Shown here in pieces: positions 1 to 64,000 of a stretch of DNA of 64,000 bases. The first letter of the stretch is position 1; every line of letters starts with the position of its first letter. Source of the DNA: Campylobacterales bacterium (lineage in GTDB: Bacteria; Campylobacterota; Campylobacteria; Campylobacterales; Sulfurospirillaceae). The position numbers and the translations under genes are program-made. The notes below the pieces were generated by a model. That model worked only from the letters and a program-made list of their open reading frames with translations. It had not been told where the DNA came from and did no database searches. Location: contig JAFGFU010000025.1 of the NCBI GenBank assembly GCA_016930915.1, positions 1 through 64,000 on the forward strand. Reading direction: 5' to 3'.

Positions 1-27
1 CGTATCTTTATGAATTAAAATACTCAT
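1..27 (-). CDS. sucD: Succinyl-CoA synthetase alpha subunit, N-terminal fragment
   Basis: Only the first nine codons lie in the window, reading MSILIHKDT on the minus strand; the gene continues beyond base 1. This matches the usual SucD N-terminus (MSILINKDT). Its ATG overlaps the TGA stop of sucC as ATGA, the standard arrangement of the sucCD operon. SucD binds CoA and carries the phosphohistidine, but none of that part is visible. The identity rests on the short N-terminus plus the position directly after sucC. Confidence 0.85.
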
Positions 28-1199
28 ACTAACGCTCCTTTTGCGGCGGCAACTGCTTTTTGAGCACCATCACTCAAATCTGTGGCACTGATAATATTTT
101 TAATATTGGCACTTTTTAAAATTTCAACCGCTTCTTTGGCATTGGTTCCATCCAAACGAACGATGACAGGCACATCCACTTTTACCATTTTGGTCGCTTC
201 TAAAATACCATTGGCAATACGGTCACACCGTACAATTCCGCCAAAAATATTGACAAAAATAGACTTCACATTAGGGTCTTTTAAAATAATTTCAAATCCT
301 TTAGCAACCGTCGAAGCATTCGCTCCACCACCCACATCTAAGAAGTTCGCAGGCTCTCCACCCATATAATCAATAATATCCATGGTACCCATAGCAAGAC
401 CTGCGCCATTGACCATACAGCCAACATTGCCATTGAGTTTTACATAACTCAGCCCATACTCTGAAGCTTCCTTCTCGATGGGATTTTCCTCACTATAATC
501 ACGCATGGCAACAATCTCAGGATGACGAAAAAGAGCATTGTCATCAAAGCTCATTTTGCCATCAAGCGCAACAAATACTCCACTTTTCGTTCTTACCAAA
601 GGGTTGATTTCTACCATAGAAGCATCATTTTCCATATATGCTTCATAAAGCGCTTTAGCAAAAGCACTAAAACGGCTCATTTCCTCTTTAGGTAGATTTA
701 GACCAAAAGCGAGTTCTCTCCCATGATAAGGTTGAAACCCAATAAAAGGGTCAATCGTAACTTTGATGATTTTTTCAGGTGTTTCATAGGCAATTTTCTC
801 AATTTCCATACCACCTTCACGAGATGCCATAATAACAGGCATTTCTTGTGCTCTATCTAATACAATACCTAAATAAAACTCATCTGCAATCTCTACACCC
901 TCTTCGATGTAAAGTTTCTGAACAAGGGTTCCCTCAGCTGTTGTTTGATGGGTTATAAGGTGCATACCAAGCAGTGCTCGCGCATATTCGCTCACCTCTT
1001 CAATACTTCGTGCGAGCTTAACACCCCCACCCAAACCGCGTCCACCAGCGTGAATCTGCGCTTTAACAACCCACAAAGGACCACCTAGTTTTTGTGCGTT
1101 TGCAACAGCCTCTTCAACGCTACTTGCTACATATCCTCGTGGTGTGGGAACATGGTAGCGGTTAAAAATCTCTTTGGCTTGATACTCATGAATATTCAT
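24..1199 (-). CDS. sucC: Succinyl-CoA synthetase beta subunit (ADP-forming)
   Basis: Makes ATP (or GTP) and succinate from succinyl-CoA together with SucD in the cytoplasmic TCA cycle. About 391 residues, normal for the family. The N-terminus MNIHEYQAKEIF is the classic SucC start of an ATP-grasp domain. The glycine-rich GGRGLGGGV stretch near residue 52 and the C-terminal GGIVRCD loop near residue 320 are the expected nucleotide and phosphate contacts. I prefer the ATG at 1199 to the one at 1205, because an AAGGG ribosome site is correctly spaced only for the inner ATG. It is the third gene of a minus-strand icd-mdh-sucC-sucD run. Confidence 0.95.
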   Translation of the reverse strand: MNIHEYQAKEIFNRYHVPTPRGYVASSVEEAVANAQKLGGPLWVVKAQIHAGGRGLGGGVKLARSIEEVSEYARALLGMHLITHQTTAEGTLVQKLYIEEGVEIADEFYLGIVLDRAQEMPVIMASREGGMEIEKIAYETPEKIIKVTIDPFIGFQPYHGRELAFGLNLPKEEMSRFSAFAKALYEAYMENDASMVEINPLVRTKSGVFVALDGKMSFDDNALFRHPEIVAMRDYSEENPIEKEASEYGLSYVKLNGNVGCMVNGAGLAMGTMDIIDYMGGEPANFLDVGGGANASTVAKGFEIILKDPNVKSIFVNIFGGIVRCDRIANGILEATKMVKVDVPVIVRLDGTNAKEAVEILKSANIKNIISATDLSDGAQKAVAAAKGALV

Positions 1200-1298
1200 T
1201 AACATACACCCTTAACAAAATAAATGATTAAACTTTATAGTGAACATTGTCTCTCAATCACGTAAATTATAAAACTAACTCTTTTTTTTCTTGCTATC

Positions 1299-2249
1299 TT
1301 AAGCTCCAAAAAAATGGTTTACATGTAATGTCTCTAAGAGCGCATTCACCGATGCAATGCTCTTAGCAAATTGTGTGTGTTCATCTTTATTTAAAGGTAA
1401 CTCTACAATTTTTTCAATGCCATTTTTACCTAAAACCACAGGTACGCCATTGACCGTATCGTGGTAACCATACTCACCCTCTAAGAGCGTTGCACACGGG
1501 AAAATAGAGTGAGAGTCACTTAAAATAGCTTCAATCATCTTCACGGTCGCATTGGCAGGTGCGTAATAAGCTGATGTGCCCATACAGCTTACAATTTGGG
1601 CACCACCGTGTCTGGTTTTCTCAATAATTTCAGTAATCTCAGAAGCCGAGAGTAAATCTTGAAGAGCAACACCATTCACGGAAGAGTAACGAGGCAGGGG
1701 CACCATGTCATCGCCATGTCCACCCATAACGCTAGCGGTCACCTGTCCATAACCAAATCCTAACTTTTCAGAAATAAAGGTCTCCATACGAGAGCTATCC
1801 AAAATACCCGCCATACCAATCACACGGTTTCTTGGATAATCACCGACTTTTTGTGCCACATACGTAATCGCATCTAAAGGGTTAGATACCGTAATCACAA
1901 TAGCCTCTGGCGCATAGGCTTTGACCTGCTCAATAATCCCTCGTGTGATATTGGCATTAATCAGCAATAAATCATCTCTACTCATACCTGGTTTTCGTGG
2001 ACTTCCCGCTGTAATCACGATAATATCGCTCTTTGCAATGGCATCATAATGACTTGATGCTTTAATTTGCGTGTGGCTACCCTCTGGACTTGTTGCTTGA
2101 GCAATGTCTAAGGCTTTACCTTGTGCCACACCTTCCACCACATCAATCATCACAATCTCACGGCAACTTTTACGCATGGCTAACCAATAACAAACGGTAG
2201 CACCTACATTTCCTGCACCAATAATAGAGACTTTTTTTCCCTCAGCCAA
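1299..2249 (-). CDS. mdh: Malate dehydrogenase (LDH-like type)
   Basis: NAD-dependent interconversion of malate and oxaloacetate. Seen: a Rossmann GAGNVG loop at residues 11-16, an acidic residue ending beta-2 (MIDVVEG), the substrate loop KPGMSRDDL that favours malate over lactate, and the catalytic histidine in GGHGDD near residue 177. Its 316 residues are typical. The start is a TTG at 2249, since an AAGGAG ribosome site (2256-2261) is well placed and no in-frame ATG is near. A perfect TTTACATGTAAA palindrome lies directly upstream of that site. The gene ends in a one-off copy of the palindrome (1318-1329). Confidence 0.95.
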   Translation of the reverse strand: MAEGKKVSIIGAGNVGATVCYWLAMRKSCREIVMIDVVEGVAQGKALDIAQATSPEGSHTQIKASSHYDAIAKSDIIVITAGSPRKPGMSRDDLLLINANITRGIIEQVKAYAPEAIVITVSNPLDAITYVAQKVGDYPRNRVIGMAGILDSSRMETFISEKLGFGYGQVTASVMGGHGDDMVPLPRYSSVNGVALQDLLSASEITEIIEKTRHGGAQIVSCMGTSAYYAPANATVKMIEAILSDSHSIFPCATLLEGEYGYHDTVNGVPVVLGKNGIEKIVELPLNKDEHTQFAKSIASVNALLETLHVNHFFGA

Positions 2250-2261
2250 AGAAAACTCCTT

Positions 2262-2273
2262 TTTACATGTAAA
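2262..2273. repeat. TTTACATGTAAA palindrome, copy 1
   Basis: Exact 12-bp palindrome between icd and mdh, directly upstream of the mdh ribosome binding site; intergenic copy of the window-wide iterated motif. Confidence 0.95.
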
Positions 2274-2281
2274 ACAAAAAA

Positions 2282-4522
<2,241 letters not shown>

Positions 4523-4568
4523 CTAGCCTTTTAAAAAATTAGATTTGAAAATCCTACCCATTTCTTTA

Positions 4569-5513
4569 TTAAAAACCGTTACGTATATTTTCCAAATGTC
4601 TTTCATAATTTTGGGAAAAGGTATGCGTTCCATTTTTGTTTTTTACAAAATAGAGATAATTGGTTGTTTTAGGAAAAATGGCCGCAAATATCGCCTCTTT
4701 ACTCACGCTACAAATAGGATTTTGGGGCAAACCTTTATGTAAATAAGTGTTATAAGAAGAAGTGTCTTCACGAATACGCTGAGGTGTTACTTTTGTGTGA
4801 GAATACTCTCCATAATTAAGCGTACCATCCATTTGTAATTTCATATCTTTTTTCAAACGATTGTAAATAACAGAAGAGACTAAAGGCATCTCTTCAGCAT
4901 TTGCTGCTTCTTTTTGAATCACAGAAGCGATAATGATAAATTTTTGCCATTTTGCTTCATTAAATTCACCAAAAATCTTTTCAAAAACAGTTCTATGATA
5001 GGTTCTTGCATGGGCTAAAAGAAAGTGAATGAGATTTTTTTCACTGATACCCACAGGAATATAATACGTCTCTGGCACAATAAAACCATCAATATAGGGT
5101 GTAGCAGCGGCATATTCTGTATGTAATGTGTCATAAGAGAGATCAAAATCAAGGGCAAGCTGTGCAAAAAAGAGCTCTTTGGTTTCACCTGGAATGTATG
5201 TAATCACTTTTAATGGAGCTTTTGAATAGCAAAGTTTGTGGAGAAAATCACCTCGTGTTAAAACCTTTTGATTAATATTGACCCAACCTGCTTGAGGCTT
5301 TCCAATCAAGCGAAGAAGATATTTATCTATCTCAGGATGAAGGTCAAAATTTTTCTCAACCATATATGTTATAATTTGCCCTATTGAGCCTTGAGGCACA
5401 AAAGCAACGGAGCTTGAGCTCATAGGCTTGGTTAAGTGAAAGAGAAGTGTAATCATGATTATTAAAGCGACATCGCATACGATTAAAAATATTTGGAAAG
5501 TGTTTTTATTCAT
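4569..5513 (-). CDS. mltG: Endolytic murein transglycosylase MltG (YceG-like)
   Basis: Inner-membrane lytic transglycosylase that cuts nascent peptidoglycan strands. The 314-residue protein has one N-terminal membrane segment (about residues 6-27) followed by a YceG domain. ASVIQKEAANAEE near residue 200 contains the conserved catalytic glutamate of the family, and MDGTLNYG follows as usual. Its start lies inside the 5' end of the divergent AsmA-like gene (59-base overlap). An internal ATG would remove much of the membrane segment, so the long form is preferred. A weak AGAAGAA ribosome site precedes the ATG. Confidence 0.9.
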   Translation of the reverse strand: MNKNTFQIFLIVCDVALIIMITLLFHLTKPMSSSSVAFVPQGSIGQIITYMVEKNFDLHPEIDKYLLRLIGKPQAGWVNINQKVLTRGDFLHKLCYSKAPLKVITYIPGETKELFFAQLALDFDLSYDTLHTEYAAATPYIDGFIVPETYYIPVGISEKNLIHFLLAHARTYHRTVFEKIFGEFNEAKWQKFIIIASVIQKEAANAEEMPLVSSVIYNRLKKDMKLQMDGTLNYGEYSHTKVTPQRIREDTSSYNTYLHKGLPQNPICSVSKEAIFAAIFPKTTNYLYFVKNKNGTHTFSQNYERHLENIRNGF

Positions 5514-8016
5514 AATTCTTCTGTTCGTAGCATTAATGGGAACCCTAATTTATGGCATTTCCTTCGACTCTATTATTTTGCCGAAGATTAAAATTGATCA
5601 ATTATATATTAAACTAGATAAAAAATTAATTGTAAGCATTCAAAACCTTGAGGTTAGCACCACAACGCAGACAGATACCTCTTTAGAAGAGAGTTCAAAA
5701 ATCATTGAAAATTTATCCTACCTCAATCAATTTTTTAGCAAAATTGAGATTAAAAATCTTATCTATGCTAATGAACATATAAGTGTCTATTACGCTGACA
5801 ATCATTTTGAGCTTGAGAGTCAACATTTACACGCTAATCTCACAATAACACCCCAATCAAAAACAAGCTTAACACTCGATATACACGAAGCTAAACTCAA
5901 AGATTTTTCTTTACATGTAAAGGGGTTAGCACACCTTGATTTTGAACAAAATTCCTACACATTTGAAGGAAGTTATGAGACATTTAACCTTAAAGGTATC
6001 ACAGTACTAGAATTAAATGGGGATTTGCTTCGTTATCACATTCAAAGTGAGCCCTTTACTAACAAAGAACTCAGCGATTTTATGGATTTTTTAGCGCCAA
6101 AAGTTGAATTAGAACCTATTGTAAAAGATTGGATACATAAAAATATTGTTGGACAAGAGTATGTTTTAGATTTTTTAGAAGGACAATTTAATATTCAAAC
6201 GCTCGATTATTTTCCAATGCAAATGCGAGGTCATGCGAACCTTAAGGAAGCAACTATTAGCTTCGAACCTAGTGTTCCTCCTGCGTACGCTAAGAGCATA
6301 GGCATTACGTTGAATGAGGACAAATTTCTCTTTGATGTCATAGATCCTTTTTATGAACAAAAAATGATTAAAAAAGCAGATGTCTTTATTTATAATTTAT
6401 TGACAAAAGGCACGGGAATTGTCGTTGATTTAACGACATCAACACAATTAGATGCTTCTATTCATAAGATTTTACATGCATTTAACATTGATGTGCCGAT
6501 TACACAAACTTCTGGGAAAACAGATGCTCATGTGAAGCTTGATATCAAATTTCTTCCTTTTGACATCAATGCAACAGGTACATTTAAACTCTCACCAAGC
6601 CACTTTAACCTGAGTGGTGCGCCCATGACAACACGCTCAGGCGAAGTCTCATTTCATAACTACCTTGTCACACTTAAGCGTGCCAATTTACAGTATAAAA
6701 ATCTTTTTGATATTGATGCAACAGGCGACTTTGACACACAAAAATCTCGTTTTGATGGCTTTGTTGATATGAATGCCTTGCATCTTCAATTTGGGAAAAC
6801 AGAACTCTTAAATGCCCAAAAGCTACCACGACAAAAAGCTTCTTTTGCCATTGAAAACAATACCACAACCATGCAACTACCCGAACTCAATACGACAATT
6901 ATTTTTGAGCCTAAGAACAACCAATTCATTCTTAATGACCTCTCAAAAATTGCAACCATCTCTCCTTTGATGTATGAAAATGGACTTAAAGAAGGGAGCG
7001 TGAGTGTTAGCACTCAAGATTTTGAAACATTTACTTCAAAACTTATCCTGTACGATGTTAATTCATCCCTTTTAGACAAAGAAACCCCCGTAAATTATTT
7101 TGAAATTTATCTCTCAACCAACACAAAAACACTTGATGCTCATACCAGTGATTATAAAGTAGCGCTCCACGTAGATAATGAAATTTCTTTACATGTAAAA
7201 GATCTTAACCTCTTAATTTCTCAAAGCGATAAGCCTCTAAACATCCCTATTAAAACGACAATCTATGGAGAAAATTCTTCGATTATAGATTCCAATAGTA
7301 GTAAAAAAATCCTATCAGATCGTTATACCATTACTCTTTTTAACGAAAAAGTTCACGTAGAATCTAAAAAAAATGATGCCTCTTTTTCGTATCAAAAAGA
7401 TAATAAAAAGTTAGATATCAATGCCCTTTTAATGAATGATGAAATGATCAATGCTCTCTTTAATCGCAATTATTTTCATCAAGGAAATTTTGAATTACAT
7501 CTGCATAGTAAAGATGAAAATAAAACAGACGGGTCATTTACAATGAAAAATACATTTATCAAAGATTTAAAATTTTTCAATAACCTTATGGCAACGATTA
7601 ACACCCTTCCTTCCTTAATGATTTTTAAAGACCCTAGTTTTAGTGCTGAGGGGTATTTTGTAGAAAATGGCATACTTCAGTTTGAACAAACTGATAATGC
7701 TTTTATCATTAAAGATCTTCAACTCAGAGGGAAAAGTGCAGATATTACAGGAAAAGGAAGTGTCAATCTTCATAACGACGCTCTTGATTTAAAACTACAA
7801 ATAAAAACACTCAAAACATTTAGCGCTGCTATTGATATGATTCCTCTTGTGGGTGGAGTGATTTTAGGAAAAGATAAACGTATTGCTACCAATGTTGATG
7901 TCAAAGGAACACTTAGTGAGCCTAGTATTGAGACTCACCTCATCCTAGACACCCTAAAAACACCTGTAAATATTATCAAGCGGACTCTTGAAGCCCCACT
8001 TGAATTAATTAAATAA
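5455..8016 (+). CDS. Large AsmA-like / DUF3971 envelope protein
   Basis: 853 residues with one N-terminal membrane anchor (about residues 15-37) followed by a long beta-rich region. The last 120 residues match the AsmA/YhdP-type C-terminal module: alternating amphipathic strands, IPLVGGVILGKDKR, then a VKGTLSEPSI segment and a closing TPVNIIKRTLEAPLELI. Proteins of this class bridge the periplasm and are linked to lipid transport to the outer membrane; that role is inferred here. It starts inside mltG on the opposite strand, with GAGAAG as ribosome site, and ends 8 bases into the convergent HAD gene. It carries two exact TTTACATGTAAA copies, both read as LHVK. Confidence 0.75.
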   Translation: MIIKATSHTIKNIWKVFLFIILLFVALMGTLIYGISFDSIILPKIKIDQLYIKLDKKLIVSIQNLEVSTTTQTDTSLEESSKIIENLSYLNQFFSKIEIKNLIYANEHISVYYADNHFELESQHLHANLTITPQSKTSLTLDIHEAKLKDFSLHVKGLAHLDFEQNSYTFEGSYETFNLKGITVLELNGDLLRYHIQSEPFTNKELSDFMDFLAPKVELEPIVKDWIHKNIVGQEYVLDFLEGQFNIQTLDYFPMQMRGHANLKEATISFEPSVPPAYAKSIGITLNEDKFLFDVIDPFYEQKMIKKADVFIYNLLTKGTGIVVDLTTSTQLDASIHKILHAFNIDVPITQTSGKTDAHVKLDIKFLPFDINATGTFKLSPSHFNLSGAPMTTRSGEVSFHNYLVTLKRANLQYKNLFDIDATGDFDTQKSRFDGFVDMNALHLQFGKTELLNAQKLPRQKASFAIENNTTTMQLPELNTTIIFEPKNNQFILNDLSKIATISPLMYENGLKEGSVSVSTQDFETFTSKLILYDVNSSLLDKETPVNYFEIYLSTNTKTLDAHTSDYKVALHVDNEISLHVKDLNLLISQSDKPLNIPIKTTIYGENSSIIDSNSSKKILSDRYTITLFNEKVHVESKKNDASFSYQKDNKKLDINALLMNDEMINALFNRNYFHQGNFELHLHSKDENKTDGSFTMKNTFIKDLKFFNNLMATINTLPSLMIFKDPSFSAEGYFVENGILQFEQTDNAFIIKDLQLRGKSADITGKGSVNLHNDALDLKLQIKTLKTFSAAIDMIPLVGGVILGKDKRIATNVDVKGTLSEPSIETHLILDTLKTPVNIIKRTLEAPLELIK
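5910..5921. repeat. TTTACATGTAAA palindrome, copy 2
   Basis: Inside the AsmA-like gene, read as LHVK; extends to the 14-bp palindrome CTTTACATGTAAAG. Confidence 0.95.
7188..7199. repeat. TTTACATGTAAA palindrome, copy 3
   Basis: Second exact copy in the AsmA-like gene, again read as LHVK. Confidence 0.95.
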
Positions 8017-8647
8017 ATGTATTTAGAAGCGCTAAAAGTTCGTGAACATTGTGTGCACGAAGATTTGAATTTTGAGATTTTCCATATCCCCAATTCGCAA
8101 AAATAAAATGTACACCGGCATTAAAAGCCGCACGTTCATCTTTGATGCTATCACCCACTAAAATAGTATTTTCAGCCGTGCTCCCAAATGTCTCCATTAA
8201 GTGATAAACCATCAAAGGGCTAGGCTTTGGTTCAGCAACATTATTAGCACCAACAATGCCTGAGAAATAGTGTTCAATATCTAAAGCTTGAAGCATATTG
8301 TGTGCAAAACAATCATGAGCATTGGTTGCAATTCCTAAATGCGCTCTTTGACTTAAAACATGTAACATTTGACGCACATCAGGATACAGATGGATCATAG
8401 AAGGTGCATTTTGCATGTAATGTTCTTTAAATAGAGCACGATGGCGTGGATCATACGTTTCTGTGTTATAAAAAATTTTAGGCAAATGTTGGTCAAGTTC
8501 ATTAATATGATACTCTAACATCTCTTTTCTCAAAGGCGTACTAAGCCCTATCGTATTTCTCACATAATTAACACTCTGCGTCATGGCCTCACTTGAGTCA
8601 ATAAGCGTTCCATCCATGTCGAAAATAATTGATATCTTTTTTTTCAT
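8009..8647 (-). CDS. HAD-superfamily phosphatase, phosphoglycolate phosphatase-like
   Basis: All four HAD motifs are visible: DMDGTLID near residue 10 (nucleophile Asp), IATNAHD near residue 115 (motif II), a lysine in PKPSP near residue 148 (motif III) and VGDSIKDERAA near residue 170 (acidic motif IV). Between motifs I and II is a helical C1 cap, as in Gph/PGP enzymes. The substrate cannot be told from sequence; phosphoglycolate or another small phosphomonoester is likely. The 212 residues are normal for the group. Its 3' end overlaps the convergent AsmA-like gene by 8 bases, and the GNAT gene lies 3 bases upstream. Confidence 0.85.
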   Translation of the reverse strand: MKKKISIIFDMDGTLIDSSEAMTQSVNYVRNTIGLSTPLRKEMLEYHINELDQHLPKIFYNTETYDPRHRALFKEHYMQNAPSMIHLYPDVRQMLHVLSQRAHLGIATNAHDCFAHNMLQALDIEHYFSGIVGANNVAEPKPSPLMVYHLMETFGSTAENTILVGDSIKDERAAFNAGVHFIFANWGYGKSQNSNLRAHNVHELLALLNTFI

Positions 8648-8650
8648 ACC

Positions 8651-9223
8651 CTACTCTTGTATCCGAAGTCCTAAAACGAGAAGATCTTTATCTATGCCAT
8701 CCACACAAGCAACATGACTCAAATGCCCCCACTCTTTAAAGCCTAACTTTTTAAACAGTTTTAAACTTGCTGGGTTATCTGCAAAAATAAGCGCAAGTAA
8801 GGTCTTAATCTTTCCTGCTTGGGCTTGTTCAATTGCTTCTTTTAAAAATTGTTGTCCTAATTTTTTACCTTGAAAATTTTTATCAATAAAAATATTAATA
8901 AAAGAGCTCTGAGCATACACAGGAACATTTTGATAAAAAGGCTGAAAACTAATCCATGCAATAATACGTCCACAATAAGCTTTCACTAAAATAGGATGTG
9001 CCTCATCGTGAGCGTTAAACCATGCTAGTTTTTCCTCAATACTAACCATCTTTGTATCAGAAGTTGAAATTCCGTCTTTAATCGCTTCATTATAAATTTT
9101 AATAATATCTGGTAAATCTTCAACACACGCACGTCTTAAATCGTCTAACATTTGATCTCTTTCAGTTTTATAAACCTTTTTGCATGACAAACAATACAAA
9201 AAAGGTGATAACTGATTATACAT
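8651..9223 (-). CDS. GNAT-family N-acetyltransferase, phosphinothricin/methionine-sulfone type
   Basis: A single GNAT domain resembling Pat/YncA enzymes: RRACVEDLPDIIKIYNEAI at the start of the domain, FINIFIDKNFQGKKLGQQFL as the acetyl-CoA binding V/A motif (Q-G-K-K-L-G), and NPASLKLFKKLGF as the B motif. Such enzymes acetylate amino-acid-like amines; the substrate is unknown. The reading frame to 9223 adds 24 residues with a CxxC pair before the domain. The ATG at 9151 (MLDDLRRA) gives a family-like length. Both starts have an AGAG-type ribosome site, so the choice is open. It follows hypA by 20 bases and may be co-transcribed. Confidence 0.8.
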   Translation of the reverse strand: MYNQLSPFLYCLSCKKVYKTERDQMLDDLRRACVEDLPDIIKIYNEAIKDGISTSDTKMVSIEEKLAWFNAHDEAHPILVKAYCGRIIAWISFQPFYQNVPVYAQSSFINIFIDKNFQGKKLGQQFLKEAIEQAQAGKIKTLLALIFADNPASLKLFKKLGFKEWGHLSHVACVDGIDKDLLVLGLRIQE

Positions 9224-9243
9224 TACACTCTCTTAGGCGCTGA

Positions 9244-9585
9244 TTACTCCATTTCTAAATGCATTAAGAACATCTCTTCACCATCTATAACGGTTAAATC
9301 CGTACTTTTGCAAAAGGGACAAATAAATTCATTGGTATTTAATGTCGCCTCTTTTTGACAGGCCTCACATCGAATCACAACATCTTGAAGATGCATAACA
9401 AACTCAGCTCCATCACAAATACTCTCCTCTTTAAACGTATCAAATGCCGTTTCGAGTAAATGCGGTTCAATGCCGCTAAGCTTTCCTACTTTTATCTCTA
9501 CTTTTGTCACTTTTGTTGCGTGATGTTCTTTGGCATTTTTTTCACACATCTCTAAAAGTGCATTTACAATAGAAAATTCATGCAT
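9244..9585 (-). CDS. hypA: Hydrogenase/urease nickel-insertion protein HypA
   Basis: Nickel metallochaperone that, with HypB, loads nickel into the hydrogenase large subunit. It begins MHEFSIV, where His2 is the nickel ligand, and has the structural zinc site as two CxxC pairs (CEAC and CPFC, near residues 73 and 90). I place the start at the ATG at 9585, not the TTG at 9591, because the free MHE N-terminus is needed for nickel. The ATG overlaps the hypE stop as TAATG. It is the last gene of hypBCDEA. Confidence 0.95.
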   Translation of the reverse strand: MHEFSIVNALLEMCEKNAKEHHATKVTKVEIKVGKLSGIEPHLLETAFDTFKEESICDGAEFVMHLQDVVIRCEACQKEATLNTNEFICPFCKSTDLTVIDGEEMFLMHLEME

Positions 9586-10589
9586 TAACAAATCCTTGGA
9601 AGTAACTCACCTTTGGGCGGTTCTAAAAAGCGCTCTGAACCCCACGGCGTGTGTAAAATAACTTTACATGTAAAGGCCTGTGTCACCTTCCCAATTACCG
9701 TAGCGTGTGCTGTTTCTGGAAAGTGTTGAAGCACATCAAGCGCTTTTAGTGCCTCTTCTTTTGGCAAAGCAATCACCATCGTACCCTCATTAGCGAACTC
9801 ATAAGGCTCAAAGCCTAAAAGCTCACATATCCCTTTAACCTCTTTTGCTACAGGGATTTTAGCCTCATCCACTTCAATACACACCTTTGATGTCTCAGCC
9901 CATTCATTAAGTACCGCGCTTAGCCCTCCACGGGTTGCATCACGAAGCGCATGGATTTTTATACCTGCGTTTATGAGCGCTTCCACAGGTTTCCATAAAC
10001 TTGCACAATCGGTTTGAAGGTCACTCTCAAGCTCTATCTCTTCCCGTGTAGCTAATATACATGCCCCATGATTACCCACTTCATGTGAAACGATAATGAC
10101 ATCATCGTTTGCTAAATGATGTGCAGAAATACCTTTATAAACAATTTCCCCAATACCTGTGGTATTAATAAAAAGCCCATCAACACCACCTTTTGGTACG
10201 ACCTTAGTATCACCCGCTACAATTTTTACACCATTTTTTGCCATCTCATCACGCATACTGATAACAATTTCTTCCAGCTTTGCGTATTCAAACCCCTCTT
10301 CAATCATAAACGAACAGGTTAAATATTTTGGCTTTGCGCCCATCATACACAAATCATTTACCGTGCCTGCAATGGCAAGTTTACCGATGTTTCCTCCGTT
10401 AAAAAAAAGAGGACTTACCGTAAAAGAATCTGTCGTAAATGCAATGTTTGTACTCTCCATAATCAAGTTTGCCGCATCTTCCATACGCAGTAAAATCTCA
10501 TTCTCAAAGTGTTTAAAAAAAAGCTCTTTAATCAAACTTTGCGTCTCTTCACCGCCACCACCATGAGAGAGAAGTATTTTTTTGCTCAC
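9585..10589 (-). CDS. hypE: Hydrogenase maturation protein HypE
   Basis: Dehydrates the carbamoyl group on its own C-terminal cysteine to a thiocyanate, the donor of the active-site cyanide ligands. The PurM-like fold is recognisable from the ATP-binding SHGGGG loop near residue 8, AGDTKVVPKG near residue 122 and DATRGGLSAVLNE near residue 215. The chain ends PRIC, giving the essential C-terminal cysteine (residue 334). It starts at a GTG overlapping the hypD stop as GTGA. One exact TTTACATGTAAA copy is read as FTCK. Confidence 0.96.
   Translation of the reverse strand: MSKKILLSHGGGGEETQSLIKELFFKHFENEILLRMEDAANLIMESTNIAFTTDSFTVSPLFFNGGNIGKLAIAGTVNDLCMMGAKPKYLTCSFMIEEGFEYAKLEEIVISMRDEMAKNGVKIVAGDTKVVPKGGVDGLFINTTGIGEIVYKGISAHHLANDDVIIVSHEVGNHGACILATREEIELESDLQTDCASLWKPVEALINAGIKIHALRDATRGGLSAVLNEWAETSKVCIEVDEAKIPVAKEVKGICELLGFEPYEFANEGTMVIALPKEEALKALDVLQHFPETAHATVIGKVTQAFTCKVILHTPWGSERFLEPPKGELLPRIC
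9663..9674. repeat. TTTACATGTAAA palindrome, copy 4
   Basis: Inside hypE, read as FTCK; 14-bp form CTTTACATGTAAAG. Confidence 0.95.
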
Positions 10590-11710
10590 GCTCTTGCTCC
10601 TTTGAGATTAAGTTTTCCATATTTGAAGTACGCCGAACAAGCACCCTCACTAGAGACCATGCACGAGCCCATTGGATTGGTAGGCGTACAGGCTTTACCA
10701 AACACTTTGCAATCAAATGGCTTCGCACGTCCTTTGAGAATATCGCCACAAATACACAATTTATGGTCGTTCAACTCTGTTTTAGGAAGCACATCATCAA
10801 AGACAATTTCCGCATCGTAGGCTGCATATTCGGCTTTAAGTTTCAAGGCACTTTTAGGAATATCCCCAATGCCACGCCATCTAAAATGGTCTCTTTTTTC
10901 AAAATAGGTATTAATTAAAGCTTGTGCTTTAAGATTGCCCTCACGGGAAACAGCTCTAGCGTACTCATTTTCTACCTCACTTTTACCCGCATTGACTTGA
11001 CGTACAATGCGTAAAACAGACTCCATCACATCGGTGGGCTCAAAACCAGCCACAACAATAGGCGTGTGGTATTTTTCTGCAATTGGCTCATAAATTTTAT
11101 ACCCCGTAATGACACTCACATGGGATGGTCCTAAAAACGCATCAATCAGTGCATCTCCGCTACTCATAATTGCTTCTACTGCCTCAGGTACCGTGACATG
11201 ATTGATGTGAAAGAAAATGTTTTTGAGATTTAGAGCAATAGCCTGTTGGATTAAAACCGCACTCATTGGCGTAGTCGTTTCAAAACCAATGGCAAAAAAG
11301 ACCACGTTTTTATCAGGATTTTCTTGCGCAATTTTAATCACGTCCAAAGGAGAATACAATGAACGAATTTCTTTGCCCTCAGCACGTAGTTTTTGCAAAG
11401 AAGTTTTGCTCCCAGGTACACGAATCATATCGCCTAAAGTGGCTAAAATAGTATTGGGCATAGAAGCCAAAGCAATAGCATGATCAATGCGCTCTTTAGG
11501 CATAATGCACACAGGGCATCCAGGGCCGTGGATAAAGTCAATCAGCTCTGGTAAAATCTGAGAAAGCCCGAATTTCATAATGGTATGCGTATGTCCGCCG
11601 CACACTTCCATAATATTAATTTTGGATTTGCACTCTTTTTTAATCAGCGCCGCCAAAGCTTTCATATGAGCAGGGTCACGAAACCCCTCAATTAGGTCAA
11701 CCTCAGGCAT
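10586..11710 (-). CDS. hypD: Hydrogenase maturation protein HypD
   Basis: [4Fe-4S] protein that works with HypC to assemble the Fe(CN)2CO unit. Conserved segments seen: MEVCGGHTHTIMKFG, HGPGCPVCI, FFAIGFETTTP, VAGFEPTDVM, and the C-terminal cysteines in CICGDILKG and KACTPTNPMGSCMVSSEGAC. About 374 residues from the ATG at 11710 (MPEVDLIEGF), the usual N-terminus; the frame is open further upstream but that would run deep into hypC. The first 8 bases overlap the hypC stop (ATGCCTGA). Confidence 0.96.
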   Translation of the reverse strand: MPEVDLIEGFRDPAHMKALAALIKKECKSKINIMEVCGGHTHTIMKFGLSQILPELIDFIHGPGCPVCIMPKERIDHAIALASMPNTILATLGDMIRVPGSKTSLQKLRAEGKEIRSLYSPLDVIKIAQENPDKNVVFFAIGFETTTPMSAVLIQQAIALNLKNIFFHINHVTVPEAVEAIMSSGDALIDAFLGPSHVSVITGYKIYEPIAEKYHTPIVVAGFEPTDVMESVLRIVRQVNAGKSEVENEYARAVSREGNLKAQALINTYFEKRDHFRWRGIGDIPKSALKLKAEYAAYDAEIVFDDVLPKTELNDHKLCICGDILKGRAKPFDCKVFGKACTPTNPMGSCMVSSEGACSAYFKYGKLNLKGARA

Positions 11711-11972
11711 AATTACTGTTTCCCTCATCCTCACTAATTTCACCATTTTGCATCGCTTCGGCGATTTCATTGTACGCTTCGATACTTGATTCTGCCTCTT
11801 CCTTACTAATCTTATTCATGGCAAATCCTACGTGAATAAGTACATAATCACCCACATTCACAGGCTCAGAAATTAAATCCAACGTCACTTGGCGCTTAAC
11901 ACCCATAGTATCCACGGTTGCATAATTATTTTCGTCGATTTCAACGACTTTAGAAGGTATAGATAAACACAT
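11703..11972 (-). CDS. hypC: Hydrogenase maturation chaperone HypC
   Basis: Small chaperone that carries iron with HypD and binds the hydrogenase large-subunit precursor. It begins MCLSIPSKV, with the essential N-terminal cysteine (Cys2), then has an OB-like core with GVKRQVTLDLI and VGDYVLIHVGFAM. At 89 residues it is normal; the acidic tail is typical. It lies 2 bases after hypB and overlaps hypD by 8 bases, so translation is probably coupled. Confidence 0.96.
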   Translation of the reverse strand: MCLSIPSKVVEIDENNYATVDTMGVKRQVTLDLISEPVNVGDYVLIHVGFAMNKISKEEAESSIEAYNEIAEAMQNGEISEDEGNSNYA

Positions 11973-11974
11973 AA

Positions 11975-12832
11975 TTACCTCAATGCTTTTTTCATTTTTA
12001 AATAATTAACCCACTGATCAATCCCTTTGCCAGACTTACTGTCTATTTCAATGACATCCACCTTTGGATTGAGTTTGCGCGCCTCACGAATCGCTTTTTC
12101 AATACTAAAATCAAAATACGGCAATAAATCACATTTGGTAATCAAAAAGAGGTCTGCACTTCGAAACATCACAGGGTATTTGGCAGGTTTGTCATCACCT
12201 TCAGGAACAGAGAGCAACACAACATTGAGATGACTTCCAACATCGTAACTGGCTGGACAAACCAGATTGCCCACGTTTTCGATAAAGACAACATCCAGTC
12301 CATCGATGGGTAAATGATGAAGCCCTTCATGCACCATAAACGCATCTAAATGACACGCTTGACCTGTTGAAATTTGATGCGCAGGAGCACCCTTCGCAAT
12401 GATACGATCGGCATCTTGATTGGTCTCCAAATCACCTTCAATGACACCTAATTTAATTTGATTTGTCTCAATCGTTGCCTCAAGAAGTGTTGTTTTTCCA
12501 CTGCCTGGACTACTCATAAGATTGATTGCCAAAACACCATGCTCTTCAAAATGCTTTCTATTGTGTGCTGCTTGTGTATCATTAGCATCTAAAATCTTAG
12601 TAATCACCGCAATGGTTTTTTTATCATTAAGCTGAGGATTAGCATGAATCTCATCGTGATGCTTGTGTTCATGATGATTGTGATCATGCGCATGTGGATG
12701 CTCGTGATGCGTATGATCATCATGATCGTGAGAATGTTCGTGATGCGTATGATCATCATGATCGTGAGAATGTTCGTGCGTATGCGCAGACCATTGAGTA
12801 GGAGTGATTGAACAACCGCAATCTTTACACAT
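11975..12832 (-). CDS. hypB: Hydrogenase nickel-incorporation GTPase HypB with His-rich N-terminus
   Basis: GTPase that delivers nickel with HypA. The N-terminus carries CxxCGC (CKDCGC near residue 2), followed by about 50 residues made mostly of His, Asp and Glu, a probable nickel store. The G domain follows: P-loop SSPGSGKTTL near residue 107, EGDLETNQDADRI, and ENVGNLVCPA with the metal-site cysteine, then TKCDLLPY as a G4-like motif. The His region contains a perfect 36-bp tandem duplication. It is first in hypBCDEA; a TATAAT box lies upstream on this strand. Confidence 0.96.
   Translation of the reverse strand: MCKDCGCSITPTQWSAHTHEHSHDHDDHTHHEHSHDHDDHTHHEHPHAHDHNHHEHKHHDEIHANPQLNDKKTIAVITKILDANDTQAAHNRKHFEEHGVLAINLMSSPGSGKTTLLEATIETNQIKLGVIEGDLETNQDADRIIAKGAPAHQISTGQACHLDAFMVHEGLHHLPIDGLDVVFIENVGNLVCPASYDVGSHLNVVLLSVPEGDDKPAKYPVMFRSADLFLITKCDLLPYFDFSIEKAIREARKLNPKVDVIEIDSKSGKGIDQWVNYLKMKKALR
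12702..12773. repeat. hypB: Tandem 2 x 36-bp repeat in hypB
   Basis: Two identical 36-bp units (12702-12737 and 12738-12773) that each encode the same 12-residue His/Asp block. As 36 is a multiple of three, gain or loss of a unit keeps the frame and changes the number of metal-binding residues. Confidence 0.9.
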
Positions 12833-12858
12833 GTTGTAAGTCCTTTATTTTTTTCTTT

Positions 12859-12864
12859 ATTATA
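12859..12864 (-). promoter_or_regulatory. -10 box upstream of hypB
   Basis: On the minus strand the bases read TATAAT within TTCTATAATAAAG, about 27 bases before the hypB ATG. No good -35 is seen, which is common in Campylobacterota. About 21 bases further upstream is CTAAAAAAAG (12886-12895), also present upstream of hydA. Confidence 0.5.
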
Positions 12865-12929
12865 GAATAACTCTTTAAATACGAGCTAAAAAAAGAAGTT
12901 TCTTAGTTATTTTTAGGAAAAATGCTCGC

Positions 12930-13613
12930 ATGAAGATAAGAACTAATGCATGTATTTTTTGTGGACATACAAAACTCTATGAAGTTTCTTCATCTCAGTC
13001 TCGTTGTGCTATGTGCAAACGAACATTTAGCCACATTAAATATGCCAAAAAAATAGAAGTACTAAAATGTTTTCTTGCCGATAAAAGTGCACACGAATGT
13101 GCAATGCATTTGAGTTTAAACTATTTGACAGTTTCTAAAATATATCACACACTACGCTTATTGCTCATAGAATATTTAGAGTCACTCTATACCAAACACT
13201 CTCAAACATTTTCACAGTACGATGAATACTATTTTCTTCCTACATGTAAAAAGAAAAAAACAAAGTATCTTTTCGATGCCATTGGTATTTTAGCCATACT
13301 TTATGACACGCATGTCTACACACTACTACTTCCAGACCAATTTGCACACTTGCGAGACCTTGAAGAAGATGCCATAGAGAAAGAAACGTACGCTCGTTTT
13401 TTACATCAGCATAAAGTTGCCCATTATGAAAGTTTTCATACGCCCATCAATCGTTTTTGGATTTTTTTGGAAACGTGGATGGAACATTTTAAAGGAATAA
13501 AAAGAGAAAAATTTATCTACTATCTTAAAGAAGCCGAGTTTAAATTTAATTACACACCAGAAGCACAACGCTCCATTTTAGAAGCGTTGTGGCAAAAAAA
13601 TCTTTACATGTAA
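12930..13613 (+). CDS. IS1595/IS1016-type transposase-like protein, probably domesticated
   Basis: 227 residues. A zinc ribbon opens the protein (CIFCGH near residue 8 and CAMCKRTF near residue 27), then a helix-turn-helix-like stretch (KSAHECAMHLSLNYLTVSKIY), then a reduced DDE-like region: YDEYYFLP near residue 98, and a C-terminal INRFWIFLETWMEHFKGI...FIYYLKEAEFKFN block that strongly resembles IS1595-family transposases. In those enzymes the block usually contains an ENFW or similar acidic residue; here the site reads INRFW, so the third catalytic acid seems lost. No terminal inverted repeats or target duplication are seen. It lies alone on plus between hypB and nikR, so a regulatory DNA-binding role in the hydrogenase region is possible but unproven. 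Confidence 0.65.
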   Translation: MKIRTNACIFCGHTKLYEVSSSQSRCAMCKRTFSHIKYAKKIEVLKCFLADKSAHECAMHLSLNYLTVSKIYHTLRLLLIEYLESLYTKHSQTFSQYDEYYFLPTCKKKKTKYLFDAIGILAILYDTHVYTLLLPDQFAHLRDLEEDAIEKETYARFLHQHKVAHYESFHTPINRFWIFLETWMEHFKGIKREKFIYYLKEAEFKFNYTPEAQRSILEALWQKNLYM

Positions 13614-13614
13614 A
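13603..13614. repeat. TTTACATGTAAA palindrome, copy 5
   Basis: Supplies the last codons and TAA stop of the transposase-like gene (LYM-stop) at its convergent junction with nikR; 14-bp form. Confidence 0.95.
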
Positions 13615-13616
13615 GA

Positions 13617-14030
13617 TTATGACGCAGGAATAGACGCTTCTACTAATTTACAAAACTTCACACCTTTAAGACCACCGATTTTTTGAGCAAAATCTTTAAC
13701 ATCAGGCACTTTTCCTGTAACCATGACGGTTTCTAAACAGTTTTCATGACTCACATGCACATGGGTATTGCACATAATATGAATTTTTGCATCGTGTTGA
13801 ATCTCTAATATTTTTTGAACCAACTCGTTTTGATGATGGGTGTAAATCATTGTCAAAACACCAATTACATCGCTGTTATCATCTTGCCAATCGTCTTTGA
13901 CAATCTTTTCACGAATCAAATCTCGTGTAAATTCACTGCGTGAAGCATAGCCTTGTGCATCTACTTTTTTATCTAGCTCTTCTAGCAATTTTTCAGGTAA
14001 AGAGACGCTAAAGCGAATTATTTTATCCAT
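13617..14030 (-). CDS. nikR: Nickel-responsive regulator NikR
   Basis: Ribbon-helix-helix repressor/activator that senses nickel. Residues 4-45 form the DNA-binding part ([28 protein letters not shown]). The C-terminal ACT-like domain has the four high-affinity nickel ligands with exact family spacing: His79, His90, His92 and Cys98. At 137 residues it is normal length. Its place among hydrogenase maturation genes suggests it controls nickel supply or hydrogenase expression here. No canonical NikR operator could be assigned by eye. Confidence 0.93.
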
Positions 14031-14115
14031 TATTTTATCCTTGTGATTTCTGTTTATTCTAGTCTTCCTATTCTTTAAAATGTGAAAGAAAAAAAGATTA
14101 ATATTTTAATTCTAA

Positions 14116-16332
14116 CTAATGTGTACTTTTTTGTAACACTTTATAGAGTTGTCCAGCACAAACTCCTCCATCATTAATGGCAACCTGATGCGGAAAATAG
14201 AGTGTTTCGTTACTTTTATTCATCAGTTGCTCTAATAATGTGCGGTTTTGAAACACACCACCTGCTATAACTTTTTTCTGAGAATACTTTGAAGAGACTT
14301 CAAAGAAGATATAGACCAAAGTATTGAGAAATTTTGAAGCAATTAACGAAGGCTCTTTATCCTCTAACATTTGGAGGAACATTGGCTTATAGAGAATTTT
14401 TTTATCTTCAAAATGAACCGTATAATGTTCTTGAATACGCTCATCATACAAACTCTCCAATAGTAAACCGCTCTCTCCATCATAACTAATACGCTCATGC
14501 ATACCACATAAAACGGCTACAGCATCAAAAAGTCTACCTACAGAAGAGCATAATGGACTATTTATTTTTTTGGTATAAACCTGTTTGAGTCTTTTAAGTG
14601 ATGACTCATCAAAATAATTACACAACACAGCATCGGCATCAGTCCCTAAAACATCCCATAGAAGTGACGCTAAAATGCGTTTGGTATCTTTAATACTTGC
14701 ATCGCCACCTAAGAGTAAAAATGGCTCAAAATAGGCCACACGCTCATAGGTATCTGTGTTACACAGTAAAAATTCACCGCCCCAAATTGTACCATCATCT
14801 CCATAACCCGTCCCATCCCATGCAATACCTAACACCGTTTCATCTAATGCGTATTCACACATAACAGAGAGAATATGAGCATAATGGTGTTGCACAAATA
14901 CACACGGAATGGTCTGTTTTTTTGCCCATTGTGTTGAAAAATAATAAGGATGCATATCCGCAACAATGAGTTCAGGTTCAAAATCATAAAATTCTTTGAA
15001 GCGCTCTAGCATTGCTTCAAAAAGCTCACACGAGGCTATCGTATCTAAATCACCAATATACGGACTGATAATCATTTGATGGTTCAAATAAATTGCAATG
15101 GCATTTTTTTGGTGCGCACCCACACAAAGGATATTTCGATCATCTGTGCTCTTAAGACGAAAACTTTGTGGTGCCATGCCCCGTGATGAACGCATCACAA
15201 TGCGTTTATTTTCCACATACTGAAGCACACTATCATCACTCGAGTTAACAATGTCTCGGTTGTAATCTAAATAATAGTCCACGACATGACTCAGTTTATT
15301 TACCAGAGTTTTTGCTTCATAAATAATAGGCTCACCCGAGAGATTCGCACTGGTTGCTACAATAGGTTTTTTGAGGTACTCAAACAAAATAACATGTAAA
15401 GGTGTGTAAGGTAAGAAAACCCCTAACCTATCAAGTTTTGGAGCTACATTGGGGGCAATCAGTCTGCTCTTCTTATTTTGCTTCACCAAAACAATAGGAC
15501 GCAAAAGAGAGCAAATACCCTCTTTTTCATGATGCGTAAGTTCACACACCTCTTCAATGGCATCTAAATTTTTAAACATCACAGCAAAGGGCTTTGAAGG
15601 TCTTTTTTTTCGCTCTCGCAAACGTTCTACCACAGCAGCATTGCTTGCATCGCATACTAAGTGAAAACCACCCATACCTTTCATGGCAACAATATTTCCC
15701 GAACGAATTAATGCAGCCAAATGTTGCAAGGCTTGCTCATCAGTTGCAATAACTTTCCCTGAGATAGAGCGTAAAAAGAGTGTAGGCCCACACGTTGAAC
15801 AACTAATGGGTTGTGCATGGTAACGTCTATCAAGAGGATTGGTATATTCACTCTGACACGCATCACACATCACAAAAGGAGCCATAGAGGTATTGGGTCT
15901 ATCGTAAGGAACCGTTTTAATAATAGAGTAGCGAGGACCACAGTTGGTACAATTGATAAAAAAATAGTGATACCGTCGATTATGTGGGTCATGCAGTTCT
16001 TTTAAACAATCATCACATAAAGACATATCGGGCAAAACCAAAGAAGACTTATTTTTTCCTTCTTCACTATGATGAATTTCAAAGTGCTTATCATTTTTAC
16101 ATGTAAGCGCTTCTTTGGAGAAAAAATCAATACGAGCCAATGGAGGAAGTTCTCTAAACAAAGCCAATTCAAATGACTCTAAGCTCTCTTTAGAACCTTC
16201 AACCTCAATATTCACACCTTTTTCATTATTTAAAACAAAACCACTTAAGGCATGACGCAGGGCTAAGGCATAGACAAAAGGGCGAAAACCAACCCCTTGT
16301 ACCATACCTTCAATACAATAAAGCAAACGCAT
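14116..16332 (-). CDS. hypF: Carbamoyltransferase HypF
   Basis: Makes the carbamoyl group used by HypE from carbamoyl phosphate and ATP. Domains in order: acylphosphatase (GMVQGVGFRPFVY near residue 9), two zinc fingers (CDDC...CTNCGP, CDAC...CSTCGP, about residues 105-190), YrdC-like domain (RKKRPSKPFAVM, ATSANLSGEP) and a Kae1-like carbamoyltransferase domain (HHYAH near residue 483, WDGTGYGDDG, AGGVFQNRTL). The 738 residues are typical. I choose the ATG at 16332 (MRLLYCIEG), one base after the hydE stop, over a TTG at 16344. It is translated right after hydE. Confidence 0.95.
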   Translation of the reverse strand: MRLLYCIEGMVQGVGFRPFVYALALRHALSGFVLNNEKGVNIEVEGSKESLESFELALFRELPPLARIDFFSKEALTCKNDKHFEIHHSEEGKNKSSLVLPDMSLCDDCLKELHDPHNRRYHYFFINCTNCGPRYSIIKTVPYDRPNTSMAPFVMCDACQSEYTNPLDRRYHAQPISCSTCGPTLFLRSISGKVIATDEQALQHLAALIRSGNIVAMKGMGGFHLVCDASNAAVVERLRERKKRPSKPFAVMFKNLDAIEEVCELTHHEKEGICSLLRPIVLVKQNKKSRLIAPNVAPKLDRLGVFLPYTPLHVILFEYLKKPIVATSANLSGEPIIYEAKTLVNKLSHVVDYYLDYNRDIVNSSDDSVLQYVENKRIVMRSSRGMAPQSFRLKSTDDRNILCVGAHQKNAIAIYLNHQMIISPYIGDLDTIASCELFEAMLERFKEFYDFEPELIVADMHPYYFSTQWAKKQTIPCVFVQHHYAHILSVMCEYALDETVLGIAWDGTGYGDDGTIWGGEFLLCNTDTYERVAYFEPFLLLGGDASIKDTKRILASLLWDVLGTDADAVLCNYFDESSLKRLKQVYTKKINSPLCSSVGRLFDAVAVLCGMHERISYDGESGLLLESLYDERIQEHYTVHFEDKKILYKPMFLQMLEDKEPSLIASKFLNTLVYIFFEVSSKYSQKKVIAGGVFQNRTLLEQLMNKSNETLYFPHQVAINDGGVCAGQLYKVLQKSTH

Positions 16333-16333
16333 G

Positions 16334-17998
16334 TTACTGATCAATGGGCAATTCCCGATTAAAACAAATCGTATGATTAGGTTTTAGATTTTTACAAACC
16401 ATTTCACTTAAGCGTTTATACCCCAAGAAAGCGCCTCCTAATGCAATATTTTTTGCAGATAAATTTTCACGATGTGCATCAGCAGTATCGGTAATAAAAT
16501 ACGCTAAACTTTCCATATAACCAAAACTGAGTGTATTATCATCCGTACCTGCAAGTTTATAACTTATACCACTGCGTACAAATCTGACATAATCAAAATC
16601 AGCACTCAGCGCATCCTCTTTTTCAAGATAATAATCAATACGAGGGCCTTTCTCACCACCATAATCTTCTGCATTTTCAATCAATTGCTCTGCAGCACCC
16701 TCAAATGTCTTACTTAAGCCCAAAACAACAGAAACGATTGCCCATAAAGTATAAATATTTTTAGGAACATCTTGAGGAATTGGTGTATTGATTGCACACG
16801 TATAAACATGCGCAAACTGCTCTTTATAATTTTGAATTAAACGTCTAGCACTTTCACCACTTTGCTCAATCCGCGCAAACAATTCCGCAAATGAAACAGG
16901 CACAGGAAAGCTTACTAGATTTAACATTCCATGTTCTTTAGAATAGTGCATAATACGATCATCATGCATTTTACTCAAATAAAAACACGTTGATTCAAGA
17001 TCAAAAAGCTGGTGTTCTTGCATTAAAGAAACAAAAGAGGCATGCGAAGGTTCATCAAATTTTTTTAAACTCTCTTTGAGTTCTTTTGACGCGTAATGGG
17101 TACCATTTAAAAGTAAAATAGTTCCATTTTCAAGAACACTAACACGCAAAGGTTCACTGTTGCCTTCAACACTTTCTGCGATAACGCAATACTTTGTTTT
17201 ACATGTAGGAGTAGCTGTTCTAAAAAGAAAGAAAACACCTTTTTCAAAAAGTTTTTTACAAAGCTGATACAACAACAAATCATCAAACAAGCGCATAAAA
17301 ACTCGTTTTTGCTCTAAAATACCTTTTTGCTCATACAAAGCATTCACTTTAAAACGAATCGCAGGACGCTCTAATGAAGCCAATGCCTTCATCTCATTTT
17401 CTTGACACACTACCATTCGTTCAACCACGCTCAAATCTGTGGCAATTACCTCGAAATCATTAACATGCTGAGCATTTTCTATTTTTCCAATACTATAAGA
17501 ACTATTACGTGTTTGAATCGTAATGATTTCACCCCCTGCTATCAGGGTAGCTACACGTTCATACATATTTTCATAGTCTAAAGTATTCTTTACATGTAAA
17601 AGCTCTTGATCATTTTCAAAAAGGGATGTAGAACTGTTTTCAAGGGGCTGGGTAAAAGGGAAAAGATACATTTTTGAATCTGCATTATCAACCAAAGCCA
17701 ACTGCTTAGGTGTAAAAGTAATAGGTGCAACCATAAGGGGCAATACTTCTTCATCCAAAGGAAAATCTTCAACCACTTCCACACTCGAAGATTTAAAAAA
17801 AATGGATAAAGGAAGCGATGTCGAGAGATAATCCGCAAAAGCACCTAAACGACTCTCTTCATCATCAACATAAAGGGTCACAATAGAATCTTTACGAAGA
17901 ATTTTATGTGTTATGTTAAAATCAACGGCAATTTCTTTAAGCAAACTCTCTAAAACACCATTTTTTGAAACATAATTAAAATTAAAGGCTAAAATCAT
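16334..17998 (-). CDS. hydE: HydE-type hydrogenase operon protein, HypF-like but degenerate
   Basis: 555 residues; function unknown. It occupies the place of hydE in Wolinella/Helicobacter-type hydABCDE operons. By eye it follows HypF along its length: an N-terminal acylphosphatase-sized segment (VTLYVDDEESRLGAF...), a segment YERVATLIAGGEIITI like the start of the HypF YrdC domain, RPAIRFKV like RPSKPFAV, and a C-terminus IALGGAFLGYKRLSEM like HypF AGGVFQNRTLLEQL. It lacks the zinc-finger cysteines and the HxxxH metal motif of HypF. The ATG at 17998 overlaps the hydD stop as ATGA; the frame extends 5 codons further up. A scaffold or chaperone role is inference. Confidence 0.7.
   Translation of the reverse strand: MILAFNFNYVSKNGVLESLLKEIAVDFNITHKILRKDSIVTLYVDDEESRLGAFADYLSTSLPLSIFFKSSSVEVVEDFPLDEEVLPLMVAPITFTPKQLALVDNADSKMYLFPFTQPLENSSTSLFENDQELLHVKNTLDYENMYERVATLIAGGEIITIQTRNSSYSIGKIENAQHVNDFEVIATDLSVVERMVVCQENEMKALASLERPAIRFKVNALYEQKGILEQKRVFMRLFDDLLLYQLCKKLFEKGVFFLFRTATPTCKTKYCVIAESVEGNSEPLRVSVLENGTILLLNGTHYASKELKESLKKFDEPSHASFVSLMQEHQLFDLESTCFYLSKMHDDRIMHYSKEHGMLNLVSFPVPVSFAELFARIEQSGESARRLIQNYKEQFAHVYTCAINTPIPQDVPKNIYTLWAIVSVVLGLSKTFEGAAEQLIENAEDYGGEKGPRIDYYLEKEDALSADFDYVRFVRSGISYKLAGTDDNTLSFGYMESLAYFITDTADAHRENLSAKNIALGGAFLGYKRLSEMVCKNLKPNHTICFNRELPIDQ
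17589..17600. repeat. TTTACATGTAAA palindrome, copy 6
   Basis: Inside hydE, read as LHVK. No further exact copy occurs until 24879. Confidence 0.95.
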
Positions 17999-18534
17999 CG
18001 CTCCTCCAAACAAGATACATCAGCGACACTTTGAATGTCAATCTCTTTTACTTGCTGATACGAAAATCCCAATTCATTTAAATGCTTGAGCAATGTTGCT
18101 TCCATAATTTCACTGCCTTTTAAAACAGCTGGCGTCATTTTAAGCGTTGTATCATCAATAACTTGGGGAATTATACCTACAATTTTTGTGGGAGGACGGT
18201 CTCCTACAAGATCCATCATGGAAAGCGTTTGAAGCATCTCAACCTCATGTACACTCCCTTGCCATGTAATAGAACTTGGAACATTTTCAAAATCAAAGAA
18301 GTAAACATCTCCTATTTTTCCATCGCGTGCATCAACACAATCAAGAACAATAAGGTAGTCATATTCAGCAATAATGGGAATTAATCTCTCAGCAAGCGTA
18401 CCACCATCAATAAAGGTAAGGGTATGTTCATCTGAAGAAAACGCATACTTTTGTTCAACAAGGCGGCAAAGATGAACTCCGACACCCTCGTCGGAGAACA
18501 TCACATTGCCAATGCCTAAAACCAATACTTTCAA
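17995..18534 (-). CDS. hydD: Hydrogenase maturation protease HydD
   Basis: HybD/HyaD-family endopeptidase that removes the C-terminal tail of the large subunit after nickel insertion. Family features: VLGIGNVMFSDEGVGVHL at the N-terminus with the first nickel-sensing acidic residue (SDEG), LDCVDARDG near residue 64 with the second, and SVHEVEMLQTL near residue 94 with the conserved histidine. The 179 residues fit. The start appears to be a TTG at 18534, because no ATG precedes the conserved KVLVLGIGN. It lies 12 bases after hydC and overlaps hydE as ATGA. Confidence 0.93.
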   Translation of the reverse strand: MKVLVLGIGNVMFSDEGVGVHLCRLVEQKYAFSSDEHTLTFIDGGTLAERLIPIIAEYDYLIVLDCVDARDGKIGDVYFFDFENVPSSITWQGSVHEVEMLQTLSMMDLVGDRPPTKIVGIIPQVIDDTTLKMTPAVLKGSEIMEATLLKHLNELGFSYQQVKEIDIQSVADVSCLEER

Positions 18535-18546
18535 TTCAAGGCTCTC

Positions 18547-19224
18547 TTAGTGCTTATGGTCGTTTTTAAGAAACTTATAACCACTAATAATAGAATCCAT
18601 TGCACCTTCTTTACCCATAATAGAGTTAAACATTGCTAAGTACATATGAATTGGTAAAAAGATTAAAATTCCCCACATAAAGATATGGTGAATCTGTCTT
18701 ACCATCGCCAAACCGCCCATCATCGCTTCAAGTGGACGCATATAGTCATACAAGAAAAGACCAATACCTCCACCTTGATAACAATGTACATACAAAATGA
18801 GTCCTGTTAAACACAAGACAAAAATCATCACATACAATCCTACATACGCAGCAAATTGTAATGGATTATACACACCTCTCATATGAGGATGTTCCCCCAT
18901 AAAAAGGTAATACTTGATTTGTTTAATCCATATCGTTGGACTTAAACAATCAAGAAGTGAAATCCTCTCTTTTGAACTAATTCGGTCAAAAAAGAAGAGG
19001 TAAGTTTTAAAGATTGTAATTGCAATCAATAAAAAACCAAAAATTTCATGCCACATTCTAAACTTTGCATTTAAGAATAAAATTGGCTCATCTGAAGCTT
19101 CGGGTGTAATAAAACCATAGGTAATATAAAAACCTGTAACAGTCAATACAACCATTGCAACTGCTCTTAGCCAGTGCGTCCAACGAAGGCCAGCCGAGAA
19201 TTCAAATTCCATATTTCTTTTCAT
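18547..19224 (-). CDS. hydC: Hydrogenase cytochrome b subunit HydC
   Basis: Membrane di-haem cytochrome b of the HyaC/HydC family that anchors HydAB and passes electrons to the quinone pool. Four to five hydrophobic segments are visible, with family histidines in GLRWTHWLRAVAM near residue 16, MWHEIFGFLLI near residue 60, VRQIHHIFMWGI near residue 180 and FLPIHMYLAMF. I place the start at the ATG at 19224, which has a strong AGAGGAG ribosome site; the longer frame would overlap hydB. Part of hydABCDE. Confidence 0.93.
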   Translation of the reverse strand: MKRNMEFEFSAGLRWTHWLRAVAMVVLTVTGFYITYGFITPEASDEPILFLNAKFRMWHEIFGFLLIAITIFKTYLFFFDRISSKERISLLDCLSPTIWIKQIKYYLFMGEHPHMRGVYNPLQFAAYVGLYVMIFVLCLTGLILYVHCYQGGGIGLFLYDYMRPLEAMMGGLAMVRQIHHIFMWGILIFLPIHMYLAMFNSIMGKEGAMDSIISGYKFLKNDHKH

Positions 19225-19244
19225 ATTAGACTCCTCTTTGGCGT

Positions 19245-20999
19245 TTAGCAAGAACAAGACCCGCCGTTAACATTCACCTTATAACTGCTCATTTCATTCC
19301 CTTTTGTATCCATAACATGTACTGCACATGCCAAACATGGGTCATAAGAGTGAACAAGCCTTACAATTTCAAGAGGTTGAGAAAGATCTGCAATTTTAAG
19401 ACCAATCAATGACTCTTCATATGAACCTCTCACGCCTTTAGCATCTTTTGGACTTGCATTCCATGTTGTAGGAACAACCGCTTGGTAATTTTCAATCACA
19501 CCATTTTTGATTTTTACCCAATGGCTAAGTGTACCACGTGGTACATGTCCAATATAACGACCTTTATACTCTTTATTCTTATCGATTTTATAACTTGCAC
19601 ATGTCGCATCATCCACTTTTAGGTTTTGAATTAACGCATTAAATGCTTCCAACCCGTAATCTGCTACAACTTTTGTTTCCAACATACGGCATGCTGTACG
19701 ACCCAGTGTTGAAGCAACAGCAGCAATTGGAAGACCTGTGTCTTTTAAGAATTTATCCACAACCGTTTTAACACGTTTATTACCCATAGCGTAGTTAACA
19801 ACGATATTTGCTAATGGACCAACTTGAAGTGGTAATCCATTATAACGTGGTGCTTTGACCCATGTATATTTGCCTTTTTCATCCACTACTTTTGTAGGCG
19901 CTAAAACACCTTTATCATTAATGGTTTGAGCATCTTTAAGCCCTGTATAGTTTGGCTCTTGACGGCCTTCATATGGATGATATGCAGCATTATCTTTGTA
20001 CCATGCATGAGTTGCTTCTTCGGTGATTTTACTCTCATCAATTTCTTGAACTTTAAACGGTTTACCACTCACAAGATTAATTACATCTGCACCCATCATG
20101 ACACCACTATTAAATAAAAACTCACTTGCACTGATTTGAAATTCTTGATGTGTCCAAAGATTTGGAACACCAAGACCTGCTGTAACACTTGGTTCTTTTG
20201 AATAAGCAAGTCCAGCCATTACAACATCAGGGTAATATGCACGATTCACAAACTCTGCCATCTCTTTGAATTTTGTCATGTATTCACCCAAACGTGAAGG
20301 TGTTTGAAGATCCATAATACATGTTACACCACCCACCGTCAAACTTTGAGGATGCGGTTGTTTTGCACCAAAAATAGCCATCATTTGAGCTGCAACACGT
20401 TGCATTTCAAGTGCTTTTAAGTAGTGAGAAACCGCAATCAAGTTTTGCTCAGGTGTTAATTTATAGGTTGGATGTCCCCAATACGCATTGGCGAATGGTC
20501 CAAGATTTCCTTTTTTCACAAACTCTGCTACTCTTTTTTGAACGACAACCAAATCATCAGCACCACATGCAATAGGCGCATCTGTGTATTTAAATGCCTC
20601 AGCAGCAGCCTTGTGCGGATCAGCTTTAAGAGCTGAAACAACATCCACCCAGTCAAGTCCATGAAGGTGATAAAAATGTACCACATGATCATGCAAGAAA
20701 AGCGCACAGTTCATTAATGTACGTGTCAATTTTGCATTAAGTGGAGGCTCAATACCTAACGCATTTTCAACAGCCATAATTCCTGCTTTATAGTGAGAAT
20801 AGGTACAAACGCCACAAATTCTTTGAACCATAAAACCTGCATCTCTTGGATCTCTACCTTTAAGGATAGTTTCAATACCTCTCCATAACGTAGAAGAAGC
20901 ATACGCTTCCGTGACTACATTGTTATCATCAACAATGACTTCAACTCTTAAATGCCCTTCAATTCTGGTAATTGGATCGACTACGATTCTTTTGCTCAT
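19245..20999 (-). CDS. hydB: [NiFe]-hydrogenase large subunit HydB
   Basis: Catalytic subunit of a group-1 membrane-bound uptake hydrogenase. The four nickel-binding cysteines are in place: RICGVCTYSH (Cys62, Cys65) and DPCLACAVH (Cys555, Cys558). The chain continues 23 residues past His561, the cleavage site for the HydD protease, so the sequence encodes an unprocessed precursor. The 584 residues are typical. It lies between hydA (15 bases) and hydC (20 bases). Confidence 0.97.
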   Translation of the reverse strand: MSKRIVVDPITRIEGHLRVEVIVDDNNVVTEAYASSTLWRGIETILKGRDPRDAGFMVQRICGVCTYSHYKAGIMAVENALGIEPPLNAKLTRTLMNCALFLHDHVVHFYHLHGLDWVDVVSALKADPHKAAAEAFKYTDAPIACGADDLVVVQKRVAEFVKKGNLGPFANAYWGHPTYKLTPEQNLIAVSHYLKALEMQRVAAQMMAIFGAKQPHPQSLTVGGVTCIMDLQTPSRLGEYMTKFKEMAEFVNRAYYPDVVMAGLAYSKEPSVTAGLGVPNLWTHQEFQISASEFLFNSGVMMGADVINLVSGKPFKVQEIDESKITEEATHAWYKDNAAYHPYEGRQEPNYTGLKDAQTINDKGVLAPTKVVDEKGKYTWVKAPRYNGLPLQVGPLANIVVNYAMGNKRVKTVVDKFLKDTGLPIAAVASTLGRTACRMLETKVVADYGLEAFNALIQNLKVDDATCASYKIDKNKEYKGRYIGHVPRGTLSHWVKIKNGVIENYQAVVPTTWNASPKDAKGVRGSYEESLIGLKIADLSQPLEIVRLVHSYDPCLACAVHVMDTKGNEMSSYKVNVNGGSCSC

Positions 21000-21014
21000 T
21001 TATTTATCCTTCTC

Positions 21015-22172
21015 TTATTCTTCACTTTTTCCACTGCCCTTAACCGCAGCAATTGCTGCGTGAGCCGCGATACCTACTGCTGTCGCTGTTAAGAGTGCAA
21101 CACCTACTTTATCAGCCGTTTTATCTGCACCCTCACCATATACAGTGTGGTAGAGTCTATCACCTAATGGCTCTTCAAATGGTCCCATATTGTCCCAAAA
21201 CCCTGGCTCAGAACAGCCAATACAACCATGTCCTGCTTGAACTGGCCATGATGTATGCTGATTAAATCTTTCACGTGAACAGTTATTAAATGTATAAGGA
21301 CCTTTACAGCCTACTTTGTATAAACAAAAACCTTTTTTTGCACCTTCATCACCAAATGTCTCAACAAATTCACCTGCATCAAAGTGACCACGTCTCTCAC
21401 AAAGATCATGAATTCTAAGACCATATGCCCATTTTGGACGATTGTATGCATCAAGAGCAGGAAGTGTGCCAAAAAGAATATAATGAAGTACGTTACCAAC
21501 AATGTTTTTCTCACTTGGAGGACAACCTGGAACATTAATAACAGGTTTATTGGTAATCTTGCTCATAGGTTGTGCATTTGTAGGATTTGGATGCGCGGCC
21601 TGAATACCCCCGAAACTAGAACATGAACCAATCGCAAAAATAGCGGCAGCTGCATCAGCTGCTTTTTTAGCTGTGGTTTGACCCGTATGACCATGTGGTC
21701 CTACTGTTAAATAAAAATCACTGCTACCAGCTGGGATACCACCTTCAACCATTAAAATAAATTTGCCTTTATACTTTTCAAGAGCACTCTCTAAATTATG
21801 CTCCGCTTGCCATCCACAAGCAACCATCAATGTCTCATGATACTCTAATGAGATATGATCAAAAATCAAACTATCAATCGTAGGAGCATCTGAGCGTAGC
21901 AAACTCTCACTACAACCTGTACACTCCGCCATATGTAACCAAATAACAGGTAAACGGTCTGTTAATTCAGCAGCTTGTGCCATAAGCGGTGTAAATGTTG
22001 AAGGTAGAGATAACATGGCAGTAACGCCCGCTGCCCATTTCATAAAATCTCTACGGCTAATACCATGCTCTTCCATCAAAGCAGCAATAGACTTACCCTC
22101 TTTAATACGAGGGAACTTTTCAAGACTGCTGAGTCTATCCGCAAGTCTTTCATAAAGTTTCGCGTGTTCCAT
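21015..22172 (-). CDS. hydA: [NiFe]-hydrogenase small subunit HydA with Tat signal
   Basis: Electron-transfer subunit with three Fe-S clusters. The N-terminus has a twin-arginine motif SRRDFMKWAAG (Arg40, Arg41) followed by a hydrophobic stretch and MAQAAE, so the HydAB dimer should be exported. ECTGCSES holds the proximal cluster cysteines, and the cysteines around CERRGHFDAG, CLYKVGCKGP and CIGCSEPGFWD supply the rest. A C-terminal hydrophobic helix (VGVALLTATAVGIAAHAAIAAV) is the membrane anchor. The ATG at 22172 has an AGGAG ribosome site; 11 further in-frame codons upstream are unlikely to be translated. Confidence 0.96.
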   Translation of the reverse strand: MEHAKLYERLADRLSSLEKFPRIKEGKSIAALMEEHGISRRDFMKWAAGVTAMLSLPSTFTPLMAQAAELTDRLPVIWLHMAECTGCSESLLRSDAPTIDSLIFDHISLEYHETLMVACGWQAEHNLESALEKYKGKFILMVEGGIPAGSSDFYLTVGPHGHTGQTTAKKAADAAAAIFAIGSCSSFGGIQAAHPNPTNAQPMSKITNKPVINVPGCPPSEKNIVGNVLHYILFGTLPALDAYNRPKWAYGLRIHDLCERRGHFDAGEFVETFGDEGAKKGFCLYKVGCKGPYTFNNCSRERFNQHTSWPVQAGHGCIGCSEPGFWDNMGPFEEPLGDRLYHTVYGEGADKTADKVGVALLTATAVGIAAHAAIAAVKGSGKSEE

Positions 22173-22255
22173 ATAGTTTCTCCTGTGTAAAATTTCCAAG
22201 ATCAATTTAAACGTTCATATAGGCAAAAATATTTTACTTACATGATTATTCATTT

Positions 22256-22261
22256 AGTATA
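22256..22261 (-). promoter_or_regulatory. -10 box of the hydABCDE promoter
   Basis: Minus strand reads TTTTATACTAAATG, giving TATACT about 84 bases before the hydA ATG. No convincing -35; an inverted repeat sits about 25 bases upstream. Confidence 0.45.
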
Positions 22262-22285
22262 AAATCTAATTTCTTTTTATAAGCT

Positions 22286-22306
22286 CCTAAAAAAAGCTAT
22301 TTTAGG
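22286..22306. promoter_or_regulatory. Inverted repeat upstream of hydA promoter, candidate operator
   Basis: CCTAAAA-N7-TTTTAGG, a perfect 7-bp dyad centred about 47 bases upstream of the expected hydA transcription start. Part of it, CTAAAAAAAG, recurs at 12886-12895 in the hypB promoter region in the same orientation and at a similar distance. Confidence 0.4.
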
Positions 22307-22457
22307 TATCTTGCTCTCTAAGATAGAGTAAAAATGTAACAAAAAAAGAGGATAAAAAGTGTACAGTATTAAAAATAAATAAATTTTCATACTCATTTTG
22401 CGCTTTATTTTTTAAAAAAGTCAACAAACATATACCGAGTTATTTACTATCTTACAC

Positions 22458-22463
22458 TATACT
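22458..22463 (+). promoter_or_regulatory. -10 box upstream of the TerB-like gene
   Basis: TATACT about 35 bases before the likely TTG start, with TTACAC upstream. A plausible sigma-70 -10; no clear -35. Confidence 0.4.
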
Positions 22464-22497
22464 TTCATGTCAAACAGATAGAAAAAAAGGAGTCGGT

Positions 22498-22896
22498 TTG
22501 TTGTTGATGAAACTTACAACAGAAGAAAAATTTGCTTTTTTGCAATTGGCACAATACGTTGCAAAATTGGATGGAGAATATGGTCCAAAAGAGCGTGAAG
22601 TCATTGAAGAGTATTGTACTGAAATGGGTATAGAAAATGTAGAAATAACGATAGAACTCTTTCATTTAGAAGGTATTCTAAGTGTCTTTAAAACAGCAAA
22701 AAGCCAAAAAATTGCTGTGCTAGCCTTAATGGTTCTTGTACATATTGATGATAAATATGGTATTTATGAACATAAGGTTATGTATAAAATTGCACAAATA
22801 TTTAACTTAAACGAGCAACAAATACATCTTTTTTCAATGTGGGGAAAAGCAGGTTCAGCACTTTACGAGCAGGCTCTTATTTTTACAGAAGTTTAA
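22498..22896 (+). CDS. Small TerB-like helical protein
   Basis: About 132 residues, all helical in appearance. The pattern LQLAQYVAKLDGEYGPKEREVIEEYC followed later by VLVHIDDKYGIYEHKVMYKIAQIF resembles the TerB / tellurite-resistance-like fold, in which two acidic D-G/D-x-Y loops bind metal. Function is unknown; despite the name, no tellurite role is implied. The AAGGAG ribosome site at 22487-22492 fits a TTG start at 22498 or 22501 better than the ATG at 22507, which would be 14 bases away. It is transcribed divergently from hydA and ends at a strong hairpin shared with pgi. Confidence 0.65.
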   Translation: MLLMKLTTEEKFAFLQLAQYVAKLDGEYGPKEREVIEEYCTEMGIENVEITIELFHLEGILSVFKTAKSQKIAVLALMVLVHIDDKYGIYEHKVMYKIAQIFNLNEQQIHLFSMWGKAGSALYEQALIFTEV

Positions 22897-22900
22897 AAGA

Positions 22901-22933
22901 TTGTAGGCTGAAGATCTATCCTTCAGCCTACAA
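22901..22933. terminator. Bidirectional terminator between TerB-like gene and pgi
   Basis: A perfect 13-bp stem, TTGTAGGCTGAAG, with a 7-base loop ATCTATC, then its complement. It lies in the 40 bases between two convergent stop codons. The minus-strand exit continues TCTTTTAA and the plus-strand exit leads into a weak T-containing run. It is the strongest hairpin seen in the window. Confidence 0.85.
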
Positions 22934-22936
22934 GTG

Positions 22937-24202
22937 CTATTTACTTTTTTTGGGAGTTTTTCGTTTCTCCTCAATCAATTTACCCTCGAGAATTTTCTTT
23001 CCACTCTCAACACCTGGTTGGTCATAGGTATTGACATTCATCATTTGTCCAACAAGCGATGTGAGTAACTCATAATAAAAAATAAGCTTTCCAATGTTCT
23101 CTTCATCAATATGTTGAAGGGTAATGGTATCCACAGGAATATCTTTTTTATCTAACAATGCTTCAATGGTGGAGTCCGCTTGCATATTAATCAAATCACA
23201 AAATGCAATGCCATTCATCAAATCAAGCCCCTCAAGCTCTTTGAGCGTAATAGCAGGAATTTTAATTTTATCATCAAAATTTTCAATTTTTAAAACCGTT
23301 ACGCTCTTATCACGAAGTCCTTCAACAATGAGCTGTAAGAAAGAGTGTTGATCTTTAGGACCAATGAGTCCCACAGGAGTCAGACCTACGTTAAAACTAC
23401 TGTGACGCTGTTTTTTACCCAAACTCTCACCCCAAAGCTGAACATACCAATCCGTAAAGCTATCTAAACTCTCAGAATAGGCAAAAAGCGTGTTAATGTT
23501 GTAATTCATAGAATTTTTAGCATAATAGGTCGCTTTTTTAAGCAAAGTTTCTTTGATATAACCATCTTCAAAAAAGCTCTGTTTAATGGTTCTAGCACCA
23601 TCTAAAAGACGCTGAATATCTACACCAACTAAAAGCAGCGGGGCAAGACCAGCTGCACTTAAGACCGAAAAACGTCCACCAACATTAACGGGAATATGCA
23701 AGACAAATGAATTAAATGTTTTAGCGTGCGCTTCGAGTTTTGAGCCATCATCTGTGACAAAAGTAAAACGATAATCTAAAGAGATGTCTTTAGCTTTCAG
23801 CAATGAAAGGACGTATTTGTAAACCGAAATGGTTTCAATGGTTGAACCTGATTTACTGATGACAAAAAAGTGGGTATTTTTAATGTCGAGTTTATTGAGT
23901 GTAGAACGAATGGACGCAGGGTCTGTACTTTCAAAAAGATGCAAGCGTTTGTCAAAATCACGAATACCTTGTAACGCTCTAAAAATAGCCTTAGGTCCTA
24001 AAGAGCTTCCTCCAATACCAATAATGGCAATATCTTTAATCGCATCATAATCATTTTTAGATTTAAACTCTTCTAAGTAATTTAACAAATAACTAATATC
24101 TTGCTCAGGCAACGTATAATAACCAATGCTCTTTTGTTCAGCAACGATTTTATCGAAGATGCCCTCTTCTACTTTAATGTTAAAATAGAGTGAATTTTTC
24201 AA
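22937..24202 (-). CDS. pgi: Glucose-6-phosphate isomerase (short form)
   Basis: Interconverts glucose-6-phosphate and fructose-6-phosphate. Two SIS domains: IGIGGSSLGPKAIF near residue 60 and SKSGSTIETISVYK near residue 117 bind the sugar phosphate, GGRFSVLSAAGL near residue 175 and WGESLGKKQR near residue 255 are the signature regions. At 421 residues it is the short bacterial form, well below the 549 of E. coli, as expected in this phylum. It stops 4 bases from the shared terminator hairpin. Confidence 0.95.
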   Translation of the reverse strand: MKNSLYFNIKVEEGIFDKIVAEQKSIGYYTLPEQDISYLLNYLEEFKSKNDYDAIKDIAIIGIGGSSLGPKAIFRALQGIRDFDKRLHLFESTDPASIRSTLNKLDIKNTHFFVISKSGSTIETISVYKYVLSLLKAKDISLDYRFTFVTDDGSKLEAHAKTFNSFVLHIPVNVGGRFSVLSAAGLAPLLLVGVDIQRLLDGARTIKQSFFEDGYIKETLLKKATYYAKNSMNYNINTLFAYSESLDSFTDWYVQLWGESLGKKQRHSSFNVGLTPVGLIGPKDQHSFLQLIVEGLRDKSVTVLKIENFDDKIKIPAITLKELEGLDLMNGIAFCDLINMQADSTIEALLDKKDIPVDTITLQHIDEENIGKLIFYYELLTSLVGQMMNVNTYDQPGVESGKKILEGKLIEEKRKTPKKSK

Positions 24203-24315
24203 ACGTATCCTCCATGTGATAATTGGTGAGATATTACTATTAACAATCTTAAAAAAGCCAAAATAGAGGGATGCTGTGCTATATTAATCTCTATATTTAT
24301 GACCATAGGAAAGCC

Positions 24316-26031
24316 ATGTTTTTACCCACAACCCAAGAAGAAATGCACCAACGAGGATGGGACCAACTTGATGTGATTCTCATTACTTCAGATGCTTATA
24401 TTGATAGCCCGTATATGGGTGTTTCTGTTGTGGGGCGTATTTTAGAAAAAGCGGGCTACAAGGTAGGTATTATCGCTCAGCCTGATGTTACATGTAAAGA
24501 GGATATTTCACGACTGGGTGAGCCAAAGCTTTTTTGGGGTGTAAGTGGCGGTAGTGTAGACTCCATGGTTTCCAACTATACCGCAACAAAAAAATTTCGC
24601 AATTCCGATGACTACACGCCAGGAGGCATCAACAACAAACGTCCTGATCGTGCCAGTTTAGTCTATACAAATCTCATTCGTCAATGCTTTAAAGAGACTG
24701 CTCCCATTATGCTAGGAGGCATTGAAGCAAGTCTTAGGCGTGTCACACACTACGATTTTTGGAGCAATAAACTTCGAAAGCCCATTTTGTTTGATGCCAA
24801 AGCCGATTACCTTCTCTATGGAATGTCCGATAAGAGCATTTTAGAGTTTGCCAATGCACTCAAAAACGGGGAAACACCTTTACATGTAAAAGGACTTTCC
24901 TACCTTTCAAAAGAGCCAAAAGCGGCATATATAGCTCTTCCAAGCCACGATGAATGTGTCAGTGACAAACTCAAATTCATGGATATGTTTGAGCTTTTTT
25001 ACCATAACAACGACCCCTTAAGTGCCAAAGGATTGTGTCAAAAAGTAGATACCCGTTATCTCATTCAAAACCCACCTGCTCTTTATTTAACAACACAAGA
25101 AATGGATGAAGTGAGTGCCCTTCCTTTTATGCGAGATGCCCATCCATACTACAAAAAAATGGGCGCTATTAAAGCCTTAGAGACCATTAAATTTTCCATC
25201 TCAACCCATCAAGGCTGTTATGGTGAATGTAATTTTTGTGCGATTAGTGTCCATCAAGGCAGAACCATTCGTTCCCGCTCAAGCACTTCCATTGTCAATG
25301 AAGCCAAACACTTTGCCACGTATAAAGATTTTAAAGGAATCATCTCTGATTTAGGAGGGCCTACGGCAAATATGTACGGTTATGAGTGTGAGAAAAAGTT
25401 GAATAAAGGAAGCTGTGAAACAAAAAGTTGTATGTTTCCAAAAATCTGCAAAGCGCTTAAACCAACCCATAAAAAACAGCTGGATTTACTCCGCCAAATC
25501 AGAGCACTTCCGCATATTAAAAAAGCCTTTGTGGCTTCAGGGATTCGGTACGATTTAATCAGCGATGATAAAGCCTATGGCTATACGTATCTTAAAGAGA
25601 TTATCGAGCATCATACCAGTGGGCAAATGAAAATTGCGCCTGAACACATTGACGATGAAATCTTGAGCCTAATGGGAAAACCAGGCAAAAATGCGCTGGT
25701 GGAGTTTAAAGCCCTCTTTGATAAACTCTCCAAAGAATCGGGCAAAAAACAGTTTCTGACCTACTACCTCATTGCGGCACACCCAGGATGTGAAGAGCGT
25801 CATATGCACTCACTCAAACAGTTTGCATCACAGGTTTTAAAAATCAACCCTGAACAAGCCCAAGTCTTTACACCCACACCTTCAACCTACTCGACGCTCA
25901 TGTACTACACAGGACTTCACTATAAAACACGCCAACCTCTTTTCGTTGAAAAAGATATGCATAAAAAAGAGAAACAAAAAGCCATTGTGATAGCTAAAGA
26001 GTCTTCCTTTAAAAGTAACTTCAGCAGCTAA
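24316..26031 (+). CDS. YgiQ-family radical SAM protein (UPF0313)
   Basis: About 572 residues. The N-terminal half is the UPF0313 domain (GWDQLDVILITSDAYIDSPYMG), with GGIEASLRR near residue 135. The radical SAM cluster CxxxCxxC is in HQGCYGECNFCAIS near residue 305. The C-terminal APEHIDDEIL and TYYLIAAHPGC segments are typical. The reaction of this family is not established. I start it at the ATG at 24316, which follows AGGAAAG; 15 upstream codons to 24271 are probably not used. It contains one exact palindrome and a one-off copy at 24487 (VTCK). Confidence 0.88.
   Translation: MFLPTTQEEMHQRGWDQLDVILITSDAYIDSPYMGVSVVGRILEKAGYKVGIIAQPDVTCKEDISRLGEPKLFWGVSGGSVDSMVSNYTATKKFRNSDDYTPGGINNKRPDRASLVYTNLIRQCFKETAPIMLGGIEASLRRVTHYDFWSNKLRKPILFDAKADYLLYGMSDKSILEFANALKNGETPLHVKGLSYLSKEPKAAYIALPSHDECVSDKLKFMDMFELFYHNNDPLSAKGLCQKVDTRYLIQNPPALYLTTQEMDEVSALPFMRDAHPYYKKMGAIKALETIKFSISTHQGCYGECNFCAISVHQGRTIRSRSSTSIVNEAKHFATYKDFKGIISDLGGPTANMYGYECEKKLNKGSCETKSCMFPKICKALKPTHKKQLDLLRQIRALPHIKKAFVASGIRYDLISDDKAYGYTYLKEIIEHHTSGQMKIAPEHIDDEILSLMGKPGKNALVEFKALFDKLSKESGKKQFLTYYLIAAHPGCEERHMHSLKQFASQVLKINPEQAQVFTPTPSTYSTLMYYTGLHYKTRQPLFVEKDMHKKEKQKAIVIAKESSFKSNFSS
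24879..24890. repeat. TTTACATGTAAA palindrome, copy 7
   Basis: Inside the ygiQ-like gene, read as LHVK. Confidence 0.95.
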
Positions 26032-26072
26032 TTATTTTGCCGATATACTTTTATCATTGAAGAGGAGTTACT

Positions 26073-26588
26073 ATGCAAACTATCAGCGCGAGCACTTATA
26101 ATGCCAACAGTTTTGGATTTTCGCTTCAAACCAGTAGCGGTGATACGATTGATTTAAGTATGTACAACGAGCGCTCTATGGAATTTTCACACACCAAAGA
26201 TGGTGGCACTACATTGACCACACTTTCACTTTCACATTCATATGGATACAGCTTTTCCTACGAGGGAAACGGTATTGATGCGAATGACCAAAAAGAGATT
26301 GATGAGGCAATGAAAGTTATTCAGCCCATGATGGATGAGTACCTAAAAAGTGTTGAGCAAAGCAACACAAACGCTGCAAAACTAACCAACACGGCATACG
26401 ACATCAACGCACTTCTTCCAAAGAGCGAAAATCTTGACACCCAAAATTATGCCAATGATTCTTTACTCAAAAGCTTAGATAAAATCCTAGAAAAAGCACA
26501 AAATCAAAACGAAAAAATGCTTCAAGAAGCACAAAAACTTTTTGATACAATTTTAAAACAACAAAAGGGATTTGAGCTTTACATGTAA
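26073..26588 (+). CDS. Conserved-looking hypothetical protein
   Basis: 171 residues, not recognised. The first 70 residues are rich in Ser, Thr and Tyr with a beta-like alternation (FGFSLQTSSGDTIDLSMY, TLSLSHSYGYSFSY). The rest is charged and helical, with likely coiled coil near the C-terminus (KSLDKILEKAQNQNEKMLQEAQKLF). There is no signal peptide or membrane segment. A good AGAGGAG ribosome site precedes the ATG. It lies 41 bases after the ygiQ-like gene and is convergent with fliP. Its last two codons and stop are provided by an iterated palindrome. Confidence 0.7.
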   Translation: MQTISASTYNANSFGFSLQTSSGDTIDLSMYNERSMEFSHTKDGGTTLTTLSLSHSYGYSFSYEGNGIDANDQKEIDEAMKVIQPMMDEYLKSVEQSNTNAAKLTNTAYDINALLPKSENLDTQNYANDSLLKSLDKILEKAQNQNEKMLQEAQKLFDTILKQQKGFELYM

Positions 26589-26589
26589 A
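26578..26589. repeat. TTTACATGTAAA palindrome, copy 8
   Basis: Forms the C-terminal LYM-stop of the 171-residue gene, at the convergent junction with fliP. Confidence 0.95.
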
Positions 26590-26610
26590 AAATCTGGAGG
26601 TTTTTACTCG

Positions 26611-27354
26611 CTAGTGAAAACTCTCCACCAATCGTTGTACTAGCAAGTTCCACCCATCTACGAGTACAAAGATAAGCAGTTTAAACGGTAGTGAAATCAT
26701 CGCAGGTGGTAACATCATCATACCCATTGCCATCAACACGGAACTGACCACCATATCAATGACCAAAAAAGGTAAGTAGAGCAAAAAGCCTATCTCAAAA
26801 GCGGTTTTTAGCTCACTAATCATAAACGCAGGCATTGCCACGGTTAAAGGCACATCTTCAATATTTTTGGGATTATCAAGGTTGCGAATGCGAAAGAAAA
26901 GTGCCAAATCTTTCTCACGGGTATTACGAATCATAAACGCTTTAAAAGGGGCTGAGCCTTTTTCGAAGGCATCTTGATAGCTTATTTTTTCTGCCAAATA
27001 TGGCTTAACACCTACCTCATACGACTCTTTCATAACAGGTTCCATAATAAAAAACGTTAAAATCATCGCCAAAGAGACCATCACCTGAGAGGGTGGCATT
27101 TGTTGGGTTCCAATGGCTTGACGAAGGAAAGAGAAGACAATTAAAAGACGTAAAAAACTGGTCATCATAAAAATGAGTGAAGGGGCTAACGTGAGAATAG
27201 TTAAGACCAACACCAAATTCATACTGGTGACAAGCTGTTGAGGGGTATCTGGTGCACTTAAAGAGAGATTTACCGTAGGAATGGTATCGGCACCAAAAGC
27301 CATTGGTGTCATACATATCACGAGTAAAAGTAAAATTCTCTTTAGGTTTTTCAA
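26611..27354 (-). CDS. fliP: Flagellar export apparatus protein FliP
   Basis: Core subunit of the flagellar type III export gate in the inner membrane. The 247-residue chain has a signal sequence (about residues 1-21, ending AFGADT), then four membrane segments. Family landmarks are LTLAPSLIFMMTSFLRLLIVFSFLRQAIG, QMPPSQVMVSLAMILTFFIM, and MGMMMLPPAMISLPFKLLIFVLVDGW. It stands alone here, apart from the other flagellar genes of the window, as often in this phylum where flagellar genes are scattered. Confidence 0.96.
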   Translation of the reverse strand: MKNLKRILLLLVICMTPMAFGADTIPTVNLSLSAPDTPQQLVTSMNLVLVLTILTLAPSLIFMMTSFLRLLIVFSFLRQAIGTQQMPPSQVMVSLAMILTFFIMEPVMKESYEVGVKPYLAEKISYQDAFEKGSAPFKAFMIRNTREKDLALFFRIRNLDNPKNIEDVPLTVAMPAFMISELKTAFEIGFLLYLPFLVIDMVVSSVLMAMGMMMLPPAMISLPFKLLIFVLVDGWNLLVQRLVESFH

Positions 27355-27470
27355 ACAACGTCCTTCAATGTAATTGCATGATTTTAGTTGCTTTTGCGTT
27401 AAAAACCATTTAATCTTTAAACAACTTTTCGTTAAAATGGGAAGAATCTAACTCTTAGGAAGACCAATTT

Positions 27471-28772
27471 ATGAATATTTCTATTGCAATTATGGCAGCA
27501 GGTTTGGGTACACGTATGAAATCGACCCTACCAAAAGTCCTTCATGAGATCAGTGGCTTTGAAATGCTCTATCACATTATTAAAGAATCCAAAAAAATTA
27601 GTGACGACATCCATGTCATTTTATACCATCAAGCAGACCTTGTTCAAGAGAAGATGAATCGCTATTTTTCAGGAATTCATTACACGATTCAAGACCATCA
27701 AAATTTTCCAGGTACGGGTGGGGCTATTCGTGGTGTGGAACCAAAATATGAAAAACTCTTAGTCTTAAATGGCGATATGCCTTTATTAGAAGCGGAAGAT
27801 ATGCAAAAATTTACACACATAGATGCCGACGTTGTTATGAGTGTATTTACATGTAAAGAGCCTTTTGGTTACGGTCGTGTCATCATGGATACAAACCAAA
27901 ACGTGGGAAAAATCGTTGAAGAGAAAGATGCGAGTGTTGAAGAGAAAAAAGTAACGGCGGTCAATGCGGGTGTTTACCTTTTTAAGACCGACTTTTTACA
28001 AGAGAATCTTCCTAAACTCTCCAACCAAAACAGCCAAAATGAGTATTACATCACGGACTTAATCGCACGGGCAAATATTGAAAACAAAACCGTTAAAGCC
28101 CTTTTTGTGGATGAAAAAACCTTTATGGGAGTGAACTCTAAATATCACCTCTCTCAAGCCGAAGAGCTGATGCAAGAGCGCATTAAACGCCATTTTATGG
28201 AACAAGGCGTGAGTATGCGCTTGCCTCAAACCATCTACATCGAAGCAGATGTTGAGCTTAAAGGTGAATGCAAGCTCGAAAATGGTGTTACCTTGCTCAA
28301 AGGAACGCACTTGGAAAATGTGCATATTAAAGCGCACTCCGTCATCGAAAAAAGCGTCATTAAAAACTCTGACATAGGACCGATGGCACGCATTCGCCCT
28401 GATTCTCTCATTGAGGGGACACACATTGGAAACTTTGTGGAAGTGAAAAAATCAACCCTCAAAGGGGTTAAAGCGGGACACTTAAGTTATTTGGGTGATG
28501 CGAGTATTGATGAGGGAACAAATATTGGGTGTGGGACGATTACATGTAATTACGATGGAAAAGCAAAATACCAAACCATCATCGGTAAAAACGTCTTTGT
28601 CGGAAGCGATAGCCAACTGGTTGCACCCGTCACGATTGCGGATGATGTGATTATCGCTTCGGGCACAACCGTCACCAAAAACATCCCAAAAGGTGCCTTA
28701 GCCATCAATCGTGCGCCTCTTAAAATCATGGAAGGCTTCTTCTATAAATTCTTTGGAAAAAACAATGCATAA
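27471..28772 (+). CDS. glmU: Bifunctional UDP-GlcNAc pyrophosphorylase / GlcN-1-P acetyltransferase
   Basis: Makes UDP-N-acetylglucosamine for peptidoglycan and LPS. The N-terminal uridyltransferase domain opens with MAAGLGTRMKSTLPKVLH (residues 8-25) and has GDMPLL near residue 102. The C-terminal half is a left-handed beta-helix of hexapeptide repeats, with the acetyltransferase signature around LSYLGDASIDEGTNIGCG. The 433 residues are slightly short but usual in epsilons. It starts the plus-strand glmU-coaBC run and overlaps coaBC by 8 bases. One exact palindrome is read as FTCK; a near copy ATTACATGTAAT is at 28539-28550. Confidence 0.96.
   Translation: MNISIAIMAAGLGTRMKSTLPKVLHEISGFEMLYHIIKESKKISDDIHVILYHQADLVQEKMNRYFSGIHYTIQDHQNFPGTGGAIRGVEPKYEKLLVLNGDMPLLEAEDMQKFTHIDADVVMSVFTCKEPFGYGRVIMDTNQNVGKIVEEKDASVEEKKVTAVNAGVYLFKTDFLQENLPKLSNQNSQNEYYITDLIARANIENKTVKALFVDEKTFMGVNSKYHLSQAEELMQERIKRHFMEQGVSMRLPQTIYIEADVELKGECKLENGVTLLKGTHLENVHIKAHSVIEKSVIKNSDIGPMARIRPDSLIEGTHIGNFVEVKKSTLKGVKAGHLSYLGDASIDEGTNIGCGTITCNYDGKAKYQTIIGKNVFVGSDSQLVAPVTIADDVIIASGTTVTKNIPKGALAINRAPLKIMEGFFYKFFGKNNA
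27846..27857. repeat. TTTACATGTAAA palindrome, copy 9
   Basis: Inside glmU, read as FTCK. Confidence 0.95.
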
Positions 28773-29976
28773 AGAACTGCTGCTAGGCAAAAAAATTCTC
28801 CTTGGTGTTACAGGAAGTATTGCAATTTATAAGGCTTTAGAGCTGATTCGTCTGTTTATTAAAGCGGGCGCTGAGGTTAAGGTGGTGATGAGTGAAGATG
28901 CAAAAAAATTTATCGCACCACTGAGCTTTGAAACCTTGAGTCAAAACAAAGTTTTACATGCCAAGACGGAAAGCTGGAGTGAAGAGCTGAGTCACATTCA
29001 CACAGGTAAATGGGCAGATCTTTTTCTTATTGCCCCAGCTTCTGTAAACACTATCAACAAGCTCGCTCATGGCATCGCAGACAATCTTCTCACACAAACT
29101 GCCATTGCCTTTACCAAAACCATCGTATTAGCCCCCTCAGCCAATACCAATATGATGCTTCATCCCATCACACAAGAAAGCCTTAGTAAACTCTCAATGC
29201 TTGGTTATCACATCATTCAACCTCAATCCAAACTACTCGCATGTAACGATGAGGGTATAGGCGCACTCGCTGATGTGGAAGAAATTTTTTATCAAAGTGC
29301 TAGAGCACTGCTTAGTGAGCCTTTTTGGCAGGGTCGCAATGTCATTATCACAGGGGGAGGTACAAGGGAAAAGATAGATGATGTGCGATGTTTAACCAAC
29401 TTTTCCAGTGGTAAACAAGCTTCTGCCCTTGCCCTTGCTTTGTACCTCAAAGGGGCAAATGTTACATTGATAAGCAGTGGAGAAACGCCTCTTTTGCAAG
29501 AAGTTTATTCTTTACATGTAAAGAGTAGTTTTGAGTTACAAACCGCTTTAATGCACCAGATGGAACAACAAAAACGCTCTGAAAAAACACCCTACCTTTT
29601 TATGGCAGCTGCGGTGAGTGATTACATTCCACTGCAAACACATACAGGCAAACTCAAAAAAGAAGCCCTTGGCGAGAACGTTTGCTTAGAACTAAAACGT
29701 AATACAGACATTCTTGCCTCCATTCCTAAAAAAGGCTATAAAGTTATTGGTTTTAAAGCAGAGTTGGATGAGCAAAATGGACTGCTCAATGCTCAAAAAA
29801 TGCTAGAAGCAAAAGAGCTTGACGCCGTATGTCTGAATATTCTCAAAGAGCAAAACGGTTTTGGAAGTAGTAAAAATGAAATTACGTTTATTACCAAAAC
29901 GCATGTTGAAACCTTAGCCTTGTCAGATAAATTTCACATTGCCCAGTCCATTGCCAAGCAGTCTCAACATTTATGA
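28765..29976 (+). CDS. coaBC: Phosphopantothenoylcysteine synthetase/decarboxylase CoaBC
   Basis: Two consecutive steps of coenzyme A synthesis. The N-terminal flavoprotein CoaC part has LLGVTGSIAIYKALELIR, PASVNTINKLAHGIADNLL and the flap CNDEGIGAL; the C-terminal CoaB part has ITGGGTREKIDDVRCLTNFSSG and AAAVSDY. About 403 residues. I choose the ATG at 28765, which overlaps the glmU stop by 8 bases, over an upstream in-frame codon that would run 62 bases into glmU. It overlaps the next gene as ATGA. One exact palindrome is read as LHVK. Confidence 0.95.
   Translation: MHKELLLGKKILLGVTGSIAIYKALELIRLFIKAGAEVKVVMSEDAKKFIAPLSFETLSQNKVLHAKTESWSEELSHIHTGKWADLFLIAPASVNTINKLAHGIADNLLTQTAIAFTKTIVLAPSANTNMMLHPITQESLSKLSMLGYHIIQPQSKLLACNDEGIGALADVEEIFYQSARALLSEPFWQGRNVIITGGGTREKIDDVRCLTNFSSGKQASALALALYLKGANVTLISSGETPLLQEVYSLHVKSSFELQTALMHQMEQQKRSEKTPYLFMAAAVSDYIPLQTHTGKLKKEALGENVCLELKRNTDILASIPKKGYKVIGFKAELDEQNGLLNAQKMLEAKELDAVCLNILKEQNGFGSSKNEITFITKTHVETLALSDKFHIAQSIAKQSQHL
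29511..29522. repeat. TTTACATGTAAA palindrome, copy 10
   Basis: Inside coaBC, read as LHVK; 14-bp form CTTTACATGTAAAG. Confidence 0.95.
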
Positions 29977-30692
29977 TCTCGTCTTTACAAAAATTAGTCG
30001 GTATTGGCAGTGATATAGGACGCACAAGTAGCTCTTCGGTTCCTTTTAATGCCGCTTTACCCATTAGCATTGAAGTACTCAAAAAAATAGATCCTATGCG
30101 CTATCGACTCAAAGTTGGACGTAAAGAGCTCACCACCAAAAGCCATAAAACATTAAAAGAAGGGCAAACCTATTGGGGCAATTTTTTTGAAGGAAAAGGA
30201 GGTGTGCTGACCCTCTCACACCTCTATCCTCAACCTCGCCTTTTTCAAGATGAAGCTTACTTTTTACCTCTTTCTTTAGAAGATTTATTTGAAAATGAAA
30301 ATTTTTCATACACTGAATTTAAAACATTTTTGATTAAACAACTCAGCGATGAAACCTTACCCAAGAATTCTTTTCAAACGTATACATCTATGCTTTTAGC
30401 CCTTAATAAACAAGTCCTCCATTTGCCTCTGTTAGATAAGGGAAAGAGAGTTTTACTCCAAATCCAAATGGCATCTTCTTCTTTACATTTTTACATAGCT
30501 TTTGAACATCTAGGACCTTTAAATGGTCTCATAAAAGCAGATAAACTCTCTTTGTTTTGTATGTATGAAAATACATTTTTTACTTTAAAAAAAGAAAATA
30601 ATCAAATGGGGATTCCCATGGAATTAACGTTAGGACAAGAGATTACTCCTCTTTTTGATAGTAACGATTTAGTTTTAGATTTAAAAGGTTAG
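29973..30692 (+). CDS. Hypothetical protein between coaBC and prepilin peptidase
   Basis: 239 residues, not confidently recognised. It is soluble, with no signal or membrane segment. A segment RYRLKVGRKELTTKSHKTLKEGQTYWG near residue 43 is reminiscent of beta-domain segments in FliK-like hook-length proteins, but this is too weak for a call. The ATG overlaps the coaBC stop as ATGA and the next gene starts 3 bases after its stop, so it is a true member of the operon. Confidence 0.75.
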   Translation: MISSLQKLVGIGSDIGRTSSSSVPFNAALPISIEVLKKIDPMRYRLKVGRKELTTKSHKTLKEGQTYWGNFFEGKGGVLTLSHLYPQPRLFQDEAYFLPLSLEDLFENENFSYTEFKTFLIKQLSDETLPKNSFQTYTSMLLALNKQVLHLPLLDKGKRVLLQIQMASSSLHFYIAFEHLGPLNGLIKADKLSLFCMYENTFFTLKKENNQMGIPMELTLGQEITPLFDSNDLVLDLKG

Positions 30693-30695
30693 CGC

Positions 30696-31427
30696 ATGAT
30701 AGAAATGCTTCTTATTACTCTCTTTGGTCTATGTGTAGGCTCTTTTTTAAATGTTGCCATTTTACGCATCCCTAAAAATGAAAGTATTAATTTACCCGCT
30801 TCACACTGTCCGTGCTGTTTGCATCCGCTTCAGTGGTACCACAATATTCCTCTACTCTCATGGCTTTTCCTTAAAGGAAAATGTGCCTTTTGTCACAGTC
30901 CAATTTCGATACAATATCCTTTGATTGAACTTTGCACTGCTCTTATTTATTGCATGGTATATTTTCGCCATCCAGAGTTTATACAAGCCCTACTTATTGG
31001 TTCTGTATTTGCTCTTTTATTGGCTTTAAGTATTATTGATTTGCGTTATAAAGCCGTCCCTGATTCATTAAGCCTTCCTGCTTTATTGATTGCATTTTGT
31101 AGTGGAAGTCCGTTAGAATCACTTCAAAATGGGCTTTTATTTATGGGAGCATTTACCTTGCTTCGTTTTTTAGTCTCTTTTTTAACACGCAAAGAGGCAA
31201 TGGGGGAAGCAGATATTATTATTGCAGGAATTATGGGAGCGATATTAGGTATTAAACTTGGTATGGCAGCTATCTATATTGCAGCGCTTATCGCACTTAT
31301 CGCATTTATGGTTGTGCGCAGAAGAGGATATGCACTTCCTTTTATTCCCTTTCTTGCATTGGGACTTTTAATAACATGGCTTTTCAGTGAGCCAATTTCA
31401 AATTTTTTGGGACAGATTTATGAATAG
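30696..31427 (+). CDS. Type IV prepilin peptidase / N-methyltransferase (A24)
   Basis: Integral membrane aspartic protease that trims and methylates prepilins or pseudopilins. It has the N-terminal methyltransferase zinc site as two CxxC pairs (CPCC near residue 37, CAFC near residue 68) and the conserved FLNVAILRIP, YPLIEL. The two catalytic aspartates are in SIIDLRYKAVPDSL near residue 112 and GEADIIIAGIMGA near residue 170. About seven membrane helices, 243 residues. It implies a type IV pilus, type II secretion or natural transformation machinery elsewhere in the genome. Confidence 0.9.
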   Translation: MIEMLLITLFGLCVGSFLNVAILRIPKNESINLPASHCPCCLHPLQWYHNIPLLSWLFLKGKCAFCHSPISIQYPLIELCTALIYCMVYFRHPEFIQALLIGSVFALLLALSIIDLRYKAVPDSLSLPALLIAFCSGSPLESLQNGLLFMGAFTLLRFLVSFLTRKEAMGEADIIIAGIMGAILGIKLGMAAIYIAALIALIAFMVVRRRGYALPFIPFLALGLLITWLFSEPISNFLGQIYE

Positions 31428-32445
31428 AACAAGTCGTTATCTTTTAAAACATTTTGGAGCACTGTTTAGCTCATTATTTTTTATTCTTTTTTTCATTACA
31501 TCCATTGTATTTTTTATCAAAATTACAGCCCTCACTGCGATTATTCAAATGAACTTTTTAGAGTTAGGAACTCTCTACATTTATTTGCTTCCTCGAACCC
31601 TTGTTTATACACTGCCTATAACATTTTTTATTGCACTTTCCATTACTCTTTTTAACCTCTCCAAAGAGAATGAAACGATTGTACTTTTTACACTAGGATA
31701 CAATCCTCAAAAAATTGCACGTCTTTTTTTAATCCTTTCAACCGCTCTATCAATTCTTTTAATGATTAATATTTTTATTTTAATTCCTATCTCAAAAGAG
31801 CTCAATGATAATTTTATAGATTATAAAAAAGCGGAAGCAAAGTTCAATATTAAAGCGAGTGAGTTTGGTCAAAAATTTTCACAATGGCTTGTCTATATAG
31901 AAAAAAGTGATGACCAAAAACATTACAGTGGTGCTACATTGTATCAAACTCCTACCACCAAAGAAGATGAACGACTCATTTTAGCCAGTAATGCGCTGAT
32001 TGAAAATACAGAAGGAAAACTAAGGCTTAATCTTGAAAAGGGTAAAGTTTTTGAATTTAAAAAAGAAGAAATCGCACAAGTTGATTTTGAACGCATGCAC
32101 ATCAATTCTCAACCCAAAGCAGGTATTGGCAAGATACAAAGTATTAAAGAGTATTGGAATGGTGTTTTTACCAATCATAAACGAGCATACGATCTTTCAT
32201 TTTTTCTCCTTATAGCACTTTTCCCTATGGCCTCAACACTGATAGCCATTAGTATAGGTATTGTCACGTACCGTTACAATAAAGGTGGAATTTATATTGT
32301 TATATTTGCAACGATTTTTGTCTATTTTGCACTGGCTACTCTTTTCTCATCATGGCATCCACAAAGTGCACCCCTTGTTGTTTTTATGCTTACATTTCTA
32401 TTGGCATACCGTATTTACCAAAAACGCATTAAAGCAATATTTTAA
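31420..32445 (+). CDS. LptF/LptG-family permease (YjgP/YjgQ)
   Basis: Inner-membrane subunit of the LPS exporter family. About 341 residues; three hydrophobic segments in the N-terminal third, a soluble periplasmic domain (about residues 125-250), then three more membrane helices, the standard LptF/G layout. TLPITFFIALSITLFNLSKENETIVLFTLGYNP is a family-like coupling region. I choose the ATG at 31420, which overlaps the peptidase stop by 8 bases. It cannot be told whether it is LptF or LptG. Confidence 0.85.
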   Translation: MNRTSRYLLKHFGALFSSLFFILFFITSIVFFIKITALTAIIQMNFLELGTLYIYLLPRTLVYTLPITFFIALSITLFNLSKENETIVLFTLGYNPQKIARLFLILSTALSILLMINIFILIPISKELNDNFIDYKKAEAKFNIKASEFGQKFSQWLVYIEKSDDQKHYSGATLYQTPTTKEDERLILASNALIENTEGKLRLNLEKGKVFEFKKEEIAQVDFERMHINSQPKAGIGKIQSIKEYWNGVFTNHKRAYDLSFFLLIALFPMASTLIAISIGIVTYRYNKGGIYIVIFATIFVYFALATLFSSWHPQSAPLVVFMLTFLLAYRIYQKRIKAIF

Positions 32446-32456
32446 AGTTAATTATC

Positions 32457-33194
32457 ATGCGTGTTAAAATAGTTTTACGTTACGATGGCAGCTGTTTTTA
32501 TGGTTTTCAGCGACAAAAAAATGAAAAAAATAGTTTTCAAACCGTTGCAGGAGTTCTTGAATCAACGCTCAATCATTTACACATTACGAGCCAAATCGTT
32601 GGCAGTGGGAGAACCGATAGAGGCGTACATGCCCTTGCACAAGTCATTCATATTGATTTACCCCCTTTATGGCACACACAGCTAGACAAACTTCACTATC
32701 TTCTCAATCGCGCTTTAATGCCTCATATCTCTATTCAAGATATCACACCTGTTCCCCAAACATTTCATGCGCGTTTTAGCGCTCAAAGAAGACTCTATCG
32801 TTATGTTCTTTATGATGGAATATATCAGCCATTTTATGCCAATTATGCTTTACATGTAAAAAAACTCGATGTCCAAAAACTACACCTTTTAGCACAACAC
32901 TTTAAAGGCTTTCATAATTTTGAGTTTTTTAAAAAACAAGGAGGAGGAACAACCAAAGATGAACGCACTATTTTTAGTGCAGGTGCTTATCGCCATAAAG
33001 GAATGATTATTATCTATTTTCAAGGCGATGCTTTTTTACGCTCACAAATACGTATGATGTGTGATTTCTTACTTAAAGTTTGCTATGACGAACTCAGCCT
33101 TGAAGATTTGATCGCACAAAAAGAGAGGCAAAAAAGAGTTTCAACCACCCTCCTTCCACCTTGTGGGCTCTATCTTTCACGTATTTTCTACTAA
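32457..33194 (+). CDS. truA: tRNA pseudouridine(38-40) synthase TruA
   Basis: Isomerises uridines 38-40 in the tRNA anticodon arm. The catalytic aspartate lies in GSGRTDRGVHALAQ near residue 52. RRLYRYVLYDG near residue 109, FHNFEFFKKQGGGT near residue 151 and FLRSQIRMMCDFLL near residue 202 match the family. 245 residues. Its stop overlaps the stop of the convergent NagZ-like gene by 4 bases (CTAA). One exact palindrome is read as LHVK. Confidence 0.95.
   Translation: MRVKIVLRYDGSCFYGFQRQKNEKNSFQTVAGVLESTLNHLHITSQIVGSGRTDRGVHALAQVIHIDLPPLWHTQLDKLHYLLNRALMPHISIQDITPVPQTFHARFSAQRRLYRYVLYDGIYQPFYANYALHVKKLDVQKLHLLAQHFKGFHNFEFFKKQGGGTTKDERTIFSAGAYRHKGMIIIYFQGDAFLRSQIRMMCDFLLKVCYDELSLEDLIAQKERQKRVSTTLLPPCGLYLSRIFY
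32849..32860. repeat. TTTACATGTAAA palindrome, copy 11
   Basis: Inside truA, read as LHVK. Confidence 0.95.
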
Positions 33195-34231
33195 CGTACC
33201 ATTTTTTGTTTAAACTTTATAATACGTTCATAAGAAAGTTCAATGCGTTTTTGACTTAGCTCTCCTTTACGAACGCCTTCTAAAATAATGCGTTGCACCG
33301 TAAAAGGCATACTTGCTTCATCTCCAAAGTAATTGGGGAAAACAAAGACATCAACTCCAGCATTAATCGAACGAATAATGCGTTGCTTAAAATCTATTTT
33401 GCTTGCAATAGAATTAGTTCGTAAATGATTGGCAAAAACAATACCTTCAAAATGCATTTTTTCACGTAACAATCTCTCAATCACTTGGGAAGAAAAAAGC
33501 ATCGGATTTTTTTCATCTAAGACTTCACACATAGCATGAGAAATTAGTACGGCATCCATTTTCCCAAAAGCAATTAAGTCATAGTAAGGTTTCAATTGTT
33601 CAAAACGCCATGAGGAGAGTGTTGCTTCTGTAGAAAAATCATTCCATATATTTTCACCCGCACTAGGAAAATATTTCACCACAGGCATAACGCCTTTCAT
33701 TTTAAGCGCATTGATAAACATCAGTGCATACGTTGTTACAACTTCTTCCAATGAAGAGTATGTTTGTGTTACTTTTTTTTCACTTTGCAAATCCAAAGTT
33801 GGTGCAAAATTAAGATTAATACCCGCATCAGCTAATTCCTGTGCGTGTTTTGAATACAAAGATTCAGCCTCTAAGACATCATTTTTTTCAACCATATCCC
33901 TAGCAGAAGGAATAGAGCTCAAGCCATGAATGGATTTACTGCCATCAAATTCTAATGCAACAAAAAGTGGCTTTTGGGGTGTTTGCGCTTTTAAATAATC
34001 TGTAAGTTTTTTAAGCTGAGAAATAGTTTGAATGTTTTTTTGACTTAGAATCACTCCGCCAATTTTTTGACGTCTAATATCTTTGGCAATCTGTTCCACC
34101 CATTTATCGCCCTCTTTTTCTCCATCAAAACCGATCACAATCATTTGTGCAATCATCTCTTCTAAAGAAGGAGTTTTTGCATACAAAAAACTAAAAAAAA
34201 GAGAACAAACAAGAAAAAATTTAATCATCAT
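33191..34231 (-). CDS. NagZ-like glycoside hydrolase family 3 protein, active site degraded
   Basis: About 346 residues with a signal peptide (FFLVCSLFFSFLYA). The GH3 barrel is recognisable: MIVIGFDGE, GGVILSQKNIQTISQLKKLTDYL, LFVALEFDG, AGINLNFAPTLDL. The loop that should read KHFPGHG reads KYFPSAGEN, and the strand that should carry the nucleophile, as FSDDL, reads VFANHLRTN. Both key motifs are thus altered and activity as a beta-N-acetylglucosaminidase is doubtful. The start is the ATG at 34231, overlapping the gpsA stop as TGATG. Confidence 0.8.
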   Translation of the reverse strand: MMIKFFLVCSLFFSFLYAKTPSLEEMIAQMIVIGFDGEKEGDKWVEQIAKDIRRQKIGGVILSQKNIQTISQLKKLTDYLKAQTPQKPLFVALEFDGSKSIHGLSSIPSARDMVEKNDVLEAESLYSKHAQELADAGINLNFAPTLDLQSEKKVTQTYSSLEEVVTTYALMFINALKMKGVMPVVKYFPSAGENIWNDFSTEATLSSWRFEQLKPYYDLIAFGKMDAVLISHAMCEVLDEKNPMLFSSQVIERLLREKMHFEGIVFANHLRTNSIASKIDFKQRIIRSINAGVDVFVFPNYFGDEASMPFTVQRIILEGVRKGELSQKRIELSYERIIKFKQKMVR

Positions 34232-35136
34232 CAATCCGCTAAAAGGTCTTTCACACTTTCTAATGGTTCTTTACCTTTTAAAATAAGAGCAATTTCATGT
34301 GCAATAGGAACATAAATAGTATGTTTTAAAGAGAGTTCGCAAATTGCTTCAGAAGTAAAAACCCCTTCTGCAACTTCTCCTAGCATCCTTAAAATGTCAT
34401 CTAATTTTTTACCCTCTGCCAAGAAAAGTCCTACACGATAGTTACGTGAAAGCGTACTTGACGCTGTTAAAAAAAGATCTCCTGCACCACTAAGTCCTAA
34501 AAATGTCTCATCAAGGGCTCCAAAATATTTTCCAAATCGATGCATTTCCACAAGTCCTCTAGCAATTAAACTCGCTCTTGCATTATTGCCAAGTTTGAGT
34601 CCATCACAAATACCACTGGCTATCGCTAAAACATTTTTATAGGCACCACACACCTCTGCGCCAATAACATCCTTAGATGTATATGTTTTCATAAAAGAGG
34701 GGAAAAAGGAGGCAAATTCTTTGGAAAGTGTTTCATTGCTTGAATTAATCACAACCGCCGTTGGTAATCCTTGCATGACTTCGGAGGCGAAAGAAGGTCC
34801 TGATAAAAAGCTTAAATGATCTGCAGGAACATGTTTTCCAAAAATTTCATTCAAAAATGCTCCACTGCCCTTTTCTATCCCTTTGGCAGCAACAAGAATT
34901 TTCTGTCCTGAAAAAACAAAATGCTCCACTAACCACATACGCACAACTTGTGCAGGCAACGCAAAAATAAGATACTCACACTTTAGCGCTTCTTCAACAC
35001 TTACAAAATTTTCAATGGCTTTTTGCTGACGTGAAGTAATCTTACATGTAACATTACGTGAAATAGCAAAGTGAAGAGCCTGACCCCATTTTCCAGCACC
35101 AATAACCGCTATACTCACGTCAACCACCTTAGACAT
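34231..35136 (-). CDS. gpsA: Glycerol-3-phosphate dehydrogenase [NAD(P)+]
   Basis: Makes sn-glycerol-3-phosphate from dihydroxyacetone phosphate for phospholipids. The N-terminal Rossmann loop [11 protein letters not shown] near residue 13 binds the nucleotide; [19 protein letters not shown] and [34 protein letters not shown] are the family signatures, the lysine in the second being catalytic. 301-302 residues, slightly shorter than in E. coli. The ATG at 35136 overlaps the gatB stop by 8 bases (ATGTCTAA); an upstream TTG is unlikely. Confidence 0.95.
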
Positions 35137-36559
35137 CAAGTCTGGATTTTAAGAGTTCATTCACTTTTGAAGGATTAGCCGTTCCCTTGCTCTCTTTCAT
35201 TGTTTGACCTACAAAGAATCCAAAGAGTTTATCCTTACCATTTCTATATTCTGCAACTTTATCAGCATTAGCGGCAATAATTTCATCAATAATAGCTAAT
35301 ATAGCGCCATCATCACTGACTTGTTTAAGCCCTAGCTTTTCAATTGCTTCATCAACACAGATGTTATGTTCCATTAAATAATCAAGTACTTCTTTGGCAG
35401 CTTTTCCACTAATCGTTCCATCGTCAATGCGTTTGACTAACTGCGCAAGTTTTACGGCATCAACGGGTGAAGTGGTAAGTGTTAGTCCATGGTTTAAACG
35501 AGCCAGCAATTCAACCGTTAACCACGTCACGGAATTTTTCGCACCCGCACCCTCACGAATCATATTCTCATAAAAATGAGCCATTTCAACATTTGAAGTA
35601 ATCACATTAGCATCATATTCTTTAATGCCATACTCACTTAAAAATCGATCACGTTTTTGATCAGGAAGTTCTGGGATTTGGATACACTCAGCCATCATAT
35701 CATCAGGAATCAGCACAGGCAATAAATCAGGATCAGGAAAATAGCGATACTCAGCGCTATCTTCTTTGCCTCTCATACTTCTTGTTTCATTTTTTTCAGT
35801 ATCGTAAAGTCTGGTTTCTTGAACCACTTCTCGCTCATAAACACCATCTTCCCATGCTTCAATTTGACGTTCAACCTCATACTCAATAGCTTTTTGAATA
35901 AACTTAAATGAGTTTAAGTTCTTAATCTCAGCTCTGGTATAAAGCTTTGTATCACCCTTAGGACGAATAGAGACGTTGGCATCACAGCGAAAACTTCCCT
36001 CTTGCATATTAGCATCACTAATATCAAGATAACGCAAAATCGCATGAAGCTTTTTAAGGTATAAAACTGCTTCCTCACTACTTCGCATATCAGGCTCACT
36101 CACAATTTCAAGAAGCGGTGTTCCCGCACGATTTAAATCCACATGAGAAACACTGCCATGGTGAATGTTTTTACCCGCATCTTCTTCCAGATGTGCTCTG
36201 GTCACACCAATACGTTTTTTACTGCCATCTTCAAAATCAATCACAATTTCGCCATTTTCAACAATAGGTATCTCAAATTGGCTAATCTGATACCCTTTAG
36301 GAAGATCAGGATAAAAGTAATTTTTACGGTTAAAAATAGACGTTTGATTGATTGTAGCATTAATAGCTGTGCCTAACGAAATAGCTTTTTTAACAACCTC
36401 TTTATTTAAAACAGGTAGTGCCCCAGGGAGGCCTAAACAGACTTCACAGACATTGGTATTGGGTTCATCTCCAAAACTGGTTGGACAACTGCAAAAAATT
36501 TTAGTTTTTGTATTTAATTGAGCATGAACTTCTAGTCCAATAACAACTTCAAATTGCAT
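35129..36559 (-). CDS. gatB: Aspartyl/glutamyl-tRNA amidotransferase subunit B
   Basis: With GatA and GatC amidates Glu-tRNA(Gln) and/or Asp-tRNA(Asn), needed in this phylum, which lacks some cognate synthetases. The 476 residues begin [23 protein letters not shown]; the [28 protein letters not shown] and [10 protein letters not shown] segments are diagnostic. The C-terminal YqeY-like tail ends in [16 protein letters not shown]-like sequence. It leads a gatB-gpsA-nagZ-like chain with overlapping ends. Confidence 0.97.
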
Positions 36560-36574
36560 AAATAGCCTTTGGAA

Positions 36575-37132
36575 TTAATCTATAAAAAAGCGAATTGAGG
36601 CAAAACCATACACACCAACGCTCTCACAAGCCTTCACGTGTTCCTCGTTTATAATGCCACCAAGCGCAAAACATTTGAGTCTGATTTTATCATTTATTTC
36701 TTTCAACTTCTCTAAACCTAGCGGTTTCCCTTTATTGGGCGTTGCAAAAATTGGGCTAAAAGTAATCGCATCTGCCCCTCTTTTTTCTGCCTCTATTATT
36801 TCTACTAATGTGTGTGTACTTACTATAACATCTAAACCTAAATCTTTAGCTTTTTCAACCATACCTAAAGCATGTGATGGAAGGTGTACACCATCACATC
36901 CCAATTCAAAAGCTAGTTTAAAATCGGTATGTAAAAAGAGTTTTGTCTTTGTATCTTTAAGAGAAGAGTCTACAATGCTTTGAGCCAATAAAGGATAATT
37001 TAAACTCTGCTTATCTCTTAGGCAAATATAATCAGGGCAATACTTCATCTTTACATGTAAAAGTTTTTTTAAGACTGTTTTGGGATCGGATGTATAAAAA
37101 AGAGGATCAGTGATAAGATAACTTTTGATCAT
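36575..37132 (-). CDS. Thiamine phosphate synthase-like protein (ThiE/TenI family)
   Basis: 185-residue TIM barrel. Family elements: YLITDP at the start, ICLRDKQS near residue 36, GCDGVHLPSHAL near residue 78, STHTLVE near residue 105, GADAITFSPIFATPNKGKPLG near residue 117 and CFALGGI near residue 153. It is short and lacks the DVGADGVHxGQxD spacing of strict ThiE, so it may be a TenI-like thiazole tautomerase or a minimal ThiE. No thiamine riboswitch was seen upstream. One exact palindrome is read as LHVK. Its 5' end overlaps the next upstream gene by 26 bases. Confidence 0.75.
   Translation of the reverse strand: MIKSYLITDPLFYTSDPKTVLKKLLHVKMKYCPDYICLRDKQSLNYPLLAQSIVDSSLKDTKTKLFLHTDFKLAFELGCDGVHLPSHALGMVEKAKDLGLDVIVSTHTLVEIIEAEKRGADAITFSPIFATPNKGKPLGLEKLKEINDKIRLKCFALGGIINEEHVKACESVGVYGFASIRFFID
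37050..37061. repeat. TTTACATGTAAA palindrome, copy 12
   Basis: Near the 5' end of the ThiE/TenI-like gene, read as LHVK. Next exact copy is 8.7 kb away. Confidence 0.95.
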
Positions 37133-37388
37133 TCTGTGAGAGTTTTTCTAAGAGGTATGTTTGTTTTTTAAGTTCATCCATTTTATCTATTTGATGTTGA
37201 GCCATTTCAAACATAATAAAGAAAAATGAACCAAAAAGAAAGAAGAAGAGTCCAACAATAAAAGCGGGCATTATACCAAAAGGAAGAAAGGCAAAAAAAG
37301 TATAACTGCTCCCAGCCATTGCAAGCGCTAAAGAAGCACCTTGCAATAAACTGAGAATTTTTTCAAAACGCGTTTTTTCTATCAACAC
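37107..37388 (-). CDS. Small two-helix membrane protein
   Basis: 93 residues, not recognised. Two hydrophobic segments (about residues 15-37 and 38-62) and a charged, likely coiled-coil C-terminus (MAQHQIDKMDELKKQTYLLEKL). It lies 13 bases after atpB and overlaps the ThiE/TenI-like gene by 26 bases, so it is probably part of the same transcript. It has no visible enzyme motif. Confidence 0.6.
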   Translation of the reverse strand: MLIEKTRFEKILSLLQGASLALAMAGSSYTFFAFLPFGIMPAFIVGLFFFLFGSFFFIMFEMAQHQIDKMDELKKQTYLLEKLSQNDQKLSYH

Positions 37389-37401
37389 GTCTTAATCTTT
37401 C

Positions 37402-38079
37402 TTAGTGCTCTTCACTAATTAAAACAGCACCTGCAAGATAAACATATGTCAAAATCATAAAAATAAATGTTTGCAATAAACCTGAAAATGTTAATAAAAC
37501 ATATGCTGGTAATGGTGCAATCCATGGTGCAAGCATTAAAACAACTGCTAAGAAAAGGTCATCCCCTTTAATATTTCCAAAAAGACGAAAAGATAAAGAG
37601 ACCAAACGAGAAAAGTGTGAAACAATCTCAATGGGAAACATTAAGGGTGCCAAAAGTTTTACAGGTCCCATAAAATGAGCAAAATAGTGAATAACACCAT
37701 TAACTCTAATACCCTCAAAATGATAATAAACAAAGACAATACACGCCAATGTTAACGTCATATTAAGGTTACTTGTTGGTGCTTCAAAACCTGGGATAAT
37801 TCCAATAAAGTTTGAAAGAAAGACCATAAAACCAAGGGTTGCAACCAATGGCAAATATTTACGTGCCAACTCTTCGCCCAAAACACCCTTACCCATATTC
37901 AACACCGCTTCCAAATAGGCTTCCATAACATTTTGGATACCACTTGGAACCAATTGCATTTTTGATGTTGCCATTTTTGCCAAACCAAGACTAATCAATG
38001 CAACCAAAATAACATGGGATACAAAGATAAAATCATGAGAATGGTTAATAAGACCTAAAAATGTAAAAATTTCACCCAT
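37402..38079 (-). CDS. atpB: F0F1 ATP synthase subunit a
   Basis: Membrane proton-channel subunit of ATP synthase. 225 residues with five to six membrane helices. The essential arginine is in [15 protein letters not shown] near residue 160, and the preceding [11 protein letters not shown] is typical. As in other Campylobacterota it stands apart from the main atp operon. Its upstream region to the tautomerase gene is only 61 bases. Confidence 0.95.
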
Positions 38080-38140
38080 TACACTTTTCCTTAAGTTAAT
38101 AATTTTGCAAGATTGTATCCACTAATCATTTAATAGTTTA

Positions 38141-38347
38141 TTAAGGCTTCTGTTTTTTACGAAGTTCACTGACTTGAATACCGCCAATTCCCCAATTATC
38201 CATATCGACTTCATCAATAGTAATAACCGTTGTTGCTGGATTTTTTCCTAAGACATCAACCAGAAGTTGTGTCGCTCCTGCAATAAGTTTTTCTTTTTGC
38301 TCTTTACTCGCACCCTCTTTGGTAATTTTAATATTAACGTATGGCAT
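38141..38347 (-). CDS. 4-oxalocrotonate tautomerase-family protein
   Basis: 68 residues. After removal of Met1 the chain begins with Pro, the catalytic base of the tautomerase superfamily (PYVNIKITKEGASKEQK). The core VLGKNPATTVITIDEVDMDNWGIGG matches the small homohexameric 4-OT group. The physiological substrate is unknown. It starts 2 bases after the SulP stop, so is probably co-transcribed. Confidence 0.88.
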   Translation of the reverse strand: MPYVNIKITKEGASKEQKEKLIAGATQLLVDVLGKNPATTVITIDEVDMDNWGIGGIQVSELRKKQKP

Positions 38348-38349
38348 TG

Positions 38350-40047
38350 TTATACTCCCTTATTTAAAATTTCATTTGCGCGGACAAGTGCCAAATCAAT
38401 ATTCTCAGTAATATTTTCTTGACCAATTTTTTGATCCAATTTAATACGTTCAATTTTCATTTTGATACGCTGATTTACACCAGAAAGAACAAGAATGGTT
38501 TGATTGCTTTTACATAATGCTAAAAACTCCTCTAAAGCATGAAGTCCTGTCGCATCGACCATAGGCACATGTCTCATTCTCAAAATAAAAATCTTCGGAC
38601 TTTCCTCAATTTCATTGAGGACATTTTTTAGACGATCTGCTATTCCAAAGAAGAAAGGACCATCAATTTCATAGACTTCTACACCACGGGGAATCGTTTT
38701 TTTAGAAATAGCAAAGGCATCTTCTGTTTCATAAGGTTCATCATTACTGTCAAAAGGCATAGTAACCTGATCTTTTTTATCGACAATCTCTGTTACATCA
38801 ATCATGCGCTTGACAAACAAAAGCCCTGCTAACATGATACCTGTTTGAACACCTGTATTTAAATCGATTAAAACCGTTAACAAAAATGTTATTAAAAGAA
38901 CAACTGCATCATTGCGTTCTGATTTAAGGGCAATCGCTTTAAAATGGTGAAATTCACTCATATTCCATGCTACCACAACCAAAATAGCAGCTAATGCTGA
39001 AAGAGGAATCAATACAATTAATTTGGCAAATAAAAACATGAAAACCAATAACATTAAAGCATGGATAATACCTGAAATGGGACTATAAGCGCCTGATTTG
39101 ATATTGGTCGCCGTACGTGCAATAGCACCTGTTGCAGCAATTCCTCCAAAAAAGACAGAACCAATATTGGCAATACCTTGTGCCATTAATTCTTTGTTGG
39201 AATGATGACGATCTCCTGTCATACCATCTGCTACAACACACGAAAGTAAAGATTCAATGGCACCTAGAAGTGCAATCGTAATCGCATCAGGAAATACCAA
39301 ACGAATTTTTTCTAATGAAAAAGAAGGAATATGTGGTGAAGGTAAGGTAGAAGGCAATTGTCCAAATTTAGATCCAATTGTTTCTACAGGAAGCTGAAAA
39401 ACGTATACAATCAGTGATGATAACACAATCACAATAATAGGAGCAGGAATTTTTGGAAAGGTATGACGTAATTTAATCAACAAAAAAATACTTACAAAGC
39501 CTATAACCAACGCATAATAATTGATATGACCCATTTGCGTAGAATAAAGCTTCCATTGTTCAATAAACTCCGCTGGCATCGTTGCAATAGGTAAACCAAA
39601 AAAATCTTTCATTTGTGAAGAAAAAATAATTAAAGCAATACCTGTGGTAAACCCAACCGTTACAGGATAAGGAATAAATTTAATAATACTTCCTAATTTA
39701 AATGCTCCCATTAAAAAAAGCATAACGCCTGCTAAAAATGTTGCTATGACCAATCCATCATAACCATGTTTTAAAATAACCGTATAAAGTACCACAACAA
39801 AAGCCCCTGTAGGACCTCCAATCTGATACCTACTCCCACCAAAAAGAGAGATAATAAATCCAGCCACAATAGCTGTAAAAAGGCCTTTTTCAGGACCTAC
39901 ACCACTGGCAATTGCAAATGCCATAGCCAAAGGTAAAGCGATAATCGCAACGGTAATACCTGCTACAACATCTGAAGAAAAATGACGAGCAGAATAGCCT
40001 TCTTTTAGAACCGTAAAGCTCCTTGGGAGCCAATATTTCACATTCAT
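38350..40047 (-). CDS. SulP-family anion transporter with STAS domain
   Basis: 565 residues, ten or more membrane helices followed by a cytoplasmic STAS domain (about residues 440-550; EIDGPFFFGIADRL, MRHVPMVDATGLHALEEFL). Family signatures are seen: VAGITVAIIALPLAMAFAIASGV near residue 28, GLFTAIVAGFIISLFGGSRYQIGGPTGAFV near residue 55 and GAIESLLSCVVADGMTGDRHHSNKEL near residue 262. SulP proteins carry sulfate, bicarbonate or other anions; the substrate is not given by sequence. Confidence 0.92.
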   Translation of the reverse strand: MNVKYWLPRSFTVLKEGYSARHFSSDVVAGITVAIIALPLAMAFAIASGVGPEKGLFTAIVAGFIISLFGGSRYQIGGPTGAFVVVLYTVILKHGYDGLVIATFLAGVMLFLMGAFKLGSIIKFIPYPVTVGFTTGIALIIFSSQMKDFFGLPIATMPAEFIEQWKLYSTQMGHINYYALVIGFVSIFLLIKLRHTFPKIPAPIIVIVLSSLIVYVFQLPVETIGSKFGQLPSTLPSPHIPSFSLEKIRLVFPDAITIALLGAIESLLSCVVADGMTGDRHHSNKELMAQGIANIGSVFFGGIAATGAIARTATNIKSGAYSPISGIIHALMLLVFMFLFAKLIVLIPLSALAAILVVVAWNMSEFHHFKAIALKSERNDAVVLLITFLLTVLIDLNTGVQTGIMLAGLLFVKRMIDVTEIVDKKDQVTMPFDSNDEPYETEDAFAISKKTIPRGVEVYEIDGPFFFGIADRLKNVLNEIEESPKIFILRMRHVPMVDATGLHALEEFLALCKSNQTILVLSGVNQRIKMKIERIKLDQKIGQENITENIDLALVRANEILNKGV

Positions 40048-40056
40048 TGTGAAGCC

Positions 40057-40812
40057 TTAAGATAGAATTTTTTCTTGACCTAAGCGATAAAGAGCAAAAT
40101 CATATTTGATCGGATCACTTGGATCAATCTTTTTGAGTGCACAACTCAACTCTAATACAGCTTTAAAATCATACGATTTTCGCTGAATCAATCCTAGCTT
40201 TTTTCCCAAATTAAACGTATGCGTATCCAATGGCATCAAAAGATCTTTGGTGTGAACGCCTTTCCATAAACCAAGATCAAGATTATCGTTACGTACCATC
40301 CATCGTAAATACATATGCCAACGCTTATAGGGAGATGTAGGATGTGCGGGGGGAATTGTACCTAATAAAAACTGATAACCCTGTGAACGGTAGGGATTGA
40401 TAGTATAAAGAGAGCTGATTAAAGAGCGCAAACCATCCATGACATTTCCAGATTGTAAATACGCAGGTAAGAAGAGAGATTCTAAAGAAATATGTTTCTT
40501 TTTTAAACGATGCAAGGTAACAAAAAGTGCAGCAATGTCATCAGCGTTTTGAAACCGATAGTAATGATGAACAAAAGCATCATGAATTTTTGCCTCACTC
40601 GCATCTAGCAAGGTAAAATCTAAACTTTCTAAAAACCGTACAATCGCCTTAGCATTTCCATAAGCAAATAAAGCACAAATAAGTGCTGAAAATTCGTCAG
40701 AATAGACTGAAGCTATCATTAAAGGATCGGGACGTTTTTCATTAAGTTCCAAAGTGCTATTGCGTTTTATCGACTCCTCTTGTAAAAGCTTTGAAACCGT
40801 CTCAAATGTCAT
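40057..40812 (-). CDS. TIGR02757-like conserved protein
   Basis: 251 residues of a family known mainly from Bacteroidota and Campylobacterota, without assigned function. Landmarks: NEKRPDPLMIASVYSDEFSALICALFAYGN near residue 23, a central RWMVRNDNLDLGLWKG and PLDTHTFNLGKKLGLIQRKSYD near residue 194. The helical pattern and the DTHT segment recall HhH base-excision proteins, but this is only an impression. It overlaps the upstream permease gene by 11 bases. Confidence 0.75.
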   Translation of the reverse strand: MTFETVSKLLQEESIKRNSTLELNEKRPDPLMIASVYSDEFSALICALFAYGNAKAIVRFLESLDFTLLDASEAKIHDAFVHHYYRFQNADDIAALFVTLHRLKKKHISLESLFLPAYLQSGNVMDGLRSLISSLYTINPYRSQGYQFLLGTIPPAHPTSPYKRWHMYLRWMVRNDNLDLGLWKGVHTKDLLMPLDTHTFNLGKKLGLIQRKSYDFKAVLELSCALKKIDPSDPIKYDFALYRLGQEKILS

Positions 40813-41614
40813 TCAAAATATCTTTTTCATTACTTTTTGCTTGTAGGTAATCGGAAAGATTAATCAGCGAAAAGGTGACAAGAAAAATAAAAAAACCAGG
40901 GAAAAAACTTAGCCACCATGCAATATCAATAACCTCTTTACCTTCACTTAGAATTAAACCCCAACTCATTTGTGGCGGTGTAATTCCAATGCCTAAAAAG
41001 CTAAGTCCACTCTCCGCTAAAATCGCACCGCTTACACCAAATGTAAAACTAATAAAAAAAAGAGGCGCTAACAAAGGAGCAAAATATTTAAAAATAATTT
41101 TAAAAGAGTTTACCTCAGAGAGTTTAAGAATTTTAATAAAGGGAGCATTTGAAATAGCAAAACTTTCACTACGAATCAAACGTGCCATTCCCATCCAACC
41201 TGTAATAGAGATAATAAAAACAAGAACCCAAAGAGATGCACTCATATAACTAATCAATGCTAAAAGAAGAAAAAATGTCGGAAAAGTCAAAAAAAGATCA
41301 ATCATAATAATAATAATTTTATCAACACTTCTTTGAAAAAACCCTGCACTAATACCAATCATCAAACCTAAAAAACTTGCAATCATAGCACTCAAAAGAC
41401 CAACAATTAAAGAAGTTTGTCCCCCTAGCATTAATCTTGCACACACATCTCGACCTAAACGATCTGTTCCAAAAAAATAGTCACTATTTGGCGCAACTAA
41501 AATGGCAGAAGGATTTAAATCATACGCAGACGCAGTATAAAAAAAAGGACCTACAAATGAAAAAAGAAGAATGAGCACTAAAAGAGTAGTGCTCAAAAGA
41601 GGAAACCGTTTCAC
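40802..41614 (-). CDS. ABC transporter permease, DppC/OppC/NikC type
   Basis: 270 residues, five to six membrane helices. FGTDRLGRDVCARLMLGGQTSLIVGLLSA near residue 48 and the EAA-like loop (FKIIFKYFAPLLAPLFFISFTFGVSGAILAESGLSFLGIG) are standard for peptide/nickel-type importers. No partner permease, ATPase or binding protein lies nearby, so it works with subunits coded elsewhere. It starts with a GTG that overlaps the flgK stop as TAGTG. Confidence 0.88.
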   Translation of the reverse strand: MKRFPLLSTTLLVLILLFSFVGPFFYTASAYDLNPSAILVAPNSDYFFGTDRLGRDVCARLMLGGQTSLIVGLLSAMIASFLGLMIGISAGFFQRSVDKIIIIMIDLFLTFPTFFLLLALISYMSASLWVLVFIISITGWMGMARLIRSESFAISNAPFIKILKLSEVNSFKIIFKYFAPLLAPLFFISFTFGVSGAILAESGLSFLGIGITPPQMSWGLILSEGKEVIDIAWWLSFFPGFFIFLVTFSLINLSDYLQAKSNEKDILNDI

Positions 41615-43458
41615 TAGGATTTAATGCCTAAAAGGGTTTCAAGCATCTGATCGATGGTTGTAATAATTTTAGCAGCTGCACTGTACGATTTTTGATATTT
41701 AATTAAATTAGAGAGTTCTTCATCTTTATTGACACCACTTACAGATTGATGCTGTTCATACACACTGTTGTAAAGAGCGCTATTCGTATCATAACTACTT
41801 CCAGATAGGGCAGCATCTGAACCAATTTTTGTCGTTAATGCACTGTAAAAACCCTCTAGGGTTTCTTTCACACTACTACCAGACTGAGAATAAAAGCTAA
41901 GGGTTGAATATTGCATCTGAACCATCGCATTAGCAACTATATTATTTCCGTCAATCGGTGCGCTATACCCTTGCATGGATGAGGGGTCTTTTTTATATTG
42001 TGTTACGACACTAATATCTGAAGCATTTGTACCTGTAAAAAATTGACTTACACCAACAGCACCAGGAAAATTTGTTCCATTATCTTCAATCGCAATCGTA
42101 TACCCTGTATTGTATCCTTTCGGAGTAAGTGAAAAAGTACCATCATCTGAAAATGTTGCTACAAAATAGTCATCGACATCATTAAGACCATTATTGTCAC
42201 TGTTATCATCTTTATTGCTATTGATTTGCGTCAGGATACTGTCCGAAAATGTATCATCGCCCATCGTTGTTGAGTTATTTAGCGTAATGGTTTTACGAGC
42301 CACTGCTTCACCCGAACTATTATAGACGATCACGTCAAACGTGCCGTTTTCAATATTATTATAAGCATTTTTTAATGAAGTATTGGATTTCAAATCTAAT
42401 AGTGGACTTTGCATACTCTCTTGTGCACTTTGTGCATAAATATTATTGGTTTCTGTAATGAGTGTTTGCGCCAGCGTATCAAGATTGTCTATATAAGTTT
42501 GAATTTTACCATCTTGTGGATAGCCCCCATTTTCGGATGAATCGATCACTCTTCCTCTTAAATCAAGAATTGCGCCCACTTTTCCGCCATCTAACACTTC
42601 GGTTAAATTATAACGCGTACCATCCTCGAGTTCAGTATAAATGGAGTATGAACTGCTTTTATTCTCTGTATTGTCAATGACGATAGGATTGAAGGTTGTT
42701 CCCTCAACAAAAGAAGCTCCAGCAATATTGATATTATACGTTGTGCCTGAATCTGTCATATTCAGATCAATCGTTGTATTACTTGTGACGTTCCCCTTTG
42801 AAACAGAAACTCCTATAAGGTTAGCTAATGTTAATTCAAGCTGGTCACGTTGGTCACGTAAATCATTCGCATGATTACCCTCTTCTGCTTCAACCATATT
42901 GATCTGCTTGTTTAAATCAGCCATTTGCTGACCAATGCTGTTAATTTCATCAATGGAAGTTTTAAGCTGACTATTAAGCGTATCTTGAAGTGAACGGAGT
43001 GACTCTTTACTCGATTGAATATTTGAAGTGAGCGTTGATGCTAATTGGACAAGAGCAATTTTTTGAGAACCCTCTGTTGCATTGGTTGAAAGGTTGCTCC
43101 ATGCTGTAAAATAATTGGCAATATTCTGAGAAAGCCCAGATTCATCCAAATCAGGAAATTTTTTAGCAACTTCTTCAAGCACTTGCTTAGAATATGTGTC
43201 GTAAGAGAGACTGGTTGCAGAGTCACGTAATTTTGAAAAAACAAATTCATCATGGATACGTACAATTGACGTTATGGTAACGCCTGTACCAATACTAACG
43301 CCTTTAGTATTTAAAGCATCACTTGCACTTAATGTCACACGCTGACGGGTATAATACGCATTATCCACATTGGCTATATTTTGACTGGTCGTAGCGACGG
43401 CAACTTGTGCAGCATTTAGTGCTGAAGTGCCTGTATTGAGTGTACTAAAGATACTCAT
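41614..43458 (-). CDS. flgK: Flagellar hook-associated protein 1 FlgK
   Basis: Joins hook and filament. The 614-residue chain begins with the flagellar rod/hook N-terminal motif (STLNTGTSALNAAQVAVATTSQNIANVDNAYY), has a heptad-rich coil (about residues 130-210), a variable central part and a C-terminal SGVNKDEELSNLIKYQKSYSAAAKIITTIDQML. It follows flgN by 2 bases, its usual chaperone gene. Last flagellar gene of the flgI operon. Confidence 0.95.
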   Translation of the reverse strand: MSIFSTLNTGTSALNAAQVAVATTSQNIANVDNAYYTRQRVTLSASDALNTKGVSIGTGVTITSIVRIHDEFVFSKLRDSATSLSYDTYSKQVLEEVAKKFPDLDESGLSQNIANYFTAWSNLSTNATEGSQKIALVQLASTLTSNIQSSKESLRSLQDTLNSQLKTSIDEINSIGQQMADLNKQINMVEAEEGNHANDLRDQRDQLELTLANLIGVSVSKGNVTSNTTIDLNMTDSGTTYNINIAGASFVEGTTFNPIVIDNTENKSSSYSIYTELEDGTRYNLTEVLDGGKVGAILDLRGRVIDSSENGGYPQDGKIQTYIDNLDTLAQTLITETNNIYAQSAQESMQSPLLDLKSNTSLKNAYNNIENGTFDVIVYNSSGEAVARKTITLNNSTTMGDDTFSDSILTQINSNKDDNSDNNGLNDVDDYFVATFSDDGTFSLTPKGYNTGYTIAIEDNGTNFPGAVGVSQFFTGTNASDISVVTQYKKDPSSMQGYSAPIDGNNIVANAMVQMQYSTLSFYSQSGSSVKETLEGFYSALTTKIGSDAALSGSSYDTNSALYNSVYEQHQSVSGVNKDEELSNLIKYQKSYSAAAKIITTIDQMLETLLGIKS

Positions 43459-43460
43459 GA

Positions 43461-43889
43461 CTATGCCTCTATTTTAAGTAGGGAAGCAGGTTTATGATTC
43501 ATAATTTTGTATCCTTCCAAATCTCGTGGAAAGATACTATCAAGCAAAACATTGTAAAACTGGCTGATGGTAACGACATATTTTGCATACTGTTTATTAC
43601 ACACTTTAAGTTCTGAGAGTTTAAATTTCATTTGAGCTAAAAGCTCTTGTTGTTCTTGATTTAATAAATCCTCCAATGACTTTTTCCCACTCTCTTTGAG
43701 CATTTTCATAAGTTCATTGTCTAGGAGCGATTTTTTATTTTCAAAAGAATGAATTAAATCCTCTTTAATTTTAGCTCTCTCAAAAACTTCACTGTGTTTA
43801 GCTACTTTAATATCTGCTATATCTTTATGTGTTTGTTCAATAAGATGATCTATATCTTGTATTGCATTGCGTAAATAGTGCGTCAACAT
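43461..43889 (-). CDS. flgN: FlgN-like flagellar export chaperone
   Basis: 142 residues, almost wholly helical with long charged coils (HKDIADIKVAKHSEVFERAKIKEDLI, NQEQQELLAQMKFKLSEL). The sequence is poorly conserved as in most FlgN proteins; the call rests on size, coil structure and position immediately before flgK, whose product FlgN chaperones. A TTTACATGTAAG near-palindrome lies between its start and the flgM stop. Confidence 0.7.
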   Translation of the reverse strand: MLTHYLRNAIQDIDHLIEQTHKDIADIKVAKHSEVFERAKIKEDLIHSFENKKSLLDNELMKMLKESGKKSLEDLLNQEQQELLAQMKFKLSELKVCNKQYAKYVVTISQFYNVLLDSIFPRDLEGYKIMNHKPASLLKIEA

Positions 43890-43915
43890 CGTTTATCCTT
43901 TTTACATGTAAGGAT

Positions 43916-44116
43916 TTAGAGTAACTCTTCTGCCACCGCTCCAGCTGTTTTTGCAAGATCAATTTTGTATGTTCCATTCTCAATCTGGGCTTTAATCGCA
44001 GAGAGTTTATCTACTCCCTCACTCTTTTCTGTTTTTGAAATACCTTTAGAAGCATCCTCTTTAGGAGCACTCTGTTTTAAATACGCCACAGTGGACGTCT
44101 GAACTTTTGAAATCAT
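43916..44116 (-). CDS. flgM: FlgM-like anti-sigma-28 factor
   Basis: Inhibits FliA (sigma-28) until hook completion. The C-terminal pattern DKLSAIKAQIENGTYKIDLAKTAGAVAEELL matches the FlgM sigma-binding helices. About 66 residues from the ATG at 44116 (MISKVQTS), preceded by AAAAGGG; the frame extends 15 codons further to 44161 and a longer form is not excluded. Placement inside a sigma-54-type flgI-flgJ-flgM-flgN-flgK run links the middle and late gene classes. Confidence 0.8.
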   Translation of the reverse strand: MISKVQTSTVAYLKQSAPKEDASKGISKTEKSEGVDKLSAIKAQIENGTYKIDLAKTAGAVAEELL

Positions 44117-44173
44117 TTTAGACCCTTTTAAATTGTAATTCTTTACAACCATATCGTCCAAAACAATAAAACT

Positions 44174-44470
44174 TTAACGCCCTGCTTTGAGATAGTCAAA
44201 TAACATTTGACTTAATCCCAGACCACCGCTTAATGCACTACTCATCGTATCGTTATACATTGATTTGTAAATCTTATCGCCTGCGTCTTTTTCAAAAAGC
44301 CCATTTTCTTCTTCACTGTTCATGGCAATATCAAGTACTTGCTTCAGAAAAAAAGCTTCAAATTTATCCGTTTGCTCTTTTAATAAGGCATCACCTGCCT
44401 GCGATTTTGTTTGTGAAAATGGAGCGCTATAATTTGCATTTAGTAATGCCACACTGTTATCAACCTGCAT
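44174..44470 (-). CDS. flgJ: FlgJ-like rod-binding protein (short form)
   Basis: 98 residues, only the rod-binding N-terminal domain. KFEAFFLKQVLDIAMNSEEENGLFEKDAGDKIYKSMYNDTMSSAL matches the FlgJ N-terminus. It lacks the muramidase domain of enterobacterial FlgJ, as usual in Campylobacterota, so another enzyme must open the wall. The ATG overlaps the flgI stop as TAATG. Confidence 0.85.
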   Translation of the reverse strand: MQVDNSVALLNANYSAPFSQTKSQAGDALLKEQTDKFEAFFLKQVLDIAMNSEEENGLFEKDAGDKIYKSMYNDTMSSALSGGLGLSQMLFDYLKAGR

Positions 44471-45522
44471 TAAATGACCTCCAATGGTGCTGTAATAGCG
44501 CCTGAGCGTTTAATGTTTTGCAAAATAGAGATAATATCTTTAGGACGTGCGCCTAATTTACTGAGCGCTCGTGCAACGTTAGCAACAGTCATACTCTCTC
44601 TTTGCATTTTAATGCGACTTTCACTTCCAACAATTTGAACGTTATCACCAATATCCACACTTTTTTCATCAGGTATGATTTCGCTTGGCTCAATTTTAAT
44701 GGTAATATCACCGTGCGTCACAACCACAGGCGCTACTCTAATATTGATACCTGAAACAATCGTTCCTGTTCGTTCATCAATCACGATTTTTTCTTCTCGC
44801 TCATAGTAAACATCCATATCTAAGGTTTGTGCTAAAAATTCTACGGTTGAAAGATGAGAGGGTTTCATCATACGGATGGTGCGTGAATCAGTCGCAACAG
44901 CAACTTTTTTGCCAAAAGCTTTGTTAAGTTCATTTTGCACGGAAACTGCCGTATTAAAATTGGCTTCTTTTAAAGAAAGGTTGACAAACTCCTGTTCATG
45001 CAAATCATACTCAATCTCTCGCTCCACAACCGCTCCACTAAAAATATTGGCAGCTGATGGATGGTTAAGTTGTCCTTTTTCTTTGCCATTCATTCCTCCA
45101 ATGGTTAGGGAGCCTTGTGCTAAAGAGTAAATTTTTCCATCAACACCCTTAAGCGGTGTAAGAAGCAATGTTCCACCTTGTAATGACTTTGCATCACCAA
45201 TGGAAGAGACCGTAACATCAAGTTTATCGCCTTGTCTTGCAAATGCAGGTAATTTTCCTGTGACCACAACCGCTGCAATGTTCTTTGACTTAATATCATC
45301 AGGATCAATTTTAACATTCACCGTTTGCAATAAATTTGAAAGTGAACGAAGCGTAAATTCAGAAGATGAGCCATCGCCCGTACCATTAAGTCCGACAACC
45401 AAACCATAACCAATGAGTTGATTATCTCTGACGCCAATGACATTCGCAATATCACCTAAACGCTGTGCGTAAAGGCTACTTAGCGCTACAATCCAAATGA
45501 AGGAGAGTTTTATCAGTTTCAT
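44470..45522 (-). CDS. flgI: Flagellar P-ring protein FlgI
   Basis: Periplasmic ring around the rod in the peptidoglycan layer. 350 residues with an N-terminal signal peptide ([17 protein letters not shown]). Family signatures: [31 protein letters not shown] and [33 protein letters not shown]-like sequence, plus [10 protein letters not shown]. First gene of the run and preceded by a sigma-54-type promoter. Confidence 0.96.
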   Translation of the reverse strand: [350 protein letters not shown]

Positions 45523-45560
45523 TTATTCCCTTTATAATCGGCGTTACTGCCAACATAAAA

Positions 45561-45576
45561 GCAATTAATGTTCCAA
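45561..45576 (-). promoter_or_regulatory. Sigma-54 (RpoN) promoter of the flgI operon
   Basis: Minus strand reads TTGGAAC-ATTAA-TTGC followed by T. GG and GC are separated by exactly 10 bases, as required at -24/-12. It lies about 40 bases before the flgI ATG, giving a leader of roughly 27 bases with an AAAGGGA ribosome site. Rod and hook genes of Campylobacterota are known to be RpoN-dependent. Confidence 0.8.
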
Positions 45577-45580
45577 TTTT

Positions 45581-46156
45581 TTACATGTAATACGAAAGTG
45601 AGCTTTTGCCAAATTTCTTTGTTTTGTGACGGCTAAAAAGACCAATAGTTTCTGGTAGCTCCAGCGTACTCATATGCTCAATCGCAATGAAATGCGCTTT
45701 TTCTTGTGGAATATTGCTAATCAATGATAAGACTTTTTCATACACATTTTCCATTCCATCACGAATCGAAAAAGGAGGATCAAAATAAAAATAGGCTTTA
45801 CATGTAAAGGTATTAAGTAGCGTAGGAAAGAGAACAAAACTATCTCCATGCATGGCTGTCGTATGGGCTTTGTCAATGCTTTCACAATTCCGTTTAAGAA
45901 TAGAAAAAGCTGCCTTGTCTTTTTCTATAAAATAGGCATGTTTTGCTCCACGACTGAGTGCTTCAAGTCCCATAGAACCACTACCGCCAAACACTTCAAC
46001 AAAAACTTCATCGACAATGTCATATTGAAGCGTATCAAACAGTGAGCCTTTTAAAATCGCTTTGGTACTACGTGTGCTCTCCAAAGAAGGAAGTTCAATT
46101 TTTTTATGCTTATACTTGCCTGCAGAAATGGTCGTAAAAAGCGATTTAGTTTCCAT
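45581..46156 (-). CDS. rsmD: 16S rRNA (guanine966-N2)-methyltransferase RsmD
   Basis: 191 residues. The N-terminus ISAGKYKHKKIELPSLESTRSTKAILKGSLFDTL is the family signature, FVEVFGGSGSMGLEALSRGA near residue 52 is the SAM loop, and FDPPF near residue 124 is the (N/D)PPY-type catalytic motif. It contains one exact palindrome (FTCK) and ends in a one-off copy at 45580-45591, which provides the Met-stop. It overlaps the gene upstream by 11 bases. Confidence 0.93.
   Translation of the reverse strand: METKSLFTTISAGKYKHKKIELPSLESTRSTKAILKGSLFDTLQYDIVDEVFVEVFGGSGSMGLEALSRGAKHAYFIEKDKAAFSILKRNCESIDKAHTTAMHGDSFVLFPTLLNTFTCKAYFYFDPPFSIRDGMENVYEKVLSLISNIPQEKAHFIAIEHMSTLELPETIGLFSRHKTKKFGKSSLSYYM
45797..45808. 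repeat. TTTACATGTAAA palindrome, copy 13
   Basis: Inside rsmD, read as FTCK; 14-bp form CTTTACATGTAAAG. Confidence 0.95.
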
Positions 46157-46508
46157 AAAACCCTCGAATTGTTTGAATAAGTTCTGCTCTAAATTTATCT
46201 GTCAATGCTGTAATTTTTTCTTCTAAAAGATGTGTGTTATTGGGTTGAGGCACCATGTCATCCACACTGCTTTGTCTCATTAACAGTTCTTGAAAAAACT
46301 TCTCTAGAGCAAGAAGTAAGGTTGATTTTGAAAAAGGTATCAGCAGATTTCCTTCATGACTGGCGATATAAAAAATAGGTTTATCCAATTCAATTTTTTT
46401 ATCACTAATAACAAAATCGCACTGCTTATAAGGGACAACCAAATCACCCAAAAAACTTTTTAATGCACGATTTAAAAGCAAGGATTGACAGACTAATGCC
46501 ACTTTCAT
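46146..46508 (-). CDS. Hypothetical protein upstream of rsmD
   Basis: 120 residues, not recognised. It opens KVALVCQSLLLNRALKSFLGDLV, with a Rossmann-like alternation but no nucleotide loop, and continues with VISDKKIELDKPIFYIASHEGNLLIPFSKSTLLLALEKFF. The C-terminus is helical. It overlaps rsmD by 11 bases on the same strand, so the two are translationally linked. Confidence 0.7.
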   Translation of the reverse strand: MKVALVCQSLLLNRALKSFLGDLVVPYKQCDFVISDKKIELDKPIFYIASHEGNLLIPFSKSTLLLALEKFFQELLMRQSSVDDMVPQPNNTHLLEEKITALTDKFRAELIQTIRGFYGN

Positions 46509-46677
46509 GCAGACCTTTCTTAATAGAATAGAGACGAAAATATAACACAGAGCTACTTAAGAAATTAAACGCTCCTAACGTAGCTTTGTGAGTTTTGCAC
46601 GTATACCATTAAATAAAACAAAAGATGTGTCGATGTAGTTCACAGGAAAAATGATAGAATCTTAATGGAGGCTAGTG

Positions 46678-47034
46678 ATGGATGTATTTAGCGCAACCAG
46701 CAAACAAGTTGGAACAGCAATCGCTCCAAAAATGGCTGATACAGCTCCAGTTAGGGAATTAGAACAGACAAGTGAGGTCAGTAAAACCAATCAAGAACAG
46801 TCCAAACAAAGTGGTGATGTTTTAACACAAACCATTAGTGAACTGAATCAACAGATGGATAAGCTGGAAACCAATATTGCTTTTGGATTCAATGATGAAA
46901 TCAGCATGATGTACGTTAATGTCATGGAAAAAAGCACGGGTAAAACCATTCGTAAGATTCCAACGGAAGAAGCGATGGATCTTTCTGCTAAGATGAGAGA
47001 AATCGTAGGAATAATTTTTGATAAAAAAGGATAA
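46678..47034 (+). CDS. flaG: FlaG-family flagellar protein
   Basis: Affects filament length in this phylum. About 118 residues: a low-complexity first half, then the conserved FlaG core LNQQMDKLETNIAFGFNDEISMMYVNVMEKSTGKTIRKIPTEEAMDLSAKMREIVG. The ATG at 46678 is well spaced from GGAGG; a GTG one codon earlier is less likely. It is first in flaG-fliD-fliS-fliT-like, 3 bases before fliD. Confidence 0.92.
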   Translation: MDVFSATSKQVGTAIAPKMADTAPVRELEQTSEVSKTNQEQSKQSGDVLTQTISELNQQMDKLETNIAFGFNDEISMMYVNVMEKSTGKTIRKIPTEEAMDLSAKMREIVGIIFDKKG

Positions 47035-47037
47035 ACA

Positions 47038-48714
47038 ATGGCAACAGGTAGCCTAAGCTCACTAGGACTTGGTAGTGATGGTGTGCTCAGTTATGATACT
47101 ATTGATAAATTGCGCGCCGTTGATGAAACCGCACAACTTGATCCTATTGATACTAAGTTAGAGACCAATTCAACCAAACAAACAGATCTCTCAACGATTA
47201 CAACATTAGCATCTACACTTAAGGCGTCAACCAGTGCCCTTTCAGATGAGACATCGTACCTTCAACGCTCCACTACCGTTTCAAATGATGCAATAAGCAT
47301 TACAGCAGATGCAGGAACGAATGTACAAGATTTTACAATTCGTGTTGAAGCGCTAGCAAAACAAGATGTTTATCAAAGCACTTCGTATGCAGAGAAGACA
47401 AGTACCTTTGCATCAGGAAGTGATACGATCACCCTTGAATTTGATGGAAAATCGTACGATTTTAGCGTCACAGCAGCAACAACACTCTCTGACTTAGCTG
47501 ATATGATTAACGATAAAATGGATGGAAAAGTGACTGCCTCTTTACTCAACACAGGTGGCACAAATCCTTATCGACTGATCTTAAAGTCTGATAGTACAGG
47601 AGCTGATAATGCCATTACTGTTCAAGCAGGAACATCAACAGATGCCTTAGGCTTAACAAATGCTGATAATCATCTCCAAACAGCCACAGACGCTAGTTTT
47701 ACCTTTAATGGCGTTAGCATTACACGTTCTTCTAATACCATTGATGATTTGATGGTGGGTGTTAACATTACTCTCAATGAAGAACAAACAGGAACTGAAT
47801 CAACCAAAGTTTCTATTACTCAAGATTGGAGTGATGTCAAAGAACAACTCAACAATTTAGTGACGTCTTATAATAATCTTATGTCTAATTTAAAAACAGC
47901 GACTTCTTACAACAGTGAAACGAGTACTGCAGGCGTATTTCAAGGTGTTAGTCAGCTAACCTCTTTAAGTTCAACCCTTCGTAAACAACTTCTCTCCATT
48001 GATGAAGAAGGCAGAAGCTTAATGGATTATGGTATTTCACTGAATTCTTCAGGTCTGCTTGAATTTACAGAGAGTACATTTACCGCTAAAATAAACAGCG
48101 ATCCTAAAGATATTCAAGATTACTTTTCAGGTTCTACGACTTATGCAACTACGACATTTCAAGGGACAAGTGTTGCTTCTGGCGCTCTTAATATCACCTA
48201 TGGTGACTTAACCATTAATGATGTAGGTGTTCGCTTTAGCACAACCGCTGGTGCAACCGCTGAAGAAAATGCGCTTGCTTTGCAAAATGCTATTAATGCA
48301 GCGGGAATTTCAGGTGTAACAGCCAGTGTGGATTCTAACAATGCAATTACGCTTAAAAGTACCACAGGCGAAAATATTGTTATTAGTAGTAAAAGTTCAG
48401 CCCTTGATTCATTAGGACTTAAAGCGACCACGGTTAATAGTTCGAGCACAACACATGTAGGTATGTTTTCTTCTATCAATGACCTGTTAAAAACCTATAC
48501 GGATAGTAGTGAAGGTGTTTTATCTATTTATGCTGAGTCGTTAACAACGGAAAAAACACTCTTGACAGAACAAAGAGCCAAACTGGTAGAAAGTCTTGAC
48601 ACAAAATACGAAGCAATGGCAAAGAAATTTGCTGCTTATGATACGATTATTAATAAACTGACATCTTCATTTCAGTCATTATCGTATCTTATTAACGCAG
48701 ATAGCGACGATTAA
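47038..48714 (+). CDS. fliD: Flagellar cap protein FliD (HAP2)
   Basis: Caps the filament and folds flagellin. The 558-residue protein has the conserved N-terminal FliD region (SSLGLGSDGVLSYDTIDKLRAVDE...LSDETSYLQRSTTVS), a variable middle, and a heptad-rich C-terminus (LLTEQRAKLVESLDTKYEAMAKKFAAYDTIINKLTSSF). It carries no iterated palindrome over 1.7 kb. It sits between flaG and fliS. Confidence 0.95.
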   Translation: MATGSLSSLGLGSDGVLSYDTIDKLRAVDETAQLDPIDTKLETNSTKQTDLSTITTLASTLKASTSALSDETSYLQRSTTVSNDAISITADAGTNVQDFTIRVEALAKQDVYQSTSYAEKTSTFASGSDTITLEFDGKSYDFSVTAATTLSDLADMINDKMDGKVTASLLNTGGTNPYRLILKSDSTGADNAITVQAGTSTDALGLTNADNHLQTATDASFTFNGVSITRSSNTIDDLMVGVNITLNEEQTGTESTKVSITQDWSDVKEQLNNLVTSYNNLMSNLKTATSYNSETSTAGVFQGVSQLTSLSSTLRKQLLSIDEEGRSLMDYGISLNSSGLLEFTESTFTAKINSDPKDIQDYFSGSTTYATTTFQGTSVASGALNITYGDLTINDVGVRFSTTAGATAEENALALQNAINAAGISGVTASVDSNNAITLKSTTGENIVISSKSSALDSLGLKATTVNSSSTTHVGMFSSINDLLKTYTDSSEGVLSIYAESLTTEKTLLTEQRAKLVESLDTKYEAMAKKFAAYDTIINKLTSSFQSLSYLINADSDD

Positions 48715-48731
48715 TTATAAAAGGAAAACTT

Positions 48732-49109
48732 ATGTATACCAATTTAGCTTATTCAACTTATTCACAAAATAATATCTCAATAGAGTCCTCTGAAAAATTG
48801 ATTAAGATGCTCTATGAAGGCGTTTTGCGATTTACTTCCCAAGCTAAAAAAGCAATTGAAGATGGCAATATTGAGAAAAGAACCTATTGGATTAATCGTA
48901 GTGCTGCTATTTTTGCTGAGCTGATTCATTCCCTAAATTATGAAGGTGGAACCATTGCCTATTATTTACGTGGTCTTTACACACAACAATTAAGACTTCT
49001 CACCGAGGCAAATTTACACAACGATGCGACACGCCTTGATGAAGTGCTCAATGTAACCAAAGAATTACTGCAAGCATGGAAAGAAGAAACCGATGAAATC
49101 GTGGATTGA
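48732..49109 (+). CDS. fliS: Flagellin export chaperone FliS
   Basis: Binds the C-terminus of flagellin in the cytoplasm. 125 helical residues: YSTYSQNNISIESSEKLIKMLYEGVLRFTSQAKKAIEDGNIEKRTYWINRSAAIFAELIHSL is a textbook FliS N-terminal half, and ATRLDEVLNVTKELLQAW the C-terminus. It overlaps the next gene by 17 bases. Confidence 0.95.
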   Translation: MYTNLAYSTYSQNNISIESSEKLIKMLYEGVLRFTSQAKKAIEDGNIEKRTYWINRSAAIFAELIHSLNYEGGTIAYYLRGLYTQQLRLLTEANLHNDATRLDEVLNVTKELLQAWKEETDEIVD

Positions 49110-49347
49110 TGCATTTACCGTTGCGGTAGTTGAAGCCAACAGTAAGAGTATTGAAAAGCTTATTTTTGAAATGCCAGAATTTCAGAGTAAAGAGGAGATG
49201 CGTCAAGCATCTGCACTGATTCAAGAAGCTTTGTTGATTATCAAAAATGAAAAAGAAGAGACATGGGCAACCATGCAAAAAATTAAAAAAACACGCAATT
49301 TTCTCACAGGAAGCATTAAATCCCATCAATGTGAATACAGAGGGTAA
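49093..49347 (+). CDS. FliT-position small flagellar protein
   Basis: 84 helical residues (SKSIEKLIFEMPEFQSKEEMRQASALIQEALLIIKNEKEETWATMQKIKKTRNFL). Sequence alone does not identify it. Position after fliS and overlap with it (17 bases) correspond to fliT, the FliD chaperone, and size and helicity fit. Its stop lies in the loop of a terminator hairpin. Confidence 0.65.
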   Translation: MKSWIDAFTVAVVEANSKSIEKLIFEMPEFQSKEEMRQASALIQEALLIIKNEKEETWATMQKIKKTRNFLTGSIKSHQCEYRG

Positions 49348-49357
49348 TTCCCTCTGT
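49337..49357. terminator. Bidirectional terminator after the flaG-fliDS operon
   Basis: Perfect 8-bp stem ACAGAGGG with loop TAATT then CCCTCTGT. It overlaps the 3' ends of two convergent genes: the TAA stop of the FliT-like gene lies in the loop and the symporter stop begins at the last base. Confidence 0.75.
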
Positions 49358-50997
49358 TAATCTTCAAAACATTTTCTAAGCAAAGCTGGACTTTCAGGTT
49401 TGCTCATAAGCGATACCACAATTGCCGTTAATACGGAGAGAGGTAAAGCGATAATGAGTGCGTCCACAAAAATAATTTTTCCACTTAAAAGTGAATCTAC
49501 GCCAAAAAGCACTTTACATAGACCAAGTGCTTTAGCCTCTTGAAAATGAACAAATAAAAGCCAAAATGTTGAAACAAAGGCTCCTACACCCATCGAAGCA
49601 ATCACTCCTTTTTTAGTCATACGTCTCCAAAAAAGCCCTCCTATATATGCAGGTAAAAAAATACTTGCGCATAAAGCAAAAAAGATAGAGGTACTACGGG
49701 CAATAATGGCTGGTTGTTTATCAAAAACATAAGCCAAAGAGACCGAAAGAATAATCATAATAACAACGCCCATGCGTGTAATCAGTAATGAATTTGGATT
49801 GTTTTTACCCACTATTTGCTCAAATACATCTCGCCCAATAGCTGTTCCCATGGCATGAAATTGACTTGAGAGCGTACTCATCGCCGCAGAAATCAGAGCA
49901 AATAAAAAGATAAACGCAAACCATTTTGGCATAGATGCATTAATAAAATGAGGAATGACTTTACCCACACCGCCTGTGCTTTGAAGTGCATTTTTTCCTT
50001 CATTAAATTCGTAATACCATACATTAGAGAGAGAACCTACAATAAAAACAATCCCTGTCATAGCAATAATAAAAACACCGCCAATCAAGACTGCACGATT
50101 GAGCTCATTTTTACTTTTAACGGTCATAAAACGAACCACTAATTGCGGTTGTGCAAGCACACCAATACCCACACCCATGGTAATAGAAGTAATGACAAAC
50201 AACCATCCTTCAGAAAGGAAAAGTGGCATTTTATTCCATCCTTGAAATCCCCAATTCATGGAAAGTTTCATTAAGAAGTCGGGGCTTCCTGCTTGCAATT
50301 CCTTAAGAGAGACATTACTTAATGTAGCAACGGTTTTGCTCCAAACCTCTTCTAATTTAAAAAAACCTACATCAACGCCTCCAACCGATTTGAAAACCAT
50401 TACCAAAAGAATCAACATTGCCATAAACATAATGACACCTTGAAGTGCATCGGTTAACATAACGCCTTTTAAACCGCCTGCTAGCACATATCCAGTAATA
50501 ATAATGGAAAAGACTAACAAAGCCATATGATAATCAACTTTAAAATATGCCACAATGAATTCTGTCCCTCCAATTAAAACAGCCGAAGCATACAATGGCA
50601 TAAAAAAAGCAATTAAAACACCGCCAAAAATTTGAATGAATTTAGAGTTAAAACGCCTTCCTAATAATTCAGGAAAAGTGTGAGCATTCAGCCTTATCCC
50701 CATTTTTCGTGTGGGATTGCCTAAAAAAACAAAAGCAACAAAAACGCCAATGAAAATATTGCAAAACGTAAGCCATAACAACGAGTTTCCAAGCCATGCA
50801 GCCACACCTCCAAACCCTACAATGGCAGCGGTTGAAATAAACGTTGCCCCATAACTTAGCGCCATAACAAAAGGATGGGTATTGCCTCCAGCGATGAGAT
50901 AATCTGCTGAATTTTTTGTTTGCTTATACCCTATAAATCCCAAATACCCCAAAACAAGAAGATAGAGAATAATAATAATATTTTCAAACATACCCAT
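49357..50997 (-). CDS. Sodium/solute symporter (SSS family)
   Basis: 546 residues and about 13 membrane helices. FVMALSYGATFISTAAIVGFGGVAAWLG near residue 44, RRFNSKFIQIFGG, and ALISAAMSTLSSQFHAMGTAIGRDVFEQ near residue 365 are typical of the acetate/proline/pantothenate group. The last of these includes the sodium-site serines. The substrate cannot be stated. The ATG overlaps the stop of a 55-residue partner gene as TAATG. Confidence 0.9.
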   Translation of the reverse strand: MGMFENIIIILYLLVLGYLGFIGYKQTKNSADYLIAGGNTHPFVMALSYGATFISTAAIVGFGGVAAWLGNSLLWLTFCNIFIGVFVAFVFLGNPTRKMGIRLNAHTFPELLGRRFNSKFIQIFGGVLIAFFMPLYASAVLIGGTEFIVAYFKVDYHMALLVFSIIITGYVLAGGLKGVMLTDALQGVIMFMAMLILLVMVFKSVGGVDVGFFKLEEVWSKTVATLSNVSLKELQAGSPDFLMKLSMNWGFQGWNKMPLFLSEGWLFVITSITMGVGIGVLAQPQLVVRFMTVKSKNELNRAVLIGGVFIIAMTGIVFIVGSLSNVWYYEFNEGKNALQSTGGVGKVIPHFINASMPKWFAFIFLFALISAAMSTLSSQFHAMGTAIGRDVFEQIVGKNNPNSLLITRMGVVIMIILSVSLAYVFDKQPAIIARSTSIFFALCASIFLPAYIGGLFWRRMTKKGVIASMGVGAFVSTFWLLFVHFQEAKALGLCKVLFGVDSLLSGKIIFVDALIIALPLSVLTAIVVSLMSKPESPALLRKCFED

Positions 50998-51164
50998 TAC
51001 AAATCCTTATTGATTTTTGCTTCATCTTTATCCCACGTCTTCGTGTTCAGCGTTTTTTCTTCTTTATCTTTATTCCAGTAAACAATGCCATAAATGACAC
51101 ATAAAATGGCACTAGCATTCATAAGCCAAAATGCCAATCCAACACCCAAATCAAATGTTTCCAT
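50997..51164 (-). CDS. Symporter small accessory membrane protein
   Basis: 55 residues: one hydrophobic segment (about residues 8-30, VGLAFWLMNASAILCVIYGIVYW) followed by a strongly charged tail. An AGAGG ribosome site precedes the ATG. Its stop and the symporter start share a base (TAATG), so the two are translationally coupled. The pattern fits the small accessory proteins found beside some SSS symporters in anaerobes and Campylobacterota; its function is thought to be assembly or stability but that is inference. Confidence 0.8.
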   Translation of the reverse strand: METFDLGVGLAFWLMNASAILCVIYGIVYWNKDKEEKTLNTKTWDKDEAKINKDL

Positions 51165-51276
51165 ACGTACCTCTTTTTTGCAAAGTTTTCAAAAAGTAAT
51201 ATAAATCACTTTAATTCATTCTCATTTAAAACATATTTCTTACATAAAAAATCTTTAAAGTTTCAAAATTCCCCAT

Positions 51277-51288
51277 TTTACATGTAAA
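51277..51288. repeat. TTTACATGTAAA palindrome, copy 14
   Basis: Intergenic, about 100 bases upstream of iorA. Confidence 0.95.
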
Positions 51289-51297
51289 GATTTTTCT

Positions 51298-51325
51298 CTT
51301 ATCTCTTAGATAAGTAAATTATAAT
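51298..51325 (+). promoter_or_regulatory. iorA promoter region with inverted repeat
   Basis: TATAAT at 51320-51325 is a good -10. Just upstream lies a 7-bp dyad, CTTATCT-CTT-AGATAAG (51298-51314), over the -35 zone, a likely operator for a regulator of the ior-paaK operon. Confidence 0.5.
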
Positions 51326-51376
51326 CTTTGTTTCAATACCCTTTAAAACATTAAGATACAGATGGAGCACAGCACT

Positions 51377-53188
51377 ATGAAACAGATTTTAATGGGCAAT
51401 GAAGCGATTGCTCTAGGACTTATTCATTCAGGCGTTGATATGGTCTCAGGTTATCCAGGTACGCCCTCGAGTGAGATCTTAGGAAATTTTCAAAAATTTC
51501 GTGATAAAAATAGCTTAGAAGCTTATGCTCAATGGTCAACCAATGAAAAAGTAGGCTTTGAAGTAGCCTATGCGGGAGCAATTTCGGGCAAACGAACCTG
51601 TACCACCATGAAGCAAGTTGGGCTTAACGTTGCGAGCGATGCGCTCATGAGTGCGTCTTACATTGGACTTAAAGGCGCAATGCTTTTAGTCTCCTGTGAT
51701 GACCCTGGCTTTTACTCCTCTCAAACCGAACAAGATAGCCGAAGTTTTGCTAAATTTGCCAAAATTCCCGTGCTTGATCCTGCTACCCCACAAGAAGCGT
51801 ACGATATGGTGAAAATAGGCATACAACTCTCTCATGATTTTGAAACCATTGTTATGCTTCGTCCAGTGATGCGTGTTAGCCATGCCAGAGAGATTTGCGA
51901 TGTGGATGAATCTTTACATGTAAAAGCAAATGAAGGCAATTTTGAGCGAAATATTCCTCGTTGGGGTGCTGTGCCACCAGCAGGTCGTTTTAGACAAGGC
52001 TTAGAGCAAATAGAACGCCTTGAAGCCCTTAAAATGTGGAATTGGGATCATTTAATTAAACCTAAAATACATGCTTTAAAAGGCGAAAATATCCTGTGTT
52101 TAACCAGTGGAACGGGTGATGGCTACGTTAAAGAAGCGATAGAAGAGTTAGAGATTAAAGCTGATATCTTAAAACTTGATATGCCCTACCCACTTCCCAA
52201 AGAAAAGCTTGAAGCCCTGTTTAAAGACTACGATAAAATTATTATTTTTGAAGAGAGTTACCCCTGTATTGAAGAGCAATTAAGCTCACCAAAATTGTAT
52301 GGAAAACTTACCAAACACCTGCATCTTATTGATGAATTTTCCAAAGATAAAGTCTTAGATGCATTGGTTAAAACTGGTGTGATGAAAGCAACCTCTGCGT
52401 ATAAAAGTGAAAAATACACCGAGGAACTGCCTAAACGACCACCTAATATGTGTCCAGGTTGTCCACACCGTGATGTGCATTTTGCGATTACTAAAGTTTT
52501 TAAAAAGAAAAAATCCATCTATACATCAGACATTGGCTGTTACACATTAGGGCTGAATCAAGCAGCTATTGACACCATTTTGTGTATGGGCGCTAGTATT
52601 TCAATGGCGAGTGGTTTTAGTATTTCAGACCCTGATAAAACGGTTATTGCAACGATAGGCGACAGTACCTTTTTACATTCAGGTGTTGCGCCACTGATCA
52701 ATGCAATCTCTCAAAACCATCGATTTGTTTTAGTCATTTTAGACAATTCTACCACGGCTATGACAGGGCGTCAAACGACACCAGAGCGCTCCAATCCAGC
52801 ACAAATTGATATTAAACGTATTGTAGAAGGGTGTGGCGTACACTGTCATGAATATGTGTACGAACCACATTTGGAAAAAACCGTTGATTTTATAAAATCG
52901 TTACAAGAAGCCTATAAAAATGCCACGGCACCCGTTGTAGCCGTTATTCGAGAATTTTGTGTGCTGGATAAAGAGAATGTACCTTCTTACATAGGTTCTA
53001 TTACTGTGGAAATAGATCCAGATAAATGTGTCGCCTGTGATGCCTGTATTACTCACTACAAGTGCCCACCACTGCATTACAATGAAGCAGGGAAAATGGA
53101 AATCGATTCTTTCTTATGTGCGGAGTGTGGCTCATGTTTAGAGGTTATCTGCCCTACGGGTGCGTTCGTAAAAAAAGAGGAGGCATAG
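51377..53188 (+). CDS. iorA: Indolepyruvate:ferredoxin oxidoreductase alpha subunit
   Basis: Oxidatively decarboxylates aryl pyruvates (indole-, phenyl-, hydroxyphenylpyruvate) to aryl-acetyl-CoA with ferredoxin. About 603 residues. MGNEAIALGLIHSGVDMVSGYPGTPSSEI is the N-terminal pyrimidine domain, MCPGCPHRDVHF and IGDSTFLHSG belong to the TPP domain, and the C-terminus holds two [4Fe-4S] ferredoxin motifs (CVACDAC and CAECGSC). I choose the ATG at 51377 since GGAGC lies 8 bases before it; the ATG at 51362 has no ribosome site. It starts iorA-iorB-paaK-ACT-paaK. Confidence 0.95.
   Translation: MKQILMGNEAIALGLIHSGVDMVSGYPGTPSSEILGNFQKFRDKNSLEAYAQWSTNEKVGFEVAYAGAISGKRTCTTMKQVGLNVASDALMSASYIGLKGAMLLVSCDDPGFYSSQTEQDSRSFAKFAKIPVLDPATPQEAYDMVKIGIQLSHDFETIVMLRPVMRVSHAREICDVDESLHVKANEGNFERNIPRWGAVPPAGRFRQGLEQIERLEALKMWNWDHLIKPKIHALKGENILCLTSGTGDGYVKEAIEELEIKADILKLDMPYPLPKEKLEALFKDYDKIIIFEESYPCIEEQLSSPKLYGKLTKHLHLIDEFSKDKVLDALVKTGVMKATSAYKSEKYTEELPKRPPNMCPGCPHRDVHFAITKVFKKKKSIYTSDIGCYTLGLNQAAIDTILCMGASISMASGFSISDPDKTVIATIGDSTFLHSGVAPLINAISQNHRFVLVILDNSTTAMTGRQTTPERSNPAQIDIKRIVEGCGVHCHEYVYEPHLEKTVDFIKSLQEAYKNATAPVVAVIREFCVLDKENVPSYIGSITVEIDPDKCVACDACITHYKCPPLHYNEAGKMEIDSFLCAECGSCLEVICPTGAFVKKEEA
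51913..51924. repeat. TTTACATGTAAA palindrome, copy 15
   Basis: Inside iorA, read as LHVK. Confidence 0.95.
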
Positions 53189-53192
53189 TTTT

Positions 53193-53729
53193 ATGAAATA
53201 TCAAATTGTCATTGCAGGTATTGGTGGACAAGGTGCTGTTTTTTTAGTCAAGGTATTAAGCATTGCCTCTGCGATTAAAAATCAAAAATGTTTAGGAACT
53301 GAAAATCACGGCATGTCTCAACGAGGTGGTTCGGTTTCGTGTTATGTAAAAATTGGTGAGTTTTACGCCCCCGCTATTGATGAAGGGCAAGCTGATTTGC
53401 TCATAGCATTAGAGGGAAATGAGGCGCTTCGAAATATTCAATATTTGAGTCAAGAAAAAGGCGTCATTATCGTAAATTCCGATCACAATTTTCCAAAACT
53501 GAGCTTTGAAACGCACAGCATTGATGCTTTTTCTAAAGCCAAAGCGAAAGCCTTTCCCATTAATGCGCTGAATGTCTATATGCTAGGTGTTACCCTCGCA
53601 AAAGATGCCCATTTTCCTTTTACATGTAAAGAGATTGAAGAGGCTATTACCCAAATGAATCCTAAAGTAGCGGAAAAAAATATTGCTGTGCTGCATCAAG
53701 GAATTAACGATACAAAGGGCATAAAATGA
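53193..53729 (+). CDS. iorB: Indolepyruvate:ferredoxin oxidoreductase beta subunit
   Basis: Gamma-type domain partner of IorA. 178 residues: VIAGIGGQGAVFLVKVLSIAS at the N-terminus, then GTENHGMSQRGGSVSCYVKIG, both family signatures. It lies 4 bases after iorA and overlaps the first paaK as ATGA. One exact palindrome is read as FTCK. Confidence 0.94.
   Translation: MKYQIVIAGIGGQGAVFLVKVLSIASAIKNQKCLGTENHGMSQRGGSVSCYVKIGEFYAPAIDEGQADLLIALEGNEALRNIQYLSQEKGVIIVNSDHNFPKLSFETHSIDAFSKAKAKAFPINALNVYMLGVTLAKDAHFPFTCKEIEEAITQMNPKVAEKNIAVLHQGINDTKGIK
53619..53630. repeat. TTTACATGTAAA palindrome, copy 16
   Basis: Inside iorB, read as FTCK. Confidence 0.95.
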
Positions 53730-55027
53730 TTTGGTCAGCAGAAGAGACACTGCCTCACTATAAACTTCGCTCACTCCAAACAGCCCGTTTAAAATATACC
53801 GTAGCACGTGTCTGTGCCAATGTTCCTTTTTATCAGAAAAAATTTGCAGATCTTGGCATTACGACCGATGATATTCATAGTATTGATGATATTTCTAAAC
53901 TTCCTTTTACCAAAAAACAAGATTTGCGTGACAACTACCCATTTGGGCTTTTTGCAGTAAAAAAAGATGCCATTGTTCGTGTACATAGTAGCAGTGGAAC
54001 CACAGGTAAACCTACGGTTGTGGGCTATACTAAAGCCGATTTAGAAATGTGGAATGAAGTCATGGCACGTGTATTTACTATGGCAGGCGTTAACTCAGAA
54101 GATACTGTACATAATGCTTATGGTTATGGGCTTTTTACAGGAGGACTAGGGCTTCACTATGGTGCAGAAACGGTGGGAGCAACCGTTGTGCCTAGTTCAG
54201 GTGGTTTTACCTCACGCCAACTGATGCTCATGAAAGATTTTGGAGCGACGGTTTTAACTTCAACACCCTCCTTTGCCTTGCACATGGCAGAAGCCGCTTT
54301 GAGCGAGGGGTATGATATACGTAATGATTTTACGCTTAAATGCGGTATTTTTGGTGCAGAACCCACAAGCCTTGGACTTAAAGAAGAAGTAGCTCGTGTC
54401 TGGGGTATTCACTACTGTGAAATTTATGGTCTCTCTGAAATTATAGGTCCAGGGGTAGCGAGTAACTGTTTTGAAAGCAAAGATTTGCACATTTTTGAAG
54501 ACCATTTTTACCCTGAAATCATTGATCCTAAAACACTTGAAGTCTTACCTTATGGTGAAAAAGGTGAATTGGTTATTACCTCTTTAACCAAACAAGCTTT
54601 TCCTATTATTCGCTACCGAACAGGTGACATTAGCTCTTTAGATCGAACACCTTGCACCTGTGGACGAACGCATGTGCGTATGAAAAGCGTCATGGGACGT
54701 GTCGATGACATGCTCATCGTCAACGGCGTCAACGTTTTTCCTTCACAAGTGGAACATGTGCTCTCCAACATTGATGGCATTACGCTTAATTATCAAATTA
54801 TCGCCGATAAAAAAGGCTATCTTGATAAACTTGAAATCATGGTAGAAGTCACGGAAGATATGCCATTAGACAGCATTGGCGCTTTAGAAAACGTCAAGAA
54901 AAAAATCCAACACGAACTGCTTAACAACCTCTACATTAACGCCGAAATCAAACTTGTTGAACCACGAACTATTGAGCGAAGTGTTGGTAAAGCAGTACGT
55001 GTTATAGACAAAAGGAGTCTTTCATGA
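53726..55027 (+). CDS. paaK: Phenylacetate-CoA ligase, copy 1
   Basis: AMP-forming ligase that joins aryl acetates and CoA; it can also run toward ATP formation with the IorAB product. 433 residues. AMP-binding loop HSSSGTTGKPTVVGYT near residue 90, FGAEPTSLGLKEEVARVWG, and IYGLSEIIGPGVASNC near residue 232, plus a C-terminal RYRTGDISSLD with two CxC-like cysteines (CTCGR). It is closely similar to the second copy at 55475. Confidence 0.94.
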   Translation: MIWSAEETLPHYKLRSLQTARLKYTVARVCANVPFYQKKFADLGITTDDIHSIDDISKLPFTKKQDLRDNYPFGLFAVKKDAIVRVHSSSGTTGKPTVVGYTKADLEMWNEVMARVFTMAGVNSEDTVHNAYGYGLFTGGLGLHYGAETVGATVVPSSGGFTSRQLMLMKDFGATVLTSTPSFALHMAEAALSEGYDIRNDFTLKCGIFGAEPTSLGLKEEVARVWGIHYCEIYGLSEIIGPGVASNCFESKDLHIFEDHFYPEIIDPKTLEVLPYGEKGELVITSLTKQAFPIIRYRTGDISSLDRTPCTCGRTHVRMKSVMGRVDDMLIVNGVNVFPSQVEHVLSNIDGITLNYQIIADKKGYLDKLEIMVEVTEDMPLDSIGALENVKKKIQHELLNNLYINAEIKLVEPRTIERSVGKAVRVIDKRSLS

Positions 55028-55458
55028 AATACAACATCAAACAACTCTCTGTTTTTTTAGAAAACAAAGCAGGAGAACTCTGCGAATTTACACGCATTCT
55101 CTCTAAAAATGGCATCTCCATAAAATCTATTTTACTGGCAGACTCCACCGATTTTGGTTTGGTGCGTACTATTGTCGATAATCCTGAAAAAGCCAAAACT
55201 ATCTTAGAAGATGAAGGTTTTAGTGTCCGTTTTACGGATGTCTTTGGCGTTAAAATTGAAGATGTAGTGGGTAGTTTTGACAAAGTTGTCAGTACCCTCT
55301 CAGAAGCAAAAATCAACATTCTCTACACGTATAGCTTTTATGAAGCCAATACTGGCATTTTCATTTTTAGTGTGCCAAAAGAGCGTTTTGATGATGCCAT
55401 AGAAGCACTCAAAGCAAACAATATTGAGATTGTTCACGCCAAACACTTTTACATGTAA
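55024..55458 (+). CDS. Tandem ACT-domain protein
   Basis: 144 residues made of two ACT-like units (QLSVFLENKAGELCEFTRILSKNGISIKSI, and VVSTLSEAKINILYTYSFYEANTGIFIFSV). ACT domains bind amino acids. Between two phenylacetate-CoA ligases, an aromatic amino acid sensor is likely; similar proteins are often near iorAB-paaK. Its ATG overlaps the paaK stop (ATGA) and its C-terminal FYM-stop is built from an iterated palindrome. Confidence 0.9.
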   Translation: MKYNIKQLSVFLENKAGELCEFTRILSKNGISIKSILLADSTDFGLVRTIVDNPEKAKTILEDEGFSVRFTDVFGVKIEDVVGSFDKVVSTLSEAKINILYTYSFYEANTGIFIFSVPKERFDDAIEALKANNIEIVHAKHFYM

Positions 55459-55459
55459 A
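55448..55459. repeat. TTTACATGTAAA palindrome, copy 17
   Basis: Provides the last residues and the TAA stop of the ACT-domain gene. Confidence 0.95.
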
Positions 55460-55474
55460 GAATGGAACAGCGAA

Positions 55475-56773
55475 ATGACCTTTAGTAAAAACGAAAGCCT
55501 AAGCCGTAATGAGCTTCAAGCGTGGCAACTTAAACATCTCAAAGAGACACTGCTTCGTGTGTATCATCTCGTGCCTTTTTACAAAAAAAAGTTTGACGAA
55601 CACGGTGTTTTACCGCAAGATGTCACTTCATTAGAAGATCTTGCGAAACTCCCTTTTACTAAGAAAAAAGACCTAAGAGACAACTACCCTTTTGGCATGT
55701 TCTCGGTCGATATGGATCAAATCGTGCGTATTCATAGTTCAAGTGGAACCACAGGCAAGCCCACCGTCGTGGGTTACACGGAACACGATATGGACATTTG
55801 GGCGGAAGTGATGGGAAGAGCGTTTACGATGGGTGGTGTCACGTGTCAAGACATTATGCAAAACTCGCACGGGTATGGACTTTTCACGGGTGGTCTTGGT
55901 TTTCATAATGCAGCAGAACGCATGAAAATTGCTGTTATCCCTAGTTCTACTGGTTTTACTTCTCGTCAACTACTACTCTTAAAAGACTTTGGCGCAACCG
56001 TTTTAACCGCAACACCTTCGTTTGCATTGCATATGGCAGAAGTGGCAAAAGCTGAGGGCTATGACATAGCAAAAGACTTTAAATTACGTGTAGGATTTTT
56101 TGGAGCGGAGCCGACCAGTGAAGGGCTTAAAAACGAGATAGCGCATATTTGGGGTATCGACTACCACGAGATTTATGGACTCTCAGAAATTATAGGACCA
56201 GGGGTTGCGTGTAATTGCAAACACTCAAACCTGCTTCACATTCACGAGGATCATTTTTACCCAGAAATCATTGACCCAAAAACGGGTGAAGTTTTGCCTG
56301 AGGGCACACGAGGCGAGCTGGTCATCACCACGCTTACCAAACAAGGCTTGCCCATCATTCGCTACCGCACAGGGGATATTACCTCGCTCACACGTGTTCC
56401 ATGCCGTTGTGGCAGAACCATCGGCAGAATTGAGAGCATCGTAGGCAGAAGCGACGATATGCTTCTCATCAACGGTGTAAACGTCTTTCCATCGCAAATC
56501 GAACATGTCCTCTCCAAACAAGAAGGCATCACACTCAACTACCAAATCATCGCCGACAAAAAAGGCTACCTCGATAAACTCGAAATCGACGTAGAACTCA
56601 ATGAACACCTCATTAGTGATGATGTCAGCTATTTGGGCGCACTTAAGAAAAACCTTGAACACGCCCTTTTAAATAACCTCTACATCAACGTCGAAGTAAA
56701 ACTCATCGCACCAAAATCTTTGCAAAGAAGTGAGGGAAAAGCCGTCAGAGTAGTCGATAAACGCCCGAAATAA
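55475..56773 (+). CDS. paaK: Phenylacetate-CoA ligase, copy 2
   Basis: 432 residues from the ATG at 55475 (MTFSKNES); the frame is open further upstream but only through the ACT gene. Same signatures as copy 1: HSSSGTTGKPTVVGYT, FGAEPTSEGLK, IYGLSEIIGPGVACNC, RYRTGDITSL, CRCGR. Copy 1 and 2 are clearly paralogues, with stretches near the 3' end (YQIIADKKGYLDKLEI) identical in protein, implying tandem duplication around the ACT gene and perhaps gene conversion. A different aryl acid preference for each copy is possible. Confidence 0.94.
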   Translation: MTFSKNESLSRNELQAWQLKHLKETLLRVYHLVPFYKKKFDEHGVLPQDVTSLEDLAKLPFTKKKDLRDNYPFGMFSVDMDQIVRIHSSSGTTGKPTVVGYTEHDMDIWAEVMGRAFTMGGVTCQDIMQNSHGYGLFTGGLGFHNAAERMKIAVIPSSTGFTSRQLLLLKDFGATVLTATPSFALHMAEVAKAEGYDIAKDFKLRVGFFGAEPTSEGLKNEIAHIWGIDYHEIYGLSEIIGPGVACNCKHSNLLHIHEDHFYPEIIDPKTGEVLPEGTRGELVITTLTKQGLPIIRYRTGDITSLTRVPCRCGRTIGRIESIVGRSDDMLLINGVNVFPSQIEHVLSKQEGITLNYQIIADKKGYLDKLEIDVELNEHLISDDVSYLGALKKNLEHALLNNLYINVEVKLIAPKSLQRSEGKAVRVVDKRPK

Positions 56774-56775
56774 TC

Positions 56776-56787
56776 TTTACATGTAAA
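56776..56787. repeat. TTTACATGTAAA palindrome, copy 18
   Basis: Directly after the second paaK; a one-off copy TTTACATGCAAA follows at 56798-56809. Confidence 0.95.
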
Positions 56788-56849
56788 GTCTTTTGGCTTT
56801 ACATGCAAAACGGTTTTAAAGAAAAATCGGAATTTTAGAACAACTGAAT

Positions 56850-56954
56850 CTATGCAAACAAAACCGTCTCATTTTCAAGTCTTGTTTCTATTTTTGTTTT
56901 GCCATCTTCACTTTGGTAAATTAAGATATTGGATGTTGGTGCGGTGTTGGTCAT
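56850..56954 (-). pseudogene. RhuM-family N-terminal fragment
   Basis: 34 codons from the ATG at 56954. The sequence NILIYQSEDGKTKIETRLEN-ETV is the hallmark N-terminus of RhuM-type (virulence/filamentation-associated) proteins. Complete proteins continue with WLTQ-type sequence for a further 250 or more residues; here the match breaks after ETV and reaches TAG four codons later, with nothing of the remainder in any frame. The ATG overlaps the stop of the DUF2971 gene (ATGA), so the two were once an operon. Confidence 0.7.
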
Positions 56955-58387
56955 ATTAAATTGCCCATTTCTGTATTCTTTTCTGTTTTTACAAAATTAA
57001 TATCTATTTTTTTGAACTGTATATTCTTATTAAAATTACAATAGTAAGCCTCATAAAATTCAAAGTTATTTCTTTGATATTCAATGCATTTATTTTTAAT
57101 AATCTCAAAAATTTTCACCTTTTCGTTCATAGGCGTATTTATTCCAAAAATTAACCCTTTTAAATTTTGAAAGTCATATTTTAGCTTTCTATATGTTTCA
57201 TCTATCTCTCCATCCATCCCAGCATTTAGAAGCAGACGGTATTCATCTTCATATTCCCAATCTTTTGTCTTTATCAAATTATTGTTAGAATATTTGTCCC
57301 AATATCCTTTTCTCCATTCATCTTCATCATCAAACACTTCTTTATGAATATCGCTTATATTCTTTTTGCCATCTATATACCACATTGAGTTTAATTTTGG
57401 TATGGGCAATCTTCCAAGAGAGCGAAAAAAATCTATTTCAAGATAAGCTTTATCATAGGTTATTTCTTCAAATGATAAATTAATTTTTCCTAACATTACA
57501 CCCTTTAAATGATAACCTACTTTAGCATTAGTAAAAGAGATGGCTTGACTTTCATCGGCTTCAAATATCAAACACACTCCTTTATGGCTATCTCCATAAT
57601 GTCCCCATACGGAAGAGTTATGTACTGCTTCTTCTCCTGTAAAACAGGCTATATAATTTTTAGGATAGGTTAGTTTTTCAATAGCTTTGAGATAATTTTG
57701 TGTGAAGTTCAATAAAAAAAGTTTATTTGGTGTTTCTTTAAAATTAAGATTTTGAATAAAGTCTAATTCTTTGTAAAACAACACTGAAAAATTTAAAAAT
57801 CTATCCATTTTTTCATTGCCATGTTCTTTTATCATATCTTCTATCGCGTCAATAGATTTCATTATATTATCGATTGAAAATTTTTGAATTTCAGTAACAT
57901 TATATCTTTTGGGAATTAACCCATTTAACTCATAATGCTTTTGTATCACTTCCAATGCAACTAAATTAAATGGATATAAATATCGAATCAATTCATCTTT
58001 TGAAATATATGTTGTTCTTGTAGCTATTTTATCTACCAATTCGCCATAAATTTCAAATACATCAAAATAAATTTTGTTAAATAATTCTTTATATAGTGGT
58101 GTTTCTATATCATCAATAGTTCTAAAAATAGGAATTAAATCAGCGTTATATTTTATATGTATTTCACCACATATCAAATATGTTTGATACATATATTCTA
58201 AGCATAAAAGGTAGTGTTTAAATAAATTTCTCCACACTATTTTGTCGCCTTTAAAAACTAAATTTTTAAACCCTTCCATAGGATCATTTAGCTTCTCAGT
58301 AGAAGCAAAATAAATTTCTTGTTTTTCAAGTTCTTCATCTTCAAAAATTCTTTTAGTGTTTCTAAAACGATAAAAAAGTTTAGCCAT
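56951..58387 (-). CDS. DUF2971-domain protein
   Basis: 478 residues. It begins LFYRFRNTKRIFEDEELEKQEIYFASTEKLNDPMEGF, the DUF2971 N-terminal pattern, and later has YIACFTGEEAVHNSSVWGHYGDSHKGVCLIFE near residue 246, matching its central Wshyad-hkGvcl motif. The function of the family is not known; members are common in genomic islands. It is visibly richer in A and T codons (ATA, AAA, TTA) than its neighbours and carries no TTTACATGTAAA motif, both suggestive of acquisition. No signal or membrane segment. Confidence 0.75.
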   Translation of the reverse strand: MAKLFYRFRNTKRIFEDEELEKQEIYFASTEKLNDPMEGFKNLVFKGDKIVWRNLFKHYLLCLEYMYQTYLICGEIHIKYNADLIPIFRTIDDIETPLYKELFNKIYFDVFEIYGELVDKIATRTTYISKDELIRYLYPFNLVALEVIQKHYELNGLIPKRYNVTEIQKFSIDNIMKSIDAIEDMIKEHGNEKMDRFLNFSVLFYKELDFIQNLNFKETPNKLFLLNFTQNYLKAIEKLTYPKNYIACFTGEEAVHNSSVWGHYGDSHKGVCLIFEADESQAISFTNAKVGYHLKGVMLGKINLSFEEITYDKAYLEIDFFRSLGRLPIPKLNSMWYIDGKKNISDIHKEVFDDEDEWRKGYWDKYSNNNLIKTKDWEYEDEYRLLLNAGMDGEIDETYRKLKYDFQNLKGLIFGINTPMNEKVKIFEIIKNKCIEYQRNNFEFYEAYYCNFNKNIQFKKIDINFVKTEKNTEMGNLI

Positions 58388-58497
58388 CCCTCACCTCATT
58401 TTATAATTATCAATTTTACTACTTTACCACATCCCCACTAAGCCTTCTATCAAACATACTGGCTTATAATAGTCATAGCTTTTTCAAAGGAGAACAC

Positions 58498-59445
58498 ATG
58501 CTCAAAGTCGCTATTTCTGCCTGTTTACTGGGTGAGCCGATTCGTTATGACAAAACGGGACAACGGGATAGATTTCTTACCGATAAGCTGGGAAAATATG
58601 CTTCATTTATCCCCTTTTGTCCTGAGCATTTAGCCTTTGGCACGCCTCGTGAGACGATACGCATTGTGCTTAAAAATGGACAAAAAAACGTCATCACGGT
58701 CTTTTCAAAAGCGGATGTCACAGAAGAGATGAATGCGGCGATGGCGCAGGAATTACGTAAGATTCAAAGTGAGCCTATTTGTGGCATTATCTTAAAGTCA
58801 AAGTCTCCTAGTTGTGGTCTTGGGAGTACAAAGTATTATACAGGTGCGATGAGTGAGGGCAAAAAAGATGGGCTGTTTGCGCTTACATGTAAAGAGGCGT
58901 TTGAGGACTTTCCCATCGAGGAAGAAGCACGTCTTCTCGACCCGTGGCTTCGGGAAAACTTCATTATGCAACTCTTTGCCTACCACGATGCCATGCATTT
59001 AGAAAAACACGCACAAAACATGAATGAATTGGTTGCGTTTCATACCGCGTATAAGTTTTTACTGCAAAGCAAACACGAAGGGAACTACCGCCTTTTAGGC
59101 AAAATCGTTGCGAACCATGAGCAAAAAAACTTGAAAAAAGTTTCAGAAGAATACCTAAGCCTTTTTAAAAAAACCATTGCGCATAAAAGCACCATCGCCA
59201 AAACGGTTAATGTCCTTCAACACATGGTAGGCTTCTTCAAAAAAGAGCTAACAAGTGTTGAAAAACAAGCGCTTCATCTGCAAATTGAAGAGTTTCGTGA
59301 TGAGATAGTCCCACTGATAGCTGTGATGAGTACCATAGAATTTTTAGCTAAAAAGTATGAAATACATTACCTTCTAAATCAAAAATTTCTCAATCCTTAT
59401 CCTAAAGATTTGGCACTGCGTTCAGTCATTCAAGAGGGGAAATAA
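58498..59445 (+). CDS. DUF523 (TudS-like) plus DUF1722 (YbgA-like) fusion protein
   Basis: 315 residues in two parts. Residues 1-150 are DUF523, the family containing thiouracil desulfurase TudS; the three conserved cysteines expected to hold a [4Fe-4S] cluster are at 9 (SACLLG), 41 (FCPEH) and 106 (SPSCG). Residues 180-310 are DUF1722, as in E. coli YbgA. The photolyase gene starts 2 bases after it, the same pairing as ybgA-phr in enterobacteria. A role in pyrimidine or sulfur-base repair is inferred, not shown. A one-off palindrome lies at 58882 (LTCK). Confidence 0.85.
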   Translation: MLKVAISACLLGEPIRYDKTGQRDRFLTDKLGKYASFIPFCPEHLAFGTPRETIRIVLKNGQKNVITVFSKADVTEEMNAAMAQELRKIQSEPICGIILKSKSPSCGLGSTKYYTGAMSEGKKDGLFALTCKEAFEDFPIEEEARLLDPWLRENFIMQLFAYHDAMHLEKHAQNMNELVAFHTAYKFLLQSKHEGNYRLLGKIVANHEQKNLKKVSEEYLSLFKKTIAHKSTIAKTVNVLQHMVGFFKKELTSVEKQALHLQIEEFRDEIVPLIAVMSTIEFLAKKYEIHYLLNQKFLNPYPKDLALRSVIQEGK

Positions 59446-59447
59446 GC

Positions 59448-60806
59448 ATGAAAAAGGTGCTCTGGTTTAGGCGGGATTTGAGGGTGGATGACTCCATGCT
59501 TTTAAGCGTTGAGGGTGAGGTTTTACCCATTTTCATTTTTGATACAAACATCTTAAACTCTTTGCCTAAAGCTGACCGCAGGGTGGCGTTTATCTTCGAG
59601 CAGGTGGTGCGTCTTAAAGCCAAACTTGAAGCTTTAGGGCTTGATTTAGCGCTCTTTTATGGCACACCTTTGGAGGTTTTTTCCTATCTTAAAAGCTTAG
59701 GCTTTAGCGAGGTGTATGCCAGCGTGGATTACGATGCGTACGCTAAAGAGCGAGATAAAACCGTGGGAGCGATGATACACTTTCACGCACTGAATGATTG
59801 CTACCTTTTTGAACCCAATGAAGTGCTCAAAAAAGATGGCACGCCCTATCTTGTCTTTACCCCTTTTTACAAGGCATGTCAGCAACTTTACACACAATTT
59901 CATGTATTAAAATACACAAAAGCAACACAAACGCTGTGTACGTTTGATTTTAACGCACTGTGGCACATTGAAAAAGAGAGCAAAACAGCTTTACATGTAA
60001 GCCTTCAAAGCATAGGATTTACCCCTTTACATGTAAAGATGAGCGAGCCTCAAAAAGCCCTAGAAATCTTTACATGTAAAGTCAATGCGTATGCGCACGA
60101 TAGAGACTTTTTAGCGCTTGATGCGACCTCGCTCTTAAGTGTGCATTTGCGCTTTGGTACCATTTCGATTCGAGAAGTGGTGCGTTATTTGGTGGGTCTA
60201 AAAAAACAAGGTTATACGACTGAGCCTTTTTTTAGACAGCTTATTTTTCGTGAGTTTTACGCCTATTTGCTCTATCATTTTCCCCATCTTGCGTGGGAGA
60301 ATTATAAGTACAATCCCCCCTATGAGAAAAATCAAGAGAGTTATGAGCGCTTTGTCATGGCGCAAACAGGCTATCCTTTGGTGGATGCAGCAGTCAATGA
60401 ACTGCTTGAAACGGGGCTCATGCACAATCGTGCTCGTATGGTCGTTGGCTCATTCTTTACCAAACATTTACTGCTTCCATGGCAAAAAGGAGAGGCCTTT
60501 TTCGCACAGCACCTTTTAGACTATGACGCTTCGGCCAATGTGCTTTCATGGCAATGGTGCGCAGGCACTGGTATCGACCCACAGCCCTACTTTCGTATCT
60601 TTAATCCTTACGCTCAATCGCTCAAATTTGACAAAGAAGCCCTTTACATTAAACGTTTTTTGCCACAGCTAAACAACACTCCATCTACCTTGCTTCACAA
60701 AGAAAGCTACCTTTTACGCCATACCATTCCCAACTATCCTAAACCCATTATCGAGCATGAAAAGGCTCGAAAACGCTTTTTAAGCACCTTTTCACACACA
60801 ACCTAA
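59448..60806 (+). CDS. phrB: Deoxyribodipyrimidine photolyase
   Basis: Light-driven repair of cyclobutane pyrimidine dimers. 452 residues: N-terminal alpha/beta antenna domain (VLWFRRDLRVDDSMLL) and C-terminal FAD domain with FRQLIFREFYAYLLYHFPHLAW, TGYPLVDAAVNELLETGLMHNRARMVVGSF and WQWCAGTGIDPQPYFRIFNP. Between the two domains (residues about 180-210) lie three copies of the iterated palindrome, two exact and one TTTACATGTAAG at 59990, within 91 bases. It follows the DUF523/DUF1722 gene by 2 bases. Confidence 0.95.
   Translation: MKKVLWFRRDLRVDDSMLLSVEGEVLPIFIFDTNILNSLPKADRRVAFIFEQVVRLKAKLEALGLDLALFYGTPLEVFSYLKSLGFSEVYASVDYDAYAKERDKTVGAMIHFHALNDCYLFEPNEVLKKDGTPYLVFTPFYKACQQLYTQFHVLKYTKATQTLCTFDFNALWHIEKESKTALHVSLQSIGFTPLHVKMSEPQKALEIFTCKVNAYAHDRDFLALDATSLLSVHLRFGTISIREVVRYLVGLKKQGYTTEPFFRQLIFREFYAYLLYHFPHLAWENYKYNPPYEKNQESYERFVMAQTGYPLVDAAVNELLETGLMHNRARMVVGSFFTKHLLLPWQKGEAFFAQHLLDYDASANVLSWQWCAGTGIDPQPYFRIFNPYAQSLKFDKEALYIKRFLPQLNNTPSTLLHKESYLLRHTIPNYPKPIIEHEKARKRFLSTFSHTT
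60026..60037. repeat. TTTACATGTAAA palindrome, copy 19
   Basis: Inside phrB, read as LHVK; part of the triple cluster 59990-60080. Confidence 0.95.
60069..60080. repeat. TTTACATGTAAA palindrome, copy 20
   Basis: Inside phrB, read as FTCK, only 43 bases from copy 19 and in another frame. Confidence 0.95.
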
Positions 60807-60868
60807 TTTCGTTTACTCCGTGTTGCTCAAATCGTGTTAAAATAGTGACAAAACAAAAGGAGCATCGT

Positions 60869-61132
60869 ATGTTAAAAGAGTTTTTACATGTAGGCTTAGG
60901 CGGAATGGTTGTGCTCAAAGAAAAAATCGAAGAAGAGCTTAAAGTGCTTGAAGAAAAAGGCAAAATAAGCACCAGCGATGCAAAGAGTTTTATAGACTCT
61001 ATCAGCCAAAGGGGCAAAGATGAAGATGAGCGCATCAAAGCCAAAATCAAAGAGATGATCAAAGAGGTGGTGGGTGAATTAGGGCTTGCGACCAAAAGCG
61101 ACATTGAGGAGCTTAAATCAAAACTTTCGTGA
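60869..61132 (+). CDS. Phasin-like coiled-coil protein
   Basis: 87 residues from the ATG at 60869, which follows AAAAGGAG; the eight upstream codons are not needed. LGGMVVLKEKIEEELKVLEEKGKISTSDAKSFIDSISQRGKDEDERIKAKIKEMIKEVV is the pattern of the small phasin/PHA-regulator group. Such proteins also occur where no polyhydroxyalkanoate is made, often beside an ABC1/UbiB kinase as here. The stop overlaps the GTG start of that kinase (GTGA). Confidence 0.75.
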   Translation: MLKEFLHVGLGGMVVLKEKIEEELKVLEEKGKISTSDAKSFIDSISQRGKDEDERIKAKIKEMIKEVVGELGLATKSDIEELKSKLS

Positions 61133-62667
61133 TCTATTGGCATCTTTTCAACCCCAAAAGGGTTTATGACGTTTTCTCCTTTTTGCTCAGTGTCTATTTA
61201 TTGCTCAAAAAAAAGGAGCGTCTTTTTTTTCTCAAACCCCTCTCCCCTCGTGCGTTTAACCACACGATTGTACGCCTTGGGGCGAGTTTTATTAAACTAG
61301 CACAAGTGCTAGCCACACGGGCGGATTTCTTTAGTGCTGAATATTTGGATGCGTTAAAATCCCTGCACGACCAACTGCCTCCCATGTCAGCCTCTGAGCT
61401 AAAGAGCGTACTTTCTCGTGCTTTTCCTACCATGCCTTTTGAAGATTTTACGCTTGAACCCATTGCCTCAGCATCTATTGGGCAAGTGCATGAAGCACGC
61501 TTGGGTGTGCAAAAAGTAGCGATTAAACTCAGGCGTTTGGATATTGAGAAGCAAGTGCGTGCGGACATTGTCATTATCTCTTTTTTTAACGCCCTCTTTC
61601 GCCCACTTTTTTCACACTACACAAAAAATTCTATTGAAGCAGTCATTGTTGAGTTTTCAAAGATGATACTTCAAGAAGTCAACATGACCACAGAGCTTCA
61701 CAACCTTCAAAAATTTTCTACCACTTACGCCCGTTCAGGCATTCGTTTTCCAACGCCTTTGGAGGCGTATTGCAGTGAAGATGCTTTGGTGATGAGTTTT
61801 GAAGAGGGATTTCGTTTTGATGATAAAGAACGATTGCAAAAAGAGAAAATTGATTTTAGAGTGATTATTGGCAAGCTTATCTCTTTTTACACCGAACAGA
61901 TGCTGCTTCGTGGCTACTTTCACGCCGATCCTCACCCTGGAAATTTGCTTATTACTCCCAAAGGAGAACTAATCCTGCTTGATTTTGGTATGGTAAAAAC
62001 TATTCCCAACCAAACGAGAATTGCCATTATTGAACTCTTAAAAGCCGCCAATGAAAAAGATTATGAGCTTTACATCAGTGCAAGCAAACGATTAGGAACC
62101 ATTGCGTATGAAGCGCCCGTGGGAGAGTTAGCCCTTTTAAGTGAGCGTATGTTTGACATCTTTGGCAATGAAAATTTAAGCTCAGAGAACATGCAAAAAC
62201 TCGCCTTTGATGTTTTAAATTCTACCCGTGATTTACCGTTTAAACTCCCACAAGAAGCGATTTATATTTTGCGTGTGAGTGCAATTATTGAGGGATTAGG
62301 CACAACGTATATTGAAAATTTTAATGGTATAAAAGATATTTTGCCCATTTTACAAGAGAATATTCCCAAAGCCTTAGGTGCAGATGAGGGTATTTTGGAG
62401 AGTTTAATCAAAGAGTTCAAATCACTTCCCTTAACCATTCACCACGTCAAATCTTCACTCCAACAAATCAGCGATGGCGAGCTTAAAGTCGAACTCTCAC
62501 TCTCCCAACTAGAGTGGCTCAAAAAAGAGTTAAAAAGCTATCTCAAACCTTTTATGTTTGGTATAGTACTCCTTTTAAGTGCGCTTTTTACACTCATGTA
62601 CGACCCCTCACAAAAAGAGGTCGCATTGGTTTTATTTACGCTTGGGCTAGCACGTATTATTTTTTAA
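61129..62667 (+). CDS. ABC1/UbiB-family atypical kinase
   Basis: 512 residues, starting with GTG that overlaps the phasin-like stop. Kinase-like core: ASIGQVHEARLGVQKVAIKL near residue 118, FHADPHPGNLLI near residue 263 (catalytic loop) and LLDFGMV near residue 283 (metal-binding DFG). The diagnostic N-terminal KxGQ motif reads KLAQ (FIKLAQVLATRADF). Two C-terminal hydrophobic helices (MFGIVLLLSALFTLMY...) anchor it in the membrane. It may support quinone biosynthesis, here menaquinone, or lipid metabolism. Confidence 0.85.
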   Translation: MIYWHLFNPKRVYDVFSFLLSVYLLLKKKERLFFLKPLSPRAFNHTIVRLGASFIKLAQVLATRADFFSAEYLDALKSLHDQLPPMSASELKSVLSRAFPTMPFEDFTLEPIASASIGQVHEARLGVQKVAIKLRRLDIEKQVRADIVIISFFNALFRPLFSHYTKNSIEAVIVEFSKMILQEVNMTTELHNLQKFSTTYARSGIRFPTPLEAYCSEDALVMSFEEGFRFDDKERLQKEKIDFRVIIGKLISFYTEQMLLRGYFHADPHPGNLLITPKGELILLDFGMVKTIPNQTRIAIIELLKAANEKDYELYISASKRLGTIAYEAPVGELALLSERMFDIFGNENLSSENMQKLAFDVLNSTRDLPFKLPQEAIYILRVSAIIEGLGTTYIENFNGIKDILPILQENIPKALGADEGILESLIKEFKSLPLTIHHVKSSLQQISDGELKVELSLSQLEWLKKELKSYLKPFMFGIVLLLSALFTLMYDPSQKEVALVLFTLGLARIIF

Positions 62668-62673
62668 GCTTAT

Positions 62674-62780
62674 GTTACGCAGTTTGCGTAACGGTATCTT
62701 AAACAATGAGTAAAACTCATTGCTTAAGGTCAGGGATAAATCCCCGACACCCCCTAAAGCTTCATAAAACAAGTTTTATG
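62674..62780. repeat. Three consecutive hairpins between the UbiB-like and nitroreductase genes
   Basis: Hairpin 1: GTTACGCA-GTT-TGCGTAAC (62674-62692). Hairpin 2: CAATGAGT-AAA-ACTCATTG (62704-62722), extended by CTTAA/TTAAG across one mismatch. Hairpin 3: CATAAAAC-AA-GTTTTATG (62763-62780). Between 2 and 3 is a C-rich stretch (TCCCCGACACCCCC). It fills the entire gap between convergent genes and may be a mobile intergenic repeat, a compound terminator or both. Confidence 0.75.
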
Positions 62781-62784
62781 AGAA

Positions 62785-63411
62785 TTATTTTTTAAACTCT
62801 ACAACCTCGTCAAAACTCAAGCGGTGTTTGCTTCTTTGCTCATTTTGTCGGTATCCAAAAGGAATTACGAGCGCACTTTGGTACACGCTTGTATCAATTC
62901 CTAAAAGTGCATCAACTTTTTCAAACTCAAATCCCTCAATCGGACACGAATCAATCCCAATAAACGCCGCTGCACTCATCATGTTTCCAGCTGCAATATA
63001 ACACTGTTTTTCACTCCACATCTCAATAGTATGGTCATCTCTGCCATCAACCCATCCCTGATAGACGCCCAAAAATCCCTGATACGCCTCAGGTGCTAAA
63101 CCCCAACGGCTCAGTTGTTTTTGGGTATACGCATCACTACTTCTAACATCTTTTCTGGCTAAAATAACCAGCAAACCACTGCATGTTGAAATCTGTTTTT
63201 GATTCCATGCAACCTTTTCAATCGCCTCTTTTAAGCCTTGATTTTGCACCACCACAAATTTCCATTGCTCAACGCCAAAAGAACTAGGGCTTAGGCGACC
63301 TGCCTCTAAAATAAAGTTCAAATCATCTTCTGAAATCTTTTTTGTTGTATCAAATAATTTACACGCATGGCGATAATTCATCGCATCTAAAAATAATTTT
63401 TTCTTATCCAT
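62785..63411 (-). CDS. NAD(P)H-dependent nitroreductase (NfsB-like)
   Basis: 208-residue FMN-binding protein. YRHACKLFDTTKKISEDDLNFILEAGRLSPSSFGVEQWKFVVVQ near residue 13 is the N-terminal signature, MMSAAAFIGIDSCPIEGFEFEKVDALLG near residue 140 and ALVIPFGYR near residue 186 the C-terminal one. It reduces nitro groups or quinones; the natural substrate is unclear. The next gene is divergent. Confidence 0.92.
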   Translation of the reverse strand: MDKKKLFLDAMNYRHACKLFDTTKKISEDDLNFILEAGRLSPSSFGVEQWKFVVVQNQGLKEAIEKVAWNQKQISTCSGLLVILARKDVRSSDAYTQKQLSRWGLAPEAYQGFLGVYQGWVDGRDDHTIEMWSEKQCYIAAGNMMSAAAFIGIDSCPIEGFEFEKVDALLGIDTSVYQSALVIPFGYRQNEQRSKHRLSFDEVVEFKK

Positions 63412-63508
63412 AATGGCTCCTTAAACTGTTTTCAAAATTATAACCCAATTTTTGTCTTATTTAATTAAATTTGGAGATTAACACATTTCATTTTGAAATA
63501 TTTTAGTC

Positions 63509-63520
63509 TTTACATGTAAA
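63509..63520. repeat. TTTACATGTAAA palindrome, copy 21
   Basis: Intergenic, 20 bases before the radical SAM gene start. Confidence 0.95.
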
Positions 63521-63539
63521 AACAAAGTATGCTTTTTGC

Positions 63540-64000
63540 ATGAAAATGACAGTGACCGACAAACTCACCCTTTTAGCCGACAGCGCCAAATACGATGTTT
63601 CCTGCTCTTCCAGTGGCAGTGAGAACAACTATAAAACAGGCGAGCTTGGGTGTACGCATAACAGCGGGATTTGCCACAGTTTCACCAGCGATGGAAGGTG
63701 CATCTCACTCTTGAAAGTGCTACTTTCTAACATCTGCATTTACGACTGTGCGTATTGCATCAATCGTGTGAGCAACGACACACCTCGCACCGCCTTTAGT
63801 CCACGAGAATTGGCTGAGCTTACCATCAACTTTTACAAACGCAACTACATTGAGGGGCTTTTTTTAAGTTCAGGCATCATCAAAAACGAAGACCATACGA
63901 TGAGTCTGCTATTACAAACCTTGCGTATTTTGCGTCACGAGTACCGCTTTAACGGCTACATTCATGTCAAACTCATCCCTGGAAGCTCCAAAGAGCTGAT
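63540..64000 (+). CDS. Putative DNA modification/repair radical SAM protein, 5' part
   Basis: The frame is open from the ATG at 63540 to the window edge (about 153 residues). DKLTLLADSAKYDVSCSSSG, GICHSFTSDGRCISLLKVLLSN and the cluster motif CIYDCAYC near residue 65 followed by RVSNDTPR and YIEGLFLSSGI are those of the radical SAM family that is normally paired with a uracil-DNA-glycosylase-like partner (TIGR03916 type). That partner gene should follow outside the window. Starts at 63540 or 63546 are both possible. Confidence 0.85.
   Translation, partial: MKMTVTDKLTLLADSAKYDVSCSSSGSENNYKTGELGCTHNSGICHSFTSDGRCISLLKVLLSNICIYDCAYCINRVSNDTPRTAFSPRELAELTINFYKRNYIEGLFLSSGIIKNEDHTMSLLLQTLRILRHEYRFNGYIHVKLIPGSSKEL

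Follow-up and report, generated by a model that had tools for sequence, protein, structure and literature searches.

HydE, a HypF homologue without HypF catalytic residues, as a probable maturation factor for the HydABC hydrogenase of Campylobacterota

What does HydE, encoded by the last gene of the hydABCDE operon, contribute to the hydrogenase beside which it is encoded? In the window (the whole stretch of 64,000 nucleotides of Campylobacterales DNA that was analysed), the run hydA-hydB-hydC-hydD-hydE extends from position 22205 to 16334, with hydE last and hypF directly downstream (Table 1). Near relatives of this hydE are found in Sulfurospirillum. Helicobacter pylori HydE (HP0635) is the same protein by name and by operon place (last of hydABCDE), an equation made from operon and literature. 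Passages of PMC7695850 and PMC5557546 report that hydE mutants of H. pylori have no hydrogenase activity (for which PMC7695850 cites Benoit 2004), that nickel does not restore it and that urease is normal. These passages call the function of HydE unknown, as did a preliminary description of the locus made from its sequence. That description went on to propose that HydE is a degenerate, full-length paralogue of HypF, a duplicate that became a non-catalytic partner, perhaps a chaperone for HydB or a HypF/HypE scaffold. In the excerpts seen of the open-licence literature, we found no mention of a descent link between HydE and HypF. The radical-SAM HydE, a maturase of [FeFe] hydrogenases, shares only the name; the protein described here lacks a Cx3Cx2C motif and a corresponding Pfam match, and the two are unrelated. 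Part of a study of Sulfurospirillum genomes (PMC4794192) counts HydE as an [FeFe] maturase in all eleven genomes, which may reflect a collision of names with this HydE.

Translation of hydE was taken to start at the ATG at 17998, with a TTG at 18013 as a possible alternative, and its stop codon occupies 16334–16336. As the preliminary description had noted, hydE is encoded next to hypF: it lies directly upstream, and the two open reading frames overlap by up to 11 bp. Past hydE the order is hypF, nikR, a 227-aa open reading frame on the opposite strand, hypB, hypC, hypD, hypE and hypA. The 227-aa frame (12930–13613, plus strand) is Cys-rich and without a Pfam match. Its homologues adjoin hypF or hypB in many Campylobacterales families, and one on a Sulfurimonas paralvinellae plasmid is annotated as a transposase; because it persists near hyp genes, it looks like a resident gene rather than a passing insertion.

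Compared directly by BLASTP, the HydE and HypF of the window are not significantly similar (E 0.014). We therefore rely on family profiles, built from 88 HydE and 31 HypF sequences of Campylobacterales genomes. Comparison of the two profiles by hhalign gave a local E value of 3.7e-26 and a collinear path that joins HydE 16–553 to HypF 20–724; a second profile comparison, also collinear, gave 1.3e-26. The HydE profile also matched the solved HypF structure 3vth (E 2.7e-27). Only profiles reach HypF: phmmer of HydE against the PDB and hmmscan against NCBIfam returned no match, the window HydE did not match the TIGR00143 equivalog model (cut-off 466.1 bits), and the single relevant Pfam match of HydE alone, to HypF_C_2 (the second Kae1 subdomain), fell under the curated cut-off (E 2.5e-5). 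A scan of viral contigs for further sequences found none.

We also cut HydE into five segments and compared each with HypF by hhalign, using reversed profiles and a HydB profile as controls. All five matched the corresponding HypF domain, segment 311–410 weakly, whereas reversed profiles gave E values of at least 0.13 and the unrelated HydB profile 0.12. The HypF order of acylphosphatase, zinc-finger, YrdC and Kae1 parts is thus collinear in HydE, as remnants (Table 1). Family profiles, which the two window sequences alone could not replace, show that HydE is a homologue of HypF, and its description as a degenerate one is borne out by these controlled comparisons, by the matches to solved HypF and by the finger-bearing intermediates described below. 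The term "full-length" holds in that homology runs along the whole chain, but HydE lacks the greater part of the first Kae1 subdomain (HypF about 393–485). Three of the four segment pairings proposed earlier stand in the profile alignment, namely the acylphosphatase-like N terminus, LIAGGEIITI with LIRSGNIVAM, and ALGGAFLGYKRLSEM with AGGVFQNRTLLEQL. The fourth, RPAIRFKV with RPSKPFAV, was mistaken: RPAIRFKV (HydE 211–218) aligns with RPIVLVKQ (HypF 282–289), and RPSKPFAV aligns with HydE about 177–184.

Table 1. Genes of the hydABCDE–hypF region of the window and segments and motifs of HydE
Feature	Position	Strand	Description and evidence
hydA	21015..22205	-	Small subunit; the sequence has a twin-arginine type signal (SRRDFMKWA)
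hydB	19245..20999	-	NiFe large subunit; open reading frame
hydC	18547..19257	-	Cytochrome b anchor, present in the HydE-associated hydrogenase type; open reading frame and gene order
hydD	17995..18534	-	Hydrogenase maturation protease; Pfam HycI E 1.9e-27
hydE	16334..17998	-	554-aa HypF-derived protein without HypF catalytic residues or zinc-finger cysteines
HydE 1–84	17747..17998	-	Acylphosphatase-like remnant; hhalign against HypF acylphosphatase E 1.5e-8, reversed controls 0.14–0.23
HydE 85–135	17594..17746	-	Remnant of one HypF zinc finger; hhalign against finger region E 5.2e-7
HydE 136–310	17069..17593	-	Shortened YrdC-like domain, active-site residues gone; hhalign against HypF YrdC E 6.9e-15
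HydE 311–410	16769..17068	-	Start of the Kae1-like part, at the HHYAH position; weak hhalign match, E 7.5e-4
HydE 411–554	16337..16768	-	Second Kae1 subdomain; HypF_C_2 match under cut-off, hhalign E 3.1e-9
KGPRIDYYL motif	16625..16651	-	HydE-specific, conserved; 98% of HydE rows have G451 and D455
RSGISYKLAGTDD motif	16538..16576	-	HydE-specific, conserved; 98% of HydE rows have S479
hypF	14116..16344	-	Intact carbamoyltransferase homologue; Pfam domains, TIGR00143 808 bits against a cut-off of 466

The residues on which HypF catalysis depends are gone from HydE. In the acylphosphatase part, HypF R21 aligns with Glu and N39 with Arg or Lys. K246, R248 and the ATSAN motif of YrdC either fall in deletions of HydE or have no aligned counterpart there, and the same is mostly true of its long class (below). 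Of the Kae1 residues, H486, H490, D463, D510 and D725 of HypF are not conserved, and the HHYAH position reads PSHASF. HypF carries two CxxC-CxxC zinc fingers; the family of the window protein has none of their cysteines, and residues 85–135 of the window protein contain no Cys, whereas the family alignment retains Cys there in other families. HydE therefore shares with HypF (TIGR00143; PDB 3vth, 4g9i and 3tsp) the domain order and domain-by-domain profile matches, and differs from it in lacking the catalytic residues, most of the first Kae1 subdomain and, in the window protein, the fingers. It also scores far under the HypF cut-off and is tied to one hydrogenase type, whereas HypF serves all.

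Relatives of HydE form a graded series with eight, four or no zinc-finger cysteines. At one end is a class of about 640 residues, HydE-long, in which all 18 members have the eight finger cysteines, spaced as in HypF, a Pfam zf-HYPF match and a TIGR00143 hypF match that lies far below cut-off (in one example, 82.9 bits against 466.1). The HydE-long profile matched 3vth with an E value of 3.1e-36. Examples are WP_193112083.1 (Sulfurimonas paralvinellae) and WP_229937523.1 (Sulfurovum mangrovi), both annotated as hypothetical. Like HydE, this class has lost R21 and N39 and, of the Kae1 residues, H486, H490, D463 and D725; two thirds of its members retain D510. Other HydE families have a single HypF-type finger, with a pattern like FCPxCL...YYNPFxxCExCG, and the window's family and several others have no finger cysteines. 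The earlier statement that the zinc-finger cysteines and the HxxxH motif are gone is accordingly correct for the window protein, whereas in many HydE relatives four or all eight of the cysteines persist. Repeated loss of the finger implies that it cannot be essential.

HydE and HydE-long form one clade (SH-aLRT 100). HydE most likely arose through a duplication of hypF. When the tree was rooted against outgroup HypF, the HydE branch measured 2.17 changes per column and was placed beside Butyrivibrio HypF, which is likely to be a long-branch effect. An origin of HydE within Campylobacterales was neither shown nor rejected (p 0.63, in a tree with a very long HydE branch).

We then considered which partner HydE accompanies. 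Among the loci read, hydE forms part of the hydABC operons and follows hydD, or hydC if hydD has been relocated. Among 120 near-complete genomes, HydB and HydE occurred together in 90, and HydB seemingly without HydE in nine. Eight of these nine were read (all but G162). In five of them (G060, G077, G104, G172 and G185), a hydE that is divergent, split or truncated lies next to hydABC, below threshold or at a contig end; the other three (G054, G150 and G161) have only a HydB type that lacks hydC and is without hydE. Such hydC-less HydB relatives have no hydE alongside, although hypF is present in the genome or operon. This suggests that HypF is sufficient there and that HydE serves the cytochrome b-anchored type specifically. 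In G150, G161, G109 and G139, the partner of the hydC-less HydB is a small subunit of about 805 aa, and the one scanned (G139) is a flavoprotein fusion with Pyr_redox_2 and BFD domains.

Several further observations came from the same loci. NiFe small subunits of about 805 aa, with HydB and without hydC or an adjoining hydE, are encoded at L170 (7674–10094), L172, L173 (3606–6014) and L177; that of L170 has an N-terminal pyridine nucleotide-disulphide oxidoreductase and a BFD [2Fe-2S] domain. A 99% complete draft (G047, locus L088) has hydABCDE and no detectable hypF, through either an assembly gap or real absence, and some drafts of family f16 also have HydE without HypF. At L178 (8968–10724, genus g23), hydE occupies two overlapping frames (337 and 262 aa), reflecting a sequencing error or a real frameshift. 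Several genomes of family f9 (L053, L081 and L082) have open reading frames of about 620–640 aa between hydE and hypF.

As HydE accompanies HydC as well as HydB, its client could be the anchor or an export step. HydE might then act late, on finished HydAB, through quality control, Tat export or attachment to HydC at the membrane, rather than in cofactor insertion. Its occurrence with HydC-containing hydrogenases and absence beside HydC-less relatives fit this reading, as do passages in PMC4992972 and a table in PMC7695850 in which HydE, with HydD, is said to direct the complex to its place in the membrane. However, those statements, as excerpted, give no mechanism, and HydD is by family a protease (HycI). 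HydE also has no membrane segment (maximum 19-residue hydropathy 1.42), and its homology to HypF and the presence of hydE in hyp clusters (L073 and L099) point to cytoplasmic maturation. We consider a late role unlikely, although it is the leading alternative.

The relation of HydE to HydB is closer than its relation to HypF. There is one hydE per hydABC operon, and genomes with doubled operons have two HydE and a single HypF; in these cases (L043–L047, L049, L053, L101/L055 and G184) each operon has its own divergent hydE. Trees and patristic distances for a co-phylogeny set of 64 pairs revealed a deep 20|44 split common to HydB (SH-aLRT 100) and HydE (99.6), whereas the same labels required nine changes on the HypF tree. 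Patristic distances of HydE correlated with those of HydB at r 0.85 and with those of HypF at r 0.55, and the partial correlations were 0.88 for HydE–HydB given HypF and 0.65 for HydE–HypF with HydB removed; shared species history confounds such mirror-tree correlations, which are indications and not proof. HydE thus has the properties of a client-specific factor, with one gene per cognate operon that co-diverges with the large subunit, and the co-phylogeny makes HydB its likely client.

These patterns also bear on a second alternative, in which HydE is a pseudoenzyme subunit or regulator of HypF–HypE that raises cyanide supply when HydABC is made. In most loci hydE adjoins hypF, directly upstream, and in genus g28 (L073) it sits with hypF-B-C-D-E-A, away from hydAB. 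The partial HydE–HypF correlation is in keeping with such modulation, and a fold derived from HypF could take part in mixed assemblies. Nevertheless, HydE follows HydB far more closely than it follows HypF, and two HydE proteins share one HypF in double-operon genomes. There is also no hydE in G150 and G161, where hypF accompanies only the other hydrogenase type, indicating that HypF works without it. Modulation of HypF therefore seems quite improbable to us.

Although degenerate, hydE is maintained. Its dN/dS against near relatives is about 0.18–0.23, similar to that of HypF (0.15), and a value of about 0.2 indicates that it is no pseudogene. HydE has acquired fixed residues of its own (S65, F67, D455, S479, E496 and S497), where HypF has others; in the D455 column, HypF never has Asp and has Glu instead. 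These gained residues and the purifying selection could mean that HydE acts, in a way not yet recognised, as an enzyme on another substrate. We judge this very improbable, given that HydE has lost the catalytic residues of the acylphosphatase, YrdC and Kae1 parts as well as the greater part of the first Kae1 subdomain, and that its newly conserved residues might just as well form a binding surface. That purifying selection acts on a protein without the HypF catalytic residues instead supports a non-catalytic role, in agreement with the earlier proposal of a HypF derivative turned non-catalytic.

Taken together, we favour, with moderate confidence, a model in which HydE is a catalytically dead HypF homologue dedicated to the maturation of HydABC, the periplasmic, cytochrome b-anchored hydrogenases of Campylobacterota, probably acting as an assembly helper and not as an enzyme. 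Both roles proposed earlier, a chaperone for HydB or a HypF/HypE scaffold, would be compatible with HydE tracking HydB and with hydE lying beside hypF or in hyp clusters. The inherited HypF-like surface may dock HydE on the proteins that build the cofactor, in the first place HypE, or else HypCD–HypE. HypE is the first candidate partner because HypF binds HypE stably and does not so bind the HypCDE complex, according to part of PMC12134894. The conserved C-terminal patch that is HydE's own (KGPRID...RSxMSFKLAG...ES) would hold the cognate pre-HydB, and Fe(CN)2CO and nickel would thereby reach the cognate large subunit ahead of its cleavage by HydD and its export. More tentatively, this pseudoenzyme copy of HypF may be a hydrogenase-specific loading platform that replaces HypF on HypE/HypCD and helps to pass Fe(CN)2CO to one large subunit, a client-specific step so far seen only in Campylobacterota. 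The logic would be that of HoxV/HupK, as described in part of PMC12134894, in which a relative from the hydrogenase machinery is reused as an operon-specific maturation factor, except that HoxV/HupK resemble the large subunit whereas HydE resembles HypF.

Helicobacter and its relatives live on hydrogen by means of a hydrogenase that requires HydE. Its HypF ancestry leads to the predictions that HydE should bind HypE, HypCD or HydB and should have no turnover of its own. The series of eight, four and no cysteines would represent steps from an enzyme of the hydrogenase machinery to a non-catalytic partner, with the intermediates still living.
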